Notes under the pieces: model-generated | Seen by the model: only the letters and a program-made list of their open reading frames with translations | Databases searched by the model: none | Told to the model about the DNA's origin: nothing | In this document: positions 1-41,159 of the stretch, in pieces | How the letters are laid out: the number at the start of each line of letters is the position of its first letter | Position numbering within the stretch: the first letter of the stretch is position 1 | Assembly (NCBI GenBank): GCA_012520815.1 | Contig: JAAYNM010000072.1 | Location: 1 to 41,159 of the forward strand | Source of the DNA: Clostridiales bacterium | GTDB lineage: Bacteria; Bacillota; Clostridia; Lachnospirales; Lachnospiraceae | Reading direction: 5' to 3' | Length of the DNA: 41,159 bases | Translations under genes and position numbers: made by a program

Positions 1-129
1 GTTATCTTTGTTTTTATTTTTTTTTTATATATTGACTTGCGTTTTTATATATCGCTTTAACGCATAACTTTTGCATATAACTTTTTATATAGCTTTTAAT
101 GCTTTACATTTTTTGCAGTTCTATAGATT

Positions 130-1752
130 CTATAGTAAGCTACCACTTTGCATAGACGTCATTCCTTCCATAACAAATGGTATAATTAGTTTTATTAATA
201 TAACTGCGCATAGTGGAATGAAAGATAACATCTTAGCAATAGTTGTTTTATTCGATATAATATGTTCATTTTCCTGCTTATGCCTATCAAGAAAATACTG
301 TCTATCCTTCTCCATATCTTCAAAAGCAACATAAATGTAAGTATCGTCACATGCAATAAATCCATCCATTAATCTTTCAAAAGGAGGAAAGTCGGCCTCT
401 TCCTTTGCTTCGCGAAAACTTCTCACTCCTTTATATGTATATCTATCACTTATCTTAGCAAGTATATTTTTAAACACTATTGCAAACCTTTCCATTTCAG
501 AAATAATCTGTTCTATACTAATCCTATCCAAATGCATCATCATCAGGACAATATTTTGGAATCTAACAATCTCTTCTTCTCTATCCATAAGTATTATCTG
601 ACTTCTAAATTTCAGTGATATAACTCCATAATAGTATCCCAATATCACTGCCAATATAGGAACTGCCATGTATAGAAATATAGATTGTTTGAAATCATCT
701 GATAATCCAAAGCCAATAGTTAGAATAGTTGAAATAATAAAGTACGATATAGCCGTAATAAATCTCTTCACTGTGAATTCTTTAATATTATATCCATAGG
801 CTGATTCCTTAAGTAATCTATCAATCTTAATTGCTCTCTTTAGATTGCTATTGATAAGTTTGACTATTATATTTTCTATTCGGGGTCTAGTAGTTATATT
901 TTTTATCATTTCTGAAACCCCCTGTATCTTACTTCCGGCCTTTAATATGCATACTATCTTATAAATAGCTATAGACATAAGGCATAACAAAATAGTAGAT
1001 ACAGCACCAAAGCTGCCATTATAAACGTTTTCAAGTTCTGGGATGTTATAAACCGCCCATCTCTCAATCGGCTTAATAGCAAACATTGGAATAATACAAA
1101 TGCCTTTTAGCCCCATAAAGTTAGACTGTATCTTACTTCTCTTTAGGAGTTCAACATTAACTTCTTCTTTAAGATACCCTAGATTTTTAAGAAATACGGA
1201 GCCATCTTCTCTCTTTTTATCTCCATATAGCAAAACCGTTTCGCACAAAGAATAGAATGTCATGAAAAAATGATTGGGAGATATTTCTATGTAATCTTGC
1301 TTCTCTGCAAAATATGACTCTAGCAAACATTCATATATCTTTTGACCATGAACAGACATTTCATGTTCTGCATCGCCTATAGATTCCTGTAATGCTTCCT
1401 CTAACATACCGTTAAACTGAAATCTAAATTTAACATCCTCCACAAACTTTAATAGCTGCTTTAATACCTTTGTATCTAACTGTTCGAAACCTGAATCTAT
1501 CTTTTCATCCATTATGATAAAAATAATAATTCCCGTTAAGACTGAATAGTATAATGATACCTCTGCAAAAAAACATAAACCTAATATTACTAAAATCGCG
1601 GAAATGTATGTTTTAATCAGATACATATTGGTTTTACATATAATAGAATTCCTATTAGCAGGATACAAAATAGATAGTCTTCCTTCAATTTTTTGAACAA
1701 TATGTTTTAGACCCGGCATTTTAATACTAAGTTTGTAAACAATATTTTTCAT
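130..1752 (-). CDS. Tad/T2SS-F-like inner-membrane protein, two modules in one chain
   Basis: Probably the membrane platform of a Tad-type pilus or secretion apparatus, working with the CpaF-like ATPase encoded just upstream. About 540 residues, roughly twice a single TadB or TadC. I see two halves: residues ~50-275 have a hydrophobic hairpin (~50-80), a soluble helical part and further hydrophobic stretches (~215-225, ~250-270). Residues ~330-540 repeat this plan with membrane segments at ~331-347, ~357-378 and a C-terminal one at ~505-525. The start is set at 1752 because AAGGAGG lies about 7 nt before this ATG; a longer frame opening at 1797 has no such site. It overlaps the end of the upstream gene by 26 nt, suggesting translational coupling. 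The family call rests on layout, neighbours and the TadC-like C-terminal half; sequence conservation is weak. Confidence 0.65.
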   Translation of the reverse strand: MKNIVYKLSIKMPGLKHIVQKIEGRLSILYPANRNSIICKTNMYLIKTYISAILVILGLCFFAEVSLYYSVLTGIIIFIIMDEKIDSGFEQLDTKVLKQLLKFVEDVKFRFQFNGMLEEALQESIGDAEHEMSVHGQKIYECLLESYFAEKQDYIEISPNHFFMTFYSLCETVLLYGDKKREDGSVFLKNLGYLKEEVNVELLKRSKIQSNFMGLKGICIIPMFAIKPIERWAVYNIPELENVYNGSFGAVSTILLCLMSIAIYKIVCILKAGSKIQGVSEMIKNITTRPRIENIIVKLINSNLKRAIKIDRLLKESAYGYNIKEFTVKRFITAISYFIISTILTIGFGLSDDFKQSIFLYMAVPILAVILGYYYGVISLKFRSQIILMDREEEIVRFQNIVLMMMHLDRISIEQIISEMERFAIVFKNILAKISDRYTYKGVRSFREAKEEADFPPFERLMDGFIACDDTYIYVAFEDMEKDRQYFLDRHKQENEHIISNKTTIAKMLSFIPLCAVILIKLIIPFVMEGMTSMQSGSLL

Positions 1753-3310
1753 AGAAGACCTCCTTTTGCGCTTCGGTAAAGAATCTAGACATTTCATTTG
1801 CAGAGTGTACTGAAAAATTTCCTACGATATGATATGAGCCCTGCTCAAATCTAGCTATATCATTTAAGACATACCCATGAACCTTATCCGGTATAATCTC
1901 TGTGATTCTTTCTATATATCTATGTCCGTGAATATCTTTTTCCATATGAATATCAAAATTAATAGACTCAGCAACCTGTTCCAGAGCAACTACCTCGCTA
2001 TTAAATACATTACAGGATAAAAGACTGTTCCTCATGTACTTCATTAAATTGTCAGTAGTCTTTGCATGATGTGTAAAAAGAGTAAATAAAGAACCCGTTT
2101 GGGACATTTGAACCATCCACGCCGCCACAGGAGATGTCGCCACTTCACCCAAAATATTAACGACACCATCTGTCTTTTTCTGGATATCAAGACCCTCTTG
2201 TCCCGATACATAATCAGTTTCCTTAAATGAAAGAATATTCCTCTCTGGATATACTTGTCGAAGATTCAATTCAAATGACAACTCCTGAATACGCAAATTA
2301 AATGTGGGATTAATAAAAGCTATTATGCTCATTAGGAGTGTAGTTTTTCCACTTCCTTGAGAACCAGTAATACCACATACCCTGCATCCTTGTATCAGCC
2401 ATCTTAAAATGTCTACTATCCTGTCATGTCCACTATCCGTTAAAAGTTCTTGAATATTTTTCTTTTCGATAGTATCAAATTTCCTAACAAAGAATGCGAA
2501 ACTTTCTGAGAATGGTGGCCTAACCACAACAACACGGGAATGATCTTTCATTTCATTTACTATATATCCTTTTGCCTTAGATAACTGACCTGGATTTCCA
2601 AATCTGTATATATTCATACATATTCGTTCTAGTTCCCTTTCGCTTTTGAAATCTAAAAAGTCTAAATGGATGGTATTTCCTTTATAGAAAACCCATATAC
2701 TATTATAGGCTCCATCACCACCTGATACACCTCCAGATATTCCCTCTATCTTCATATCTCTAATATCATCAATTACACCTAGACCCTTATATAGGGAATA
2801 CACCCTCTGGGTTATAATATTCATCTTATCCTTAGGAGATAATCTAATAAAAAGATTCTGATATACCTCGTCCACATCCCAAGATGTTACTTTGTTAACT
2901 CTGCTATCATCTTTAATTTTGTCCATAATATTGCACTCTTCCATAAAATGTTCAAATGCCATATTCTTATACTCCTTTATAAAGCAATATAAGATAATCT
3001 CAAATTTATCCAGACTCGTGAGCTTAAATATATTATCAAATGGTATTAGTTCAAATATACTTTCCTGTGATAGGGTATTACTATTTTCTAGGATATCTCT
3101 TATAATATCCTTTACAAAAGATTTGGCATTAACATCTCCTATTCCACAATTTTTCAAGGCAATTCTTAGTTCACTCTTCTTTTCTCTTAAAATCTTTAAT
3201 TCGCTTTCTTTCATACTTATTTCACGAATATTTGTCCTTAAAATGTTGTTAATCTCTTCACTTACATACTCTACCAGCAAGGAAAAATCCAATTCATTAT
3301 TTTTATTCAT
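1727..3310 (-). CDS. CpaF/TadA-like secretion ATPase
   Basis: Hexameric-type secretion ATPase predicted to power a Tad-like pilus or secretion system from the cytoplasmic face. 527 residues. The N-terminal ~130 residues are helical and not recognisable. The core carries a Walker A, GSQGSGKTT (~316-324), an Asp-box-like ELSFELNL (~343-350), a Walker B region ending in GEV (~388-390), and a His-box-like FTHHAKTTDNL (~412-422), in the order expected for the CpaF/VirB11 superfamily. The usual Arg after GEV (GEVRG in most CpaF proteins) is absent here (GEVATS), so catalysis may be altered. The ATG overlaps the end of the upstream CpaE-like gene by 8 nt (ATGAATAA), and the next gene begins inside this one: a tightly coupled three-gene unit. 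Confident as a P-loop secretion ATPase, less so as to the exact machine. Confidence 0.8.
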   Translation of the reverse strand: MNKNNELDFSLLVEYVSEEINNILRTNIREISMKESELKILREKKSELRIALKNCGIGDVNAKSFVKDIIRDILENSNTLSQESIFELIPFDNIFKLTSLDKFEIILYCFIKEYKNMAFEHFMEECNIMDKIKDDSRVNKVTSWDVDEVYQNLFIRLSPKDKMNIITQRVYSLYKGLGVIDDIRDMKIEGISGGVSGGDGAYNSIWVFYKGNTIHLDFLDFKSERELERICMNIYRFGNPGQLSKAKGYIVNEMKDHSRVVVVRPPFSESFAFFVRKFDTIEKKNIQELLTDSGHDRIVDILRWLIQGCRVCGITGSQGSGKTTLLMSIIAFINPTFNLRIQELSFELNLRQVYPERNILSFKETDYVSGQEGLDIQKKTDGVVNILGEVATSPVAAWMVQMSQTGSLFTLFTHHAKTTDNLMKYMRNSLLSCNVFNSEVVALEQVAESINFDIHMEKDIHGHRYIERITEIIPDKVHGYVLNDIARFEQGSYHIVGNFSVHSANEMSRFFTEAQKEVFYEKYCLQT

Positions 3311-4112
3311 CTTCGCTAAATCCCGCCTTTGCCAATATCATATTTGTGGATTTATATAGACTATTTATAAAATCGAAATTCGCATCATTCCTTTTTGAAC
3401 ATATTGCCTTAGATATAAACGGTACCACCTTACCCTCACAAATAGCATCGTGAAAGTGTATATTGTAGGGAATTACTCCAATTTCATCATTAGATATATG
3501 GAACTTTTTTCTAATAGCAGCTATATCCTCATTGGATTCATCATCGTACTTGCCAACAAGAAAAACCGCTTTCTTTAAAATTTTTTCATCCGTAATTACT
3601 TCTTCAATACCATTCATACCTTGGCAGATATTTATTACAGCAACATCACTTTCCTCCAATGTTTTACGTGAAAGTCTTTTCTTTCCATTCATATTATCAA
3701 TAAAATTTATATCTCCGATTTTCTCAAGGGATTTTGGCAAAGATTTGGACAGATAGTTAGTTGCTTCCTCATCTAACCCGTTACGTACTTTTCTAGATGA
3801 GGGAACATAGTAGATACTTGTATTTCTGATATTCTTAACATTACTATATATAGATTGTTCATCTATTCTATTGAGTTTTAGCTTGTTTAACAGAGCATCT
3901 ATTCCATAAGTAGTGTAGTAATTATTTTCATCACGAATAATGTTATCATTCTTCCTACCTTCAAAAATTTCTTCGATAGGTTTGCTAAAGTAGTCATACT
4001 GCAAAAATACAGTCTTTAGTGAGTACACAACTGAAGCCATCGTACCCACCGCCAGCATATTCCCACTAGTAGCACTCTTTCCAGAAACACTACTCCAAAA
4101 TGCAATATTCAT
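3303..4112 (-). CDS. CpaE/TadZ-like (MinD/ParA superfamily) protein
   Basis: Likely a localisation factor of the Tad-type apparatus. 269 residues beginning MNIAFWSS. The N-terminal strand-loop-helix resembles the P-loop of MinD/ParA proteins, but the loop reads SSVSGKSATSGN instead of the canonical KGGVGKTT. It keeps one GK pair and lacks the signature lysine before it, so ATP hydrolysis is doubtful. The rest is alpha/beta with SDVAVINICQ (a Walker-B-like strand without the catalytic Asp-Gly) and a later strand, VFLVGKYDD. The start at 4112 is preferred over the in-frame ATG at 4124 because GGAGG precedes it by about 5 nt while the upstream ATG has no ribosome-binding site. It is the first gene of the three-gene unit and has a good promoter at 4212-4240. 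Confidence 0.6.
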   Translation of the reverse strand: MNIAFWSSVSGKSATSGNMLAVGTMASVVYSLKTVFLQYDYFSKPIEEIFEGRKNDNIIRDENNYYTTYGIDALLNKLKLNRIDEQSIYSNVKNIRNTSIYYVPSSRKVRNGLDEEATNYLSKSLPKSLEKIGDINFIDNMNGKKRLSRKTLEESDVAVINICQGMNGIEEVITDEKILKKAVFLVGKYDDESNEDIAAIRKKFHISNDEIGVIPYNIHFHDAICEGKVVPFISKAICSKRNDANFDFINSLYKSTNMILAKAGFSEDE

Positions 4113-4211
4113 ATTATCCTCCATAAAGGATGAAAAATCTGCAATGATATCTAACCCGAATTAGGTTTTATGAAAAATTGGATATCTCCAACTAAGAAAT
4201 TAGATAGCAAT

Positions 4212-4240
4212 ATTATAATATTTTTATCAGTATTTGTAAA
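4212..4240 (-). promoter_or_regulatory. Promoter of the Tad-like cluster
   Basis: On the minus strand, a TTTACA -35 (4235-4240), a 17-nt spacer and a perfect TATAAT -10 (4212-4217). Transcription would start near 4205, giving a leader of about 90 nt before the CpaE-like ORF at 4112. Confidence 0.65.
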
Positions 4241-4283
4241 TAGCATAATTCTTTTATATTCTCTTTTTTATTTTTGTCTTATA

Positions 4284-4312
4284 TTGATTTTTATGTAAAA
4301 CTATATTAAGAT
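4284..4312 (+). promoter_or_regulatory. Candidate pyrB promoter
   Basis: TTGATT (4284-4289), a 17-nt spacer and TAAGAT (4307-4312), each 4 of 6 to consensus. It would leave a leader of only ~23 nt before pyrB, too short for a PyrR-type attenuator. The match is moderate. Confidence 0.4.
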
Positions 4313-4341
4313 ATGTGAAGAAATTACATACGGAGGTGCTT

Positions 4342-5262
4342 ATGAGACATTTAATTAGTCCTATGGATTTTTCTGTTGAAGAGCTTGATGAATTACTTAA
4401 TTTAGCTACGGATATAGAGAATAATCCAAACAAATACAAAGATGCTTGTAAAGGCAAAAAAATTGCTACATTATTTTACGAACCCAGTACACGAACGAGA
4501 CTGAGTTTTGAAGCCGCTATGATTAATCTTGGTGGTAACGTATTGGGTTTTTCCTCATCAGCTTCTTCTTCAGTAGCAAAGGGCGAAAGTGTTTCTGACA
4601 CTATTAAAATGATTTCTTGCTACGCTGATATTTGTGCTATGCGACATCCAAAAGAGGGTGCTCCACTTGTTGCATCTACAAAATCATCTATCCCCGTAAT
4701 TAATGCTGGTGACGGTGGTCATCAACATCCAACTCAAACTCTAACTGACCTTATGACCATCAAATCTTTAAAAGGTCGTCTTGATAATCTTACCATTGGT
4801 CTTTGTGGAGATCTAAAGTTTGGTAGAACTGTTCATTCCCTTATAAATGCCCTAGTCAGATATACAAATATAAAATTCGTACTTATCTCTCCGTCTGAAC
4901 TTAGAATACCAAGTTACATTCGTGAAGAAGTTCTAGAAGGTAATAATGTTCCATATAAAGAGGTCACACATATGGAAGATGCTCTACCTGACTTAGATAT
5001 CCTTTATATGACCAGAGTTCAAAAAGAACGTTTCTTTAATGAAGCTGAATATATAAGATTAAAGGATTCTTATATTTTAGATAACGAAAAGATGACTCTT
5101 GCAAGCAAGGATATGCTTGTACTCCATCCATTACCAAGAGTTAATGAAATCTCCGTAGAAGTCGATGAAGATCCTCGTGCTGTTTATTTTAAACAAGTTC
5201 AATATGGCGTTTATGTACGAATGGCACTTATACTCACACTATTAGATATTCACATCAATTAA
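4342..5262 (+). CDS. pyrB: Aspartate carbamoyltransferase, catalytic subunit
   Basis: Joins carbamoyl phosphate to L-aspartate to give N-carbamoyl-L-aspartate, the committed step of pyrimidine synthesis, in the cytoplasm. About 306 residues, normal for the family. The carbamoyl-phosphate motif [12 protein letters not shown] is near residue 50, followed by [12 protein letters not shown] (the 80s loop with catalytic Ser/Lys), a [15 protein letters not shown] segment (~130) and MTRVQKERF plus HPLPRVNEI in the C-terminal aspartate-binding domain. The start at 4342 has CGGAGG 5 nt upstream; an in-frame GTG at 4315 would add nine residues without a ribosome-binding site. pyrI follows after 9 nt, so the two subunits are co-expressed as in class B ATCases. 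Confidence 0.97.
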
Positions 5263-5271
5263 GGAGGCGCT

Positions 5272-5700
5272 ATGTTAAACGTAGGAAGTTTAAAAGAAGG
5301 CTTTGTACTTGACCATATTCAAGCCGGTAAAAGTATGGATATATATAATTACCTTGGACTGGACAAACTTGATTGCCAAGTAGCTATTATTAAAAATGCA
5401 AAAAGTAATAAAATGGGACGCAAAGACATCATTAAGATAGAATGTTCCCTAGATGTAATTAATCTTGATATTTTAGGTTACATAGACCATAACATAACTG
5501 TTAATATTATCCATGACCGTAGTATTGTTGAAAAGAAACAACTTATGCTCCCGAAGACAATAAAAAATGTCTTAAAGTGTAAAAACCCACGCTGCATTAC
5601 TTCCATTGAACAAGAACTTGATCAAATATTTATCTTAACTGATAAAACCAAGGAAATCTATAGATGCAGATATTGCGAAGAAAAGTATTCTAATCTATAG
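5272..5700 (+). CDS. pyrI: Aspartate carbamoyltransferase, regulatory subunit
   Basis: Non-catalytic subunit that binds nucleotide effectors and docks onto PyrB through a structural zinc site. 142 residues, slightly shorter than the E. coli protein. The N-terminal domain (~1-95) is the allosteric nucleotide-binding ferredoxin-like fold. The C-terminal zinc domain shows the expected four cysteines as CKNPRC (C-x4-C) and CRYC (C-x2-C). AAGGAGG overlaps the pyrB stop codon and lies 4 nt before the ATG, so translation is probably coupled. A bidirectional terminator shared with rnpB follows about 50 nt downstream. Confidence 0.95.
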   Translation: MLNVGSLKEGFVLDHIQAGKSMDIYNYLGLDKLDCQVAIIKNAKSNKMGRKDIIKIECSLDVINLDILGYIDHNITVNIIHDRSIVEKKQLMLPKTIKNVLKCKNPRCITSIEQELDQIFILTDKTKEIYRCRYCEEKYSNL

Positions 5701-5749
5701 TGATATAACACATTTGTAACTGCTGTTTATATTGATAATATACAACAAA

Positions 5750-5780
5750 AAAAGAGATGAAAAATTCATCTCTTTTTTTT
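5750..5780. terminator. Bidirectional terminator between pyrI and rnpB
   Basis: AAAGAGATGAA and its complement TTCATCTCTTT flank a short loop. A-rich sequence lies on the left and a T-run on the right, so the hairpin is followed by U in both directions. It would end pyrBI (plus) and rnpB (minus), which converge here. Confidence 0.85.
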
Positions 5781-6125
5781 AATGAGTCTGACTATAAGCC
5801 GGGTTATGTTTTTGATGATCATCTATCTAGATCTGGTGTCGCCACCAGATTCAAGCGACCTACCCGAAGACTGACGGGCCATCATATGTCTTCTATTCGG
5901 TCTTGCTTCGAATGGGGTTTACATGGCCCTGCCTGTTACCAAGCAGGCGGTAGTCTCTTACACTGCCTTTCCACCCTTACCACTTGCGTGGCGGTATATC
6001 TCTGTTGCACTATCCTTAGAGTCGCCTCCACCAGACGTTATCTGGCATCCTGCCCTATGAAGCCCGGACTTTCCTCACCTGCAGCCTTTCGTTTCTGCAG
6101 CCGCGATCATCTGTCAAACTCATTT
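5781..6125 (-). ncRNA. rnpB: RNase P RNA
   Basis: Catalytic RNA of RNase P, which removes 5' leaders from pre-tRNAs. Read on the minus strand it contains the conserved core GAGGAAAGTCCGGGCT near the 5' end, AGGGTGGAAAGGCAGTG in the middle and the 3' segment ending in CCCGGCTTATAGTCAGACTC. The ends (AATGAGTTTGAC and GTCAGACTCATT) pair as helix P1, which sets the limits at about 6125 and 5781. At ~345 nt it is a normal length. It has its own strong promoter just upstream and a terminator directly after P1. An open frame on the opposite strand is only its shadow. Exact termini are estimated to within a few nucleotides. Confidence 0.96.
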
Positions 6126-6145
6126 AGAAAAAGGCTTCAATTCAC

Positions 6146-6174
6146 AATATAACATTGCATATTTATTTTGTCAA
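6146..6174 (-). promoter_or_regulatory. rnpB promoter
   Basis: Minus strand: a perfect TTGACA (6169-6174), a 17-nt spacer and TATATT (6146-6151). The predicted start near 6138 fits the RNA 5' end. I see no clear terminator between the upstream kinase gene (stop at 6225) and this promoter, so some readthrough into rnpB is possible. Confidence 0.85.
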
Positions 6175-6224
6175 TAATACTTAAAGCTGTACGCTATCAT
6201 AATTCAGAGAATAACTTTTCAAAA

Positions 6225-7901
6225 TTATACTTTAAAGCATCCTCCTCCGACAAATTCCCTAACTAAAGAATTTGATGGAATCTTTTCACTAGATACTCCA
6301 AGGAAGTATCCCAAAAATTTGATAAGTCTATTTGCCTCATCATAATGTGGCGAACTTTTTGGTATTTGGAAAAGTAATGGTTCTGCATATTGCTTGATAA
6401 CACTTAACTCATATATAAGTGCTGAATTAAACATTACATCTGCCTCCTCCTGAAATGGGAAGATATAATTTTCTTCTCCTTTTCTAACAGAGGCCCATCT
6501 TGCAATAGTGTCCTCAGCTGAAGTTCCGCGAGTCCTTGCATCTCGAACAATTCTTCTAAGTAATCTTCCATCTGTAGTTGGAATCCTATTATGTTCGTCA
6601 ATATTGAGCTGTGTCAATGCACTAATATATATTTTGAATTTACTGTCCTTATCTAGAGCATAAGACAATTTGTCATTCAGGCAATGAATACCCTCAATAA
6701 CCAATATATCATCTTTTCCAAGTTTTAATTTTTTGCCTTTATATTCTCTTTTCCCAGTTATAAAATTATATGTAGGCATCTCTACCGTTTCACCCTTTCC
6801 AAGGGCAAGCATATCCTTATTGAATAATTCTACATCAAGAGCTTCTAATATTTCATAGTTATAGTCACCATTTTCATCTCTAGGTGTATTTTCTCTATTT
6901 ACAAAATAATCATCTACCGCTATTGGGTGAGGTTTTAAACCTAAAGCCCTAAGTTGTATAGATAATCTATGAGAAAATGTTGTTTTTCCTGAGGATGTAG
7001 GACCAGCAATCATTACATATTTAATATCTTTTCTGCCTGCGATTTCATTGGCTATTTCACCTATCTTCTTCTCTTGGAGGGCCTCTTGAACTAAAATCAT
7101 ATCTTCAATATTTCCATCTGAAACATGCTCATTTAATGCACCTACAGTATCAATTTCTAGCATCTCACTCCATGTAGATGATTCTTTTAAAACTCTAAAA
7201 ACCTTATCTTGAGGTTCAAAAGGTGGTACTACCTCTGGTGCCTCCTTTACTGGAAGTTGTAATACAAACCCTTCATCATATGGATATAATTTAAAATGTT
7301 TTACATATCCAGTAGATGGAACCATATATCCATAAAAATAATCTTCGAATCCATTAAGAGAATATATATTTACACTTGAACTACGTCTATACCTAAATAA
7401 TTTCACCTTGTCATTCATTCCGTGTTTTTTAAATCTTTCAATAGCTTCCGGTGTATCTACAGATGTTTTATTTATAGGATAATTATGTTCAGCCATTGAT
7501 TCCATATTCTTTTGAACTTTTTGTAAAAGTTCCTCGCTTATCCTAATATCTCCACTTACTTTGCAGTAATATCCCTTGCTTAAAGAGTACATTACACTTA
7601 TTTTTTCTATGCTTTGCTTTCCACAAATATCATAAAAAGATTTGAGCATCATAAGAGTAGCTGTTCTCCTATATGCGTTAATTCCGCATGTTGTGCTAGT
7701 TGTGATAAACTCCACCTTACAACTATTTGATACCTTTTTACTAAGTTCAGATAATTTTCCATCAATCCATGCTAGAACAATATCATTTTCATATTGATTC
7801 TTAAAATCTTCTGCTATTGTAACAAGGGTCGTCCCTACAGGATACTCGACCGCCTTATCACCTACAGTTACTGTAACTACTTCATTAAAATTATCACTCA
7901 T
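6225..7901 (-). CDS. Uridine-kinase-like P-loop kinase fused to a ThrRS-like TGS/SAD module
   Basis: 558 residues in two parts. Residues 1-65 are a TGS domain. Residues ~70-215 align by eye with the second N-terminal (editing/SAD) domain of the ThrRS encoded in this same window, but the four metal/editing residues are replaced: the HxxxH pair by R79 and L83, the Cys by F189 and the last His by M193. Residues ~290-558 are a phosphoribulokinase/uridine-kinase fold with Walker A GPTSSGKTT (300-308), AVDDYFVNREN and DILVIEGIHCLN. Such proteins are usually annotated as uridine kinase or nucleoside kinase; I do not know the true substrate. The ATG is the only start in frame (TAA lies two codons upstream), yet its AAGGAG is 24 nt away with a hairpin between. 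Last gene of the deoD-dgt-dnaG-rpoD-trmK run. Confidence 0.85.
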   Translation of the reverse strand: MSDNFNEVVTVTVGDKAVEYPVGTTLVTIAEDFKNQYENDIVLAWIDGKLSELSKKVSNSCKVEFITTSTTCGINAYRRTATLMMLKSFYDICGKQSIEKISVMYSLSKGYYCKVSGDIRISEELLQKVQKNMESMAEHNYPINKTSVDTPEAIERFKKHGMNDKVKLFRYRRSSSVNIYSLNGFEDYFYGYMVPSTGYVKHFKLYPYDEGFVLQLPVKEAPEVVPPFEPQDKVFRVLKESSTWSEMLEIDTVGALNEHVSDGNIEDMILVQEALQEKKIGEIANEIAGRKDIKYVMIAGPTSSGKTTFSHRLSIQLRALGLKPHPIAVDDYFVNRENTPRDENGDYNYEILEALDVELFNKDMLALGKGETVEMPTYNFITGKREYKGKKLKLGKDDILVIEGIHCLNDKLSYALDKDSKFKIYISALTQLNIDEHNRIPTTDGRLLRRIVRDARTRGTSAEDTIARWASVRKGEENYIFPFQEEADVMFNSALIYELSVIKQYAEPLLFQIPKSSPHYDEANRLIKFLGYFLGVSSEKIPSNSLVREFVGGGCFKV

Positions 7902-7935
7902 TCTTTATCCAAGCAAAAATGCTTGCTCCTTTCAT
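7894..7935 (-). promoter_or_regulatory. Translation-initiation hairpin or 13-codon leader ORF before the kinase gene
   Basis: On the minus strand AAGGAG (7926-7931) is followed at once by the inverted repeat CAAGC-ATTTTT-GCTTG (7910-7925), then 8 nt and the kinase ATG. Folding the hairpin would shorten the Shine-Dalgarno spacing from 24 to about 8 nt. The same stretch also encodes a 13-codon frame (ATG at 7935, TGA at 7894-7896) that begins 3 nt after the trmK stop and ends overlapping the kinase start. Either could set kinase translation. Confidence 0.5.
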
Positions 7936-7938
7936 AGT

Positions 7939-8637
7939 TTAAAAAAATCTAGATAGTATCTCTTTTATTTCACATATCTCTTTATCTATTTCACTTTTTC
8001 TTTCAAAGGCAACTTCACTTTTTTTCTCTGAAAGATTAAAGGATATATTATCTAATTTATCGATTTGGTTCAGCAAATATTCCTTCAAAATTTCATTCTT
8101 GGATTGTAATAAATGTCTCCCATAAGAAAGTTCTATTTTGCTATATTCATCACCCGCGTCGGCAGTACGAACCACCTTCATTACTACATAATATTTGCCT
8201 GCATCCTTAATCATCTCTTCTCTGACAATAAGAAAACCGCTATGTATTAGATACTCCCTCACGCTATACCACTCAGAGTGAGGTGACAAAATCACTTCAT
8301 CAACTGAATCTAATACATCCTTGCCGGCCTCTAAAATATTGATAATAAGTTCGCCACCCATACCTGCAATTAAGACAGTATCAGCCTCATTCATCGCCAA
8401 CTTCTCAAGTCCATTTGACAATCTCAGTTCAATTTTATCTTCAAGATGTTCCTCTAAAATATGAGCTTTTGCCCTCTTTAAAGGTCCCGCGTTTATATCC
8501 ATAGCAATAGCTGACGGAATAATTCCATTTTTTATTAAATAAATAGGTATATATCCATGGTCACATCCCACGTCACATAGTACATTATTCTTTGAAACAA
8601 AATCTGCAACTACACTCAATCTATCTGAAAGTTTCAT
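7939..8637 (-). CDS. trmK: tRNA (adenine(22)-N1)-methyltransferase
   Basis: Methylates N1 of A22 in the D-loop of tRNAs using S-adenosylmethionine (family of B. subtilis YqfN/TrmK). 232 residues, a normal length. The Rossmann-like methyltransferase core is clear: DVGCDHGYIPIYL (SAM motif I, ~22-34), AMDINAGPLKRAK (motif II), then LIAGMGGELI (~90-99) and LSPHSEWYSVREYL, the family's typical catalytic-loop signature. The C-terminal ~60 residues form a charged helical tail. A GAGGA-type site lies ~9 nt before the ATG. It sits immediately after rpoD, an order common in low-GC Gram-positives. Confidence 0.93.
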   Translation of the reverse strand: MKLSDRLSVVADFVSKNNVLCDVGCDHGYIPIYLIKNGIIPSAIAMDINAGPLKRAKAHILEEHLEDKIELRLSNGLEKLAMNEADTVLIAGMGGELIINILEAGKDVLDSVDEVILSPHSEWYSVREYLIHSGFLIVREEMIKDAGKYYVVMKVVRTADAGDEYSKIELSYGRHLLQSKNEILKEYLLNQIDKLDNISFNLSEKKSEVAFERKSEIDKEICEIKEILSRFF

Positions 8638-8714
8638 AAATTTCCATCCTCTACGTCAAATATCCTTTAGGCAATGATTCAAAAATGCATACATTTATAA
8701 ACAAGAAATGATTA

Positions 8715-9836
8715 TTATTCATCTAAGTAGTCTGCTAGTTTTTTACTCCTACTTGGATGACGTAGCTTTCTTAATGCTTTTGCCTCAATCTGACGAATTC
8801 TTTCTCTTGTAACATTGAAATCTCTTCCCACTTCTTCTAAAGTGTGTCTTCTTCCATCTAAGAGTCCAAATCTTAACATTACGACTTGTTTTTCCCTGAT
8901 GGTTAGTGTATCTAAAACTTCTTCTATATGCTCTTGCAATAATATTCTGGTAGCCGCCTCCTCTGGAGTTTCCATAGATCGGTCTTCCATAAAATCCTCT
9001 AAATGACTATCCTCTTCTTCTCCTACCGGTGATTCTAATGATACTGGTTCTTGCGAAAAACTCATAATCTCACGAACCTTATCCACAGAAATTCCCATAC
9101 ATTCTGCTATTTCCTCATCTATAGGTTCTCTACCTAGTTCCTGAACCAACATTCTATTAGCTCTTGATAGTCTATTTATTGTTTCCACCATATGTACAGG
9201 GATTCTTATAGTTCTAGCCTGGTCTGCTATTGCTCTCGTTATAGCTTGTCTAATCCACCATGTAGCATAAGTGCTGAACTTAAACTGCATTTTATAATCA
9301 AACTTATCTACTGCCTTGAGCAATCCCAGGTTTCCCTCTTGAATTAAATCCAGTAATTGCATTCCACGATTTAAATATTTCTTGGCAATACTCACAACCA
9401 GTCTAAGATTTGCCTCTGTAAGCTTATGTTTGGCATCTAAGTCTCCCTGTTCGATGCGTTTGGCCAATTCCACTTCTTCTTCACTGGTCAATAAGTTTAC
9501 TTTCCCAATCTCTGTCAAATACATACGAACAGGATCTTCTATTCCAATACCATCTGGTGCTGATAAATCAATTTTTTCTATTGATTCATTTTCCAAGTCC
9601 TGAACTATTTCCTCTAAAACATCTTCACTAGGCTCACTCAATGATTCCTCTACATTTAATACTTCTATATTTTCTTCTTGGGCTGTCTCAAAAATTGAAT
9701 CATAATGATCGGGAGTCAACACAATATCTGGAAAAAAGCTTGATATCTGGTTATACTCAAGTATATTCTTCTGCTCCCTTCCATATATAATCATTGTCTT
9801 AAGTCCACTATCGAACTTGCTTCCCATTTCTTTCAT
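8715..9836 (-). CDS. rpoD: Primary RNA polymerase sigma factor
   Basis: The housekeeping sigma-70 factor. 373 residues. The N-terminal ~95 residues are short, acidic and variable; region 1.2 begins at [16 protein letters not shown] (~100). Region 2 carries the highly conserved core and -10 recognition segment ([31 protein letters not shown]). Region 3 follows, and region 4 ends with the helix-turn-helix [20 protein letters not shown] that reads the -35 box. AGGAGG lies 5 nt before the ATG at 9836, favouring it over a second ATG three codons later. It follows dnaG by 20 nt, the classic macromolecular-synthesis arrangement. The promoters seen in this window (TTGACA/TATAAT type) are what this protein would recognise. 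Confidence 0.98.
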
Positions 9837-9856
9837 TTCTGCCTCCTATTATTATC

Positions 9857-11617
9857 CTACTTTGACAGAATAACGCGTATCTTGCTTATTTCATTCTGTT
9901 CCTTAATAATATCCTGTAACAGCGAAATATCGTTAACATTCCTGCTTCTATAGTCAATACTGTTCTTTTTAACAGTAATTAGGGTATCATTTAAAGTTTT
10001 TTCCCTCTCGGCTAGACTCAGTTCTTCACGAACTGGTGTGTTAAACAAACTAGCCACCTCACTTTGTTCATCACCATCTTCAAAATAATTGATTATTTTT
10101 GCGGGATTTAGCGTACCTTCACGCAATTGTTCAAACAGCATCGTCGCTACTGTAGAATATAATGGCAAGACAAAGTCTTTCTCAGATATTATATTTTTAA
10201 CTTTATCATAAACCTCAGGTTCTTCAATTAACCACGTAAGCATCGTTTTAAGCGCCGCCCTTACACCATCATCCTTTGGTTTTTTTATCTCTTCCTTTGG
10301 TTTAACTCCAACCCACACATCCTCATCACCCACAGTAAGTGACATCGTACTTACAGTCCTAATAAGACTATCCTTTGGTATTAAATATTCCTCGCATACT
10401 GCATCAATATAAACATTTCTCTCCAATTCATCTCTAAATTCCAAAAGTTTTTTTGCGATGTTGGAATAGAATCTAGATTTAACCTCTGGATCTGATAAAT
10501 CCATCTCTTCCTTCATTTTATCTATTTCAAACAAAAAACTGTTTCTAGCATTTTCAATTCGTTTCTCGTACTCATCGGCACCTAGAGCCTTAATAAATGC
10601 ATCTGGATCCTTATAAGGATTCATATTTACAATCTTCGTAGATAAACCAACTGACTTTGAAATAGGTATCGCACGAAGTGCTGCCTTAATTCCCGCACCG
10701 TCAGAATCGTAGGTAAGATATACATCATCCGTATATCTTTTTATTAACGTTGCCTGCTTTTGAGTATACGCAGTTCCCAGCGAAGCTATAGCATTGGTAA
10801 ATCCTGCCTGATGCAGTGAAATAACATCCATATATCCCTCACATATAAGGAGGTGACTTTTTCTAGATCTTCTTGCAATGTTTAAACCATATAGGTTTCT
10901 ACTTTTATCAAAAAGCATTGTTTCTGGAGAGTTGAGGTATTTAGGTTGTCCATCCCCCATAACTCTTCCACCAAAACCAATCACTCTGTTGTTTACATCC
11001 ATAATTGGAAACATTACTCTATCGGCAAACTTGTCATAAACTCCTCTTTCTGAGAAATTAAAGAGTCCCGACTCTTTCAAGGTATCATCATCATATCCTT
11101 TTTTCTTAAGATATAAATATAGATCGTCCTTATAGTTTGTAGCATAACCCAGTCCAAATTTTGTAATAGTTTCATCGGTAAGTTGTCTACTTTTTAGGTA
11201 TTCATATGCTTTAGTTCCTTTTTCACTTTTTAACATATGATAATAATATGTAGCCGTTTCTTTATTTATTTCTAGTATTCTTGATTTCAAATCTGCACGT
11301 TTTTTTTCTTCTGGAGAATAGTCTGTCTCCGCAAGATGTACCCCTGCCCTACTTGCTAATTCCTTAACAGCCTCAGTAAAGGAGTAATTTTCATATTTCA
11401 TTACAAATGTATAGACATTTCCCCCCTGTCCACATCCAAAGCAATAATACATTTGCTTATTTGGGGTCACGGAAAAAGAAGGCGACTTTTCATTATGAAA
11501 TGGACATAATCCGAAATAATTACTGCCTTTTTTTTGTAGTTTCACATAAGACGAAACCACATCCACTATATCATTTTTCATTCTGACTTCTTCAATTAAT
11601 TCATCTGAATAATACAT
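9857..11617 (-). CDS. dnaG: DNA primase
   Basis: Makes RNA primers for chromosome replication with the replicative helicase. 586 residues, usual size. The N-terminal zinc-binding domain is complete (C38-x2-H41-x17-C59-x2-C62). The catalytic core has the RNA-polymerase basic patch (RVMFPIMDVNNRVIGFGGR), the TOPRIM glutamate motif LLICEGYMDVISL and the Asp pair in TYDSDGAG. The C-terminal ~150 residues are helical, fitting the helicase-binding domain. The ribosome-binding site is weak (AGAGTGG about 6 nt upstream). It lies between dgt (26 nt upstream) and rpoD. Confidence 0.98.
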   Translation of the reverse strand: MYYSDELIEEVRMKNDIVDVVSSYVKLQKKGSNYFGLCPFHNEKSPSFSVTPNKQMYYCFGCGQGGNVYTFVMKYENYSFTEAVKELASRAGVHLAETDYSPEEKKRADLKSRILEINKETATYYYHMLKSEKGTKAYEYLKSRQLTDETITKFGLGYATNYKDDLYLYLKKKGYDDDTLKESGLFNFSERGVYDKFADRVMFPIMDVNNRVIGFGGRVMGDGQPKYLNSPETMLFDKSRNLYGLNIARRSRKSHLLICEGYMDVISLHQAGFTNAIASLGTAYTQKQATLIKRYTDDVYLTYDSDGAGIKAALRAIPISKSVGLSTKIVNMNPYKDPDAFIKALGADEYEKRIENARNSFLFEIDKMKEEMDLSDPEVKSRFYSNIAKKLLEFRDELERNVYIDAVCEEYLIPKDSLIRTVSTMSLTVGDEDVWVGVKPKEEIKKPKDDGVRAALKTMLTWLIEEPEVYDKVKNIISEKDFVLPLYSTVATMLFEQLREGTLNPAKIINYFEDGDEQSEVASLFNTPVREELSLAEREKTLNDTLITVKKNSIDYRSRNVNDISLLQDIIKEQNEISKIRVILSK

Positions 11618-11643
11618 CTTTTACCACTCTGCTTATTTTTGCT

Positions 11644-12651
11644 TTATTTCTTCCAAAATTTAGGTACAAATTCCTCTTCAAACTTATTTACAGAATATTG
11701 ATCAGACATTCCTGAAATATAATCGCATACCACTCTATCATTTTCCTGATTCAAGTTGTAAATAAAATGTTGAAATTCATCTGGAAGATTATCAATATTT
11801 TCACGATAATAATTGTATAACTCCATTAACATTCTCTGTGCTTTCGACTCCTGACTTTTTGCCACAGGATTCTTATAAACACTTTCAAACATATATTCTC
11901 TAAGACCGGACATAGCTCCTTCAAAGTCTGGCGACATAATAATATCGGGCTTATCTGTGCTATTTTCCACTATATCACGAATTAGTGAATTAAGTCTTGC
12001 CTTTGTAGATGTACCAAGTATTTTTGTATATTCTCCTGGCAATTCCGCTTCCTTTAGTATTCCTGCTCGTATTGCATCATCAATATCATGATTTATATAT
12101 GCAATCTTGTCTGACAACCTAACTACCTTACCTTCAAGGGTAGAAGGTTTACCATCAGTTCTATGATTTAAAATACCATCTCTAACCTCTTTTGTTAGGT
12201 TAAGTCCGTTTCCGTCATTTTCCAATAATTCTACTATCCTAACACTTTGAACATAATGAGCGAATCCAAGTTTGCACACCTCGTTTAATGCTCTTTCACC
12301 CGCATGACCAAATGGAGTGTGTCCCAAGTCGTGACCTAATGCAATGGCTTCAGTTAAATCTTCATTTAAGCCCAGCGACCTAGAAATAGTTCTTGCTATT
12401 TGCGAAACTTCTAAAGTATGAGTTAGACGTGTCCTATAATGGTCTCCTTCTGGTGCAAGAAAAACCTGTGTCTTATGTTTTAAACGTCTAAAAGCTTTAG
12501 AATGAAGAATTCTATCTCTGTCACGTTGATAAACAGTCCTCATATCACACTGTTCTTCAAACCTATCCCTACCCTTGCTCTCCACACTGTGAGCAGCATA
12601 AGGACTAAGTAAATATTCTTCATTTTTTTCAAGTATTTCGCGAATATTCAT
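11644..12651 (-). CDS. dgt: dGTP triphosphohydrolase family HD phosphohydrolase
   Basis: Predicted to hydrolyse dGTP (or other dNTPs) to the nucleoside and triphosphate. 335 residues, the short class found in Clostridia rather than the longer E. coli type. HD-domain metal ligands are visible in RTRLTHTLEVSQIAR (first His), IALGHDLGHTPFGHAGE (His-Asp pair and following His) and, further on, SDKIAYINHDIDDAI (last Asp). The N-terminal AFRRLKHKTQVFL is characteristic of the family. The ATG lies 1 nt after the deoD stop, with GGAGG inside the deoD 3' end, so the two are translationally coupled. Its place between deoD and dnaG links nucleotide salvage to replication. Confidence 0.93.
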   Translation of the reverse strand: MNIREILEKNEEYLLSPYAAHSVESKGRDRFEEQCDMRTVYQRDRDRILHSKAFRRLKHKTQVFLAPEGDHYRTRLTHTLEVSQIARTISRSLGLNEDLTEAIALGHDLGHTPFGHAGERALNEVCKLGFAHYVQSVRIVELLENDGNGLNLTKEVRDGILNHRTDGKPSTLEGKVVRLSDKIAYINHDIDDAIRAGILKEAELPGEYTKILGTSTKARLNSLIRDIVENSTDKPDIIMSPDFEGAMSGLREYMFESVYKNPVAKSQESKAQRMLMELYNYYRENIDNLPDEFQHFIYNLNQENDRVVCDYISGMSDQYSVNKFEEEFVPKFWKK

Positions 12652-12652
12652 A

Positions 12653-13360
12653 TTACACTGCCTCCAATGCTATCTCCATCATTTTAGTAAATGAGTTTTG
12701 TCGCTCAAGGGCAGTTGTCACTTCATTTGATACAAATGAATCTGAAATGGTTAGTAGGCATGCTGCATTCTTACCCAATATCCTTGCATTATTAAACAAT
12801 GCAAAACTTTCCATTTCAACGCATAAGCACATCTTATCATCACGCAAACTGTGAAAATATGAACTTTGACCTTCTCTATAAAACACATCTGAGGAGTGAA
12901 TTCGACCCTCATGCATTGGATAGCCAAGTTGCTTTGCTGCATTTCTTAATTTATCATTAAGAGTTGCACTTGGCAAAATCACATCATTATCATAACCACA
13001 CTGTGTCTTTGCAAATGACGATTCTGAAAATGCCTCTGTAGCCAAAACTACATCATAAACATTCAAATCTTTCGTATAGGAACCTGCGCTTCCAACACGA
13101 ATAATATTATCAACATCATATTCCTTATATAATTCATATGAATATATGCCAATTGAAGGCATACCCATACCAGAACTCATAACAGACACTTCTTTTCCTT
13201 TATAAGTCCCTGTATATCCAAGATTATTTCTAACATCATTAAATAATTTCACGTCACTTAAATATGTCTGCGCTATAGTCTTTGCCCGTAATGGATCTCC
13301 TGGCATCAATACCGTCTTTGCTATCTCGCCAATATTTGCTTTATTATGTGGTGTAGCCAT
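12653..13360 (-). CDS. deoD: Purine-nucleoside phosphorylase (DeoD type)
   Basis: Phosphorolysis of purine (deoxy)nucleosides to the base and (deoxy)ribose 1-phosphate; the DeoD type is the hexameric family. 235 residues, the expected length. Seen are the phosphate-binding MPGDPLRAK (~19-27), the conserved SGMGMPSIGIYSYEL (~63-77), IRVGSAGSY (~87-95), the ribose-binding CVEMESFALF and the catalytic Asp in LTISDSFVS. A GAGAGGA site precedes the ATG. It is the first gene of the deoD-dgt-dnaG-rpoD-trmK-kinase run and has a good extended -10 promoter overlapping the 3' end of the ABC gene. Confidence 0.96.
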   Translation of the reverse strand: MATPHNKANIGEIAKTVLMPGDPLRAKTIAQTYLSDVKLFNDVRNNLGYTGTYKGKEVSVMSSGMGMPSIGIYSYELYKEYDVDNIIRVGSAGSYTKDLNVYDVVLATEAFSESSFAKTQCGYDNDVILPSATLNDKLRNAAKQLGYPMHEGRIHSSDVFYREGQSSYFHSLRDDKMCLCVEMESFALFNNARILGKNAACLLTISDSFVSNEVTTALERQNSFTKMMEIALEAV

Positions 13361-13408
13361 AAAAATTCCTCTCTTTCACAACTAATCAAACCGAAAAACA
13401 CTTCCGAC

Positions 13409-13437
13409 ATTATACCATAATTTGTGTTATACTGCAA
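13409..13437 (-). promoter_or_regulatory. Promoter of the deoD-dnaG-rpoD run
   Basis: Minus strand: a perfect TATAAT (13409-13414) preceded by TGG (extended -10), a 17-nt spacer and a weak TTGCAG -35 (13432-13437). The -35 lies inside the 3' end of the ABC exporter gene, so there is little room for a terminator and upstream readthrough is likely. Confidence 0.7.
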
Positions 13438-15160
13438 ACTGACTATTGTAAAGTTTTGAATAAAATCCTCCCTCTTCCAAAAGTTTTTCATGATTGCCTT
13501 GTTCTATAATATTTCCATCCTTCATTACTAAAATAATATCCGCCTCTCTAATGGTAGATAATCTATGAGCAACAATAAAGCTTGTTCTTCCCTCCATAAG
13601 TACATTAAACGCTTCTTGAATCTTTATCTCAGTTCTAGTATCTATAGATGAGGTCGCCTCATCTAAAATTAGTATTGGTGGCTTACATAACATTACTCTA
13701 GCAATGCAAAGAAGTTGCTTTTGCCCCTGTGAAAGGCTACCACCATCCTCACTTATTACTGTGTCATATCCATTTTCTAATCTTCGTATAAAGCTATGAG
13801 CATGACTAGCTTTAGCGGCAGCAATTACCTCCTCTCTTGTGGCATCTGGTTTACCCATTGTGAGATTTTCTAAAATAGTTCCTGATTTCAACCAAGTCTC
13901 TTGCAGAACCATTCCATAAGAATCTCGTAGGCTCTTTTTCGTTATATCTTTAATGCAGTGACCATCTACGCATATTCTTCCAGAATTAACATCATAAAAT
14001 CTCATTAACAAATTAATCACTGTTGTTTTTCCACATCCAGTAGGCCCAACGATTGCAATTTTTTGCCCTGGTTTTACAGCTAAATTAAAATTTTCTATTA
14101 GTTTTCTATCTGGAACATATGAAAATGATACATTTTCTAAGGTGACTCTGCCTTCAACATCCTTTAGTTCAATAGCATCTACTAAATCTTCTACTTCTGC
14201 TGGTTCCTCGATTAATTCAAATATTCTTGCCGCACATGCTATAGCATTTTGAAGTTCGGTAATTACACCCGATATTTCGTTGAATGGCTTAGTATACTGA
14301 TTGGCATAACTTAAAAAACTAGATAATTGACCAACTGTAATATTTCCACTTATAGCAAATATTGCGCCAACCACTCCAACTAGGGCATATACAAATCCAT
14401 TAACAAATCTTGTAGCAGGGTTTGTGGTTGCAGAATAAAATATAGCTTTCGTAGAACATTTTTTTAGTTCATCATTCACCTTGTCAAACTGCTCTTGTAC
14501 AGCTTTTTCTCTTGAATAAGCCCTTACAACCTTTTGATTTCCAATCATTTCATCAATAATGGATGTTTGCTCTCCACGAACTTCTGACTGCTTTTTGAAC
14601 ATAAGGTATGTCTTTTTTGCAATAACATTTGCCACAATAAGTGACATAGGTGTTACACAAACAACAAGTACTGTGATTCTAACATTGATAGATAACATAA
14701 AAATAAGAGTTCCCAATATAGTCACAACTCCTGTAAATGCTTGGGTAAATCCCATTAATAATCCATCTGCAAATTGATCTACATCTGCTATTACACGACT
14801 TACAATATCACCATACTGATGACTATCTATAAAACTAAGAGGTAATCTTTCTATTTTTTCAAATGCCTCGTTTCTTATATCTCTAACCACATTGTAAGTA
14901 ATTTTATTATTTACAATATTCATCCACCATTGAATTACTGATGTAATTAAAACAACAATAACAATTTGAATTATGGTTTTTTTAATATCTATAAAATCCA
15001 CATGACCCGCTGAAATAATGAAATCAATTCCCTTACCCACAAGAATAGGTATATACAAAGTAAGCGCAACACTTACCGCTGCTAAAATTAATGAAAGTAT
15101 TACAAGGTCTATATATTTATCTATATATTTTAAAACTTTACCTATTGTTTTTCTTTGCAT
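13427..15160 (-). CDS. ABC exporter half-transporter, catalytic Walker site
   Basis: 577 residues: an N-terminal six-helix membrane domain (~20-305) and a C-terminal nucleotide-binding domain (~340-577). Walker A is GPTGCGKTT, Walker B is ILILDEATSSID with the catalytic Glu present, and the switch His is present in VAHRL. The signature, however, is LSQGQ rather than LSGGQ. Together with its partner upstream this makes a heterodimeric exporter of the LmrCD/BmrCD/TM287-288 type, moving drugs, lipids or peptides out of the cell; the substrate cannot be read from sequence. The ATG lies 2 nt after the partner's stop, with GGAGG inside the partner's end. No obvious terminator follows. Confidence 0.9.
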   Translation of the reverse strand: MQRKTIGKVLKYIDKYIDLVILSLILAAVSVALTLYIPILVGKGIDFIISAGHVDFIDIKKTIIQIVIVVLITSVIQWWMNIVNNKITYNVVRDIRNEAFEKIERLPLSFIDSHQYGDIVSRVIADVDQFADGLLMGFTQAFTGVVTILGTLIFMLSINVRITVLVVCVTPMSLIVANVIAKKTYLMFKKQSEVRGEQTSIIDEMIGNQKVVRAYSREKAVQEQFDKVNDELKKCSTKAIFYSATTNPATRFVNGFVYALVGVVGAIFAISGNITVGQLSSFLSYANQYTKPFNEISGVITELQNAIACAARIFELIEEPAEVEDLVDAIELKDVEGRVTLENVSFSYVPDRKLIENFNLAVKPGQKIAIVGPTGCGKTTVINLLMRFYDVNSGRICVDGHCIKDITKKSLRDSYGMVLQETWLKSGTILENLTMGKPDATREEVIAAAKASHAHSFIRRLENGYDTVISEDGGSLSQGQKQLLCIARVMLCKPPILILDEATSSIDTRTEIKIQEAFNVLMEGRTSFIVAHRLSTIREADIILVMKDGNIIEQGNHEKLLEEGGFYSKLYNSQFAV

Positions 15161-15162
15161 AC

Positions 15163-16893
15163 CTATGCCTCCTTAATCTTAAACTGTGAATTATAGATTT
15201 CTTTATATACTCCGCATGATTTAAGGAGCTCTTCATGGGTTCCCATACCATTTATTTCACCATCATCTAAAACAATGATTTTATCTGCATGCATAATAGA
15301 CGCCGCCCTTTGGGATACAATAAATGTTGTTGGATTATAATCCATTTCCTTTATTGATTTTCTAAGTGCCGCATCTGTAGCAAAATCCAATGCTGATGTA
15401 CTGTCATCTAAAATAAGTATCTCTGGTCTTCTAATGATTGCTCTAGCAATCGTTAGTCTTTGTTTCTGACCACCTGACAAATTCTTTCCACCTTGGTCAA
15501 TTATATGTTCTAATTTACCATCTTTATTTTCCACAATTTCTTCTGCCTGAGAAATTCTGAGTGCCTCCGCAATTTCCTCCTTGGTAGCACCATCATTTCC
15601 CCAAAGCAAGTTACTTCTTATAGTTCCTCTAAAAAGAACGGCTTTCTGTAGAACTATACCTATTTTTTTTCGCAAATCATCCTTCTTATAATTTTTAACA
15701 TCAATTCCAGATACATATACTTTTCCTGAACTTGCATCATAAAATCTTGGAATCATATTCACAAGTGAGGATTTTCCCGAACCTGTTCCACCAATAATAC
15801 CAACTGTTTCACCTTTTTTTACATTAAATGTTATATGACTAAGAGCCTCTTCACTATCACCATATTTTAGACTAACATCTTCAAAACAAACGGCAAAGTC
15901 TTTCTTTTTATCGTCTACATCCTTTATAGTTTCAGTCACTTCTTTGAGACTGCTTTCCAATTCAAAAATGCTTTCAACTCTATTACCACAGGCAATAGCT
16001 TTTGTCACTGTAACTATAAGATTTGCAAGTTTAATTAATTCAACCAGAATCTGTGACATATAGTTTACCAATGCTACTACTGCCCCCTGGGTAATAATAC
16101 CTCCATCCACTCTAATTGCCCCAGTCCACAGTAATGCTACAGTTCCAATATTTACTATTACATATGTTATAGGATTCATCAGTCCAGATATTTTACCAGT
16201 TTTCTTTTGAATAGCAGTTAATATATCATTACGTTCCCTGTATTCCGCAATTTCATTATCCTCTTTGCCAAACGCCCTAATAACACGAACGCCTGTGAGA
16301 TTTTCCCTTGTTTTTAATAAAAGTCCATCTAATTTGTTCTGCACTCTCCTATACATTGGTATAGTAATACACATTATTAGGAATACAACAATAGATAAGA
16401 GCGGAATAATAACCACAAAAACAAAAGCTGATTTTACATCAACTGTAAATGCCATAACCATTGCCCCAACTACTATAAATGGAGATCTCAAAAATAATCT
16501 TAAAACCATATTTACTCCATTTTGTAGAATATTCATATCGGAAGTCATCCTAGTAATTAACGTAGATGTTCCAATTTTGTCCAATTCCAAAAATGATAAG
16601 CTCTGAATATGTTTAAACAATGCTGACTTTAACTCTGTTGCAAAACCAACTGCAGCCTTCGCTGCATAATACTGGGCAACCAGAGAACACACTAGTCCAA
16701 CAATTCCAAGTCCTATCAGCACCGCACCCATTTTTATAATATGAGGGCTATTTTCGCCACCAATCCCTTTATCTATAATAGAGGCCATTACTAATGGTAC
16801 TAACAATTCAAAAGTCGCTTCTAAAAGCTTAAATAATGGTGAAAGTATGGATTCTAATTTATAATTTTTCAAATATACAAGTAGCTTGCTCAT
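15163..16893 (-). CDS. ABC exporter half-transporter, degenerate Walker site
   Basis: 576 residues with the same plan as its downstream partner: a membrane domain (~10-300) and a nucleotide-binding domain (~335-576). Walker A GGTGSGKSS and signature LSGGQ are canonical. The residue after Walker B is Asp, not Glu (ILILDDSTSALD), and the switch His is Gln (VSQRA). In heterodimeric exporters the site built from this Walker pair plus the partner's unusual LSQGQ is the non-hydrolysing one, while this protein's good LSGGQ completes the partner's catalytic site. AAGGAG lies 7 nt before the ATG. It is separated from the upstream pullulanase gene by 149 nt, with no clear promoter or terminator. Confidence 0.9.
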   Translation of the reverse strand: MSKLLVYLKNYKLESILSPLFKLLEATFELLVPLVMASIIDKGIGGENSPHIIKMGAVLIGLGIVGLVCSLVAQYYAAKAAVGFATELKSALFKHIQSLSFLELDKIGTSTLITRMTSDMNILQNGVNMVLRLFLRSPFIVVGAMVMAFTVDVKSAFVFVVIIPLLSIVVFLIMCITIPMYRRVQNKLDGLLLKTRENLTGVRVIRAFGKEDNEIAEYRERNDILTAIQKKTGKISGLMNPITYVIVNIGTVALLWTGAIRVDGGIITQGAVVALVNYMSQILVELIKLANLIVTVTKAIACGNRVESIFELESSLKEVTETIKDVDDKKKDFAVCFEDVSLKYGDSEEALSHITFNVKKGETVGIIGGTGSGKSSLVNMIPRFYDASSGKVYVSGIDVKNYKKDDLRKKIGIVLQKAVLFRGTIRSNLLWGNDGATKEEIAEALRISQAEEIVENKDGKLEHIIDQGGKNLSGGQKQRLTIARAIIRRPEILILDDSTSALDFATDAALRKSIKEMDYNPTTFIVSQRAASIMHADKIIVLDDGEINGMGTHEELLKSCGVYKEIYNSQFKIKEA

Positions 16894-16990
16894 ATTCTTT
16901 CTCCTTTTATTTTGACATATATGAATGTCTTTTTTATATAGAATTATTTTCTCTTTTGTAGAATTTCTAGCCTTATCTATATTGAGTTTT

Positions 16991-17051
16991 TCATATATTT
17001 CTTCGACTCTTATATCTCGATGATTATATATTTTGGCGTCTCTTATATTTC
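16991..17051. repeat. Imperfect 28-bp direct repeat after the pullulanase gene
   Basis: Two copies, 16991-17018 and 17024-17051, 22 of 28 positions identical. The second copy contains the pullulanase stop codon, so the first looks like a short tandem duplication of the gene's 3' end. The rest of the 149-nt gap (16894-17042) is AT-rich; a weak GACAT/ATGTC hairpin lies at 16914-16929. Confidence 0.55.
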
Positions 17052-18938
17052 GTATACTGCGACACTCTTCGCGGCCACAGTATCATTATCACCGTTTTGA
17101 GATATAATTATATTCTTTTTATCTACATAGCTAATATCAATATCTACTGTATTTGGATTATAAACAACTAAAAGTTCATTATTTACGGTAAATGAAACAA
17201 CATTTTCGTAATCTGATAAACGTTCAAGGAATTTAACTCTAGTTTTTCCATCTACATTACTTAAATATTTATATTTTTTACGCATTTTTATTAATTTCTT
17301 ATAGTATTCGACAACATCTCTATTGTCATACGCTCGCTGCCAATCTAATCTATTTATTGAAATCGGTGATTTGTAGCTATCTCCTATTCCCTGCTTTGTT
17401 CTTAGGAATTCCTCACCAGCTTGAAAAAATGCCATACCATTAGCCGTAAATACTATACCTGCGGCCATCATACTCATCTTTGCTAACATTTCATTCCTTG
17501 TAAAAGCGTCATCGTCATCCTCACATACATAATCTGTGGACATAATAAGCTTATCATAAAGAGTAAAATTATCGTGAGCCGACACGTAAGCCACTCTACC
17601 TGGTAAGGTCAAAGCCTCTTTTAAGTCTTCTACAAATTCTATACTTTCTTCGTCTGGTGCATTTATATATCCAGGTTCCTCTGCAATAAAAACACTACCC
17701 TTTATTGCATCACGAATATTATCACTGAATATATCGATTCCCTCTTCAAAATATTCAAAATTTGCAGTTGTTGAGTGGATATATCCATCTTGTATTGCGT
17801 TGTCTCCTGCAATCCAAGGTTCTCCATAAACTAATATTTTCTCGCCATTTGGGAGTTCATTAAGGGCATTTCTGATTGCAGCCATAGTCTGCGTATCATG
17901 AAGTCCCATAAGGTCAAATCTAAATCCATCTAAATGATATTCCTTCGCCCAATATAATACAGAATCCACCATAAACTTTCTATACATTTCATGCTCACTA
18001 CAAGTCTCGTTTCCACAAGCTGAACCATTAGAAAATGTTCCATCATCATTCATTCTATAATAATAGTATGGAACCGTCTTTTGAAATGCATTTTCTGTAT
18101 TATATGTATGATTGTAAACCACATCCATAACTACACCTATTCCTGCCTCATGGAGTGCCTTTACCATTTCCTTGTATTCCCTAATTCTAACGTTACCATC
18201 AAAAGCATTTGTAGAGTATGAACCTTCTGGAACATTGTAGTTCATTGGATCATATCCCCAGTTAAAATCGTCACTTTCCACAGACTCATCAATAGAACCA
18301 AAATCGAACGAAGGAAGTAAATGAACATAAGTCACTCCTAAGTTCTTCAAGTAATTTATACAAGTAGGAAATCCTGTGGTTTCATCACCATTTAACCACG
18401 TATTTTTTTCAGTAAATGCTAAATATTTTCCTCTATTTTTTTCACTTATCCCAGATTTTGGGTCGTGTGAAAAATCTTTTATGTGAAGCTCGTAGATAAC
18501 AGCATCCCTTTTATCAATGTCTGGTTTACTATCTTCATTCCAACCTTCAGGATTTGTGCTAACTAGATCAACAACCATTGAACGTTGACCATTTACACCG
18601 CAAGCCTTAGCATATACATCGCAAGTCTCATTCGTCACTCCATCTACAGTTATAGAGTATGTGTAATATGTGTTTTTAATATCACCAAGTTGTGATGCAT
18701 CAAAAACATAAACACCTCCCTCTTCTAGCTGTAATGGGTACGTACCAAGTTTACTTGCTCCCTCGGCATCACTTCCCTTTGAATATAGGTTTACCTCAAC
18801 ACTTGTTGCTGTTGGCGCCCATACCTTAAACACAGTGCCCGCTGGACTATAATTTGCTCCGAGGTCATTTCCTTCGTATATATATTTATCAACAAAATCC
18901 TTTGATTTATAATATTTTTTTAATTCTGCTACTGTCAT
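17043..18938 (-). CDS. pulA: Type I pullulanase (GH13), cytoplasmic
   Basis: Hydrolyses alpha-1,6 branch links in pullulan, amylopectin fragments and limit dextrins. About 631 residues with no signal peptide, so it acts inside the cell. An N-terminal CBM48-like domain (~30-110) precedes the GH13 barrel. The type I hallmark appears as FNWGYDP. Conserved regions are VVMDVVYNHT, the nucleophile in FRFDLMGL, the acid/base Glu in VYGEPW and YVSAHDN. The start at 18938 has GGAGG 4 nt upstream; a longer reading from a GTG at 18956 is less likely because that same GGAGG would be coding. It lies 107 nt after the GH133 gene, probably cotranscribed, and belongs to the maltodextrin locus. Confidence 0.93.
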   Translation of the reverse strand: MTVAELKKYYKSKDFVDKYIYEGNDLGANYSPAGTVFKVWAPTATSVEVNLYSKGSDAEGASKLGTYPLQLEEGGVYVFDASQLGDIKNTYYTYSITVDGVTNETCDVYAKACGVNGQRSMVVDLVSTNPEGWNEDSKPDIDKRDAVIYELHIKDFSHDPKSGISEKNRGKYLAFTEKNTWLNGDETTGFPTCINYLKNLGVTYVHLLPSFDFGSIDESVESDDFNWGYDPMNYNVPEGSYSTNAFDGNVRIREYKEMVKALHEAGIGVVMDVVYNHTYNTENAFQKTVPYYYYRMNDDGTFSNGSACGNETCSEHEMYRKFMVDSVLYWAKEYHLDGFRFDLMGLHDTQTMAAIRNALNELPNGEKILVYGEPWIAGDNAIQDGYIHSTTANFEYFEEGIDIFSDNIRDAIKGSVFIAEEPGYINAPDEESIEFVEDLKEALTLPGRVAYVSAHDNFTLYDKLIMSTDYVCEDDDDAFTRNEMLAKMSMMAAGIVFTANGMAFFQAGEEFLRTKQGIGDSYKSPISINRLDWQRAYDNRDVVEYYKKLIKMRKKYKYLSNVDGKTRVKFLERLSDYENVVSFTVNNELLVVYNPNTVDIDISYVDKKNIIISQNGDNDTVAAKSVAVYEI

Positions 18939-19045
18939 AAATCCTCCAATTTTCACTTCGTATAGATTATTCTACTTGACCTTGCTTCATTCGATTTGGC
19001 TTCTTTAACTCTATTTGCTTCAATCTTATTTCATATTGCGTGCTG

Positions 19046-21019
19046 CTACATATTTTCTAGGAGTTCGTATACTCGTAAGATTTCCCCTACACTCCATGCC
19101 TGTGCAAAGCATCCTTTCGACTCGTCTGGATATAAACCATCATATATCTCAGCAATATGCCCGATACAACCTTCTCTAAGTCCGGCCTCTAAAGAATGTA
19201 ATTGATTTTTAACGATAGCCTTTGCCTCCACTTTATCCTTAGCCCATTTTAAATATGCAAGGTAATATCCTCCAAGAGGGAATCCCCAAGTTGTACCTTG
19301 ATGATATGCCATATCTCTATCAAAATGTTTTCCACCATAGTTAGGTTTGAACTCTTCATCCTTATATGACAAACTTCTAAGTCCGAGTGGTGTGTAAAGT
19401 TCCTCAAACACCTTAGAGATAACTGCTTCGGCCTGATTGCTATCTAGCATTGAAAATGGCATTGATGCTGCCCAAATCTGATTACATCTAATCTGTGTAT
19501 CTCCTTTTGTTCCTGACGCAAGGTCATTTAAGCAATTTTGTTCTTCATTCCAAAACTTCTTAATAAAGTTTTCCTTAACTTTTTTTGATAATTCCTCTAA
19601 ACTATCTCTTCTATCTTCATTACGTAAAATATCTGCAAATTCTGCTGTTATTTTAAGGGCGTTATACCAATATGCATTTATTTCTACAGGTTTTCCATGT
19701 CTTGGAGTTGGTAAAATATCTCCAAATCTAACATCCATCCATGTAACCTGCTCTAAACCGCCTCCGGCCATAATTAGTCCATCATCATCCATTTTAATAT
19801 GGAAATCTGTTCCTGCCATGTACCAATCCACTATCTCTTCAATAACAGGAAATGCTTCTCCAACGAAATCGGTATCATTAGAAGCTAAAAAGTATGAGTA
19901 TACTGCATTTACAAATAGCAATGATGCATCAACGGTGTTATACATTGGATTATCCTCTCCCTCTGGGAAAAGATTTGGCATTATACCATTTCTACAATAT
20001 TTCATAAAAGTTCTCAAAATACTTTTTGCATCATCAAACTGTCTAGTGCTTATAGAACATCCAAACAACGCAATCATTGTATCCCTGCCCCAGTCTTCAA
20101 AGAATGGGAATCCAGCAAGAATTGATTTTCCTTTTGTAGATTCTCTATAAGTAACATAGTCATTTGCTGCCATAACTAATGTATTAGCATACTCGTCTTT
20201 TAGGCCTGCCGCTTTTTTCAGTTCCTCTTTTCTATACACTTCTTTTTCTATCATCTTATCTACATGTAGATAAGGTTCTTCTACATATCCAAGCTCTATT
20301 GAATTTGTACTATATATTATCTCAAAATTTCCAGCCTCATTAAAAATGATGTCGTGGTTCATAGCCACAATACCTACTGGGAATCTATCATCCTTTCCAT
20401 CCTGATAAAAAAGTAAGTCCCTATAATACTTTGTATCGTATTCTTCCACCTCACCATTAGTTGCAAAGAAAGCCTTGATTCCATTACTTGAAATTAAATA
20501 TGCTCCGTTGCATTCGTCAAGCGAGAATTTCTGAGAATCACTCATAACCCCACCCTTATTTATAAACTGTAACCAAGGTGTAACTTTAAGTTCAACTTTC
20601 TTTTTTGTATGGTTTATAATCTTATATTTTATAGCTACTGTATTTTCTTCATGTACCATAACTATAGTCTTAATAACCTCTACCCCATTTACAACATAAG
20701 AGTATGTTGGTAGATACTCAAATGCAAAAGAGTTCAAATACTTTAGTCCTGTTCCATTGTTACATCCAGCCACATGTCTTTGTGCATTTAAAGAGAATGC
20801 CTCACCATCAATAAACAGAGTTTCCTCAGTATTTTCAATAATTTGATATCTTTTATTTGGTGCTGTAAGTGCTGCCATAAAAAGTGTATGGTCACATCTA
20901 GCATTAGTTCCTGCAATTGTTAAAGAAGAAAAACCTCCCAAACCATTAGTAAGTAAATAGCAATTTTCCTCTGCTCTTTCTATATTTTTTAAATCGTTTC
21001 TACCGTATAAAAACTTCAT
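19046..21019 (-). CDS. Glycogen debranching enzyme (amylo-alpha-1,6-glucosidase, GH133)
   Basis: Removes alpha-1,6-linked glucose from branched alpha-glucans. 657 residues, the length of the short bacterial/archaeal type that has the GH133 glucosidase domain without a eukaryote-like transferase half. The N-terminal ~280 residues are a beta-rich domain opening with TNGLGGFSSLTIAGTN. The C-terminal (alpha/alpha)6-barrel shows FPFFEDWGRDTMIALFG (~305-321), MPNLFPEGEDNPMYNTVD, the WMDVRFGD region and YHQGTTWGFPLGGYY. No signal peptide, so cytoplasmic. An AAGGG-type site lies ~9 nt before the ATG. It sits between the amylase and pullulanase genes. Confidence 0.92.
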   Translation of the reverse strand: MKFLYGRNDLKNIERAEENCYLLTNGLGGFSSLTIAGTNARCDHTLFMAALTAPNKRYQIIENTEETLFIDGEAFSLNAQRHVAGCNNGTGLKYLNSFAFEYLPTYSYVVNGVEVIKTIVMVHEENTVAIKYKIINHTKKKVELKVTPWLQFINKGGVMSDSQKFSLDECNGAYLISSNGIKAFFATNGEVEEYDTKYYRDLLFYQDGKDDRFPVGIVAMNHDIIFNEAGNFEIIYSTNSIELGYVEEPYLHVDKMIEKEVYRKEELKKAAGLKDEYANTLVMAANDYVTYRESTKGKSILAGFPFFEDWGRDTMIALFGCSISTRQFDDAKSILRTFMKYCRNGIMPNLFPEGEDNPMYNTVDASLLFVNAVYSYFLASNDTDFVGEAFPVIEEIVDWYMAGTDFHIKMDDDGLIMAGGGLEQVTWMDVRFGDILPTPRHGKPVEINAYWYNALKITAEFADILRNEDRRDSLEELSKKVKENFIKKFWNEEQNCLNDLASGTKGDTQIRCNQIWAASMPFSMLDSNQAEAVISKVFEELYTPLGLRSLSYKDEEFKPNYGGKHFDRDMAYHQGTTWGFPLGGYYLAYLKWAKDKVEAKAIVKNQLHSLEAGLREGCIGHIAEIYDGLYPDESKGCFAQAWSVGEILRVYELLENM

Positions 21020-21079
21020 ATTAGTTCCCTTTCAAAGTGTAATTTTGTTAGTAAATGACAAACATATATCACCCGTTAT

Positions 21080-21109
21080 TTTATATCTAATTTGCACATT
21101 AGGCAACAA
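21080..21109 (-). promoter_or_regulatory. Candidate promoter of the GH133-pullulanase pair
   Basis: Minus strand: TTGTTG (21104-21109), an 18-nt spacer and TATAAA (21080-21085). A stem-loop that could end the upstream amylase transcript lies just ahead. Only a moderate match. Confidence 0.35.
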
Positions 21110-21126
21110 TAAAAATCCTATAAACA

Positions 21127-21168
21127 TATAAAATCCTCACCTTTTTTTATCAGGCAAGGATTTTATGT
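21127..21168 (-). terminator. Stem-loop after the amylase gene, probable terminator
   Basis: On the minus strand ATAAAATCCTTGCC (21153-21166) pairs with GGTGAGGATTTTAT (21128-21141) over 14 bp, with two G-U pairs, around an 11-nt A-rich loop. The downstream side is U-rich but broken (ATGTTTATAGGATTTTTATT), so termination may be partial. Confidence 0.55.
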
Positions 21169-21248
21169 ATTAATATACTTTTAATTCTTTAAATTAACTA
21201 CAATATTATTCTAATGTCACTTTGGTATCACACTGATAGACCTTGATA

Positions 21249-22919
21249 TTATTTCAAAAATGCAATTCCATATGCAGGTATTGTAATAGAATCTCCATTG
21301 AGTTTAACTTCATTGTCAGTGTTAGTTACAAGATATTCTATTAATTTTTCATATGCATAAGTGTCTTTAGACAGTGTAATTGTCTTTTCTTCTTCTCCAA
21401 AATTACAAAGAATATACATAGTTTCTCCATTATATTCTTTTGATATTGCACATATTTCCTTATCTCCAGCATCTATAGATGTTGTAGATCCTTTTGCTAT
21501 TTCCTCATAAGTTCTTCTAATGTGTAACATCTTACGATAGTACCAATAAATAGAATCAATATCTTTTTCTTGAGTATCTAAGGCACCAAACTGATTTACA
21601 ATATCAGAATCCATAGCTGTTGGTCCAACTGTGATTCCGTATCCACTCTTGTATGAAGTCCAAGCCATAGGTGCACGCTTATTCTCATCTTTCCCAGATC
21701 CTGTCATTCCAAGTTCTTCACCATAGTATACAAATGAACATCCACTCATTATCTGGTTAATAGCACCTGCTAATTTAATTCTGTTTTCATCGTAATTACA
21801 GAATCCTGCTATTCTTCCTGTATCATGGTTACTAAGGAATGGTGAATTAACCATATTAGGATTACTCTCAAAATATCCTTTTTCAGTCTTTTCGAGTTTC
21901 TCAGATAATGCTAAACCATTTCGTGTATTTATGTTTGTTATTATATATCCAGAATTATTACCATATCCATAGTCGAAAAAGCTTTCAAATCCACTATTAT
22001 AATAGCTTTTAATTGAACTATATGGTTCCCACACTTCACCAACTACAAATGCATCTTCTTTAACACTTCTAATATAAGTCTCAAACCAATCAAGTACTTC
22101 AAGGTTCTTTGTTTTATGTCCTGAGAAATATTCCTTTACAGCATCAAGTCTAAAACCGTCCGTTCCAAGATTAATCCAGAAATCCACAACATCTTCTATT
22201 TCTGCCCTAACAAGTGGGTTATCTAAATTTAAATCTGGCATACCACTCCAAAACATTCCTTCATAGCTATATTCCGAACCACTTATCTTAGAATAAGTGC
22301 TCTTTCCTTTTACATCCTCAGTTTTTGCAAAATTATAATAATTTGCATAAGGACACTCTTCGAAATCTGGTTCTTCCCCAGCTCCAAGTGATTTGTAATA
22401 ATTGCATGCTGTTGTGAACCACTCATGAGATGAAGATGTATGGTTAAATACTAAATCAATAATAACATTAATATTTCTGCTATGACATGCATCAATCAAA
22501 TCCGTATAATCTTCTAGTGTACCATATTTACTATCAATATCATAATAATCATCCACATCATATTTATGATATGTACCTGATGGCATTATAGGCATAAGCC
22601 AAATACCATTAAAACCCATTTCTTCAATATAATCCAGTTTAGAAATAAGTCCCTGTATATCACCTATTCCGTCACCATCACTATCAGCAAATGAATAAAC
22701 AAATACTTCATAATAATTTCTGTAATGATCCTCTTTTGCCACTTCATACTCTACAGCATCCCATGAATCTACACCATAATATTCCTGGGGTGTTAAATCG
22801 GCCTTATTGATAGTTGTAGAAGGCTCCTCTGCCTCTTTACCACAACCATATAATACTGAAATTGCCATAACTGACGATAATGTTAATGCAAACATCTTTT
22901 TTAGTAGGTTTTTTCTCAT
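21249..22919 (-). CDS. Surface lipoprotein alpha-amylase (GH13)
   Basis: Endo-acting alpha-1,4-glucanase tethered to the outer face of the membrane. 556 residues. The N-terminus is a lipoprotein signal: basic KKMF, a hydrophobic run and the lipobox VLYGC (Cys at ~26), followed by an acidic linker. The GH13 barrel shows VIIDLVFNHTS, the nucleophile Asp in GFRLDAVKEY, the acid/base Glu in VVGEVWEP and FLSNHDTGR. DSDGDGIGDIQG near the start of the barrel is a calcium-binding-type loop. A beta-rich C-terminal domain follows (~470-556). AAGGAG lies 6 nt before the ATG. It comes after the terminator of the malXFG unit, so it probably has its own promoter in the 22.92-22.99 kb gap, although I could not fix one. 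It is the only starch-degrading enzyme here with an export signal. Confidence 0.92.
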   Translation of the reverse strand: MRKNLLKKMFALTLSSVMAISVLYGCGKEAEEPSTTINKADLTPQEYYGVDSWDAVEYEVAKEDHYRNYYEVFVYSFADSDGDGIGDIQGLISKLDYIEEMGFNGIWLMPIMPSGTYHKYDVDDYYDIDSKYGTLEDYTDLIDACHSRNINVIIDLVFNHTSSSHEWFTTACNYYKSLGAGEEPDFEECPYANYYNFAKTEDVKGKSTYSKISGSEYSYEGMFWSGMPDLNLDNPLVRAEIEDVVDFWINLGTDGFRLDAVKEYFSGHKTKNLEVLDWFETYIRSVKEDAFVVGEVWEPYSSIKSYYNSGFESFFDYGYGNNSGYIITNINTRNGLALSEKLEKTEKGYFESNPNMVNSPFLSNHDTGRIAGFCNYDENRIKLAGAINQIMSGCSFVYYGEELGMTGSGKDENKRAPMAWTSYKSGYGITVGPTAMDSDIVNQFGALDTQEKDIDSIYWYYRKMLHIRRTYEEIAKGSTTSIDAGDKEICAISKEYNGETMYILCNFGEEEKTITLSKDTYAYEKLIEYLVTNTDNEVKLNGDSITIPAYGIAFLK

Positions 22920-22965
22920 ATTGGTCTCCTTTTAAATTCATTTTTAAAACTGTTATCTTAATATA

Positions 22966-22980
22966 AGGAATAATTTTCCT
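22966..22980. promoter_or_regulatory. Palindromic element AGGAA-N5-TTCCT upstream of the amylase gene
   Basis: A perfect inverted repeat of 5-bp arms around TAATT in the 112-nt gap before the amylase gene, between the malG terminator and the start codon. It may be an operator; the arms are short, so chance is possible. Confidence 0.25.
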
Positions 22981-22984
22981 ATTA

Positions 22985-23020
22985 TATTAAAAAGGGAATG
23001 TAGTTGCCTACATTCCCTTA
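22985..23020 (-). terminator. Terminator of the malXFG operon
   Basis: Minus strand: AAGGGAATGTAG, loop GCAA, CTACATTCCCTT, a perfect 12-bp stem directly followed by TTT. It lies 12 nt after the malG stop codon. Confidence 0.9.
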
Positions 23021-23031
23021 AATAACAATGT

Positions 23032-23919
23032 TTAGCCTTTTACAGCACCAGACATACCATCTCGATAGAACTTTTGCATTAGTAAGAAAATAATTGCAAT
23101 TGGAATAGATACAAGTACGGCACCTGCACAGAAACTGTTAAACCACTGTACTACGTATTCCTTATCAAGCATATTATATAAACCGATAGATACTGTATAG
23201 TAATCGCTCTTTGTTGTAGTTAGAACCCTAGCAAAAATGAAATCCACCCATGGTGCCATAAACGAAGTTAATATTGTATGAACAATAATTGGTTTACTAA
23301 GTGGCATAATAATCTTTGAAAATACTTGGAACTTTGTAGCACCATCAATACATGCTGCTTCATCAAGAGTTTTTGGTATAGTATCAAAGAAGCCTTTTGC
23401 AATATAGAAGCCCATACCTGAACCTCCTGAGTAAACCATGATTAAAGCCACTCTAAGCTGAGCTCCATCTGTCAATCCCATTGCCTTTAAGATATAGTAT
23501 ACTGCAACCATAGACATAAATCCTGGGAATAATCCGAGAATCATAGATATATTCATCAATGGCTTTCTAACCTTAAATCTAAGTCTAGACATAGAGTAGG
23601 CAACTGATAATACAAAAAATGTTGATATCACACATACGATTAAAGCAATTATTAACGTATTCATAAACATCTTAGGGAAATTCAATACCGTTGTCTCATT
23701 AAACAACTTTGTATAGTTATCAATTGTAAATGACTTTGGAATAATTCTACTTATACCTGGTCCTTTTTCTCCTCTAAAGCTGGTAATAACAACCCAAAGA
23801 ACAGGAGAAACCCAAATAAATGCTAATATCGTAAGGAATAAATGTACAAATATATTGCTTATAATTCTTTTGATTTTTGCAGATGTATATTCTACACTGC
23901 CAGAACTTTTTCTCTTCAT
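23032..23919 (-). CDS. malG: Maltodextrin ABC importer permease, MalG-like
   Basis: One of the two membrane subunits of a carbohydrate-uptake ABC importer. About 295 residues with six predicted membrane segments, starting with a basic N-terminus and FVHLFLTILAFIWVSPVLWVVI. The cytoplasmic coupling (EAA) loop is visible as DEAACIDGATKFQVFSKIIMPLSKP-like sequence around residue 200, which docks onto the ATPase. The start at 23919 is chosen because AGGAGG, inside the malF 3' end, lies ~12 nt upstream and the ATG is 1 nt after the malF stop. An in-frame ATG at 23940 would have no ribosome-binding site. Last gene of malXFG, closed by a strong terminator. Confidence 0.9.
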   Translation of the reverse strand: MKRKSSGSVEYTSAKIKRIISNIFVHLFLTILAFIWVSPVLWVVITSFRGEKGPGISRIIPKSFTIDNYTKLFNETTVLNFPKMFMNTLIIALIVCVISTFFVLSVAYSMSRLRFKVRKPLMNISMILGLFPGFMSMVAVYYILKAMGLTDGAQLRVALIMVYSGGSGMGFYIAKGFFDTIPKTLDEAACIDGATKFQVFSKIIMPLSKPIIVHTILTSFMAPWVDFIFARVLTTTKSDYYTVSIGLYNMLDKEYVVQWFNSFCAGAVLVSIPIAIIFLLMQKFYRDGMSGAVKG

Positions 23920-23920
23920 T

Positions 23921-25300
23921 TTATTGGAATCCCTCCTCATCTTTATATGATCCTGAGCTTCTATATGCTACCAGGGAAACAATGGAAAGAACTACAAAGG
24001 TCATAATACCAATAACAGCACCTATATTGAACTTCTGATTATCTATTGTTAACTTGTATAACCAAGTAACAAGCAAGTCAGTTTTACCTGCTGATGCACC
24101 AACAGGAGTTGGAGCGCCTGCAGTCAATAGGTATATAATATTGAAGTTATTTACGTTACCAGTGAATGTCTGAATAAGGTAAGGTGTGGTTACAAATAAC
24201 ATATATGGAAGTGTAATCTTAAAGAACTGTGTGATTGCATTTGCTCCATCCACCTTAGCTGCTTCATATAAATCTGCTGGAATATTTTGTAAAATACCCG
24301 TAACCTGAAGCATCGTATAAGGTACACCTACCCATAGGTTAACCACAATAACTGTAACTCTTGCCCATGTGACATCTGTAAAGAAAGGTAATGCTTTGTC
24401 AATCATACCATTATTCAAGAGAATCGTATTAACTGGTCCTGATGTACCCAATAATGTTCTCATAATAAGCAATGATACGAACTGTGGAATAGCAATTGAA
24501 AGTACAAAACAAAATCTCCACATTGCTTTAAAATGCGTACCTTTTCTATTTATAATAATAGCAAGTATCATACCACCAATATAATTTGTAAATGTGGCAA
24601 ACACTGCCCAGATTAATGTCCATCCCAATACTGACCAGAACTCATTACCGATTGAACCACTAAGGCTAAGTACATCCTTAAATGTGTCAATTCCTACCCA
24701 GTCAAATAAAATTAAATGCTCTCCGACTTTACTATAATTTGTAAATGCCATACTTATCATATATATAAGTGGCATAATAGTAAAAACCAGAACTCCTGTA
24801 ACAGGCATAGCTAAAAGTAATTTATGTAGACTTCCATCAAATAAATCTTTTACATCTTCAAAAAACGTATTGTTATGTTTTCCTTTTTTAGCGTATACTT
24901 GTGCTTTATAAGCACTCTTAATTGTCTCACGCCAAAATGCAATAAAGAGCAAACTGATTACTATCGTAACAACTCCATATAAGAGAATCAAATACGACTT
25001 ATCACCAGCAATGTACTCGTAAAATCCCTTTGGGTTCCAAACTTCAATCTGTTCCACTTCACCTAGTGATGGAAGCATAGATAGATTATATATGCCGTTT
25101 GTAACCATAAAATAAATATATGCAACTTCCACTGCTAGGAAGAGCAATCCTTTAATAATTTGTTTTCTGGCAATATTGCCCGCACCAAAAATGATCACAG
25201 ATATCCAGGTTAATGGTCCACCATTCTTCAACGCCTTACCAACATTAAACTCCTTACTGAATTCTGATGGGGCCTTCAGCGCTTTTTTCTTTTTTTTCAC
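23921..25300 (-). CDS. malF: Maltodextrin ABC importer permease, MalF-like
   Basis: Partner permease of MalG. About 459 residues. It begins with a very basic cytoplasmic tail (KKKKKALK) and has two or three extra N-terminal membrane segments (~30-135) before the usual six-helix permease core, as in many Gram-positive MalF proteins. The coupling loop appears near YEAAKVDGANAITQFFKITLP. The start is taken as the GTG at 25300, with GGAGG 7 nt upstream; the longer reading from ATG at 25339 would place this GGAGG and part of a strong hairpin inside the gene. It is separated from malX by 117 nt holding that hairpin. Confidence 0.88.
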   Translation of the reverse strand: MKKKKKALKAPSEFSKEFNVGKALKNGGPLTWISVIIFGAGNIARKQIIKGLLFLAVEVAYIYFMVTNGIYNLSMLPSLGEVEQIEVWNPKGFYEYIAGDKSYLILLYGVVTIVISLLFIAFWRETIKSAYKAQVYAKKGKHNNTFFEDVKDLFDGSLHKLLLAMPVTGVLVFTIMPLIYMISMAFTNYSKVGEHLILFDWVGIDTFKDVLSLSGSIGNEFWSVLGWTLIWAVFATFTNYIGGMILAIIINRKGTHFKAMWRFCFVLSIAIPQFVSLLIMRTLLGTSGPVNTILLNNGMIDKALPFFTDVTWARVTVIVVNLWVGVPYTMLQVTGILQNIPADLYEAAKVDGANAITQFFKITLPYMLFVTTPYLIQTFTGNVNNFNIIYLLTAGAPTPVGASAGKTDLLVTWLYKLTIDNQKFNIGAVIGIMTFVVLSIVSLVAYRSSGSYKDEEGFQ

Positions 25301-25322
25301 AATACTACCTCCATAGAATATT

Positions 25323-25355
25323 TCTCCATGGCACCGCAAAGGATAACCATGGAGA
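25323..25355 (-). promoter_or_regulatory. Stem-loop between malX and malF
   Basis: TCTCCATGG and CCATGGAGA form a perfect 9-bp stem around a 15-nt loop, ending about 10 nt before the malF ribosome-binding site. It is not followed by a T-run, so it is more likely a 3' stabiliser of the malX message or a translational brake on malF than a terminator. The 25356-25417 stretch is AT-rich with no other feature. Confidence 0.6.
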
Positions 25356-25417
25356 TTATTACTAAATAAAATTAATATTATAAATCAATAATTAATTGAT
25401 AATTCACTAATTAAAAA

Positions 25418-26686
25418 TTAGTCTAAATTATCGTTCATTTGAGTATTGAATTCGTCAACTTTTTCCTGTGCATTATCTGCTGTAACAGCACCTGATGTAA
25501 TTGCTTTAGCAAAGTCCGCAGCTGGTGTCCAGTAGTTGTCACTTGTTAAGTAAGCTGGCTGGATAATAGAGCAGTTGTTGAATGTTTCATTCTGAGCGAT
25601 AAATAAAGGATCATTTGAAACTTCTGGATCTTCAAGTAAAGCAGTGTTACAAGGAACAACTCCTCTTAACTCATAATGAGACTTCTGTGCTTCTTCAGAA
25701 GCAAGGTACTTAGCAAGAGCAACTGAAACTTCCATGTTCTTTGTGTTAGGGTTAACAGCGATAGCTTTTGAACTAGCGAAAGCCTGTAACTGTCCACTGC
25801 CTGATTCAACATCGATTGAAGGAATAGCTGCAATTGCAAAGTTATCACCAAGGAACTTTTTTGCATTATCTAAATCCCAAGAACCAGAGAATGCTGCGTT
25901 AACTTCTCCATCCTGTAACTTACCAATAGCCTCAGCTGCATTTCCTGTATGTGTGAAGTTAGGGTTAGCTACTAAATCGATCATGTACTTAGTTGCTACT
26001 GCACCATTTTCTCCACCAAGATTGATAGCCGGAGCATCATCTGGACCAAATGTACAACCTGAAGCAAGGAAGAATGACTGAACATACCAAGCATCTTCAA
26101 TAGGGAATGCTACTTTACCCTTTGTTAACATTGTATCAAGAGACTTAACATCTTCTTCTGAGAATACAGATTTGTCATAGTACATAACCCAAAGGTTTGT
26201 TGTGAAAGGAATACCGTAGATAGCACCATCATATGTTACAGAGTCAACAAGTGCCTGATCATTTGTATCCTGGATATATGTAGCAACATCCCCACCTAAC
26301 TTAGCAATACCCTGAGCATTTACTAAAGTCTTTAACTGATCACTAGCGAACATATAAACGTCTGCTGCTGCTGAAGGATCCTGAGAAACAGTCTGACCAG
26401 CATCGCCTTCTGAACATGTTTCATATTCAAATGTAAGTGTCCACTTTGGATGATCTGTGTTGAATTGTTCACACATCGTCTGTAACCATTCACCCTGGTC
26501 TGGAGCCTGATCTTCTGATGGAGACCAAACTTTGATAGTTGCTGTAATTTCTTCATCTTCAACCGCTGGTTCGTTTCCTGATGGAGCCTTTGTTGTAGTG
26601 TCTTTTTCGTCATCTCCACATCCGAAAAGAGCTGTTGCACATAATGCTGTTGTCATTAAAAGTGCAGTTAATTTTCTTGATTTCAT
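25418..26686 (-). CDS. malX: Maltodextrin-binding lipoprotein of an ABC importer
   Basis: Family 1 solute-binding protein that captures maltodextrins at the cell surface and passes them to MalFG. About 422 residues from the start at 26686, which has AGGAGG ~10 nt upstream; the frame is open for 26 codons further with no better site. It has a lipoprotein signal (KSRKL, hydrophobic run, lipobox ALFGC, Cys at ~23) and a Thr/Pro/acidic linker. The mature part has the features of the maltose-binding family: IKVWSPSEDQ at the start of the fold, YGIPFTTNLWVMYYDK (~150), a later SGSWDLDN and a helical C-terminal half. The substrate is inferred from the neighbours. First gene of malXFG. No ATPase gene is found in the window. 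Confidence 0.9.
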   Translation of the reverse strand: MKSRKLTALLMTTALCATALFGCGDDEKDTTTKAPSGNEPAVEDEEITATIKVWSPSEDQAPDQGEWLQTMCEQFNTDHPKWTLTFEYETCSEGDAGQTVSQDPSAAADVYMFASDQLKTLVNAQGIAKLGGDVATYIQDTNDQALVDSVTYDGAIYGIPFTTNLWVMYYDKSVFSEEDVKSLDTMLTKGKVAFPIEDAWYVQSFFLASGCTFGPDDAPAINLGGENGAVATKYMIDLVANPNFTHTGNAAEAIGKLQDGEVNAAFSGSWDLDNAKKFLGDNFAIAAIPSIDVESGSGQLQAFASSKAIAVNPNTKNMEVSVALAKYLASEEAQKSHYELRGVVPCNTALLEDPEVSNDPLFIAQNETFNNCSIIQPAYLTSDNYWTPAADFAKAITSGAVTADNAQEKVDEFNTQMNDNLD

Positions 26687-26743
26687 AATTTTATTTCCTC
26701 CTATTTTCAATCGCATTTCATGCTGATTGTTCGTTACTATCTT

Positions 26744-26772
26744 ATTATATGTTTTAGATCTCAAAAAGTATA
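26744..26772 (-). promoter_or_regulatory. Candidate malX promoter
   Basis: Minus strand: a perfect TATAAT (26744-26749), a 17-nt spacer and a poor TATACT -35 (26767-26772). The weak -35 would suit activator dependence, for instance by the neighbouring AraC-type regulator. The leader is ~50 nt. Confidence 0.5.
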
Positions 26773-26826
26773 TATCATAAATATTAGAAACGTGTTGTTT
26801 TTTTTAAACAGATATAACATTTATAC

Positions 26827-26858
26827 AAAAAAACGAACATTTTAATGTTCGTTTTTTA
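26827..26858. terminator. Terminator after the response-regulator gene
   Basis: AAAAAACGAACAT and ATGTTCGTTTTTT form a perfect 13-bp stem with a TTTA loop. A and T runs at the ends make it usable on both strands; the gene it serves is the minus-strand regulator ending at 26890. Confidence 0.9.
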
Positions 26859-26889
26859 TAAAATATGTCAATTAATACTAAAAACTCTA

Positions 26890-28455
26890 CTATTCTTCAA
26901 TCGCCACTATGCTATTTTCTCCAACATTTCTATACTTTTGAGGACTTACCCCATAATACTCCCTAAAGCTTTGACAGAAATACGATACATTAGGATAACC
27001 AACTTCATTGCTTATGTTTACAATCTTTTTGTGGGAATTCTCAAGCATCTCCTTAGCCTTTTCCATACGATATGCCTTAATAAATTTGCTAAGATTTTGC
27101 CCCGTTTCTTTCTTGAACACACAACTCAAATAGCTAGGAGCCATATATACCATACCCGCCAACTGCTCCACACCAATCTCTTCACCATAATGGTTATATA
27201 TATATTGCTTTACACACTCGACTTCTCTGTGAACTGACTGAGGATTTATCTTAAAAGTTTCTTCCAGACGACTAATGTTTTTCTCCATTATCTCTCGTAC
27301 AGCACTTAAGTCCTGGGAACGATATAATGTATCAATTTCATCATTAAGTTCCAATTCGCCTACACTAGGTAATGCTTCATAAAACTCCTTAAGTATATTC
27401 GAAAAAACAAACTTAATATAAATCTGTGATAAATTAGTCTTACTCCCATACCTTTCCCAAAGCAACTGGAAGTTTTTCTTCAAGTCATCCACATCTTTTA
27501 GTTTTATATCTTGACGGATACGTTTTACAATCGTATCATCATCTGCCTGCACAAATACTGGTGATTCTTCTTTTGCTTGTTTAGCAAACACTTTTGTCTT
27601 GCTCTCATAGAATTTTCCTTCCATAAGTTCTTCTACTTCTTCCATCGCATCAGACAGGGTTACTCCATCACCCACTTGTGATGACACAGCTACACAACAT
27701 TTGCTAGCATGCTTTGTCTCAATCTTTCTTTGAATCTTTGTTGCTAACTTAAGCCATCCCTCTTCATCCATGCTATTTTCCATAGTTCTATCAAAGAGAA
27801 TAACTGATTGGTTTGCATTCAAATTCAAATAATGAGCAATAATCTTTTCATCATTAAACAAAGCATTAATCTTCTCTACAAAATCTTCCTGGGATTTATC
27901 AAAGAATTCGTTTTCAAACTCTAGCAAGAGAATTCTTCCATATACATCGAAATCTGACTCGCTAAATTGACTTCCGTTCTCTATATGTATATCCCCAAAT
28001 TTCTTGCCATACAACATGCTCAAAAGAACATATTCATATACAAATTCTGTCTTTATTTCTTTTTGTTCACTTATATACTTAGCTTCCTCACACTGTTCTA
28101 AAGCCGCACTAACGGCTTCTATAAGTTCTTTTTTATCTACCGGTTTATGTAGGTAATCTGTTGCGCCAGCCTTAATAGCCCTCTTTACATCATTAAATTC
28201 ATTGCTAGTACTCAATACTATAAATCTAATATTTTCATTTATAGATTTAAGCTCATTTACTAATGAAAATCCATCTATTCCTTCCACCTTAATCTCTGTA
28301 ATAAGTATATCTACACAGCCATTGGCGGCAAATTCAATAGCCGCATCATATGATGCGACACTTTGTAGAGCTATATCAAAGCCCATATTTTTTATTATAT
28401 TCACTGATAAATCTCTACTATCTTTATCAGGATCTACTAATAGAATTCTATACAT
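26890..28455 (-). CDS. AraC-type response regulator with atypical receiver
   Basis: YesN-like transcription factor: an N-terminal receiver (~1-120), a long middle region (~130-410) and a C-terminal AraC double helix-turn-helix (~415-515). About 521 residues. The receiver has Glu at position 54 (LITEIKVEGIDG) where the phosphorylated Asp of typical regulators (LLTDIKMPGMDG) would be, and Asp-Pro instead of the usual Asp-Asp acidic pair (VDPD). The switch Ser/Thr (VLSTS) and Lys (LHKPV) are kept. No histidine kinase lies nearby. The AraC part shows IGVEQLAGMVYMAPSYLS and VSYFCQSFREYYGVSPQKYR. The start at 28455 (MYRILLVD) is preferred on homology and a weak GGTGG; 28467 is possible. Set between malXFG and glgP, it probably controls alpha-glucan genes. 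Confidence 0.88.
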   Translation of the reverse strand: MYRILLVDPDKDSRDLSVNIIKNMGFDIALQSVASYDAAIEFAANGCVDILITEIKVEGIDGFSLVNELKSINENIRFIVLSTSNEFNDVKRAIKAGATDYLHKPVDKKELIEAVSAALEQCEEAKYISEQKEIKTEFVYEYVLLSMLYGKKFGDIHIENGSQFSESDFDVYGRILLLEFENEFFDKSQEDFVEKINALFNDEKIIAHYLNLNANQSVILFDRTMENSMDEEGWLKLATKIQRKIETKHASKCCVAVSSQVGDGVTLSDAMEEVEELMEGKFYESKTKVFAKQAKEESPVFVQADDDTIVKRIRQDIKLKDVDDLKKNFQLLWERYGSKTNLSQIYIKFVFSNILKEFYEALPSVGELELNDEIDTLYRSQDLSAVREIMEKNISRLEETFKINPQSVHREVECVKQYIYNHYGEEIGVEQLAGMVYMAPSYLSCVFKKETGQNLSKFIKAYRMEKAKEMLENSHKKIVNISNEVGYPNVSYFCQSFREYYGVSPQKYRNVGENSIVAIEE

Positions 28456-28494
28456 GCATACCACCATTATGTCACTTTTTTATGATTTGTATAA

Positions 28495-28523
28495 ATTATA
28501 AGTTATTTATGTTGATTTTTCAA
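28495..28523 (-). promoter_or_regulatory. Promoter of the response-regulator gene
   Basis: Minus strand: TTGAAA (28518-28523), a 17-nt spacer and a perfect TATAAT (28495-28500). The predicted start near 28488 gives a leader of 20-35 nt. Confidence 0.7.
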
Positions 28524-28564
28524 GATAAACTCGTCTCTTCTAAAAAAATTAACATTTTGTTCAT

Positions 28565-28600
28565 AAAATAAGCCCTGCTATTTCTAGCAGAGCTTATAAT
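28565..28600 (-). terminator. Terminator after glgP
   Basis: Minus strand: ATAAGCTCTGCTA, loop GAAA, TAGCAGGGCTTAT, a 13-bp stem fully paired with one U-G, followed by TTT. It lies ~28 nt after the glgP stop. Confidence 0.85.
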
Positions 28601-28625
28601 TTCTTTATTGGTTTGTTTACATAAG

Positions 28626-30881
28626 CTAGTTAAGTTTCCAAATATCCTTGTTGTATTCAGCAATTGTTCTGTCTGATGAGAAGAATCCTGCATTTGCAAT
28701 GTTCATAAGAGCTTTTCTTGACCAAGCCTTTTTATCATTGTAATCATTAAGAGCAACTTCCTTTGTCTTAATGTAATCCTTAATATCAAGTAATGTCATG
28801 AACCAATCTTTAACAATAAGTTCTTTATGAAGTCTTGTAAGCATTTCCTCATCGCCAATCTTTAACATCTCTGGACAAACGATAAAGTCAACTAATTCTT
28901 TAATCTGTGCATCTTTTGTGTAGTAATCGTTTGAAACATAATCTGCTTTTTCATAATGTGCTATTACTTCATCTGAGCTTTCACCAAATGTATAGATGTT
29001 TTCTTCGCCAACTAATTCTGCGATTTCAACATTCGCACCATCCATAGTACCAAGTGTTACAGCACCATTTAACATAAACTTCATGTTACCTGTACCAGAT
29101 GCTTCTTTAGAAGCAAGTGAAATCTGTTCTGAAATATCACAAGCTGGGATTAACTTAGCAGCCTTAGATACACAGTAGTTTTCAATCATAACAACCTTAA
29201 GGTATGGGCTTACTTCTGGATCATTATTAATAAGGTTTTGTAAACATATAATCAAATGGATGATATCCTTAGCAATAATGTAAGCTGGAGCAGCCTTTGC
29301 ACCAAAGATTACTGTGATTGGTGTAGCTGGCTTATTGCCCTTCTTGATTTCAAGATACTTATTGATAACATATAAAGCATTCATCTGTTGTCTCTTGTAC
29401 TCGTGAAGTCTCTTTACCTGAATATCAAATATTGAGTTTTCGTCAATATCAATACCCTGTGTAGCTTTAAGGTAGTCTTTAAATACAACCTTGTTTTCTT
29501 TCTTAATGTCATATAATTTATTAAGAACTGTTTCGTCATCAGCAAACTGCTCTAACTTCTTAAGTTCCATTGCATCTTTCTTAAATTCTGGTCCAATAAG
29601 GCTTTCGATATATTGAGCAAGACCTTCATTACAGTGTAATAGCCATCTTCTAAATGTAATGCCGTTTGTCTTATTATTGAATTTTTCTGGATAAATCTTA
29701 TAGAAATTGTTAAGTTCTGAATCCTTTAAGATTTCTGTATGGAGATAAGCAACACCATTTACACTATGTCCGTAATGGATGTCCATATGTGCCATATGAA
29801 CTCTATTCGTTTCGTCAATGATGTATACTGACTTATCATCAAATTTAGCTCTAATCTTTTCATCAAGAACCTTGATAATTGGAACTAACTGTGGAACTAC
29901 TTTCTCTAAGAAGCTCATTGGCCATTTCTCAAGTGCTTCAGAAAGAATTGTATGATTTGTGTATGCACATGTCTTTGATACGATTTCAATAGCTTCGTCA
30001 GTATCAATGCCTTCAGCTGTTAATAATCTGATTAATTCAGGAATAATCATTGATGGATGTGTATCGTTGATTTGGATTGCAGCATATTCATATAAGTCAT
30101 GGAGGTTAGAACCTTTAGCCTTACATTCATCAAGGATAAGTCTAGCACCATTTGAAACCATAAAATACTGCTGATAAATTCTAAGTAATAAACCAGCTTC
30201 ATCACTATCATCTGGATATAAGAATAATGTTAAATTCTTCTCAATGTTTTCTTTATCAAAGTTGATTGAATCACCCTTAACAATTGATTCATCTACTGAT
30301 TCGATGTCAAATAAGTGAAGCTTGTTTGTTCTATTTTCATAACCAGTAACATCAATATCATAAAGTCTAGACTTTACAACACAATCGCCGAATTCAACGT
30401 CATATGTTACATCTGTCTTTGTAAGCCAGCTTTCCTCTTCAATCCAAGGATTTGGTGTTTCTTTCTGCTTACCATCAGCTAATACCTGTTTAAATAAACC
30501 TAAATGATAGTTAAGACCAATACCATCGCCATTTAAACCAAGGCTTGCCATTGAATCAATAAAACAAGCTGCAAGTCTACCAAGACCACCATTACCAAGT
30601 GATGGTTCTGGCTCGATTTCTTCTATATCATAGATACTTTTTCCGTTTTCTTCTAATTCTTTCTTAATATCACCAAAGATACCAAGATTAATTAAGTTGT
30701 TTGATAAAAGCTTTCCAATAAGGAACTCAGCCGAAATGTAATATACTTTCTTCTTCCCTTCGTTGCTAACCTTACCTTCTGCCATTCCCTTTGTCATCTC
30801 AAGAAGAGCCACATAGATTTCTTCATTTGAACAATCACCAATAGCTTTTCCGTACTTCTTGTTGCAAAATTCCTGTAACAT
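28626..30881 (-). CDS. glgP: Glycogen/maltodextrin phosphorylase
   Basis: Releases glucose 1-phosphate from the ends of alpha-1,4-glucans by phosphorolysis, with pyridoxal phosphate. 751 residues, somewhat short for the family (about 800). Seen are the N-terminal [20 protein letters not shown] (~93-112), [46 protein letters not shown] and the cofactor motif [15 protein letters not shown], whose Lys binds PLP. No signal peptide, so cytoplasmic. AGGAGG lies 5 nt before the ATG. It would feed on glycogen or on imported maltodextrins trimmed by the pullulanase and GH133 enzyme. A clear terminator follows. Confidence 0.96.
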
Positions 30882-30945
30882 AGTTACCTCCTCATAAAAT
30901 GGTTTTATAATATAGCTACGTTTTTTTCCTTAAAACACTAGCATT

Positions 30946-30983
30946 ATAATATCATCCAAACAGCTATTCTTGTATGATATTAT
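30946..30983. repeat. AT-rich inverted repeat between malL and glgP
   Basis: ATAATATCAT (30946-30955) and ATGATATTAT (30974-30983) form a 10-bp inverted repeat with an 18-nt loop in the 122-nt gap. It may act as a weak terminator for malL. A TATAAT lies at its glgP-proximal arm on the minus strand, so it could also be part of a glgP promoter. Confidence 0.45.
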
Positions 30984-31003
30984 TATTTTCTAATACAATT
31001 CTA

Positions 31004-32635
31004 TCAAATACGACACATAATAGCCTCATATGGTCTAAGTTTAAGATTTCTAAGGTCGATTTTTTCATTATCGTAATTAGAAATCAATACTTCTTTTGTA
31101 TCCATATTGATATTAATATCCTTCGTGCAATTATGGAAATTACATACAACTAATATTTTCATGTCTTCAAATGTACGTGTATACGCAAATACATCTTCAT
31201 CATCCTTCATCATAGACTGGTAATTGCCCTTCTGAATGCAGACATCATTCTTTCTAATTCTAATCAAATTCCTATAAAAATGCAATACCGAATTTGTTTC
31301 TTCTATGTCTTTTTTTACATTTATTGACGAAAAATTCGTATTTACATCAATCCATGGTGTTCCCGTGGTAAAGCCTGCATTATTTGAGTTATCCCACTGC
31401 ATTGGAGTTCTAGCATTATCTCTTCCCTTTGCATAAATCGATTCCATAATCTTTTCATGGCTGATTCCTTGATTAATCTTTTCATTATACATATTAATAA
31501 TTTCAATATCTTTGTACTTATCTATAGTATCAAAGGCAACATTGGTCATACCAATTTCTTCACCCTGGAAAATAAAAGGAGTACCTTTCATACCGTGTAA
31601 TAGCAAAGCTAACATCTTAGCACTTTCTACTCTATATTCCTTATCATTTCCGAATCTAGATACTATTCTTGGTAAATCGTGATTATCCCAGAATAATGCA
31701 TTCCAGCCTTTATCATATCGAATCTGCCATTTTTCAAACACATCCTTTAACGCCTGTAATTTCAACGGGGCTAATTCCCATTTACCTTTTCCTGGTACTT
31801 CATCTAATGAGCTATGTTCAAACTGGAATACCATCGAAAGTTCTTTATTTTCAGGATTAGTATATTTAGATGCAATATCTATATCAGCGGACCAGCACTC
31901 TCCAATGGTGACTATTTCCTCACCTTTACCTGTAGAGTTAAATCCATCTTCATACAATTCTTTAATATAATCGTGTAGTTTTGGCCCATTAGCTCCAATC
32001 ATTTCATCTGGAACCTTACCTAACATCTCTATAACATCAAGTCTAAATCCATAGACTCCTCTATCTAACCAAAATTTAACAACATCTGCCATACCCTTAC
32101 GAACATTCTCATTTTCCCAATTTAAATCTGGCTGTCTCTTACTATAGAAATGCAAGAAGTATTGTCCAGTTTCCTCATCAAATTCCCAAGCTGAGCCACT
32201 AAATACTGACCCCAATTCATTTGGTTCATGTCCATCCACTGGATCTCTCCATATATAATAATCTCTATAGGGATTATCCTTTGACTTACGGGATTCAACA
32301 AACCATTGATGTTCATCTGATGTATGATTAAATACCATATCCATAATAATATGAATACCCTTTTCTTCTGCTTTAACTATAAGTTCATCCATGTCCTCCA
32401 TAGTTCCGAACTCATCCATTATATTCGTATAGTCTGAAATGTCGTAACCATTGTCATCATTAGGTGATTTATATACTGGTGAGAGCCATATGGCATCAAC
32501 GCCAAGCCAACTAAGATAGTCTAATTTTTCAATAACGCCTCTTAAATCTCCAATCCCATCACCATTACTATCCATAAAACTTCTTGGATAAATTTGATAA
32601 ATTACTGCTTTTTTCCACCAAGGTTCTTGTGCCAT
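31004..32635 (-). CDS. malL: Oligo-1,6-glucosidase (GH13)
   Basis: Cuts alpha-1,6 (and possibly alpha-1,4) glucosidic links at the non-reducing end of isomalto- and malto-oligosaccharides in the cytoplasm. 543 residues with no signal peptide. It opens with the family-typical WWKKAVIYQIYPRSFMDSNG. Conserved regions are IIMDMVFNHTS, RQPDLNWENENVR, the nucleophile in YGFRLDVIEML, the acid/base Glu in TIGECW and FWDNHDLPR. Val directly after the nucleophile Asp is the residue linked to alpha-1,6 preference in this GH13 subfamily, supporting oligo-1,6-glucosidase over a maltose-type alpha-glucosidase. AGGAGG lies 5 nt before the ATG. It is divergent from an AraC-type regulator. Confidence 0.92.
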   Translation of the reverse strand: MAQEPWWKKAVIYQIYPRSFMDSNGDGIGDLRGVIEKLDYLSWLGVDAIWLSPVYKSPNDDNGYDISDYTNIMDEFGTMEDMDELIVKAEEKGIHIIMDMVFNHTSDEHQWFVESRKSKDNPYRDYYIWRDPVDGHEPNELGSVFSGSAWEFDEETGQYFLHFYSKRQPDLNWENENVRKGMADVVKFWLDRGVYGFRLDVIEMLGKVPDEMIGANGPKLHDYIKELYEDGFNSTGKGEEIVTIGECWSADIDIASKYTNPENKELSMVFQFEHSSLDEVPGKGKWELAPLKLQALKDVFEKWQIRYDKGWNALFWDNHDLPRIVSRFGNDKEYRVESAKMLALLLHGMKGTPFIFQGEEIGMTNVAFDTIDKYKDIEIINMYNEKINQGISHEKIMESIYAKGRDNARTPMQWDNSNNAGFTTGTPWIDVNTNFSSINVKKDIEETNSVLHFYRNLIRIRKNDVCIQKGNYQSMMKDDEDVFAYTRTFEDMKILVVCNFHNCTKDININMDTKEVLISNYDNEKIDLRNLKLRPYEAIMCRI

Positions 32636-32673
32636 ATATGCCTCCTGATTTTCAAAAATAATAATTATAAACG

Positions 32674-32679
32674 ATTATA
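32674..32679 (-). promoter_or_regulatory. Alternative malL -10 element
   Basis: Minus strand TGATATAAT (extended -10) about 40 nt before malL. The hexamer 17 nt upstream (TTATGG) is poor. It is a second candidate beside the one superimposed on the regulator promoter. Confidence 0.35.
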
Positions 32680-32703
32680 TCAAAAAAATGATTAATCCAT
32701 AAC

Positions 32704-32744
32704 AATTGCCTTGCAATTATACCATATTGTATAATATAATACTA
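32704..32744. promoter_or_regulatory. Superimposed divergent promoters of malL and the AraC regulator
   Basis: Plus: TTGCAA (32711-32716), an 18-nt spacer and TATAAT (32735-32740), toward the regulator. Minus: extended -10 TGGTATAAT with its TATAAT at 32716-32721, toward malL. The two footprints cover the same DNA. An inverted repeat AATTGC-CTT-GCAATT (32704-32718) overlaps the -35, and TTATAC-CATATT-GTATAA (32717-32734) spans the middle; either may be an operator. Confidence 0.55.
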
Positions 32745-32811
32745 TCAATTTCTTTTAGATGTTTGATGTCATTTTTATGACACAGAAAGGGTTTAGGGTA
32801 AATAAAAAGTA

Positions 32812-33696
32812 ATGAATATCTTAGAATATGAAAATTACGAAGAGAAAAAAACTCATGGTGAATCGCAATTCCCATATGTTACATATGTATGTTCTATTCC
32901 CATTGATTTTACATGTGTTCCAAATCATTGGCATAATGAATTTGAGATAATTTATGTAAAAAAAGGCAAGGGACTTATTTCTATAGATCTTGAATACTAT
33001 GAGGTGAATTCTGGAGATATCGTTCTAATTCTCCCTGGACAACTTCATTCAATAGAGCAGGAAGGCATCAATGTTATGGAATATGAAAACATGATATTTT
33101 CAATGGATTTGCTAGTAGCAAAACATGATGACATTTGCAATAATAATTATTTTACGCCAATGAATAAGCGTTTAATCCAATTACCTAGTATTTTAAATCG
33201 TGACACCTGTGATTATTATGATCGTTTAGCCCACTGTTTAAATGATATAGACGAGATATGCAAAACCTTTCCAAAGGCTTATGAGCTTGCAATCAAGGGT
33301 TGCCTATTTAGCTTCTTTTCTGCTATTTTTAATAACATCCCAAAGATTACTATTCCAGTGAAGAAAAGAAAATCTTTAGACAAGATCAAACTTATTATTA
33401 AATATGTAGAAAACAATTATGCAAATGCTATATCCATTGAAGAGATGTCTGAATTATGCGGATTTTCACAATCCCATTTTATGAAGTTTTTCAAATCAAA
33501 TATGGATGTATCCTTCATCGAGTACTTAAACAATTATAGAATTACAATGGCTTCTAGACTACTCATTTCTTCAACTTCTTCTATTTTAGCCATTTCCCTT
33601 GAGTCTGGTTTTGACAACTTAAGTTATTTCAATCGACTCTTTAAAAAAAGATATAATATGACTCCTAGTGAATTCAGAAAGATGTATCAAGATTAA
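32812..33696 (+). CDS. AraC-family regulator with cupin sensor domain
   Basis: Transcription factor, 294 residues. The N-terminal half (~1-110) is a cupin-like sugar-sensing domain: HWHNEFEIIYVKKGKG (~39-54) and the NSGDIVLILPGQLHSI strand pair are typical of AraC arm domains. The C-terminal ~100 residues carry the two helix-turn-helix motifs (ISIEEMSELCGFSQSHFMKFFK and the final NLSYFNRLFKKRYNMTPSEF-type segment). It is divergent from malL with overlapping promoters, which suggests it regulates malL and itself in response to a malto- or isomalto-oligosaccharide. The ribosome-binding site is weak: only AGGG ~14 nt before the ATG. A terminator shared with the AEC gene follows. Confidence 0.9.
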   Translation: MNILEYENYEEKKTHGESQFPYVTYVCSIPIDFTCVPNHWHNEFEIIYVKKGKGLISIDLEYYEVNSGDIVLILPGQLHSIEQEGINVMEYENMIFSMDLLVAKHDDICNNNYFTPMNKRLIQLPSILNRDTCDYYDRLAHCLNDIDEICKTFPKAYELAIKGCLFSFFSAIFNNIPKITIPVKKRKSLDKIKLIIKYVENNYANAISIEEMSELCGFSQSHFMKFFKSNMDVSFIEYLNNYRITMASRLLISSTSSILAISLESGFDNLSYFNRLFKKRYNMTPSEFRKMYQD

Positions 33697-33713
33697 ATGT
33701 TAGATTAGAAATC

Positions 33714-33763
33714 AAAAAGGAACTGTTACACACATATACTAATTGTGTAGCAGTTCCTTTTTT
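33714..33763. terminator. Bidirectional terminator between the AraC regulator and the AEC gene
   Basis: A stem of about 19 bp with one T-G pairing and an 11-nt loop. Five A's at the left and six T's at the right make it work both ways. Its right end touches the stop codon of the convergent AEC transporter gene (33762-33764). Confidence 0.9.
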
Positions 33764-34715
33764 ATATAACGTTAAATGTTCTCAACACAAATATCCAAAA
33801 CGTAACTGTTACCGCTGACATTAATGTAGTCAACACGATAATACTAGAAGAGAGTGTTCCTTCGTGGTTCATGTTCCTGCTCATTATGTAAGAAGATGCT
33901 GTAGTTGGTGCACCATACATAATAAGCAGTGCTATAATTTCTTCTGAATTAAATCCCATAAAAACAGCTATTGGCAGGAATATCATAGGTTGAATTATAA
34001 GTTTGATAGTTGATACAACTATGGTAGGTTTTAGCATTTTTAAGGCTTTAGCCCCTTCAAAAGCCGCTCCAATAGTAACTAATGCTAGCGGAGTTGTAAT
34101 CTTTGCTAACATATTCACTGTCTTATCCACAACAATAGGAAAACCAATATTAAAATATGATAAAAGCACTCCCAACAAAATGCTTATAATCATTGGGTTC
34201 TTACATACTTTAATAAGTGCTTTTTTTAATGTTTCACCAAATGGCTTGCTTCCATCATTTTCTGGGGCTTCCAGTGTTAGAATTATGGCAGCAAAAGCAT
34301 TGTACAGTGGAACTGAACCTACTATCATAAGGGGACCCATTCCTGAGTCCCCCTTAATATTTTGAATAAGTGCAATTCCTAGTACTGCAGCACTTCCTCT
34401 ATAAGAGCCCTGAACGAACTCTCCTATAATTGTCTTATCCTTTATCACTATCTTTGCAATAGTCCAGATAACAATAATACATATAATAGTAGTTGCAAAA
34501 CAGTACAGCAAATATTTACCTTGAAAATTATTTCTTATATCACAGCTCATTAAATCTGTAACTAAAAGACATGGCAATGTCACATTAAAGTTAAACTTAT
34601 TGGCTGAATTTATAAATCCTTCCCCCAACATACCTGTTCTTTTAAATACATATCCTACCACAATAACCAAAAATATTGGTAACGTAGCATTGAGACTGAA
34701 TAAGAAATTATCCAT
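33762..34715 (-). CDS. AEC-family transporter (auxin efflux carrier-like permease)
   Basis: Membrane permease of the AEC/BART group, whose bacterial members carry malate, other carboxylates or possibly amino acids. 317 residues with about ten predicted membrane helices in two five-helix halves. The N-terminus is typical (LPIFLVIVVGYVFKRTGML), with a NFNVTLPCLL crossing and the second-half APTTASSYIMSRNM. The ATG is 1 nt after the thrS stop, with AAGAAGG just upstream, so it should be expressed from the thrS T-box transcript. That placement hints at a role tied to threonine supply, which is inference; the substrate cannot be read from the sequence. Confidence 0.88.
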   Translation of the reverse strand: MDNFLFSLNATLPIFLVIVVGYVFKRTGMLGEGFINSANKFNFNVTLPCLLVTDLMSCDIRNNFQGKYLLYCFATTIICIIVIWTIAKIVIKDKTIIGEFVQGSYRGSAAVLGIALIQNIKGDSGMGPLMIVGSVPLYNAFAAIILTLEAPENDGSKPFGETLKKALIKVCKNPMIISILLGVLLSYFNIGFPIVVDKTVNMLAKITTPLALVTIGAAFEGAKALKMLKPTIVVSTIKLIIQPMIFLPIAVFMGFNSEEIIALLIMYGAPTTASSYIMSRNMNHEGTLSSSIIVLTTLMSAVTVTFWIFVLRTFNVI

Positions 34716-34716
34716 C

Positions 34717-36678
34717 TTACTTTCCTTCTTCTGTAACTTCTATTTTACGAATCTGCTTTGTTCTAATCTCTTTACAAATATCAGATACAAATTCATTTAA
34801 GTCCTTCATTCCTTCATCACCTAAGAATCTACTTCTTACTGATACCTTGCCTTCTTCCTCTTCCTTTTGTCCAACAACAACCATATATGGAACTCTGTTA
34901 AGTCTGGAATCTCTAATCTTAAATCCAATTTTTTCTGAACGATTATCCACTGAACTTCTAATTCCATTATCTCTTAGTTCCTGATTAACTTTTTGGGCAT
35001 ATTCAGCATATTTTTCTGAAATAGGTAAAACTCTAACCTGCTCTGGACATAGCCATGTTGGAAATAATCCTGAATACTTTTCAATTAACCATGCAAGTGT
35101 TCTTTCGTAACATCCTATAGATGTTCTATGAATAATATAAGGACGAACCTTATCTCCATTTTGATCCACATAATACATATCAAACTGTTCAGCAAGAAGT
35201 GCATCCCATTGAATTGTAATCATTGTATCTTCCTTGCCGTATACATTCTTAGCATTTATATCTACTTTAGGACCATAGAAAGCTGCCTCACCTATTTCCT
35301 CTGTAAAATCAACACCTAATTCCTGCAATATTCCACGGATATGACCTTCTGTTTCTTCCCACACTTCTGGCTCGCCAATATATTTCTCGCGGTTATTCGG
35401 ATCACACTTTGATAAATGATATGTTACATCTTCTTCAACACCAAGTGTCTCAAGACAATATTTAGCAAGTGCAATACATCCTTTGAACTCCTCAACCATT
35501 TGATCTGGTCTAACAACTAAATGTCCTTCAGAAATTGTAAATTGACGAACTCTTGTAAGCCCATGCATTTCACCTGAATCTTCATTTCTAAATAATGTAG
35601 ATGTTTCTCCATATCTTATTGGAAGATCTCTATAGCTCTTTTGACTTGATTTGTATACATAATACTGGAATGGACATGTCATTGGACGGAGTGCAAAAAC
35701 TTCTTTATCAGCTTCCTCATCCCCAAGAACAAACATTCCATCTTTATAATGATCCCAATGTCCAGAAATTTTATATAAATCAGACTTAGCCATAAGAGGT
35801 GTCTTTGTTCTCACATAACCGCGCTTCTCTTCTTCATCTTCAATCCATCTTTGCATTGTACGGATTATAATTTCGCCCTTTGGCATTATAAGGGGGAGTC
35901 CCTGTCCTATAACATCTACTGTAGTGAACAATTCCATTTCACGACCAAGTTTGTTATGATCACGTTTTTTAACATCTTCTAAATATGCTAAGTATTCCTT
36001 AAGTTCTTCTTTTTTTGTATAGGCTGTTCCGTATATTCTTGAAAGCATCTTATTGTCCGAATTACCTTTCCAATACGCCCCTGAAGATGAAATAAGTTTA
36101 AATGCCTTTATTGCACCAGTTTTCATAAGATGAGGACCTGCACAAAGGTCTGTAAATTCTCCCTGTGAATAGAAGGAAATTTCTGCATCCTCTGGTAAAT
36201 CGCGAATAAGTTCAGCCTTGTATGGCTCATTCTTTTCTTCCATAAATTTAATAGCTTCTTGTCTTGGTAATGTATATCTTTCAATGGCAGCATTTTCTTT
36301 GATGATTTTTTTCATTTCTGCTTCAATTTTATCAAGATCTTCCCTTGAAAATGGAGTATGTTCAAAATCATAATAAAATCCTGTATCTATTGATGGTCCA
36401 ATAGCAAGCTTAGCATCTGGAAATACTCTTTTAACCGCCTCTGCCAATACATGGGACGCAGTATGTCTGTAAGCTGCCTTTCCTGCCTCATCATTAAAAG
36501 TCAAAATGCTTAGTTGGCAATCTGTTTCAACCAAAGTTCTTAGATCTACCACCTTGCCATCTAATTCTCCTGCGCATGCTGCACGTGCAAGTCCTTCGCT
36601 AATATCTACTGCTATTTCATAAATTGACATCGCCTGTTCATATTCTTTTACTGATCCATCTTTTAATGTTATTTTCAT
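34717..36678 (-). CDS. thrS: Threonyl-tRNA synthetase
   Basis: Charges tRNA-Thr. 653 residues with the full domain order: TGS (1-60); the editing domain with HxxxH at H72/H76 and the second pair C179/H183 (FTDLCAGPH); the class II catalytic core with zinc ligand in RPMTCPFQYY; motif 2 around RYGETSTLFRNEDSGE; and a C-terminal anticodon-binding domain from ~545 (CPEQVRVLPIS). The second zinc-ligand region reads FTISEGH rather than the common FTQDDAH, marking a divergent sub-branch. The last zinc His sits in IIHRTSIG. Expression is governed by a T-box leader directly upstream. An AEC transporter gene follows 1 nt after the stop. Confidence 0.97.
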   Translation of the reverse strand: MKITLKDGSVKEYEQAMSIYEIAVDISEGLARAACAGELDGKVVDLRTLVETDCQLSILTFNDEAGKAAYRHTASHVLAEAVKRVFPDAKLAIGPSIDTGFYYDFEHTPFSREDLDKIEAEMKKIIKENAAIERYTLPRQEAIKFMEEKNEPYKAELIRDLPEDAEISFYSQGEFTDLCAGPHLMKTGAIKAFKLISSSGAYWKGNSDNKMLSRIYGTAYTKKEELKEYLAYLEDVKKRDHNKLGREMELFTTVDVIGQGLPLIMPKGEIIIRTMQRWIEDEEEKRGYVRTKTPLMAKSDLYKISGHWDHYKDGMFVLGDEEADKEVFALRPMTCPFQYYVYKSSQKSYRDLPIRYGETSTLFRNEDSGEMHGLTRVRQFTISEGHLVVRPDQMVEEFKGCIALAKYCLETLGVEEDVTYHLSKCDPNNREKYIGEPEVWEETEGHIRGILQELGVDFTEEIGEAAFYGPKVDINAKNVYGKEDTMITIQWDALLAEQFDMYYVDQNGDKVRPYIIHRTSIGCYERTLAWLIEKYSGLFPTWLCPEQVRVLPISEKYAEYAQKVNQELRDNGIRSSVDNRSEKIGFKIRDSRLNRVPYMVVVGQKEEEEGKVSVRSRFLGDEGMKDLNEFVSDICKEIRTKQIRKIEVTEEGK

Positions 36679-36746
36679 AGTTAATCCTTTCTTTTCCTTA
36701 TTTTTTTGTTATACTTATGAGTCTAGGTAATATTTTCCTAGTACAT

Positions 36747-36983
36747 AAAAAAGCCCCACATATACATAAGTATATGCGGGGCGATAATATACCGCGGTTC
36801 CACCCGTATGAATAGCTGATGCTAAACACTCATTGGACGATAACGGCGTCACCGGACTGGATTGGAGTCACTCAGAGGTAGTCTTCAGTAATATACGGGA
36901 TAAAATGCTCTCAGCAAATGCATTCCTCTCTGAATCCTTTAATACTACTTACTCGTCTCATCATCGTTTTATCTTTTTTATAA
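36747..36983 (-). promoter_or_regulatory. T-box riboswitch (threonine) upstream of thrS
   Basis: The leader senses uncharged tRNA-Thr and lets transcription continue into thrS. On the minus strand the T-box core GGGTGGAACCGCGG lies at 36792-36805. It is followed by a terminator hairpin of 13 bp with one G-U (arms at 36753-36782) and a run of T's (36747-36752). Stem I shows a CAGAG/CTCTG base pair with the segment GACTACC just before it, containing ACT and ACC, both threonine codons, as specifier candidates. The leader starts about 36983. It occupies most of the 36679-37189 gap. Confidence 0.93.
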
Positions 36984-36988
36984 AGTGG

Positions 36989-37016
36989 ATTATACCATTT
37001 TAAAAATCTTTGTCAA
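36989..37016 (-). promoter_or_regulatory. thrS promoter
   Basis: Minus strand: a perfect TTGACA (37011-37016), a 16-nt spacer and a perfect TATAAT (36989-36994) with an extended TGG. A very strong promoter driving the T-box leader. Confidence 0.9.
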
Positions 37017-37118
37017 GGGTTGCTATTTTTACAGCATTCAATACATTTCTTGGCTATTTTCATTAATCTTTAAAATATTAGTTTATTTTTATAATTTTTA
37101 TAGATTAGTTCTTTATTT

Positions 37119-37147
37119 TTGAGCAAAATAGTATTACAATATATATA
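37119..37147 (+). promoter_or_regulatory. Promoter of the small acidic-protein gene
   Basis: TTGAGC (37119-37124), a 17-nt spacer and TATATA (37142-37147). The leader is ~35 nt, with AGAGG 5 nt before the start codon. Confidence 0.55.
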
Positions 37148-37189
37148 AGAATAATTACAACATAGATTCACTATGAGAAAGAGGTTCAT

Positions 37190-37513
37190 ATGGCTAAAAA
37201 ATTCTTTAAATTTGTTACTTTTGCAGCTCTAGCAACTGCTGCATGTGCTGGTGCTGTTGCACTCTATAACATGTATAAGTCTGGCAGTGATGATTTTGAT
37301 GATTTCGACGATTTTGATGATGAAGATTTCGACGATGATTTCACAGACGATACAGAAGACAGAGGCTATACAGCAATTCCTTTAGAAACCGAAGTTGTTG
37401 ATTCTGTATTATCAGAAGAATCTGACGACACATCCAGCAATGCAAAGAACAAATCATCTAAGAAAAGTACCAAAGAAGAAGCAAAAGTAACATCTGAGAA
37501 CTCCGCTGAGTAA
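37190..37513 (+). CDS. Small membrane-anchored acidic protein, unknown function
   Basis: 107 residues; I do not recognise a family with certainty. A basic start (MAKKFFKF) is followed by one hydrophobic segment (~8-28), fitting a single membrane anchor or uncleaved signal. Residues ~33-55 are almost only Asp and Phe, built from repeats of DDF encoded by near-identical 9-nt units. The rest is Ser/Glu/Lys-rich and probably disordered. The gene stands alone between the thrS promoter and a bidirectional terminator, with its own promoter and a good AGAGG. The acidic repeat could bind cations or basic partners; that is speculation. The hydrophobic segment and ribosome-binding site support a real gene. 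Confidence 0.75.
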   Translation: MAKKFFKFVTFAALATAACAGAVALYNMYKSGSDDFDDFDDFDDEDFDDDFTDDTEDRGYTAIPLETEVVDSVLSEESDDTSSNAKNKSSKKSTKEEAKVTSENSAE

Positions 37514-37556
37514 TTTGATTTTCTTTTGTCAGATTAATATTTATTATGTACGTATC

Positions 37557-37610
37557 AAAAAGGTCATATAGATTAGTGTTTATCTAATCAATATGACCTT
37601 TTATTTTTTA
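37557..37610. terminator. Bidirectional terminator between the acidic protein and DUF6062 genes
   Basis: AAAAGGTCATAT-A-GATTAG and CTAATC-A-ATATGACCTTTT pair over ~18 bp with one internal A-A mismatch and a 7-nt loop. A-run and T-run flanks serve both convergent genes. Confidence 0.88.
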
Positions 37611-37634
37611 TTGGTTCTTTCTAATCTATTTACT

Positions 37635-38354
37635 TTATTGTTCCTCTTCTAGTACTAAACCATTTAGTTTTATTAATGCCCTAGGAACTGAATCTTTCGC
37701 ATTCTTCCATGGTTCATCCTTATATTTATAATCAAATTTGTTGATAAACCATGCTAAATCCTCATTGATACGTTGCATATTATCATTATAAAGTTTTGAA
37801 AGCACCTCTAGGAATTCTTCCTGTGTTTTTCCACTAAGTTCCTTCCCTGCCTTTTCAACAAGTAAACCAAAATGCTCCATACAAAAACCCTGTGAATTCA
37901 AGAATTTCTCTTTGAAACTTTCATCGCTTTTCCACAGGTAAAACACTGTAGCAATATATCTATTAAATACATCCTCTATCCTATTGCAAATAAAACAAGA
38001 ACTATTTAATTTCTGAATGTAATTTAACATTTCTGAATTATCGGCCTTTTTAAACATTCCACCCGCTTTAAGTGAAGCCGACATTTTTGATATATCTTTG
38101 TTTATTTTATCTGTATGAGTTTTTAGTATCAATGCCATACCCAAACGATTATTCATCTTCAAAAGTTTTTCACTATGAATCTTACAAAAGCCAGTAGCGT
38201 CCGTCATTGCCCGTATATCATCTTCCATATAACTAGGACCCATAGTAAATTCTAGAGCGCTTTTTTCCAACGTATGGTAGATTTCGCATATAGGGCACTC
38301 ACATTTTTTTTCAAATACCTCATTAACCGGTATAGTATATAATTTTTCAGCCAT
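37635..38354 (-). CDS. DUF6062 family protein with duplicated Cys/His motif
   Basis: 239 residues, function unknown. The opening MAEKLYTIPVNEVFE and the following CECPIC match the DUF6062 pattern known in Clostridia. Two copies of one motif are visible: C20-x2-C23-x33-GFC57-x2-H60 and C120-x2-C123-x34-GFC158-x2-H161. Each could hold one metal ion or cluster with a CCCH set. The regions between are helical; there is no signal peptide or membrane segment. AGAGGG lies 5 nt before the ATG. It follows the DUF2225 gene by 12 nt and ends the glnS operon. The family call is from memory; the repeat is read directly. Confidence 0.85.
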   Translation of the reverse strand: MAEKLYTIPVNEVFEKKCECPICEIYHTLEKSALEFTMGPSYMEDDIRAMTDATGFCKIHSEKLLKMNNRLGMALILKTHTDKINKDISKMSASLKAGGMFKKADNSEMLNYIQKLNSSCFICNRIEDVFNRYIATVFYLWKSDESFKEKFLNSQGFCMEHFGLLVEKAGKELSGKTQEEFLEVLSKLYNDNMQRINEDLAWFINKFDYKYKDEPWKNAKDSVPRALIKLNGLVLEEEQ

Positions 38355-38366
38355 ACTTACCCTCTC

Positions 38367-39218
38367 TTAAATTTTATTCTGCATTAGTTTTCTAAGTTCT
38401 CTAGCCTTATCCTTCAATTTAGGGGATGCCGCCTTTGAAACAACAAGATCAGATAAAAGTTTTAAAGATCTAGCATAGTCCTCACATTCGTATCCCAACG
38501 CTGAAACCAAGTAAATGTATGTCCATTCATCCATTCCACAAATCGGGAATATCTCCTTGCTCATAGCAACACTAAACCCTTCATAGGCCTTACTTATATA
38601 TTGCTTTTCTTCTGCCTTAAGAGTTTGAATGACCTCGCTTCTATTCTCAGTATCAGCTGGTATGTTTTCGGCCTTTCCTCTTTTCAGCCAAGCAAGTTTT
38701 AAACAAGTATATGCCTTTTCACTCGCTTTACCTTTTTTTACAAATGCATTGGCAAGAGCCAATTCATGCCTCATCACGGCTTCATCATACGAATAGCTAT
38801 CGCACTTATCATCCACACCCTTAAAAAATGGAGTAATATTGGTGCGTATAAGTTTTATTTGTGGTGCGGAAATATGGGTGAAAAATCTACTAAGGGACGC
38901 ATATCCACAATGATTACACACAATTGCATCATACTTTATCGGATCAACATCTTCATATCTTGGACGCAAATCAATATCTGCTCCAATCATTCTTGCCTTT
39001 CTAGCTCTAATGGACTTAACTTTAAAATCATAGTCACAAACTGGACATTTATAAGTTTTATCGAACACTGCATCTGCTTCTGATGCTTTCTTACTTTCTG
39101 TAGTTGTCTTTTGTAATAGATTATTTGCCTTTGGGGAATCTTCTTCATATAAATTCATATCCGAAAGCATACCTAAGCCTATTTTTTCAAGACTGGAGAA
39201 CATATTATTCTCTGCCAT
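38367..39218 (-). CDS. DUF2225 family zinc-ribbon/TPR-like protein
   Basis: 283 residues, function unknown. After a variable N-terminus (~1-52) comes a two-knuckle zinc-ribbon-like unit, C58-P-V-C61 and C101-N-H-C104, separated by the conserved KSIRARKARMIGADIDLRPRY. The C-terminal ~150 residues are helical and look TPR-like (MRHELALANAFVKKGK, YTCLKLAWLKRGK, YISKAYEGFSVAM). No signal or membrane segment. GAGGTG lies ~6 nt before the ATG. It sits 19 nt after glnS and 12 nt before the DUF6062 gene; both small proteins are Cys-rich, soluble and cotranscribed with a tRNA synthetase. Confidence 0.88.
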   Translation of the reverse strand: MAENNMFSSLEKIGLGMLSDMNLYEEDSPKANNLLQKTTTESKKASEADAVFDKTYKCPVCDYDFKVKSIRARKARMIGADIDLRPRYEDVDPIKYDAIVCNHCGYASLSRFFTHISAPQIKLIRTNITPFFKGVDDKCDSYSYDEAVMRHELALANAFVKKGKASEKAYTCLKLAWLKRGKAENIPADTENRSEVIQTLKAEEKQYISKAYEGFSVAMSKEIFPICGMDEWTYIYLVSALGYECEDYARSLKLLSDLVVSKAASPKLKDKARELRKLMQNKI

Positions 39219-39237
39219 CTTATCACCTCATTTATTG

Positions 39238-40905
39238 CTATTTTTCGATTTTGAAAGAACTCTTTAATGAAACAATCCTGTTAAAAACTAGGTGTTTCGG
39301 GGTAGAATCTTTGCAATCTACACAGAAATATCCCTGACGTACAAACTGAAAGCTATCAAAAGCCTTTGCATCTGCAACTGTAGGCTCTATATAACATTTA
39401 TTTAGAATTTGTAATGAGTTTGGATTGAGATTGAGTGAACCATCTTCATTAAGTTTTCCTTTTTCTTCATCCACAATATTTTCATACAATCTAACTTCAG
39501 CTTCTACTGCTGTTTTAGCACAAACCCAATGAATAGTTCCCTTAACTTTTCTTCCTGTAAATCCACTACCGCTCTTTGTCTCTGGGTCATATGTGCAATG
39601 AACTTCAATTATCTTTCCATCTGCATCCTTAACAAAACTCTCACATTTCACAAAATACGCGTTCATAAGACGCACTTCATTTCCTGGAAAAAGTCTAAAA
39701 TACTTCTTAGGAGGTTCTTCCATAAAGTCATCTCTTTCAATATATAACTCTTTTCCAAATGGTATTTTACGTGAGCCAAGTTCTGGATTTTCCTGGTTAT
39801 TATTCGCATCCATATATTCGATAGTATCCTCTGGATAATTATCTATTATTAACTTAATCGGATCTAATACTGCCATAATTCTTGACTTCTTAAGTTTTAA
39901 ATCTTCTCTAATACAATACTCAAGCATAGCATAATCCACAGAGCTATTGGCCTTAGAAACACCACATAATTCAACAAAGTTTCTAATAGATTCTGGAGTA
40001 AATCCTCGTCTACGCAATGCACTAATTGAAACTAATCTTGGATCATCCCAACCATCAACAATGCCATCTTCAACCAACTTTTTAATATATCTCTTTCCTG
40101 TAATAACATTAGTAAGATATAATTTTGCAAATTCAATCTGTCTTGGCGGCATCTCATATTCTAACTCTCTTACAACCCAGTCATAAAGTGGTCTATGATC
40201 CTCGAATTCTAATGTACATATAGAATGTGTAACCTCTTCTATTGCATCTTCAATAGGATGGGCAAAATCATACATAGGATAAATGCACCACTTATCTCCT
40301 GTATTGTGATGAGTCATATGTGCAACTCTATAAATAATCGGATCTCTCATGTTCATATTTGGAGATGCCATATTAATCTTAGCTCGAAGAACTCTTTCTC
40401 CATCTTCACACTTACCTGCACGCATATCCTCAAAAAGAATCAGGTTTTCTTCAACTGTTCTCTCTCTATAAGGACTATCTTTACCCGGCTCGCTTAGTGT
40501 TCCTCTATACGCTCTGATTTCCTCAGGGTTTAAATCACACACATATGCTTTGCCCTTTTTTATAAGTTTTACCGCTGCTTCATACATCTGATCAAAATAA
40601 TTCGATGCAAAAAACAATCTATCTTCCCAATTGGCTCCTAACCATAAAACATCCTCTTTTATCGATTCAACAAATTCTGTCTTTTCTTTAGTAGGATTTG
40701 TATCGTCGAATCTCATATTGAATTTCCCGTTATACTTTTTAGCAAGTCCATAATTTAAAAGAATGGATTTAGCATGTCCTATATGAAGATATCCATTAGG
40801 TTCTGGTGGAAAACGTGTTGTGATATGATCATAAACGCCTTCTTCAATATCCTTTTCAATAGCCATTTCTATAAAATTTTTTGATACCACTTCTTTTTCT
40901 TCCAT
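39238..40905 (-). CDS. glnS: Glutaminyl-tRNA synthetase
   Basis: Charges tRNA-Gln directly with glutamine. About 555 residues, as in E. coli. The class I HIGH motif is intact ([19 protein letters not shown] at 41-44). The glutamine-pocket segment [11 protein letters not shown] and the [23 protein letters not shown] region are typical of GlnRS rather than GluRS. The KMSKS-like loop reads [11 protein letters not shown] (ITGKR at 268-272) where E. coli has VMSKRK. A beta-barrel anticodon-binding C-terminal half follows. The start at 40905 has AGGAGG 9 nt upstream; a 53-codon in-frame extension lacks any site. DUF2225 and DUF6062 genes follow in the same operon. Confidence 0.96.
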
Positions 40906-40949
40906 AGTGGTGTGCCTCCTTGTATCCATCAAAAGTCTAGTATTACAAT

Positions 40950-40978
40950 ATATTACAACATATTCATCAGTATTGCAA
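40950..40978 (-). promoter_or_regulatory. glnS promoter
   Basis: Minus strand: TTGCAA (40973-40978), a 17-nt spacer and TAATAT (40950-40955). The leader would be ~38 nt, with no T-box. Confidence 0.6.
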
Positions 40979-41045
40979 ATACTTGTTAAGTAAGTTTTCC
41001 CTTTAAATACACATATTGCGCAAGTTTTACCTAAATCCTTGAGTT

Positions 41046-41072
41046 TCCGCAGTTTTATCCACAACTGCGGAT
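41046..41072. promoter_or_regulatory. Inverted repeat enclosing a consensus DnaA box
   Basis: TCCGCAGTT and AACTGCGGA form a perfect 9-bp inverted repeat around TTATCCAC. The loop with its edge contains TTATCCACA (41055-41063), a perfect DnaA-box consensus on the plus strand. A T-rich stretch follows on the plus side. Its role is unknown; it lies ~150 nt upstream of glnS. Confidence 0.5.
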
Positions 41073-41123
41073 TTTATCAGTTTTACAATAAACAACTTTC
41101 AAAAAATGCCCAAAATATAAGGA

Positions 41124-41151
41124 ATCCAGACTCTTTGTTTGGTATAATTAA
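41124..41151 (+). promoter_or_regulatory. Extended -10 promoter pointing off the right edge
   Basis: TTTGGTATAAT near the window end has a perfect TATAAT with an upstream TG. It suggests a plus-strand gene beginning beyond 41159; no clear -35 is visible. Confidence 0.4.
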
Positions 41152-41159
41152 AGTGACAA

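Follow-up and report, generated by a model that had tools for sequence, protein, structure and literature searches.

Near one end of a 41,159-nt stretch of DNA from a member of the Lachnospiraceae (the window, here meaning the whole stretch that was analysed) lies a gene of the DUF6062 family, whose function is unassigned. Its product carries a twofold pattern of cysteines and a histidine, which the first-pass annotation took to mean an internal duplication and two CCCH sites for zinc or an iron–sulfur cluster. The locus raises two questions: whether the pattern represents duplicated metal sites, and what a protein built in this way might do in the cell.

The DUF6062 gene and its family

The open reading frame has an ATG start, and its coordinates, strand and gene identity had all been given correctly. 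The gene and the segments of its product are as follows.

37635..38354, minus strand: DUF6062 gene, 239 aa, two-unit protein modelled as all-helical (PF19538, E=8.9e-95; AlphaFold2 pLDDT 93.1, pTM 0.85)
38175..38297, minus strand: unit 1, C20-x2-C23-x33-C57-x2-H60, four residues invariant in 140/140 homologues
37872..37997, minus strand: unit 2, C120-x2-C123-x34-C158-x2-H161, invariant in 140/140 and homologous to unit 1
37719..37748, minus strand: C-terminal FIxKxDYR segment, residues 203–212 (D208 96% and Y209 94% conserved)

The PF19538 match covers positions 1–240 of the 243 in the model and scores 317.2 bits against a curated cut-off of 27; DUF6062 is the sole family listed in the Pfam profile search. 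The window protein is an ordinary full-length member with all eight putative ligands present. An NCBIfam search gave nothing above cut-off, and weak matches to glutamine amidotransferase and MetN fall far under it and were discarded.

A genome survey, which covered Bacillota and Thermomicrobiota, finds PF19538 in 37 of 300 genomes sampled from the window's phylum (about 1 in 8) and also in Thermomicrobiota. Most clostridial carriers are anaerobes. No DUF6062 relatives were found in the viral contigs, phages and PHROGs searched, and PADLOC finds nothing and thus offers no evidence for a role in defence. A literature search found no paper naming the family. In one genome (G306, L141:4992-5804) a local inversion seemingly breaks the gene, whose middle reads from the other strand and whose front is joined to an enolase-like fragment; this may be an assembly error.

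Two invariant Cys3His quartets

The residues read at first pass and their spacings of 33 and 34 are confirmed. It should be pointed out that these spacings count all residues between CxxC and the Cys of CxxH, the GF of GFCxxH included. Chance seldom produces such an arrangement: among 200,000 shuffles of the window protein, one or more copies of CxxC-x25..45-CxxH occur in 0.1%, two or more in 0.0015%. Conservation is, at the level of sequence, a stronger argument for the motif than these shuffle statistics. In an alignment of 32 homologues down to 16% identity, the invariant columns are exactly the eight proposed ligands, and all eight are intact in every one of 140 distinct full-length homologues, with zero Cys/His swaps. 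The alignment suggested in the first-pass annotation as a check thus finds the Cys and His positions conserved throughout. The next-best conserved positions are G55 (99%), D208, L71, Y209 and R48. An extra cysteine of the window protein, C18, is not conserved.

Quartets persist across spacings that range from 18 to about 70 residues, as a metal site predicts, and relatives with three or four units have extra complete quartets. The proposal of two CCCH sites is therefore strongly supported, and the protein very probably holds two metal sites. With three cysteines and one histidine per site, a metal site fits better than disulfides; a disulfide-only protein is rejected on account of the three cysteines per unit and the invariant histidine. 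A heme protein is rejected as well, as there is no CxxCH.

Internal duplication and variable copy number

The duplication is borne out by comparison of the two halves. Profiles of the N-half and C-half match with a probability of 97.2 and E=3.8e-11. When the eight ligands are masked to X, the match stands at E=1.7e-4 and a probability of 49, and 60 control shuffles of the columns of one half, with ligands fixed, reach a probability of 35 at most. If sets of unit 1 and unit 2 are aligned jointly, the quartet alone is invariant, and one single-unit profile detects both units separately in most carrying genomes. A tree built on 118 units, taken from 59 non-redundant proteins, splits them into a unit 1 clade and a unit 2 clade (support 91/88; 90% of bootstraps), which places the duplication before diversification of the sampled family. 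The tree rests on few columns, and only its deep split is used. A surviving one-unit ancestor is rejected, as none of the intact homologues read has fewer than two units.

Unit number varies among relatives. Three quartets are present in the Thermomicrobium roseum homologue TRD_RS12225 (L189:5908-6894), and four in proteins at three loci (L185, L200 and L198) from one family of the window's phylum. In these relatives 18 to 45 residues separate the Cys pairs. A FIxKxDYR or DW-like C-terminal segment is common to the two-, three- and four-unit types. Third and fourth units score weakly against the DUF6062 unit profiles (0–17 bits), and their homology therefore rests on quartet, order and context. 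Two other family members have an insertion of about 40 residues inside unit 2, with no ligand lost. One more gene of the four-unit type (L199, in G383) shows an apparent loss of frame after unit 2, possibly a sequencing error. In T. roseum (L189:5908-10955) the three-unit gene and a HEAT-repeat gene overlap in the start region of the latter; MoxR, DUF58 and DUF4129 genes come next.

Predicted structure and the proposed unit

The AlphaFold2 model of the window protein, built with the 32-sequence alignment, is entirely helical, and in both units CxxC and CxxH each begin a helix. The C-half modelled alone reaches pLDDT 90.4 and pTM 0.75. The four ligands of each unit may converge in space. A Foldseek search of the PDB finds no significant match, the best E-values being 1.2 with the whole model and 2.6 with the C-half; the listed hits, among them 14-3-3 and a histidine kinase, all have E>1 and large rmsd and are meaningless. 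A viral structure library likewise yields no meaningful match. PDB sequence searches, whether run with the protein alone, the profile of the family or that of the unit, return only chance-level matches, i.e. a CSC1-like protein, the Rad50 hook, RING proteins and bS18, all of which were rejected.

RING domains, C2H2 fingers, the Rad50 zinc hook and zinc ribbons resemble DUF6062 in the use of CxxC plus a Cys/His pair as ligands; however, the matches to them are sub-threshold and confined to the CPxC stretch. In contrast to these small zinc motifs, the model has ligand pairs that begin helices, two helices in between, and an all-helical protein. CDGSH (mitoNEET-type) [2Fe-2S] proteins and Hsp33 share Cys-rich metal sites and a possible redox role, but neither is matched by profile, and ligand spacing and motif differ. 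The window protein has no match above curated cut-off to zinc-finger, CDGSH or Hsp33 families.

These observations can be put together in a proposed unit some 45 residues long: CxxC would start one helix and CxxH a later one, and the two pairs would bind zinc jointly, as Zn(Cys)3His, and thereby staple the helices. Two such units, the products of a duplication that preceded diversification of the sampled family, would be followed by the C-terminal segment. The metal would most likely keep the fold rather than serve in catalysis. Zinc is the probable metal, with Zn(Cys)3His the likeliest form. T. roseum is an obligately aerobic thermophile, and presence of the family both there and in the mostly anaerobic Clostridia suits zinc.

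Gene neighbourhood in the Lachnospiraceae

Three further features surround the gene in the window.

38367..39218, minus strand: DUF2225 gene with a zinc-ribbon-like CxxC..CxxC start (PF09986, E=1.9e-55)
39238..41064, minus strand: glnS, glutamine--tRNA ligase (TIGR00440, E=6.2e-219)
37558..37602, unstranded: strong hairpin flanked by U-rich sequence, between DUF6062 and a convergent small ORF (-20 kcal/mol, z=-7.0)

The order is glnS, DUF2225, DUF6062, with glnS 19 bp upstream of DUF2225 and DUF2225 12 bp upstream of DUF6062. The latter two are probably co-transcribed, and in the window's lineage DUF6062 is probably expressed with both other genes. The true start of glnS probably lies downstream of the listed TTG. 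The hairpin is a probable bidirectional terminator.

Lachnospiraceae genes for DUF6062 have DUF2225, glnS and groESL among their neighbours. In 80 related loci from Lachnospiraceae-type MAGs and isolates, DUF2225 is found nearby in 57 and GlnRS in 49, and GroEL (59) and an OGG1-like glycosylase (18) were named by reading the sequence rather than with a profile library. Gene orientation varies, which points to a conserved neighbourhood rather than a fixed operon.

The small ORF convergent to DUF6062 (37190-37513, plus strand) has a hydrophobic start and a very acidic, Asp-rich tail (FDDFDDFDDEDFDDDFTDD). It has no NCBIfam match, and similar ORFs adjoin DUF6062 in L153, L156 and L158. Farther along, the thrS leader (36753-37016, minus strand) has a perfect TTGACA-16-TATAAT promoter with a TG extension (37016-36989), followed by a strong terminator-like hairpin at 36782-36753. 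From its sequence the leader looks like an attenuation region; no Rfam family matches it at gathering score.

A dynamin-linked cassette in deep branches

Distant DUF6062 genes are found in a different setting. A dynamin-family GTPase (PF00350) lies near them in 14 loci, which represent eight families; it shares their strand, is mostly the immediate neighbour, and is often the only strong dynamin of the genome. In 12 genomes, which were selected for this adjacency, all strong dynamins adjoin DUF6062. One genome (G168) has two DUF6062 genes paired with two dynamins.

A recurrent cassette has the order DUF6062, Na+/H+ exchanger (PF00999), UspA (PF00582), dynamin, and a final gene that encodes either a small protein with no Pfam match or a zinc-ribbon/HEAT protein (PF13646). 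The full order is present in L143, L220, L211 and L212, is rearranged in L125, and is partial in L122, L136, L127, L222, L138 and L189. UspA is present in six of the deep-branch loci. Cassette loci (L211:1001-5723, L212:4865-12550, L220:1241-5614, L143 and L125) sometimes also contain an MFS gene and a second DUF6062. Related proteins of about 110 aa (FEIsEEsleEIKELi..), with no Pfam match, are encoded beside DUF6062 or dynamin at L220:1241-1570 and L127:4585-4920. A literature search for the cassette found nothing relevant.

Members in the cassette are about 20–25% identical to the window protein. Whereas the distant genes directly adjoin bacterial dynamin-like GTPase genes, the window's gene does not, and the window's genome has no strong dynamin. 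The five cassette profiles have no match in the 80 Lachnospiraceae loci, which total 1.0 Mb. Among 44 other genomes with DUF6062, seven have a strong dynamin and none was seen adjoining DUF6062; strong dynamins are present in 6 of 40 genomes without DUF6062. Given these figures and the selection for adjacency, DUF6062 and dynamin are strongly linked among some family members, but the link is not obligatory. As the window gene lies outside the cassette, its function can only be inferred.

Possible roles of DUF6062

The metal may have a role other than a structural one. A purely structural zinc site would not usually go without a single Cys/His swap in 140 sequences, and this keeps iron–sulfur and redox-switch readings under consideration. 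CCCH ligand sets occur in iron–sulfur proteins, and together with the unswapped ligands and the anaerobic life of most clostridial carriers this could suggest that each of the two sites holds a cluster, the protein being an electron carrier or redox sensor. That is quite unlikely: DUF6062 matches no iron–sulfur family and occurs in T. roseum, an aerobe; none of the cassette neighbours found is a redox enzyme, and sites of this type are far more often Zn(Cys)3His. A redox switch, where oxidation frees zinc and alters the fold as in the chaperone Hsp33, would tie the protein to a stress response. Total invariance of the thiols is consistent with such a switch, as are GroEL near the Lachnospiraceae genes and UspA near the deep ones, but proximity to GroESL and UspA is indirect, there is no Hsp33 profile match, and the all-helical model is unlike Hsp33. 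A switch of this kind appears decidedly improbable.

The close spacing with glnS and DUF2225 in the window, and the frequency of DUF2225 and GlnRS in the related loci, can be looked at as signs of a translation-linked factor, e.g. a zinc protein that binds RNA or the ribosome, the cassette member then being a separate paralogue with another role. Some genomes hold both types, as a pair of paralogues (e.g. L120 and L143 in G298). However, DUF6062 matches no nucleic-acid-binding fold or family, the linked genes often converge instead of running in the same direction, and glnS is a housekeeping gene whose neighbours need not share its function; a role in translation is thus unlikely.

The reading preferred here is a modular, zinc-stapled helical protein that acts as a scaffold or adaptor and that in deep branches works with membrane or ion-stress machinery; as a whole it is put forward tentatively. 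The motif, its invariance, the duplication, the modularity, the helical model and the gene linkage are computed results; the binding and identity of the metal, the site geometry, the scaffold role and the partnership are inferred from them. A scaffold or adaptor role is itself a serious possibility. In deep branches the protein may partner the dynamin-like GTPase together with the Na+/H+ exchanger, UspA and the zinc-ribbon/HEAT protein. This dynamin partnership is quite possible for cassette members; for the window's protein its probability is low. A bolder proposal would have DUF6062 represent a new fold, a zinc-stapled helical repeat in two, three or four copies, that acts as a dedicated cytoplasmic adaptor or regulator of the dynamin-like GTPase in an undescribed membrane-stress cassette and was re-used in the Lachnospiraceae in another setting. 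We regard this as rather doubtful.

According to the sources searched, the ancient duplication, the variable copy number, the lack of a solved fold and the cassette are new, and the Pfam comment may already mention metal binding. The function of DUF6062 is unassigned and its fold unsolved. The duplicated metal quartets, the modular unit and the dynamin locus make this anonymous family testable.
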